The notes below the pieces were generated by a model. It saw nothing but the letters and a program-made list of their open reading frames with translations, had not been told where the DNA came from and searched no databases. Below, piece by piece: positions 1 through 15,730 of a stretch of 15,730 nucleotides of DNA. How positions within the stretch are numbered: position 1 is the stretch's first letter; the number at the start of each line of letters is the position of its first letter. Location of the stretch: assembly GCA_013824045.1 (NCBI GenBank), contig PNND01000351.1, positions 1 to 15,730 on the forward strand, read 5' to 3'. Both the position numbers and the translations under genes were made by a program. Source of the stretch: Rhodobacter sp. GTDB taxonomy: Bacteria > Pseudomonadota > Alphaproteobacteria > Rhodobacterales > Rhodobacteraceae.

Positions 1-129
1 TGCCACCCGGATCGACACATCCTCCAGCGCGGTAAAGGCCCCAAACCGCATGGTCATGCCCACCGTCTCCACCTCCAGCGCACCGGCGGGAAGCGGATCG
101 GCCCCGATAGCCGTGACGGGCGGCCTCAT
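1..129 (-). CDS. Nucleoside/BMP-type ABC transporter ATP-binding protein (N-terminal fragment)
   Basis: Only the first 43 codons are present; the gene continues past the left edge. The visible N-terminus, after a variable 24-residue lead, has the opening typical of an ABC ATPase domain ([18 protein letters not shown], residues 25-42), in which the aromatic and Ala-Leu positions precede the Walker A motif. In BMP-linked importers this subunit is usually a protein of about 500 residues with two nucleotide-binding domains, energising uptake from the cytoplasmic face. Its ATG overlaps the stop of the upstream hydrolase gene as ATGA (126-129), which implies translational coupling and membership of the same operon as the binding protein and two permeases. 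In-frame ATGs at codons 25 and 27 are possible alternatives, but the ATGA overlap favours this start. The Walker and signature motifs lie outside the window, so the family call rests on the N-terminus and the context. Confidence 0.75.
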
Positions 130-803
130 GCCAGCGCCCCGATCAGGGTGGCGCTGTCACTCACCGCGCCGAAGACACCGCCCTGCATCGTCACCATCTT
201 CAACGCCGCCGCATGGTTGCCCGCATCCGTCGCCCCGCAGCAATCAGCCAGCACGAGGCATTCAAACCCCCGGTCATTCGCCTCGCGCATGGTGGTGGAC
301 ACGCAAACATCCGTGGTAATGCCCGTCAGGATCAGGTTCTCGATCCCCCGCGTCCGCAGGATCAGCTCAAGGTCCGTCGCGCAGAACGACCCTTTCCCCG
401 GCTTGTCAATGATCGCCTCTCCGGCCAAGGGGTAAAGCTCGGGGATGATATCCCAGCCCGGCTCGCCCCGGATCAGGATCTTGCCGCAAGGCCCCGGATC
501 GCCGATCCCCGCCCCGATCTGCTGGCTGCGCCACCGCTTGTTGGGCGGCAGGTCGGCTAGGTCGGGCCTATGCCCCTCGCGCGTGTGGATGATGTGATAG
601 CCCTTCGCCCGCATCGCCCCCAGCACTGCCTTGATCGGCGCGATGGGGGCCTGCGTCATCGACAGGTCATAGCCCATCATGTCCACATAACCGCCCTTGC
701 CGCAGAAATCGGTCTGCATGTCGATGATGATCAGCGCGGTATTCTCCGGCCGCAGATCGCCGTTCCACGGCCAGGCATAGGGATTGGCGTTAATCGTGGT
801 CAT
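126..803 (-). CDS. biuH: Biuret amidohydrolase-like cysteine hydrolase (isochorismatase superfamily)
   Basis: A 225-residue protein of the isochorismatase-like cysteine hydrolase fold. The family catalytic triad is visible: Asp28 (IIIDMQTDF), Lys134 ([10 protein letters not shown]) and Cys167 ([13 protein letters not shown]). The sequence closely resembles rhizobial biuret hydrolase BiuH as I remember it, including [27 protein letters not shown] segments and NDRG/DCCGATD. The triad spacing equals the reported Asp36/Lys142/Cys175 with a constant shift of 8. BiuH converts biuret to allophanate and ammonia in the cytosol, a step of cyanuric acid and biuret nitrogen salvage. The start at 803 is chosen because GAGAGGCAGG lies just upstream and family similarity begins there; a longer reading would run into the permease gene. 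It starts 8 bp after the permease stop and overlaps the ATPase start, so it sits inside a transporter operon. A related amide such as a ureide or carbamoyl compound is the main alternative substrate. Confidence 0.85.
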
Positions 804-811
804 CCTGCCTC

Positions 812-1735
812 TCATTTCGTGATGGAAAGTTCGCCCGGCGCGCCCGCCAGCGCACGGTTCGGCGATGATGTGGCGATCAGCACGCCCAAGGTCAGCACAT
901 AAGGCGCGGCGTAGAACAGGTAGTACCCTTCCGTCACGCCTACCGATTGCAGCGCCGGGCCCAGTGCCCCAGCCCCCCCGAAAAGCATCGCCGCCCAGAA
1001 GCAATTGATCGGCTGCCAGCGCGCAAAGATCACCAGCGCCACCGCCATCAACCCCTGCCCGCTGGAAATCCCCTCATTCCAGCTGCCCGGATAGAACAGC
1101 GACAGATAGGCCCCGCCCACCCCGGCAAAGGCCCCGCCTATCGCGGTCGCCATCGTCCGGATCACCGCAGGGCGCAGCCCCATCGCGCGGGCCGCATCGG
1201 TGCTGTCGCCCACCACCCGCAGGATCAGCCCCGGCTTGGTTGACCGCAGCCCCCAATGCAGCACCAGCGCCGCCGCGATGCCCAGCAGGAACAGCACATT
1301 CACATTCAGCGCCGCCTGAACCTGCGGCACATCCGACCACCAGCCAAAGGGGATCGACGGCAGATCGGGTGCCACCGGCTGGATGAAGGGCTTGCCGAAA
1401 TAGAAGGCCAGCCCCGTGCCCAACAGCATCATCGCAATCCCGATGGCGATGTCATTCACCCGCGCCATGGAACAGATCAGCCCATGCACCAGCCCGAACA
1501 CCGCTCCCGCCAGCGCCGCCAGCACAACGCCCGCCCAAGGGTCGCCGGTGACCACCGCCGTCGCATAACCCGCCATCGCCCCAAAGACGAGCGTGCCCTC
1601 CAGCCCCAGATTGATCCGCCCCGACCGTTCCGTCAGCATCTCGCCCAGCGACACGAACAGGATCGGCGTCGACACCCGGATCGCGCCGCCCAGCACGGCA
1701 AGGGGTACGGCCCACCAGCCCAGATCATTCTCCAT
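812..1735 (-). CDS. ABC transporter permease, nucleoside-type (BPD_transp_2, YufQ/NupQ-like)
   Basis: A 307-residue polytopic inner-membrane protein with about eight or more hydrophobic segments. The N-terminal region carries the conserved stretch of BMP-linked permeases, [20 protein letters not shown] (residues about 35-54), and the cytoplasmic coupling region is [15 protein letters not shown]. It pairs with the preceding permease to form the translocation channel of a nucleoside, purine or small-amide importer. The start at 1735 gives MENDLGWW, 4 bp after the TAG of the upstream permease gene, with AAAGGGG and TAGGG as Shine-Dalgarno candidates overlapping that stop. The longer reading from 1774 would overlap the neighbour and adds a non-hydrophobic Arg/Lys/Cys-containing lead, so I rejected it. 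The length matches the family. The fold is secure; the substrate can only be inferred from the hydrolase gene that follows. Confidence 0.88.
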
Positions 1736-1739
1736 CGCC

Positions 1740-2819
1740 CTACCCCTTTGCTTTGAAGAACGGCAACCGCCCATAGGCCGCGTCCGACATCAGGATCGCC
1801 ATGAACACGATCCCCTGCAGCACCTGCATCGTGGCATCGGGCAGGTCCATCCGCCGCTGGATCAAACCGGACGAGGCATCAAACCCCGCAAGCAGTATGG
1901 CCACCGGAATGATCGCTATCGCGTTATGCCGCGCCAGAAAGGCGATCAGGATGCCCGTATAGCCATATCCCGCCGCGAGCGATGCATTGGCCGACCAGTG
2001 CACCGCCGCCACCTCGAAAAACCCCGCAAGCCCAGCACAAGCCCCACCCAGCGCCGTGAAACCCAAGATCAGCCGCCCCACGGGCAGGCCCTGCACTTCC
2101 GCCGCCCGCACATTGCCGCCCGCGATCCGCGCGGCAAACCCCCAGCGCGTCCGCTCCACCAGAACCCAGGCCAGGACACAGGCAATGGCCCCAAAGACAA
2201 GGCCCCAATGCACATCCATCCCGGGGATCATGCCCACCCGCAGCGCCTCATCCAGCGGCGCGGTCGATGGCTTGTTCAGGCTTTCAGGGTCGCGCAGCGG
2301 CCCCTCGACCAGATGGTTCATCAGCGCAATGGCGATATAGGCCAAGAGAAGGCTCGAAATCGTCTCGTTCACCCCCCGGTAATGGCGCAGCGCCCCGGCC
2401 ATCCCGATCCAGACCGCGCCCACCGCCATCGCGCAGGCAGCCATCACCGGCAGCCCGATCACGGCAGGCACCCCCGCCAGCGGCAAGGCCACCGCCCCGG
2501 CGGCCAAACCACCCAGAACGATGGCGCCCTCCCCGCCGATCACCACAAGACCCAACCGCGCGGGCAAAGCCACGCACAGCGCCGCCAGCAACAGCGGCGC
2601 CGCCCGTGACAGCGTGTTCATCCAGGAAAAGGCCGATCCAAAGGCCCCCTGCCAGACATAACCAAAAAACGCGATGGGCGACCGGCCCTGTGTCAGCAAG
2701 AACAGCGCAAACACCACCAGCCCCGCCAGCAGCGCCAGAACCGGGACCACAACCGGTTCCGCGCGGCGCAGGGCCGCCATGGCCCCGCCCCCTGTCCCTT
2801 GCGCCTCGACCATCGCCAT
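1740..2819 (-). CDS. ABC transporter permease, nucleoside-type (BPD_transp_2, YufP/NupP-like)
   Basis: A 359-residue polytopic membrane protein, somewhat longer than its partner, as is usual for the first permease in BMP-type operons. Diagnostic stretches include VIGGEGAIVLGGLAAG, RGVNETISSLLLAYIA and the coupling segment AARIAGGNVRAAEVQGLPV, which contacts the ATPase. The protein begins with a short polar lead and then a strong transmembrane helix (VVVPVLALLAGLVVFALFLL). The start at 2819 is favoured by AAGGGG eight bases upstream and lies 12 bp after the binding-protein stop. ATGs at 2813 and 2780 are possible alternatives. With the second permease it forms the heterodimeric channel of the importer. 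I see no frameshift or missing segment. Known members carry nucleosides, purines and related compounds; here biuret or a similar amide is an inference from context. Confidence 0.88.
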   Translation of the reverse strand: MAMVEAQGTGGGAMAALRRAEPVVVPVLALLAGLVVFALFLLTQGRSPIAFFGYVWQGAFGSAFSWMNTLSRAAPLLLAALCVALPARLGLVVIGGEGAIVLGGLAAGAVALPLAGVPAVIGLPVMAACAMAVGAVWIGMAGALRHYRGVNETISSLLLAYIAIALMNHLVEGPLRDPESLNKPSTAPLDEALRVGMIPGMDVHWGLVFGAIACVLAWVLVERTRWGFAARIAGGNVRAAEVQGLPVGRLILGFTALGGACAGLAGFFEVAAVHWSANASLAAGYGYTGILIAFLARHNAIAIIPVAILLAGFDASSGLIQRRMDLPDATMQVLQGIVFMAILMSDAAYGRLPFFKAKG

Positions 2820-2831
2820 CGCCCCGGCCCC

Positions 2832-3989
2832 TTACGACGTCGACCCGATCACACCCTCGACAAGGTATCCCATGCCTTCCAGCACCGGGTCCGTCTCAAG
2901 GAAGGCCTCGCCATCTGCGGCGACAATATTGCCCTGATTGTCCTTCAGCGGCCCTTTGATCACGCTGAACCCGCCCTTTTCGATCTCGGCCTTCACCGCC
3001 TCGAACTGCGCGCGCCCCGCTTCCGGCACTGCCGGACCCAGCGGCGACATCCTGATGAACCCATCCGCCAGACCGCCGCGCACGAAATTCGGGATCGCCT
3101 CGCCCGCCAGCGTGGCCGTCACCATGTCGGTATAAACCTTGGCCCAGTTCCACTCCGCCCCGGTCAGATACTTCTCCGGCGCCAGCGCCGACTGATCGGC
3201 GTGATAGCCGCAGACGAACGCCCCGCGTCCCGCCGCCGTCTCCACCACCACTTTCGGCCCGTCCACATGGCAGGTGATGACGTCACAGCCCGCATCAACC
3301 AGCGCATTGGTGGCCTCGGCCTCTTTCACCGCCAGCGACCATTCGCCGGTAAAGATGACCTGACAGGTGATCGACGGATCCACCGACCGCGCGCCTAAGA
3401 GGAACGAGTTGATGTTCAGCAGAACCTGCGGAATGGGCTTGGCCGCGACAAAGCCGATCTTCTTCGAAACCGACGCATGCCCCGCCGCGATCCCGTTCAG
3501 ATACTGCCCCATCCCGATATAGCCGAAATAGCTGCCCACATTCGCGGGGTGCTTGTCCGCCGACCACAGGCCCCCGCAATGCTGAAAGCGCACATCGGGA
3601 TTGTTCGGTGCCAGCGTCAGGATATGGGGATCAAAATAGCCGAAAGACGTGGGGAACAGCAGCGTCGCCCCGTCCAGATTGATCATGGATTCCATCGACT
3701 TCTGCACGTCCTGCGTCTCGGGGACATTCTCCTCCTCGACGACCGTCACGCCTTCCATAGCCTTCACCGCCGCAGCGCCCGCAGCATGCGACTGGTTATA
3801 GCCGAAATCATCCCGTGGGCCGACATAGATGAATCCCACCGTCAGCCCCGATTGCGCCCGCGCCGCACCGGGCAGCGCCATGGAAAGGGCGGCCATCCCG
3901 CCCAAGGCGGCCGTGCCGCGCAACAGATCGCGCCGCGACAGCAGCGCAGGTGTGGCAGGACGCAGGGACGCAAGGCGGAAGTCGGTCAT
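2832..3989 (-). CDS. BMP-family ABC transporter substrate-binding protein, Tat-exported
   Basis: A 385-residue periplasmic binding protein of the BMP/PnrA-like family, first gene of the operon. The N-terminus is a twin-arginine signal: a polar lead, SRRDLLRG with Arg19-Arg20, a hydrophobic stretch, then a probable cleavage site after GAARA (Ala45). The mature part opens with LTVGFIYVGPRDDFGYNQSH, the typical first strand and ligand loop of this family, followed by DVQKSMESMINLDGATLLF and GSYFGYIGMGQYLNGIAAG. It should capture substrate in the periplasm and deliver it to the two permeases. The start at 3989 is supported by GGAG about 9 bases upstream and by beginning just before the Tat signal; extending to 4142 adds 51 residues unlike an export signal. 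Five cysteines in the mature protein are many for a periplasmic binding protein. Ligand unknown; family members bind nucleosides, purines and other small molecules. Confidence 0.9.
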   Translation of the reverse strand: MTDFRLASLRPATPALLSRRDLLRGTAALGGMAALSMALPGAARAQSGLTVGFIYVGPRDDFGYNQSHAAGAAAVKAMEGVTVVEEENVPETQDVQKSMESMINLDGATLLFPTSFGYFDPHILTLAPNNPDVRFQHCGGLWSADKHPANVGSYFGYIGMGQYLNGIAAGHASVSKKIGFVAAKPIPQVLLNINSFLLGARSVDPSITCQVIFTGEWSLAVKEAEATNALVDAGCDVITCHVDGPKVVVETAAGRGAFVCGYHADQSALAPEKYLTGAEWNWAKVYTDMVTATLAGEAIPNFVRGGLADGFIRMSPLGPAVPEAGRAQFEAVKAEIEKGGFSVIKGPLKDNQGNIVAADGEAFLETDPVLEGMGYLVEGVIGSTS

Positions 3990-4144
3990 TCGCACTCTCC
4001 ATGTTGGGGTTCTGGGCGTTCTGTCCCGGCTGTTTTGCGCCACGACTCGCCCTGTCGACTGTTTCTGCAATGCAGAATGCGGAATTGTACCGATGCCGTC
4101 TTGTGCTAAGATTGCACTTAACCGCTGCAAGAAATGCATCACTC
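3990..4144. promoter_or_regulatory. Divergent control region between BMP operon and LysR gene
   Basis: This 155-bp spacer separates two divergent genes, the usual site for LysR control. It holds three dyads that fit the LysR T-N11-A rule: TTCTGCA-A-TGCAGAA (4063-4077, perfect 7-bp arms), GTGC-N7-GCAC (4103-4117) and TGCA-N5-TGCA (4126-4138). The centres of the last two lie 22 bp apart, about two helical turns. On the minus strand TACAAT (4089-4084) is a good -10 match with no convincing -35, as expected of an activator-dependent promoter. On the plus strand TTGTAC (4085-4090) and TAAGAT (4107-4112), spaced by 16 bp, form a weak candidate for the LysR gene. Which dyad serves which promoter cannot be read from sequence. 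Confidence 0.55.
4063..4077. promoter_or_regulatory. Perfect inverted repeat, probable LysR operator
   Basis: TTCTGCAATGCAGAA has 7-bp perfect arms around a single central A and contains T-N11-A (4064 to 4076). It lies in the divergent spacer, just downstream of the candidate -10 of the BMP operon, where a bound regulator could block or modulate transcription. Confidence 0.5.
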
Positions 4145-5050
4145 ATGCGCAACCTCTCGCCCCATCAATTCATCGACGTGATCGCCCGCGCCGGCTCCAT
4201 CCGAAAGGCAGCCGAGGCGCTGGCCATCACCTCCACCGCGCTCAACCGCCGCGTGCTGGCGCTGGAGGAAGAGCTGGGCGTTCCCATCTTCGAACGCCTG
4301 CCGCGCGGCGTGCGCCTGTCCACGGCGGGGGAACTCCTCGTCACCCACCTGCGCCATCAGGCATCCGATTTCGAACGCCTGCGCAGCCAGTTGGCCGATC
4401 TCGCCGGTGCCCGGCGCGGCCATGTCTCCATCGCCTGTTCACAGGCGCTTCTGCCCTTCTTCCTGCCCGAACAGATTGGCCGCTATCGGCGCGATCATCC
4501 CGGCGTCACCTTCGCCGTTCACCTGCGCGACCGCGCCGCCGCCGAGGCGGCGCTGGTCGCCCATGACGCTGATCTCGCGCTCATCTTCGAACCCATCCGC
4601 CTGTCCGAAGTGCAGATCCTCGCCTCTGTCCGCCAGCAGATCCACGCCGTCATGGCCATCGACCATCCGCTCGCCGCACGCGAAACGGTGCGTCTGCGCG
4701 ACTGCGCCGCCTTCCCCGTGGGCCTGCCCACCGCGCAATATGGCGTGCGGGCGCTGATCGACCTCGCCCTCGTGCGCTTTTCCATCCGCCTGCGCGCCAT
4801 GCTCGAATCCGACAATTTCGATTTTCTGCGCCGCTACCCCGCGCAGGAACACCTCATCTCCTTCCAGATCCCCATCGGCCTGCCCGATGACGCCACCGCC
4901 GAAGGCGTCACCTCCCGCCCGGTCGATACCCGCGACATTCCCGAAGGCCGCCTCTACCTCTGCCAATTGCGGGGCCGCACGCTTCCCGTCGCCGCCGCCA
5001 AATTCGCAGCACTGGTCGAAGGCTCCCTGCAACAGCGCTACGAAGGCTGA
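4145..5050 (+). CDS. LysR-family transcriptional regulator, divergent from BMP/hydrolase operon
   Basis: A 301-residue LysR-type regulator. The N-terminal winged helix-turn-helix covers residues about 4-62: QFIDVIARAGSIRKAAEAL, then the recognition helix region ITSTALNRRVLALEEELG, and the wing FERLPRGVRLSTAG. A linker helix follows, then a periplasmic-binding-like effector domain from about residue 90 (RRGHVSIACSQALLPFFLP) to the C-terminus. The start at 4145 gives MRNLSPHQF, the normal family opening; the longer reading from 3950 would run through the control region. There is no good Shine-Dalgarno sequence, only AAGAAA about a dozen bases upstream, so initiation may be weak. Its divergent position makes the BMP/biuret-hydrolase operon the likely target, with imported substrate or a breakdown product as effector (inference). 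Its 3' end faces the next LysR gene 43 bp away, with no obvious terminator hairpin between them. Confidence 0.88.
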   Translation: MRNLSPHQFIDVIARAGSIRKAAEALAITSTALNRRVLALEEELGVPIFERLPRGVRLSTAGELLVTHLRHQASDFERLRSQLADLAGARRGHVSIACSQALLPFFLPEQIGRYRRDHPGVTFAVHLRDRAAAEAALVAHDADLALIFEPIRLSEVQILASVRQQIHAVMAIDHPLAARETVRLRDCAAFPVGLPTAQYGVRALIDLALVRFSIRLRAMLESDNFDFLRRYPAQEHLISFQIPIGLPDDATAEGVTSRPVDTRDIPEGRLYLCQLRGRTLPVAAAKFAALVEGSLQQRYEG

Positions 5051-5093
5051 CGGCGCACCTGCACCTTTGCAACCACCACCGAACGCCCATCCC

Positions 5094-5966
5094 TCACCGA
5101 TGCAGCACTTCGGCCAGCAAAGGGTTCGGAAACCGCCGCTCCTGCGTGACGGCAAAGAAGGTCTCGCTGATCCCGTCCAGCCGCGCCGCCTCGACCAGCG
5201 CGCCTGATTGCAACTCGTCTCGCACCACGATCGGCGGAATGATGGCCAGCCCGGCATCCGCCCGCGCCAGCAAACGGATCATCGCCATGTCATCCACCTC
5301 CGCCGCAAGGATCGGCGTCACCTCCAGCCTTGCCGCCAGCGCGTCAAAGGCCGCGCGCAGCCCCGTCTCGCGCGTCGGCGCGATCAGCGGCTGCATCGCC
5401 AGCAAATCCCTGAGCCCCAGCCGCACGGGTCCCACCCGCGCCGGCGTGCCGATCAGGCTCACGGGCTGCTCGTCAATCCGGTGAACCAGCCACTGGCTTG
5501 CCGCATCGCGCGCCGGGGCAAGGTTCGTCAGCACCACATCCAGCGCCAACCCCTCCAGCCCCCGCAGCAATTCATCCTGCGACCCCGACCGCAGCACCAC
5601 CTCCACATCGCCCCGCCCGATCAGGGGCCGCAGGAATTGCATCTGGAAATTCCGCGACAGCGTCGCCAGCGCCCCCACCCGCAAGGCCCGCCGCGCCCGC
5701 CCGGTTTCCCGCAAGGTCGCCGTCAGGTCATCCACCGTGCGAAAGATCGCCTCGGCATGGTCCAGCGCGATCCGCCCCGCCTCGGTCAGCACCAGCCCGC
5801 GCCCCCGCCGCTCGAACAGATCCTGCCCCAGCGATGCCTCCAGCGCGCGCAACTGGGTCGAGAGCGCGGATTGCGACAGGTTCAACCCCCGCGCGGCCCC
5901 CGTCAGTGTGCCATCCCCGGCAATCGCCCGAAACAGACGCAGGTGGTGCAGGTTCAACTGGGCCAT
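5094..5966 (-). CDS. LysR-family transcriptional regulator (NhaR-like), divergent from dabBA
   Basis: A 290-residue LysR-type regulator. The DNA-binding domain is clear: LHHLRLFRAIAGDGTLTGAA (residues 6-25), recognition region LSQSALSTQLRALEASLGQ, and wing FERRGRGLVLTEAG. The RGRGL wing and the LHHL opening resemble the NhaR branch. The effector domain starts near residue 95 (RALRVGALATLSRNFQMQFL). The start at 5966 has AGGA (5977-5974) 7 bases upstream. Divergent placement from dabB across 99 bp makes the inorganic-carbon operon the probable target; LysR genes commonly accompany dab loci, as CbbR-type regulators do with carbon fixation genes. A signal related to CO2 supply or to cation and pH state is plausible but unproven. 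Its Shine-Dalgarno lies inside a 17-bp dyad, so regulator binding there could be autorepressive. Confidence 0.88.
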   Translation of the reverse strand: MAQLNLHHLRLFRAIAGDGTLTGAARGLNLSQSALSTQLRALEASLGQDLFERRGRGLVLTEAGRIALDHAEAIFRTVDDLTATLRETGRARRALRVGALATLSRNFQMQFLRPLIGRGDVEVVLRSGSQDELLRGLEGLALDVVLTNLAPARDAASQWLVHRIDEQPVSLIGTPARVGPVRLGLRDLLAMQPLIAPTRETGLRAAFDALAARLEVTPILAAEVDDMAMIRLLARADAGLAIIPPIVVRDELQSGALVEAARLDGISETFFAVTQERRFPNPLLAEVLHR

Positions 5967-6065
5967 TGTTCTATCCTATGGAACGATAATCCATAATATA
6001 TGTAATTTTCTAAATTTCCAACACGCCTTACCTCACGGGCCATGATCCCTGACCCGGAGACAGCC
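5967..6065. promoter_or_regulatory. AT-rich divergent control region of lysR and dabBA with overlapping dyads
   Basis: The first 60 bases or so of this spacer are strikingly AT-rich inside very GC-rich DNA. Three overlapping dyads have centres about one helical turn apart: GTTCTAT-CCT-ATGGAAC (5968-5984, one mismatch in the arms), TATGG-N9-CCATA (5977-5995) and CATA-ATA-TATG (5992-6002). CATAAT (5992-5997) is a five-of-six match to a -10 element for dabB; the corresponding -35 is poor, as expected for LysR-activated transcription. The first dyad also spans the lysR ribosome-binding site, so the lysR mRNA could fold GUUCCAU against AUAGAAC with AGGA near the loop. Promoter assignment is inference. 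Confidence 0.5.
6056..6059 (+). promoter_or_regulatory. Ribosome-binding site fixing the dabB start
   Basis: GGAG lies six bases before the ATG at 6066. The in-frame upstream ATG at 6042 has no comparable site, so the shorter reading (MTSLPLTAL) is preferred. Confidence 0.7.
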
Positions 6066-7610
6066 ATGACATCCCTGCCCCTGACCGCCCTCGCCCCCCT
6101 CGTGCTGCTCGCGGCCATGCTGCCCTTCCTCGCCCGCCCCGGCCGCCGCCCCGGCCGACTGCCGCTCTTGGCTGAAGCGGCCACCCTCGCCAGTCTTGTC
6201 CTCGCCCTTGCCGGGCTGGCCCAACTCTGGGCGGGCGGCGCGCAGGTCCTCGCTCTGGGCGACATGGCGCTCCTGCGGCTCGATGCAACCAGCGTCACCA
6301 TGGCACTGCTCGTCACTTTCGTGGGCTGGGTCGTGATCCGCTACAGCCGCCGCTATCTCGATGGCGAGGCGCGCGAAGGCAGCTTCCACGGCCTGACGCT
6401 TGCCGCCATCGCCGCCGTTCTCGTGCTGGTCACGGCGGGAAGCCTGCCGGTTCTGGTGGCAAGCTTCGCGGCCACCGGGTTGGTCCTGCGTCAGCTTCTG
6501 CTCTTCTACCCCGACCGGGCCGAGGCGCAGCGTGCCGCCGCCAAATTCATCCGGGTCTGGGTTGCGGGCGATCTTGCACTCATCCTTGCCTCGCTCCTCC
6601 TGTGGCAAAGCTTCGGCACCGTCAACATCGCCGCACTGACGCAGATCGAAAGCCTGCCCGCCGCCGCGCAACTGGCCGTTGCCCTCATCGTCCTCGCCGC
6701 CGCGCTGAAAACCGCCGCCTTCCCCCTTCACGGCTGGCTGACCGAGGTGATGGAGGCCCCCACCCCCGTCTCCGCCCTCCTGCACGCAGGCATCATCAAC
6801 TCCGGCGGCGTCCTGCTCATCACCCTTGCCGGGCTGGTGCAGCACAGCCCCGGCGCTATGGCGGCACTGGTGATGATCGGCGGTTTCACCGCGCTGTTTG
6901 GCGGTCTGGTGATGCTCACCCAAAGCGCCGTGAAAACCGCGCTGGCATGGTCCACCGTGGCCCAGATGGGCTTCATGCTGCTGCAATGCGGGCTTGGCCT
7001 CTGGGCGCTGGCACTGCTGCATATCGTGGCGCACTCGCTCTACAAGGCGCATGCCTTCCTGTCCTCGGGCGGCGCGGTGCAGGCGGTGAACGCCATCCGC
7101 AAGCCGGGGCCGGTGGCCGTGCCGGGGTTGGCGGCTGTGGCGCGCTCCTTCGCGCTGGCACTGGTCCTCTACGGGGCCGTGGCCTTGGGCTTCACCCAGC
7201 TCGTTGGCGAAAAGTCACCGCAGGCGCTGGCGCTTGGCGCGATGCTGATCTTCGGCGTGTCCTACCTCATCGCACAGGGTCTGGCGGATGCCGCCCCCGC
7301 CGCCCTGACGCAACGCACCATGGTCGCCTCTGTCGCCACGGCACTGGCGTATTTCGGCTTTCAGGTCGTGGCGCAAACCATCTGGGGCGCGTCCCTTCCC
7401 GCCATTCCGGTCGCCGGGGCGCTGGAATGGGCGTTGATCGTGCTGGCGATCCTGACCTTCGGCCTCGTGGCCTTCGCTCAGGCGCTGTTCCCGCTCTGGG
7501 CGCATCACCCCGCCACAGCCGGGTTGCGGGTTCATCTGGCCAATGGACTCTATCTCAACGCCCTCTTGGATCGCCTGATCGGCGGCTTCCGCACGGCCCC
7601 CAAGTCCTGA
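6066..7610 (+). CDS. dabB: DabB: NuoL/MrpA-like proton-conducting subunit of DAB inorganic carbon transporter
   Basis: A 514-residue polytopic membrane protein of the proton-conducting transporter family (NuoL/NuoM/MrpA antiporter-like), with more than a dozen hydrophobic segments. The family core is clear: LKTAAFPLHGWLTEVMEAPT with Lys215 and His222, followed by PVSALLHAGIINSGG, and later AWSTVAQMGFMLLQCGLGL and ALLHIVAHSLYKAHAFLSSG. Where NuoL has its glutamate-bearing TM5 motif, this protein has ATGLVLRQLLLFYPDR, as I expect for DabB-type members. It is not part of a complex I or Mrp operon: a DUF2309/DabA gene follows after 45 bp. DabA and DabB together form an energy-coupled system described in Halothiobacillus that accumulates inorganic carbon, with DabB thought to couple cation flow to CO2 hydration by DabA. 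The start at 6066 rests on GGAG six bases upstream. I see no break or truncation. Confidence 0.92.
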   Translation: MTSLPLTALAPLVLLAAMLPFLARPGRRPGRLPLLAEAATLASLVLALAGLAQLWAGGAQVLALGDMALLRLDATSVTMALLVTFVGWVVIRYSRRYLDGEAREGSFHGLTLAAIAAVLVLVTAGSLPVLVASFAATGLVLRQLLLFYPDRAEAQRAAAKFIRVWVAGDLALILASLLLWQSFGTVNIAALTQIESLPAAAQLAVALIVLAAALKTAAFPLHGWLTEVMEAPTPVSALLHAGIINSGGVLLITLAGLVQHSPGAMAALVMIGGFTALFGGLVMLTQSAVKTALAWSTVAQMGFMLLQCGLGLWALALLHIVAHSLYKAHAFLSSGGAVQAVNAIRKPGPVAVPGLAAVARSFALALVLYGAVALGFTQLVGEKSPQALALGAMLIFGVSYLIAQGLADAAPAALTQRTMVASVATALAYFGFQVVAQTIWGASLPAIPVAGALEWALIVLAILTFGLVAFAQALFPLWAHHPATAGLRVHLANGLYLNALLDRLIGGFRTAPKS

Positions 7611-7655
7611 TCCCCACCGCTCCGATCCCAGACACACCGATCAAGGAAACCCGAG

Positions 7656-10034
7656 ATGTTTCTCAAGCATACCGCGATTGCCCCCTCCCTCGCCTCGCAG
7701 TTCATCGCAGCGGCCGAGGCCGCGGCCCGCGCCATCCCCCCGGCCTTCCCGCTGGACGCCACCGTGGCGGTGAACCCCTTCCTCGGCCAGACCCACAGCG
7801 ATCTGGCCACCGCCTCCGCGCGGCTGGCGCGGGTGTCGGGTGCGCCCCTTACCCTGCCGCGCGCCGCCCTTGCCGCGCGGGTCACATCGGGCGAAATCAG
7901 CGATGACGATCTGGCCGCCGCCCTGATCGCCTCGCCCTCGCCGGTCAAGCCGCGCGATCTGGCCTGGCTCAAGGCCCGGATGCAGGTGGCCGCCCCCACC
8001 CCAGCGGCGCTGCCCACCGTAGCCGATCTGGCCGCCCGCGCCACCGGCACCGATTGGCCCGCCATCCTCGCCCGCAGCTTCGGCCTCTGGGCGGCGGGCT
8101 ATTTCGATCGCGGTCAGGCGCTCTGGACGCCGCGCTCCGGCCATGGGGCCTTCGCCGCATGGCGGGAATGGGCCACGCATGACCTCACCCCTGAAATCGC
8201 CGGATTGACGGGCTTCAGCGCCTTTGTTTCCGAAGCGCCCGACACCGCCGATCGCGCGCTTCTGCGCGCCACCGAACGGCTGGGTCTCACGGTCGATGCC
8301 GCCGAAACCGCCTTCCACCGCCTTCTCGCCGATCTCGGCGGCTGGCCGCAGCACGCGCGTTGGCTCCTGTGGCAGGCCGAGTTGAAGGGCGGCACCGACA
8401 CCACGCTGACCGATCTGCTGGCCATCCGCCTGCTCTGGGAAGAGGCGCTGCTTGCCCATGCGCCTATGGTGGCCGCCGATTGGGCCGCCACCGTCGCCGC
8501 CCATGCGTCCGAGGTCACCGCCACCCCCGATCAGGCGCTGGATGCTATCCTGCAGGATGCCGCCGAACGCGCGCATCAGCGCAAGCTGGCGGCCCTGCTC
8601 TCCGGCCCCACCCATCAGACAGGCCGCCCCGCCCTGCAGGCAGCGCTGTGCATCGACGTCCGCTCAGAAGTGCTGCGTCGCGCTCTGGAATCGCAGGACA
8701 GCAGGATCGAAACCTTGGGCTTCGCGGGCTTCTTCGGCCTGCCCGTCGCCCATCGCCCGCAAGGCACGGATGAGGTGCAGGCCCACCTGCCCGCCCTGCT
8801 GAACCCCGCCCTTATCTCCACCAGCCACAACGGCGCGGACAGCGAAACCGCCACCCGCATAACCGCACGGGCCAAACGCGCCTGGGGCCGGTTCCGTCAG
8901 GCCGCCGTCTCCTCCTTCGCCTTTGTCGAGGCTGCAGGTCCCCTCTACGGCGGCAAGCTCGTCCGCGATGCGCTGGGTCTGGGGGCAGACGGGCTCACCC
9001 CCGGCCCCCTGCCGCAGATCGAAGGCGGCCTGACCGCCGAACAAAAGGCTCAGACCGGCGCGGCCGTCCTGCGCGCCATGAGCCTGACCTCGGGCCATGC
9101 CCGGCTCGTCCTGCTCATCGGCCATGGCGCGCAGCTTACCAACAACCCGCATGAAAGCGCCTATCACTGTGGCGCCTGCTGCGGCCAGACGGGCGAGGTT
9201 TCGGCACGGCTCTTGGCCTCTCTCCTCAATGATCCTGAAACCCGCGCGGGCCTGCCCGCGCTGGGGCTGACCCTGCCCACTGACACGCTCTTCGTGGCGG
9301 GCCTGCATGATACGGTGACGGACAAGGTCACGCTCTACCGCGACACCCCCGCCCCCGATCACACCGCCGACCTTACGCAGGCCGAAAGCTGGCTCTCCGC
9401 CGCAGGCCACCTCGCACGCATCGAACGCGCCCTGCGCCTGCCCGGTGCCACGGCGCAAGGCATCGCCAGCCGCGCGTCCGACTGGGCCGAGGTGCGCCCC
9501 GAATGGGGCCTTGCCGGATGCGCCGCCTTCATCGCCGCCCCCCGCAGTGCCACCACAGGGCGCAATCTGGGCGGCCGCGCCTTCCTGCACAGCTACGATT
9601 GGACGCAGGATCAGGGCTTCGCCACGCTGGAACTCATCATCACCGCCCCGGTGGTTGTGGCCAGCTGGATCAGCCTGCAATATTACGGCTCCTCCGTCGC
9701 ACCGCAGGTCTTCGGCGGCGGCAACAAGCTGATCCACAATGTCGTGGGCGGCATCGGCGTGGTCGAAGGCAATGGCGGCCTGCTCCGCCCCGGCCTGCCT
9801 TTCCAGACCATCCATGACGGCACCGCCCCCGCCCATGACGCGCTGCGCCTCTCGGTGCTGATCGAGGCCCCCACTGACGCCATCACCGCCATCCTGCACA
9901 AACATGATGGCGTGCGGCAGCTCTTCGATAACGGCTGGCTCCACCTTTTCGCCTTGACCAAAGGGCAGATCACCGCCCGCTACCGCCCCGGTTTGGAATG
10001 GGAAAGCACCGCCCCAAAGGCATTTGCCGCCTAA
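7656..10034 (+). CDS. dabA: DabA: zinc-dependent, carbonic-anhydrase-like subunit of DAB transporter (DUF2309/UPF0753)
   Basis: A 792-residue protein of the DUF2309/UPF0753 family, now called DabA, the cytoplasmic-side subunit proposed to hydrate CO2 vectorially at a zinc site resembling beta-carbonic anhydrase. All four expected zinc-site residues are present: Cys332 and Asp334 in CIDVRSE, His490 in [12 protein letters not shown] and Cys505 in YHCGACCG. They match the Cys351/Asp353/His524/Cys539 set reported for Halothiobacillus, with the 15-residue His-to-Cys spacing preserved. Other family marks are AVNPFLGQ near residue 45, GFFGLPV near 355, and the C-terminal [25 protein letters not shown] and [17 protein letters not shown] stretches. 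AAGGAAA precedes the ATG by about seven bases. It is co-oriented with dabB, and a strong hairpin 25 bp past its stop probably ends the operon. The length is normal. Residue equivalence is by motif, not by alignment. Confidence 0.94.
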
Positions 10035-10059
10035 ACCCTGCCCCCCGCAGGTCACGCAT

Positions 10060-10094
10060 GACAGCAGGCGGCGCAGCGCGCGCCGCCTGCTGTC
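10060..10094 (+). terminator. Strong GC hairpin after dabA, probable terminator
   Basis: A perfect 15-bp stem (GACAGCAGGCGGCGC at 10060-10074 against its complement at 10080-10094) with a five-base AGCGC loop lies 25 bp past the dabA stop. No run of T follows, only CTTCCACC, so it may act as a Rho-assisted or weak intrinsic terminator, or protect the dabBA mRNA 3' end. It separates dabBA from the sensory gene pair. Confidence 0.6.
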
Positions 10095-10149
10095 CTTCCA
10101 CCCCGCCAGCCCCAGCCGCAGAAGACCTGCCCGGGCGCCGTTAAATCGC

Positions 10150-10177
10150 TTGATCGAAAAGCATGCAAAGGTATGCT
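10150..10177 (+). promoter_or_regulatory. Candidate promoter of the B12/SCHIC-like gene
   Basis: TTGATC (10150-10155) and TATGCT (10172-10177), 16 bp apart, each match four of six bases of the housekeeping -35 and -10 elements. An inverted repeat AGCAT-N8-ATGCT (10160-10164 and 10173-10177) overlaps the spacer and -10, a position suited to a repressor. The 163-bp gap between dabA and this gene otherwise holds only the hairpin at 10060-10094. Confidence 0.4.
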
Positions 10178-10197
10178 CAACGTCTGGGGGGATCGTG

Positions 10198-11019
10198 ATG
10201 GCAAGACAGCAGGCGTCTCTCGACCCAGAGGTATTCACGCGCACCGCCTCGCTTTTCGCGGCAAAACGCTTGGCCTTTCCCCCGGATGCCGTCGGCGCTC
10301 TGGTCACAGACATTGTCCGTCGGCTCGCCGACTTCCGCGCGCAGGAACCCGTGTTCGAAGTCCCCGCCATCGGCGAGGACAGCATCGCTAGCTTCTGCGA
10401 GGCGCTGATCCAGCCCGGGGCCGAGGCAACCTTCCACTTTATTCAGGACCGCCGCGCCGAAGGCGTCACGCGGCAGGCCGTCTATCTGGGCTATATCACC
10501 GGGGCCGCGCGTCACCTTGGCATCGGCTGGGAGGAAGACCGATACTCCTTCCTTCAGGTCACCATCGGCACCGGCCATCTCTACGCCCTGATGCGCGCCC
10601 TGCGCGCCGAAGGGGCGGCGCTGCGCCCGGCCTTCGACATCCGCCGTTCGGCCCTCTTTGCCACCGTCCCCGGCGAAGACCACGGCATCGGCATCACCGT
10701 CGCCGCCGACATCTTCCGCGACGCGGGTTGGGAGATCGACCTGCAGACCTCCACCACCCATGACGCGCTGATGGCCCATGTCGAACAGACCCATCCCCTG
10801 ATCATCGGCCTCTCGCTCAGCACCGAACAGCGGCTGGATGCATTGGTGCGGCTTGTCGTGGCCATGCGCCTTGTCGTGCCCGAGGCCATCATCGGCGTGG
10901 CTCCTGCTGCTACGGTGGATGGCAAACGCCTGCGCGCCTTGGCCGATATCGATCTTCTCTTCACAGATGCACCCTCGGCCTATCGCGAACTGGATCGTCT
11001 CATCCGCCTTCGGGGCTGA
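10198..11019 (+). CDS. Cobalamin-binding-like (SCHIC/AerR-PpaA-like) sensory protein
   Basis: A 273-residue cytoplasmic protein. Residues about 60-140 look like the helical cap that precedes B12-binding domains in sensory proteins: AVYLGYITGAARHLGIGWEE, then DRYSFLQVTIGTGHL, which matches the W-x-x-D...F-x-x-VT pattern of AerR/PpaA-type proteins. Residues about 150-270 form a Rossmann-like domain with GEDHGIGITVAADIFRDAGW. His162 sits where the cobalamin or heme ligand His would be, but the motif reads E-x-H-x-x-G rather than D-x-H-x-x-G. The later S-x-L and Gly-Gly motifs are altered (GLSLSTEQ at 204-211 and GVAPAAT). These changes recall the heme-binding SCHIC domain of AppA rather than a classical B12 site. 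The start at 10198 follows a G-rich Shine-Dalgarno (10186-10191). The BLUF gene follows after 64 bp. I see no DNA-binding domain, so it probably acts through a partner protein. Ligand and partner are unknown. Confidence 0.78.
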   Translation: MARQQASLDPEVFTRTASLFAAKRLAFPPDAVGALVTDIVRRLADFRAQEPVFEVPAIGEDSIASFCEALIQPGAEATFHFIQDRRAEGVTRQAVYLGYITGAARHLGIGWEEDRYSFLQVTIGTGHLYALMRALRAEGAALRPAFDIRRSALFATVPGEDHGIGITVAADIFRDAGWEIDLQTSTTHDALMAHVEQTHPLIIGLSLSTEQRLDALVRLVVAMRLVVPEAIIGVAPAATVDGKRLRALADIDLLFTDAPSAYRELDRLIRLRG

Positions 11020-11030
11020 TCCGCTCTGCC

Positions 11031-11055
11031 CCGGCGCAAGTCCCAACCGCGCCGG
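11031..11055 (+). other. Intercistronic hairpin between SCHIC-like and BLUF genes
   Basis: CCGGCGC (11031-11037) and GCGCCGG (11049-11055) are perfect 7-bp arms around an 11-base loop, in the 64-bp gap between the two sensory genes. No T-run follows. It could lower downstream expression or stabilise the upstream mRNA, or be a chance product of high GC. Confidence 0.35.
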
Positions 11056-11083
11056 CCCACCCCTTTGCAAGAGAGGCGACCCT

Positions 11084-11497
11084 ATGACCCTGTTCCGGGC
11101 CATCTACAGCTCGCGCCCCTTCGGCTTTGACGCCGGGGTCCTGCACGGCATCCTCGACCAGGCCCGCCGCCTGAACCAGCGTGACGGCATCACAGGTGCC
11201 CTGATCTGCCGCGATGACATCTATCTGCAATGGCTCGAAGGTCCCGAAGACAAGGTCCGCGCCACGCTGGACCGCATCGCCCAAGACGACCGCCACCTTG
11301 AGGTGACGCTGCATGTGGCAGAACCCGCCGATGACCGCATGTTCGCCGACTGGGCCATGCTCCACGACCCGGCCACCAGCTGGATCTGGTCGCGCGCAGA
11401 CTTGGCCGACAACGCCATTGACCGCGCCACCCCGGAAGAGGTCACTGCCTTTTTCCTGCGCCTGCGCGGCACGGCTGAGGCCCGCACCTCCGATTGA
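11084..11497 (+). CDS. Short BLUF-domain blue-light photoreceptor (BlrB-like)
   Basis: A 137-residue stand-alone BLUF protein that should bind FAD and sense blue light in the cytoplasm. All key photocycle residues are in place: Tyr8 (RAIYSSR), Asn31 (LNQRDGITGAL), Gln49 (YLQWLEG), and Trp90 with Met92 (FADWAM). These correspond to AppA Tyr21, Asn45, Gln63, Trp104 and Met106 with near-constant spacing. The BLUF core spans about residues 3-95; the last 40 residues form the usual C-terminal helical cap, with no EAL, GGDEF or other output domain. The size resembles BlrB of Rhodobacter sphaeroides (about 140 residues). The start at 11084 has GAGAGG seven bases upstream. It lies 64 bp after the cobalamin/SCHIC-like gene on the same strand, a likely two-gene operon and a functional pair. 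Its stop is six bases from that of the convergent kinase gene. It must signal by protein contact; the partner is inferred, not shown. Confidence 0.93.
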   Translation: MTLFRAIYSSRPFGFDAGVLHGILDQARRLNQRDGITGALICRDDIYLQWLEGPEDKVRATLDRIAQDDRHLEVTLHVAEPADDRMFADWAMLHDPATSWIWSRADLADNAIDRATPEEVTAFFLRLRGTAEARTSD

Positions 11498-11518
11498 CCG
11501 GCTTTATTGCCCGGCCAA
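11494..11518. terminator. Weak bidirectional hairpin spanning convergent stops
   Basis: TTGACCGG (11494-11501) can pair with CCGGCCAA (11511-11518), seven of eight bases, around a nine-base loop. It covers both the BLUF stop and the kinase stop. It is short, has one mismatch and lacks clear T-runs, so a terminator role is only possible. Confidence 0.25.
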
Positions 11519-12949
11519 GGCATGGTTGATCGGTCGCAACGCCTCATACATCCCGCGCCAAATGCCGTAGCGCCGCTCGGCCCGCGCCGCCGCCTCCGGC
11601 CTTGGCGCGAACACCCGGTCGGTCTGCACCAGCGCCCCGGCCGCCGTCGCCAGATCGGCCATCAGGCCCACGCCTGCCCCCGCCATCACCGCCGCGCCCA
11701 CCGCCCCCGGATCGCGCCCCGCCACGCGCAGCAGCGGCCGCCCGAACACATCCGCCCGCATCTGCGCCCAAGTGTCCGAGGCAAACCCGCCGCCCCCCAC
11801 CCGTATCACCTCCACCCGCGTGCCCCCCGACCGTTCCAGCGCCTCAAAGGCCAGCCGTGCCGAAAAGGCCACGCCCTCCAGCACCGCCGCCACCATCTCA
11901 CCCGGCCCCGTGCCACCGCTCAGCCCAGCAAAGCCCCCGCGCGATCCCGCATCCCAGATCGGCGCACGCTCGCCCGCCAGATGCGGCAGGAACAGCGGCG
12001 CATCCTCGGCCACCTCTCCAACCCGCGCCAGAGCCGCCTCCGCCTCCAACCCCACCAGCCGCGCCACCCAATCCAGCGACGCACCGCCCGATTGCGTGGG
12101 CCCCGCATGAAACCGCACCCCCCGCCAATCGGGGAACACGATCACCCCCGGCTCCGCCGCCACATCCGCCGACACCACGCCCAGCACCTCGGACGTGCCC
12201 GACAGATACATCCCCTCCCCCTGCCGCGCGACGCCAAGCCCAAACAGGCTCGCCCAAGCATCCATCATGCCCAGCACCACGGGCACCCCGGCAAAGGGCC
12301 AATCCGCATCCACCCGCCCCACCACGGTCAAAGGGTCCGCCAAGGGCACCAGCCGCGCCGCCGCCCCCGGCAGCAGGTCGATCAAACCCGCCGCATAGTC
12401 CAACCCCGGCGTCACCAGCCCGACCGAAGACATCGGATCACAGGCCAGCGCTCCCGTCAGCCGCGCCACGATCCAGTCACGCGGCAACAGCACATTTGCC
12501 GTCCTCGCCCAGATCTCGGGATGGGCGTCCCGCATCCACCCCATCCGCGCCAAGGCATGGCTCGCATCCACCGGGATCGGCGCACCCAGCCATGCCACCT
12601 TCTGCGCAACGCTCACCTGTGCATCTATCGCCGCCCCCGCCGCTGCGGCCCGCCCGTCCTGCCAGACAATCGCCGGATGCAGTACGTCCAGCGCGCCATC
12701 CACAAAGACATGGGTGTTCACCTGACTGGTCACGCAGATCGCATCCGCCCCACCCACCGCCGCGAACTCCGTCAGCGCCGCCCGCACCAGCCGCAGCCAA
12801 TCCTCCGGGGTCTGCTCCACCCGCCCCGCCATGGGCCGCGCTGTCGGATAGGTCTGCGAAAAGCTGGCCAGCCGCCGCCCGTCCAGCCCCAGCATCACCG
12901 CCTTGACCGATGTGGTCCCCACATCAATCCCGATCACCCGACCCTGCAT
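11504..12949 (-). CDS. FGGY-family carbohydrate kinase (xylulokinase-like)
   Basis: A 481-residue cytosolic sugar or polyol kinase of the FGGY family with the two actin-like domains expected at this length. The phosphate-binding loop is near the start (GIDVGTTSVKAV, Asp9 to Val18). VTSQVNTHVFVD and AIVWQDGRA correspond to substrate-region motifs of xylulokinases. The probable catalytic base is Asp230 in GMMDAWASLFGLG. The C-terminal ADP-binding motif is IRVGGGGFASDTWAQMRADV. The start at 12949 (MQGRVIGID) fits the family N-terminus and has a G-rich sequence upstream; a TTG start at 12997 would add 16 unrelated residues. It is divergent from an RbsABC-type importer across 117 bp, so it likely phosphorylates the sugar or polyol that this transporter brings in. 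Xylulose, ribulose, erythritol and other polyols are all possible; the sequence does not let me choose. The gene is intact. Confidence 0.88.
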   Translation of the reverse strand: MQGRVIGIDVGTTSVKAVMLGLDGRRLASFSQTYPTARPMAGRVEQTPEDWLRLVRAALTEFAAVGGADAICVTSQVNTHVFVDGALDVLHPAIVWQDGRAAAAGAAIDAQVSVAQKVAWLGAPIPVDASHALARMGWMRDAHPEIWARTANVLLPRDWIVARLTGALACDPMSSVGLVTPGLDYAAGLIDLLPGAAARLVPLADPLTVVGRVDADWPFAGVPVVLGMMDAWASLFGLGVARQGEGMYLSGTSEVLGVVSADVAAEPGVIVFPDWRGVRFHAGPTQSGGASLDWVARLVGLEAEAALARVGEVAEDAPLFLPHLAGERAPIWDAGSRGGFAGLSGGTGPGEMVAAVLEGVAFSARLAFEALERSGGTRVEVIRVGGGGFASDTWAQMRADVFGRPLLRVAGRDPGAVGAAVMAGAGVGLMADLATAAGALVQTDRVFAPRPEAAARAERRYGIWRGMYEALRPINHALAGQ

Positions 12950-13066
12950 CCCGCCCCCCGCCACATTCCACTGGACGGGGCCAGACTGGCCTGACAATCA
13001 TTCCCCCGCAAGATCACCGCCCGCAAGATGAACAGACGGCCGGGACAGCCACAGGGAGAGAAAACC
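12950..13066. promoter_or_regulatory. Divergent control region of FGGY kinase and sugar ABC operon
   Basis: This 117-bp spacer holds a perfect palindrome GGCCAG-A-CTGGCC (12979-12991), a plausible operator, and a direct repeat of CCCGCAAGAT (13005-13014 and 13020-13029) with starts 15 bp apart. GGGAGAG (13054-13060) is the Shine-Dalgarno of the binding-protein gene. I see no convincing -35/-10 pair. No regulator gene for this unit lies in the window; it may lie beyond the right edge. Confidence 0.4.
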
Positions 13067-14005
13067 ATGACCACATCCACCGCAACCCGGCTGACCCGCA
13101 GCCTTGCCGTCGCCCTCACCCTCACGGGCTTTGCCGGCGCAGCTTGGGCCGAAGGCGAAACCGTCGCCGTCATCACCCCCTACCTGTCGCAACCCGGCAC
13201 CCAGTTCTATGTCGAAGCCTTCGAAGCCCGCGCGACTGAGCTTGGCTGGACCGTGAACGTCATCGACACCGCCGGTGACGTGGCCGCCGTCATCTCGCGC
13301 ATGGAAGATGCCGCCACGCAGGGCGTCGATGCCATCGTCCTGAACGTCGATCCCGCCCAAGTCGGCGCAGGGCTGGATGCCGCCGTGGCCGCCAATATCC
13401 CGGTCTTCGGCATGGATGCCGGGGCCGATCCGCGCATTCAGGCCAATGTCACCTCGAACGGCTATGCCATGGCGGCAGAGACCGCCGTCTATGTCGCCAA
13501 CCGCATCGGCGGGGCGGGCAATGTGGTGATGTTCGTCTTCGACGCTTTCCCCCCCGTTCAGGTGCGCGGTGCGATCGCGGATGCCGTCTTCGCCAACCAC
13601 CCCGACATCGCGGTGCTTGACCGCGTCACCCCCGATGTGGCCGATGGCGGCATCGCCGACAGCCGCGCCAAGATGGAAGCGATCCTCGCCGCCAATCCCG
13701 AACCCGGCAGCATCAAGGCCGTCTGGGCCGCATGGGACCAGCCCGCGCTGGGGGCCCTGCAGGCGATCGAGGCCGCAGGCCGCCAAGGCGAAGGCATCGT
13801 CATCACCGGCATCGACGCCAACCCGCAGGCCCGCGACGCCATCGCCGCAGGCGGCAATTTCGAAGCCTCTGTCGCGCAGGATTTCGCAGGCATCGGGGCC
13901 ACCACCGCCGATACCGTCGCCCGCGTTCTGGCCGGGGAAACCCTCAAGGCCAATGTGATCTACGTTCCCACCAAGCTGATCACCTCGGCCAACGCCGCCC
14001 AGTGA
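13067..14005 (+). CDS. Sugar ABC transporter substrate-binding protein (ribose/galactose-type, periplasmic)
   Basis: A 312-residue periplasmic binding protein of the type I (RbsB-like, Peripla_BP_4) family. A Sec signal peptide is clear: Arg8 and Arg11, a hydrophobic core SLAVALTLTGFAGAA, and a probable cut after AWA (Ala28). The mature protein opens with ETVAVITPYLSQPGTQFYVE, then LGWTVNVIDTAGDVAAVISR and GVDAIVLNVDPAQV, the standard first-lobe pattern for this family. IPVFGMDAGAD and VITGIDANPQARDAI carry the hinge and ligand-contact Asp positions typical of sugar binders. The start at 13067 has GGGAGAG six bases upstream. It is the first gene of the operon; ATPase and permease follow, and the kinase is divergent. 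A GC hairpin 10 bp after its stop probably lets its mRNA accumulate above that of the downstream genes. Ligand unknown: a pentose, polyol or related sugar. Confidence 0.9.
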   Translation: MTTSTATRLTRSLAVALTLTGFAGAAWAEGETVAVITPYLSQPGTQFYVEAFEARATELGWTVNVIDTAGDVAAVISRMEDAATQGVDAIVLNVDPAQVGAGLDAAVAANIPVFGMDAGADPRIQANVTSNGYAMAAETAVYVANRIGGAGNVVMFVFDAFPPVQVRGAIADAVFANHPDIAVLDRVTPDVADGGIADSRAKMEAILAANPEPGSIKAVWAAWDQPALGALQAIEAAGRQGEGIVITGIDANPQARDAIAAGGNFEASVAQDFAGIGATTADTVARVLAGETLKANVIYVPTKLITSANAAQ

Positions 14006-14015
14006 TCCCGGCGCG

Positions 14016-14040
14016 GCGGGGGGGCCAATCGCCCCCCCGC
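14016..14040 (+). other. Intercistronic GC hairpin after the binding-protein gene
   Basis: GCGGGGGGG (14016-14024) pairs perfectly with CCCCCCCGC (14032-14040) around a seven-base loop in the 56-bp gap before the ATPase gene. Such hairpins commonly stabilise the upstream transcript or partly terminate it, giving excess binding protein over ATPase and permease. No T-run follows. Confidence 0.6.
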
Positions 14041-14061
14041 ACCCCCCACAGCCTCATCGCC

Positions 14062-15567
14062 ATGCCGCATCTCTCGATCACGGGCCTTGCCAAATCCTAC
14101 GGCCCCACCCGCGCCCTGACGGGCGCTGCGCTCGATCTGCGCGGGGGTGAGGTGCACGCCCTGATGGGCGAGAACGGCGCGGGCAAAAGCACCCTGATCC
14201 GCATTCTCGCCGGCCTCGACCAACCTGACTCCGGCACCATCCTGCTCGACGGCACGCCCCTCCCCCTCGGCACCCCCGCCGCCGCCACTGCCGCAGGCTT
14301 CCGCTTCCTGCATCAGGAGCTTCAGATCGTCCCTGCGTTAAGCGTGGCGGAAAACATGCACCTCGCCCGCCCCTATCCGCGCCGCCCCGGTCTGCTCGGG
14401 GGCCTCGTGCACTGGTCCGCCCTCCACCGTGCCGCCGCAACGGCCCTGTCCCGCCTCGGCGCTGACCACATCCCCACCGATGCCCTCATGGCCACCTTCG
14501 GCCCCGGCGACCAGATGCTGGTCCGCATCGCCGCCACCCTCCTGCCCGCCGACCCCGCCCCCTGGCTCTATGTTCTGGATGAGCCCACCGCCGCCCTTAC
14601 TGACGCCGAATCCGCCCGCCTCTTCGCCGCCATCGCCACGCTCAAGGCCCAAGGCGCCGCCATCCTCTACGTCTCCCACCGGATGGATGAGGTGATGGCC
14701 CTGGCCGACCGCATCACCACCCTGCGCGACGGCGCCCATGTCGCCACCCGCCCCCGGCCCGAGACCAACCGCGACCAGATCATCCATGACATGACAGGCC
14801 GCGCCCTGTCCGACCTCTTCCCCCCGCGCGGCCCCCACCCGACAAGCCCCCCTATCCTCACCCTGCGCAACCTCTCCGCACCGGGCCTGCAGGACATCTC
14901 CCTCGACCTCGCCCCCGGCGAAATTCTCGGCATCGCCGGGCTCTCCGGCTCTGGCCGCGCTGCCCTCCTGCGCGCCCTTATCGGCGCGCTGCCCCGCAAG
15001 GGCTCCGCCACCCTGAACGGCCAGCCTCTGCCCACCACCCCCACCGCCGCATGGGCGGCAGGCATCGCCTATATCCCCCGCGAACGCCGGGCCGAGGGCG
15101 TGATGCCCGCCCGCGCCCTGTCGGAAACCATCGCCCTGCCGCACCTCGCCCGCCTCTCCCGCGCGGGCTTCGTCAACCGCCGCGCCACCGCCACCCTCAC
15201 CCGCCGTCTGTCCGATGACGTCCGCCTCAAATCCACCGGCCCCGCGCAGCCCGTGGCCGAGCTTTCGGGCGGCAATCAGCAAAAGGTGCTCTTCGCCCGC
15301 GCCATGGCCGCCAATCCGCGCCTCTTGCTGCTTGATGAACCCACACGCGGCGTCGATGTGGGCGCAAAGTTTGACATCTACACCCTCATCCGCAGCGCCG
15401 CCGCGCAAGGCACCGCCGTGATCCTCGTCTCCTCCGACCTGCCTGAACTCATCGGCCTGTCCGACCGCATCGCCATCCTGACGTCCGGCCGCATCACCGC
15501 CACCCTGCCCGCCGACGGCTTGACCGAAGCCGCGCTCCTGACAGCCTGCTACGCAAAGGACACCTGA
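14062..15567 (+). CDS. Sugar ABC transporter ATP-binding protein, double NBD (RbsA/XylG-like)
   Basis: A 501-residue cytoplasmic ATPase with two nucleotide-binding domains, the normal size for RbsA-type subunits. Domain 1 has Walker A GENGAGKST (Lys42), Walker B YVLDEPTAALT (Asp173-Glu174) and the H-loop VSHRMDEV (His206). Its signature is degenerate: FGPGDQM (146-152) where LSxGQ or LSxAQ is usual. Domain 2 has the family-typical altered Walker A GLSGSGRAAL with Arg299 for Lys, an intact signature LSGGNQQKV (401-409) and Walker B LLLLDEPTRGVDVG (Asp425-Glu426). Thus the site built from Walker A1 and signature 2 looks competent, while the other site is doubly degenerate. The start at 14062 (MPHLSITGLAKSYG) fits the family, yet no Shine-Dalgarno sequence is visible before it; a longer reading would overlap the binding-protein gene. 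The permease gene follows after 2 bp. Confidence 0.92.
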   Translation: MPHLSITGLAKSYGPTRALTGAALDLRGGEVHALMGENGAGKSTLIRILAGLDQPDSGTILLDGTPLPLGTPAAATAAGFRFLHQELQIVPALSVAENMHLARPYPRRPGLLGGLVHWSALHRAAATALSRLGADHIPTDALMATFGPGDQMLVRIAATLLPADPAPWLYVLDEPTAALTDAESARLFAAIATLKAQGAAILYVSHRMDEVMALADRITTLRDGAHVATRPRPETNRDQIIHDMTGRALSDLFPPRGPHPTSPPILTLRNLSAPGLQDISLDLAPGEILGIAGLSGSGRAALLRALIGALPRKGSATLNGQPLPTTPTAAWAAGIAYIPRERRAEGVMPARALSETIALPHLARLSRAGFVNRRATATLTRRLSDDVRLKSTGPAQPVAELSGGNQQKVLFARAMAANPRLLLLDEPTRGVDVGAKFDIYTLIRSAAAQGTAVILVSSDLPELIGLSDRIAILTSGRITATLPADGLTEAALLTACYAKDT

Positions 15568-15569
15568 CC

Positions 15570-15730
15570 ATGGCCGCCCTTCTGAAACGCTATGGCTCGC
15601 TTCTCGGCATGGCCTCCATCATCGTCTTCTTCTGGATCGCGCTCCCCGATACTTTCATGACCGCGCGCAACTGGCTCAACATCAGCCAGCAGCTTTCCAT
15701 GCTCACCGTCGTTGCCGTCACCATGACCGT
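15570..15730 (+). CDS. Sugar ABC transporter permease (RbsC/XylH-like), N-terminal fragment
   Basis: The first 53 codons of a permease gene cut by the right edge. The visible part has a short basic lead (MAALLKRYGS), a hydrophobic helix (SIIVFFWIALPD) and then TFMTARNWLNISQQLSMLTV, the typical start of RbsC-type BPD_transp_2 permeases in which an F-N/W-N-I-S pattern precedes the second helix. It begins 2 bp after the ATPase stop with AAAGGA about nine bases upstream, so it is translated from the same mRNA and should form the membrane channel for that ATPase and binding protein. Confidence 0.88.
   Translation, partial: MAALLKRYGSLLGMASIIVFFWIALPDTFMTARNWLNISQQLSMLTVVAVTMT

Follow-up and report, generated by a model that had tools for sequence, protein, structure and literature searches.

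Adjacent genes for a B12-fold AerR/PpaA-like regulator and a short BLUF protein in Rhodobacter: a possible two-protein blue-light input to PpsR

We found a gene for a B12-fold regulator related to AerR and PpaA immediately followed by a gene for a short BLUF photoreceptor in a 15,730-nucleotide contig of Rhodobacter sp. (hereafter the window; contig C32 of assembly G000, which totals 3.2 Mb in 512 contigs and is 83% complete). We tentatively propose, with slightly less than even confidence, that the two proteins form a blue-light input to PpsR, as a trans-acting and independently assembled functional analogue of AppA. We found no report of such a BLUF/regulator pair in the open-licence literature. 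Rhodobacter capsulatus and Dinoroseobacter shibae have PpsR and PpaA but no AppA (PMC10890935, in extract), and the LOV-type protein LdaP is one answer to how blue light reaches PpsR in AppA-less phototrophs. A family of short BLUF proteins tied to genomes with PpsR and encoded beside B12-fold regulators in several arrangements would offer orphan short BLUFs a definite partner that can be put to the test.

Both genes are real and lie on the same strand, 64 bp apart (Table 1), and the stop codon of the regulator gene (positions 11017 to 11019) means that they do not encode a single AppA-like chain. The preliminary description of this DNA had correctly noted their adjacency, their co-orientation, and a domain order reversed relative to AppA, with the regulator first and BLUF second. 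It had also placed them outside any visible photosynthesis genes, which is true of the window alone, since elsewhere in the genome, on contig C70, we found ppsR (541.5 bits; cut-off, 275.4), with its own ppaA-type gene directly alongside, and bchF, bchN, and bchH.

Table 1. Positions of the features discussed, in window coordinates
Feature	Position	Strand	Basis or remark
Hairpin of 15 bp, G+C rich, no T run, very stable, between dabA and the regulator gene	10060..10094	+	z-score -4.51
B12-fold (AerR/PpaA-like) regulator gene, 273 aa	10198..11019	+	ORF, Pfam, tree (clade W)
Regulator layout: cap helices, about aa 56-140; B12-binding domain, about aa 148-270			Limits from sequence match
Cap codons W111 to F118	10528..10551	+	Equivalents of AerR W94/F101
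Codon of H127, subfamily-specific histidine	10576..10578	+	Residue comparison
ExHxxG motif, E160-D161-H162-G163-I164-G165	10675..10692	+	Lower cobalt ligand position in AerR
A235-P236, at the GG place of PpaA	10900..10905	+	Residue comparison
Short BLUF photoreceptor gene, 137 aa, core 3-93 and C-terminal helices	11084..11497	+	ORF, Pfam, AlphaFold2

We then analyzed the sequence of the regulator. It matched the B12-binding family of Pfam (PF02310) with 35.4 bits (cut-off, 32.1) and AppA_SCHIC (PF21966) with only 15 bits, below the cut-off of 28.6; all 62 aligned regulator members matched B12-binding, and 13 of the 62 matched AppA_SCHIC at E 0.01. The top match in the PDB was AerR of R. capsulatus (7te2), both with the single sequence (2.9e-8) and with a profile of 62 sequences that included PpaA-type ones (1.5e-46), followed in the profile comparison by a cobalamin-binding protein (1.5e-18), AppA (6.5e-18), and CarH (3.7e-8). 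Judged by sequence profiles, the fold is a cap followed by a B12-type Rossmann layout, as in proteins of the AerR/PpaA/AppA type to which it had been assigned beforehand. Searches of the regulator sequence with Pfam-type models detected no HTH or other DNA-binding domain, and the match to the CarH model was far below threshold (19.8 bits; cut-off, 400).

Three residues, G108, W111, and H162, were invariant in the 62 aligned members. W94 and F101 of AerR form a cap over the upper ligand of B12, and this pair is absent from AppA, where L239 and R246 occupy the two places and His284 is shifted by two positions (extracts of PMC9144470). The ExHxxG motif of the regulator has as its AerR counterpart E143xH145xxG148 (PMC6199135, in extract). 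The regulator is, on sequence grounds, a cobalamin-type relative of AerR/PpaA and not a heme-type AppA SCHIC domain, because it has the W111/F118 cap and carries ExHxxG at the AerR position; with AppA_SCHIC also below its cut-off, the earlier label "SCHIC" does not apply in the heme sense. The protein contains one cysteine and hence no Cys-rich tail.

The second protein matched the BLUF family (PF04940) with 88.5 bits (cut-off, 25). As claimed beforehand, it has the full set of photocycle residues: Y8, N31, Q49, W90, and M92 occupy what we take to be the places of the photocycle Tyr, Asn, Gln, Trp, and Met of AppA, and each was found in 121/121 sequences (the window BLUF and 120 homologs, the best of 1,386 matches). 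The AlphaFold2 model has a mean pLDDT of 91.2, and from these residues and the predicted fold we infer that the protein undergoes a BLUF photocycle. In a class-wide sample of 250 genomes, four in addition to G000 had matches to the window BLUF at E<=1e-15, including two from a single family with 53% identity. The residue next after the photocycle Gln, W50 (codon at 11231-11233), is Trp in the same 121/121 close homologs, among the best of 1,386 matches, and also in the regulator-linked Rhodobacteraceae BLUFs examined; most of the remaining clade members have Leu here, and so does the window-type BLUF of Methylobacterium bullatum.

The relation of the pair to AppA was evaluated with two trees, from both of which AppA of R. 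sphaeroides is absent, so that AppA-like fusions serve as its stand-ins. Four open reading frames combine a BLUF and a B12-type domain (in G080, G069, G437, and G422); the one from G080, the only fusion run against Pfam, scored 80.8 bits for BLUF and 24.4 bits, below the cut-off, for AppA_SCHIC. In a tree of 102 B12-type sequences, PpaA proteins encoded next to ppsR formed a clade of 10 (support, 99/87), and the window regulator fell outside it, in a clade of 16 that we call clade W (100/99). A weakly supported sister group of clade W (group X, 64 sequences; 88/80) was also recovered. The four fusions branched apart from the regulator's group (97/82), on long branches. In the BLUF tree (54 sequences), the window protein belonged to a clade of 33 (100/99), with the four fusion BLUFs outside. 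The pair had been described as a split AppA; as a statement of descent this is disfavored, and the two genes probably did not arise by division of an appA gene, because neither protein groups with the AppA-like fusions in these sequence trees. The occurrence of a PpsR-linked short BLUF family beside B12-fold regulators in several arrangements suggests repeated origins of the combination of BLUF and a B12 fold, both in cis and in trans.

Comparison of residues between the groups (group X being counted with three further sequences, 67 in all) revealed what sets the subfamily apart. Position 127 is R in 10/10 PpaA and 64/67 group X sequences and H in 13/16 of clade W; position 129 is Q in 10/10 PpaA and Y in 16/16 of clade W; position 236 is G in 10/10 PpaA and 67/67 group X sequences and P in 14/16 of clade W. 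Among the window protein and 119 homologs, the best of 415 matches, H127 and ExHxxG were each present in 120/120 and Gly at position 236 in 0/120. The tetrapyrrole pocket may be altered in this subfamily, since H127 is invariant in close homologs and the usual GG motif is lost.

We found one BLUF gene each in G000 and in two close relatives (G006 and G018, both 99% complete), hence no AppA in these genomes. The relatives keep the pair, with 88% identity for the regulator and 83-84% for BLUF. They also share the whole block of an ABC transporter, a LysR gene, dabBA, the pair, and an FGGY kinase, which demonstrates synteny and not independent selection. Genes for a proton antiporter-type DabB-like protein and DabA (positions 6042-10034) lie directly upstream of the pair; DabBA was rejected as a functional partner, as G000, G006, and G018 were the only genomes with dab genes next to the regulator among the regions scanned. 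No classical terminator was found downstream of dabA, only the hairpin of Table 1, which may mark a boundary between the dab genes and the pair. A further B12-type protein, of group X, is encoded in G006 and G018, about 6 kb past the BLUF gene in the downstream direction, and on contig C40 in G000, between HGSNAT-type and GbdR-like genes (L069 1320-2273; L061 about 17106-18209).

We then looked for the two genes in 394 genomes of the family, drawn evenly from 393 genera. The regulator was present at E<=1e-30 in 64, any BLUF in 137, and both in 32, and scanning the surroundings of the best regulator in all 32 (at least 1.5 kb per side where the contig allows) revealed 4 cases of adjacency, for an expectation of 0.05 to 0.14 at an assumed 4,000 genes per genome (binomial p, 1.8e-7 to 1.3e-5). 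Without the window's own genome, which had prompted the search, 3 of 31 were adjacent (p, 1.5e-5 to 3.7e-4). The arrangement varied: the two genes are adjacent and co-oriented in G455 and adjacent and convergent in G422, and the BLUF gene is convergent to a group X regulator in G387. In M. bullatum (Hyphomicrobiales), the order is BLUF-regulator-BLUF, all co-oriented (L242 7013-9228), and the two flanking BLUFs differ, with 56% identity between the second and the window BLUF. In G102, the regulator is followed at 749 bp by a BLUF of another type, with a possible opposite-strand ORF in between. Among the families recurring around these genes, the regulator and BLUF were found in 23 and 13 genomes and the next family in 5, with a crude gene finder. 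In protein searches listing the best 120 of 415 regulator matches and the best 120 of 1,386 BLUF matches, 6 of the 83 listed regulator clusters with a longest contig of at least 2 kb had a longest contig identical in length to that of a listed BLUF cluster (at least 6 kb in 5 of the 6), which points to the same contig, the distance between the genes being outside what these lists display. That the same two kinds of genes meet elsewhere in other arrangements suggests a joint function, probably in the switch of photosynthesis genes. Two of these loci have peculiarities of their own: residues 40-126 of the G455 regulator (L181 9861-10469), i.e., most of the cap, are missing in frame, by deletion or assembly error, and the M. 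bullatum stretch is without an annotated gene in the table of the collection.

The target of the pair had been called unknown; it can be narrowed, with PpsR as the leading candidate. PpsR was above the cut-off in 62 of the 64 genomes that have the regulator at E<=1e-30, the exceptions being G024 and G039, and in 37 of the 42 genomes with a window-type BLUF, the exceptions having no match (G165, G246, G457, and G039) or a match below the cut-off (G355). As a background, it was found in 28 of the 72 genomes classed as "same family" in the relatives set, some of which are also in the regulator and BLUF sets. Furthermore, a group X regulator is convergent to ppsR in four genomes (G063, G197, G314, and G444), the matches being 21-93 bp apart, with ppaA and bchFNBH-type genes on the other side of ppsR (bchB labeled by position only). 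Sulfitobacter sp. S190 and S. alexandrii have plasmid-borne regulator homologs from outside the tree set (40% and 34% identity) that adjoin a cytochrome c gene, beyond which lie chlG/bchG and bchP-type genes; the plasmid homolog of Rhodobacteraceae SC52 (38%) is without such surroundings. The window contains one match (0.94 expected) to TGTN12ACA, presumably the PpsR site consensus, and this match, located inside the BLUF gene, was dismissed as a link of the pair to PpsR, being at chance level.

It is rather unlikely, in our estimation, that the two genes provide separate inputs to the PpsR circuit, with the regulator acting on PpsR alone like PpaA, BLUF acting on PpsR, PpaA, or another factor, and adjacency arising through co-regulation, without contact. 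The regulator and the window-type BLUF co-occur in 20 genomes for 6.8 expected, which we dropped as evidence of partnership: on the base of PpsR-positive genomes, whose number is estimated, 19 are observed for 15 expected, hardly above, which speaks for separate inputs. Many PpsR genomes also have one of the two genes alone. We counted a window-type BLUF in 42 of the 394 genomes (44 at E<=1e-15 minus the partial matches in G356 and G428), and 22 of the 42, G228 included, have no regulator at E<=1e-30; a BLUF gene is adjacent in 5 of the 16 clade W members, unlinked in 2 (elsewhere in G309, on another contig in G307), and absent in 8, and G192 has a short piece of a window-type BLUF at a contig end. 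These 22/42 and 8/16 also weigh against a two-protein input to PpsR, as do the 19 observed for 15 expected and the retention of one member in G024 (a damaged regulator gene, with PpsR not above the cut-off) and in G457 (BLUF, with no PpsR match). Conservation of the pair in relatives is thus partial: it is kept in G006 and G018 and recurs elsewhere and as fusions, and only 5/16 clade W sequences are adjacent to BLUF. Against separate inputs, the several configurations of adjacency and the domain fusions exceed what co-regulation needs, and convergent neighbors are not one operon.

A light-controlled protein couple with a target other than PpsR, another repressor or an enzyme, would explain the enrichment of PpsR simply by the need of phototrophs for light sensing. 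The pair and the photosynthesis genes are indeed on different contigs, G457 has BLUF without a ppsR match, and a PpaA/AerR-like protein of R. rubrum acts beyond photosynthesis (extract of PMC10734443). Three residues of AerR, T105, S109, and Q112, were proposed as contacts of CrtJ (extracts of PMC9144470); the first is kept in the window regulator, as T122, and the other two are changed, to G126 and Y129, which speaks for another target and against our proposal. We consider this reading unlikely all the same, given the presence of ppsR in 62/64 regulator genomes, the group X proteins adjoining ppsR in four genomes, and the homologs near bch genes on plasmids. The regulator match retained in G024, where PpsR is not above the cut-off, moreover shifts frame near the C terminus. 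Damaged-looking regulator genes were seen twice (L067 1453-2256 and L068 9340-10149), as this change of frame in G024 and as one internal stop in G017. Finally, chance neighbors with unrelated roles, retained in three close genomes by plain synteny, would fit the syntenic block of G006 and G018, two genomes that therefore count for little; we consider this very improbable in view of adjacency in other genera and orientations, with another regulator group, and in a further bacterial order, and in 3/31 genomes even without the window's own.

For the two-protein input to PpsR, we envisage that the short BLUF protein absorbs blue light, switches, and passes the signal to the neighboring AerR/PpaA-like protein, presumably by direct contact. 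The cap helix of the regulator would make contact with PpsR, in line with proposals for AerR and AppA, and the light signal would change how the B12-type protein engages PpsR, with target and direction of effect both conjectural. The B12-type pocket, whose motif is observed, could carry a second input, probably a tetrapyrrole. Such a pair appears to have originated independently of AppA, by combining another BLUF lineage with a regulator of the cobalamin type, as the trees with fusions in the place of AppA indicate. A bolder version, which we regard as doubtful, is a system widespread in Rhodobacteraceae and evolved separately as an AppA equivalent, in which the stand-alone BLUF drives a dedicated B12-fold antirepressor in trans, the rebuilt pocket (H127 on the cap helix, GG lost) accommodates a tetrapyrrole in bis-histidine or tail-less form, and both chromophores are read by the complex at once.

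Known systems resemble the pair in part. AppA (Cereibacter/Rhodobacter sphaeroides) likewise combines BLUF with a B12-fold domain in a PpsR-bearing alphaproteobacterium, with the proposed blue-light input to photosynthesis genes in common; unlike AppA, the pair consists of two proteins in reversed order, with a W/F cap in place of L239/R246 and the shifted His284, and without a Cys-rich tail. AerR/PpaA shares the W/F cap, ExHxxG, and the best PDB match, 7te2; by contrast, the regulator is outside the ppsR-adjacent PpaA clade, has H for R127, Y for Q129, and AP for GG, and belongs to a genome that already has a separate ppaA beside ppsR on another contig. CarH and the photocobilins are B12-fold light sensors as well, and the GxxW and GxxH of the published signature, as given in excerpts, are present in the window regulator; it differs from them by V121-T122 at the EH place, located with what we take to be the spacing of the CarH signature, and by having neither a MerR-type HTH nor a globin-like domain. 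Photocobilins were considered as B12-BLUF fusions and set aside, their second domain being globin-like in the published description, from which the term BLUF is absent, as was LhfE, which its excerpt describes as a kinase and which is not relevant here.

In Pseudomonas mendocina, the adjacent short LOV protein PmSB-LOV and the class II LitR protein PmlR2 form a light-dependent complex (extract of PMC9758184), again a case of a small flavin-based blue-light sensor encoded beside an effector that has a B12-type helix bundle. This precedent shows that such an effector can be controlled in trans by a small flavin photoreceptor, although the extract concerns a LOV and not a BLUF protein, and an effector that is MerR-type DNA-binding and contacted through its HTH, which is absent here. 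LdaP of D. shibae is reported to be a stand-alone blue-light antirepressor of PpsR in a roseobacter without AppA (PMC10890935, in extract); it differs in being a LOV protein, and the extract mentions no adjacent B12-fold partner. Lastly, a third type of B12-like domain is encoded in G309 by a long ORF (L185 15507-17165), at a distance of about 5 kb from the window-type BLUF gene, which in this genome is not linked to the regulator.
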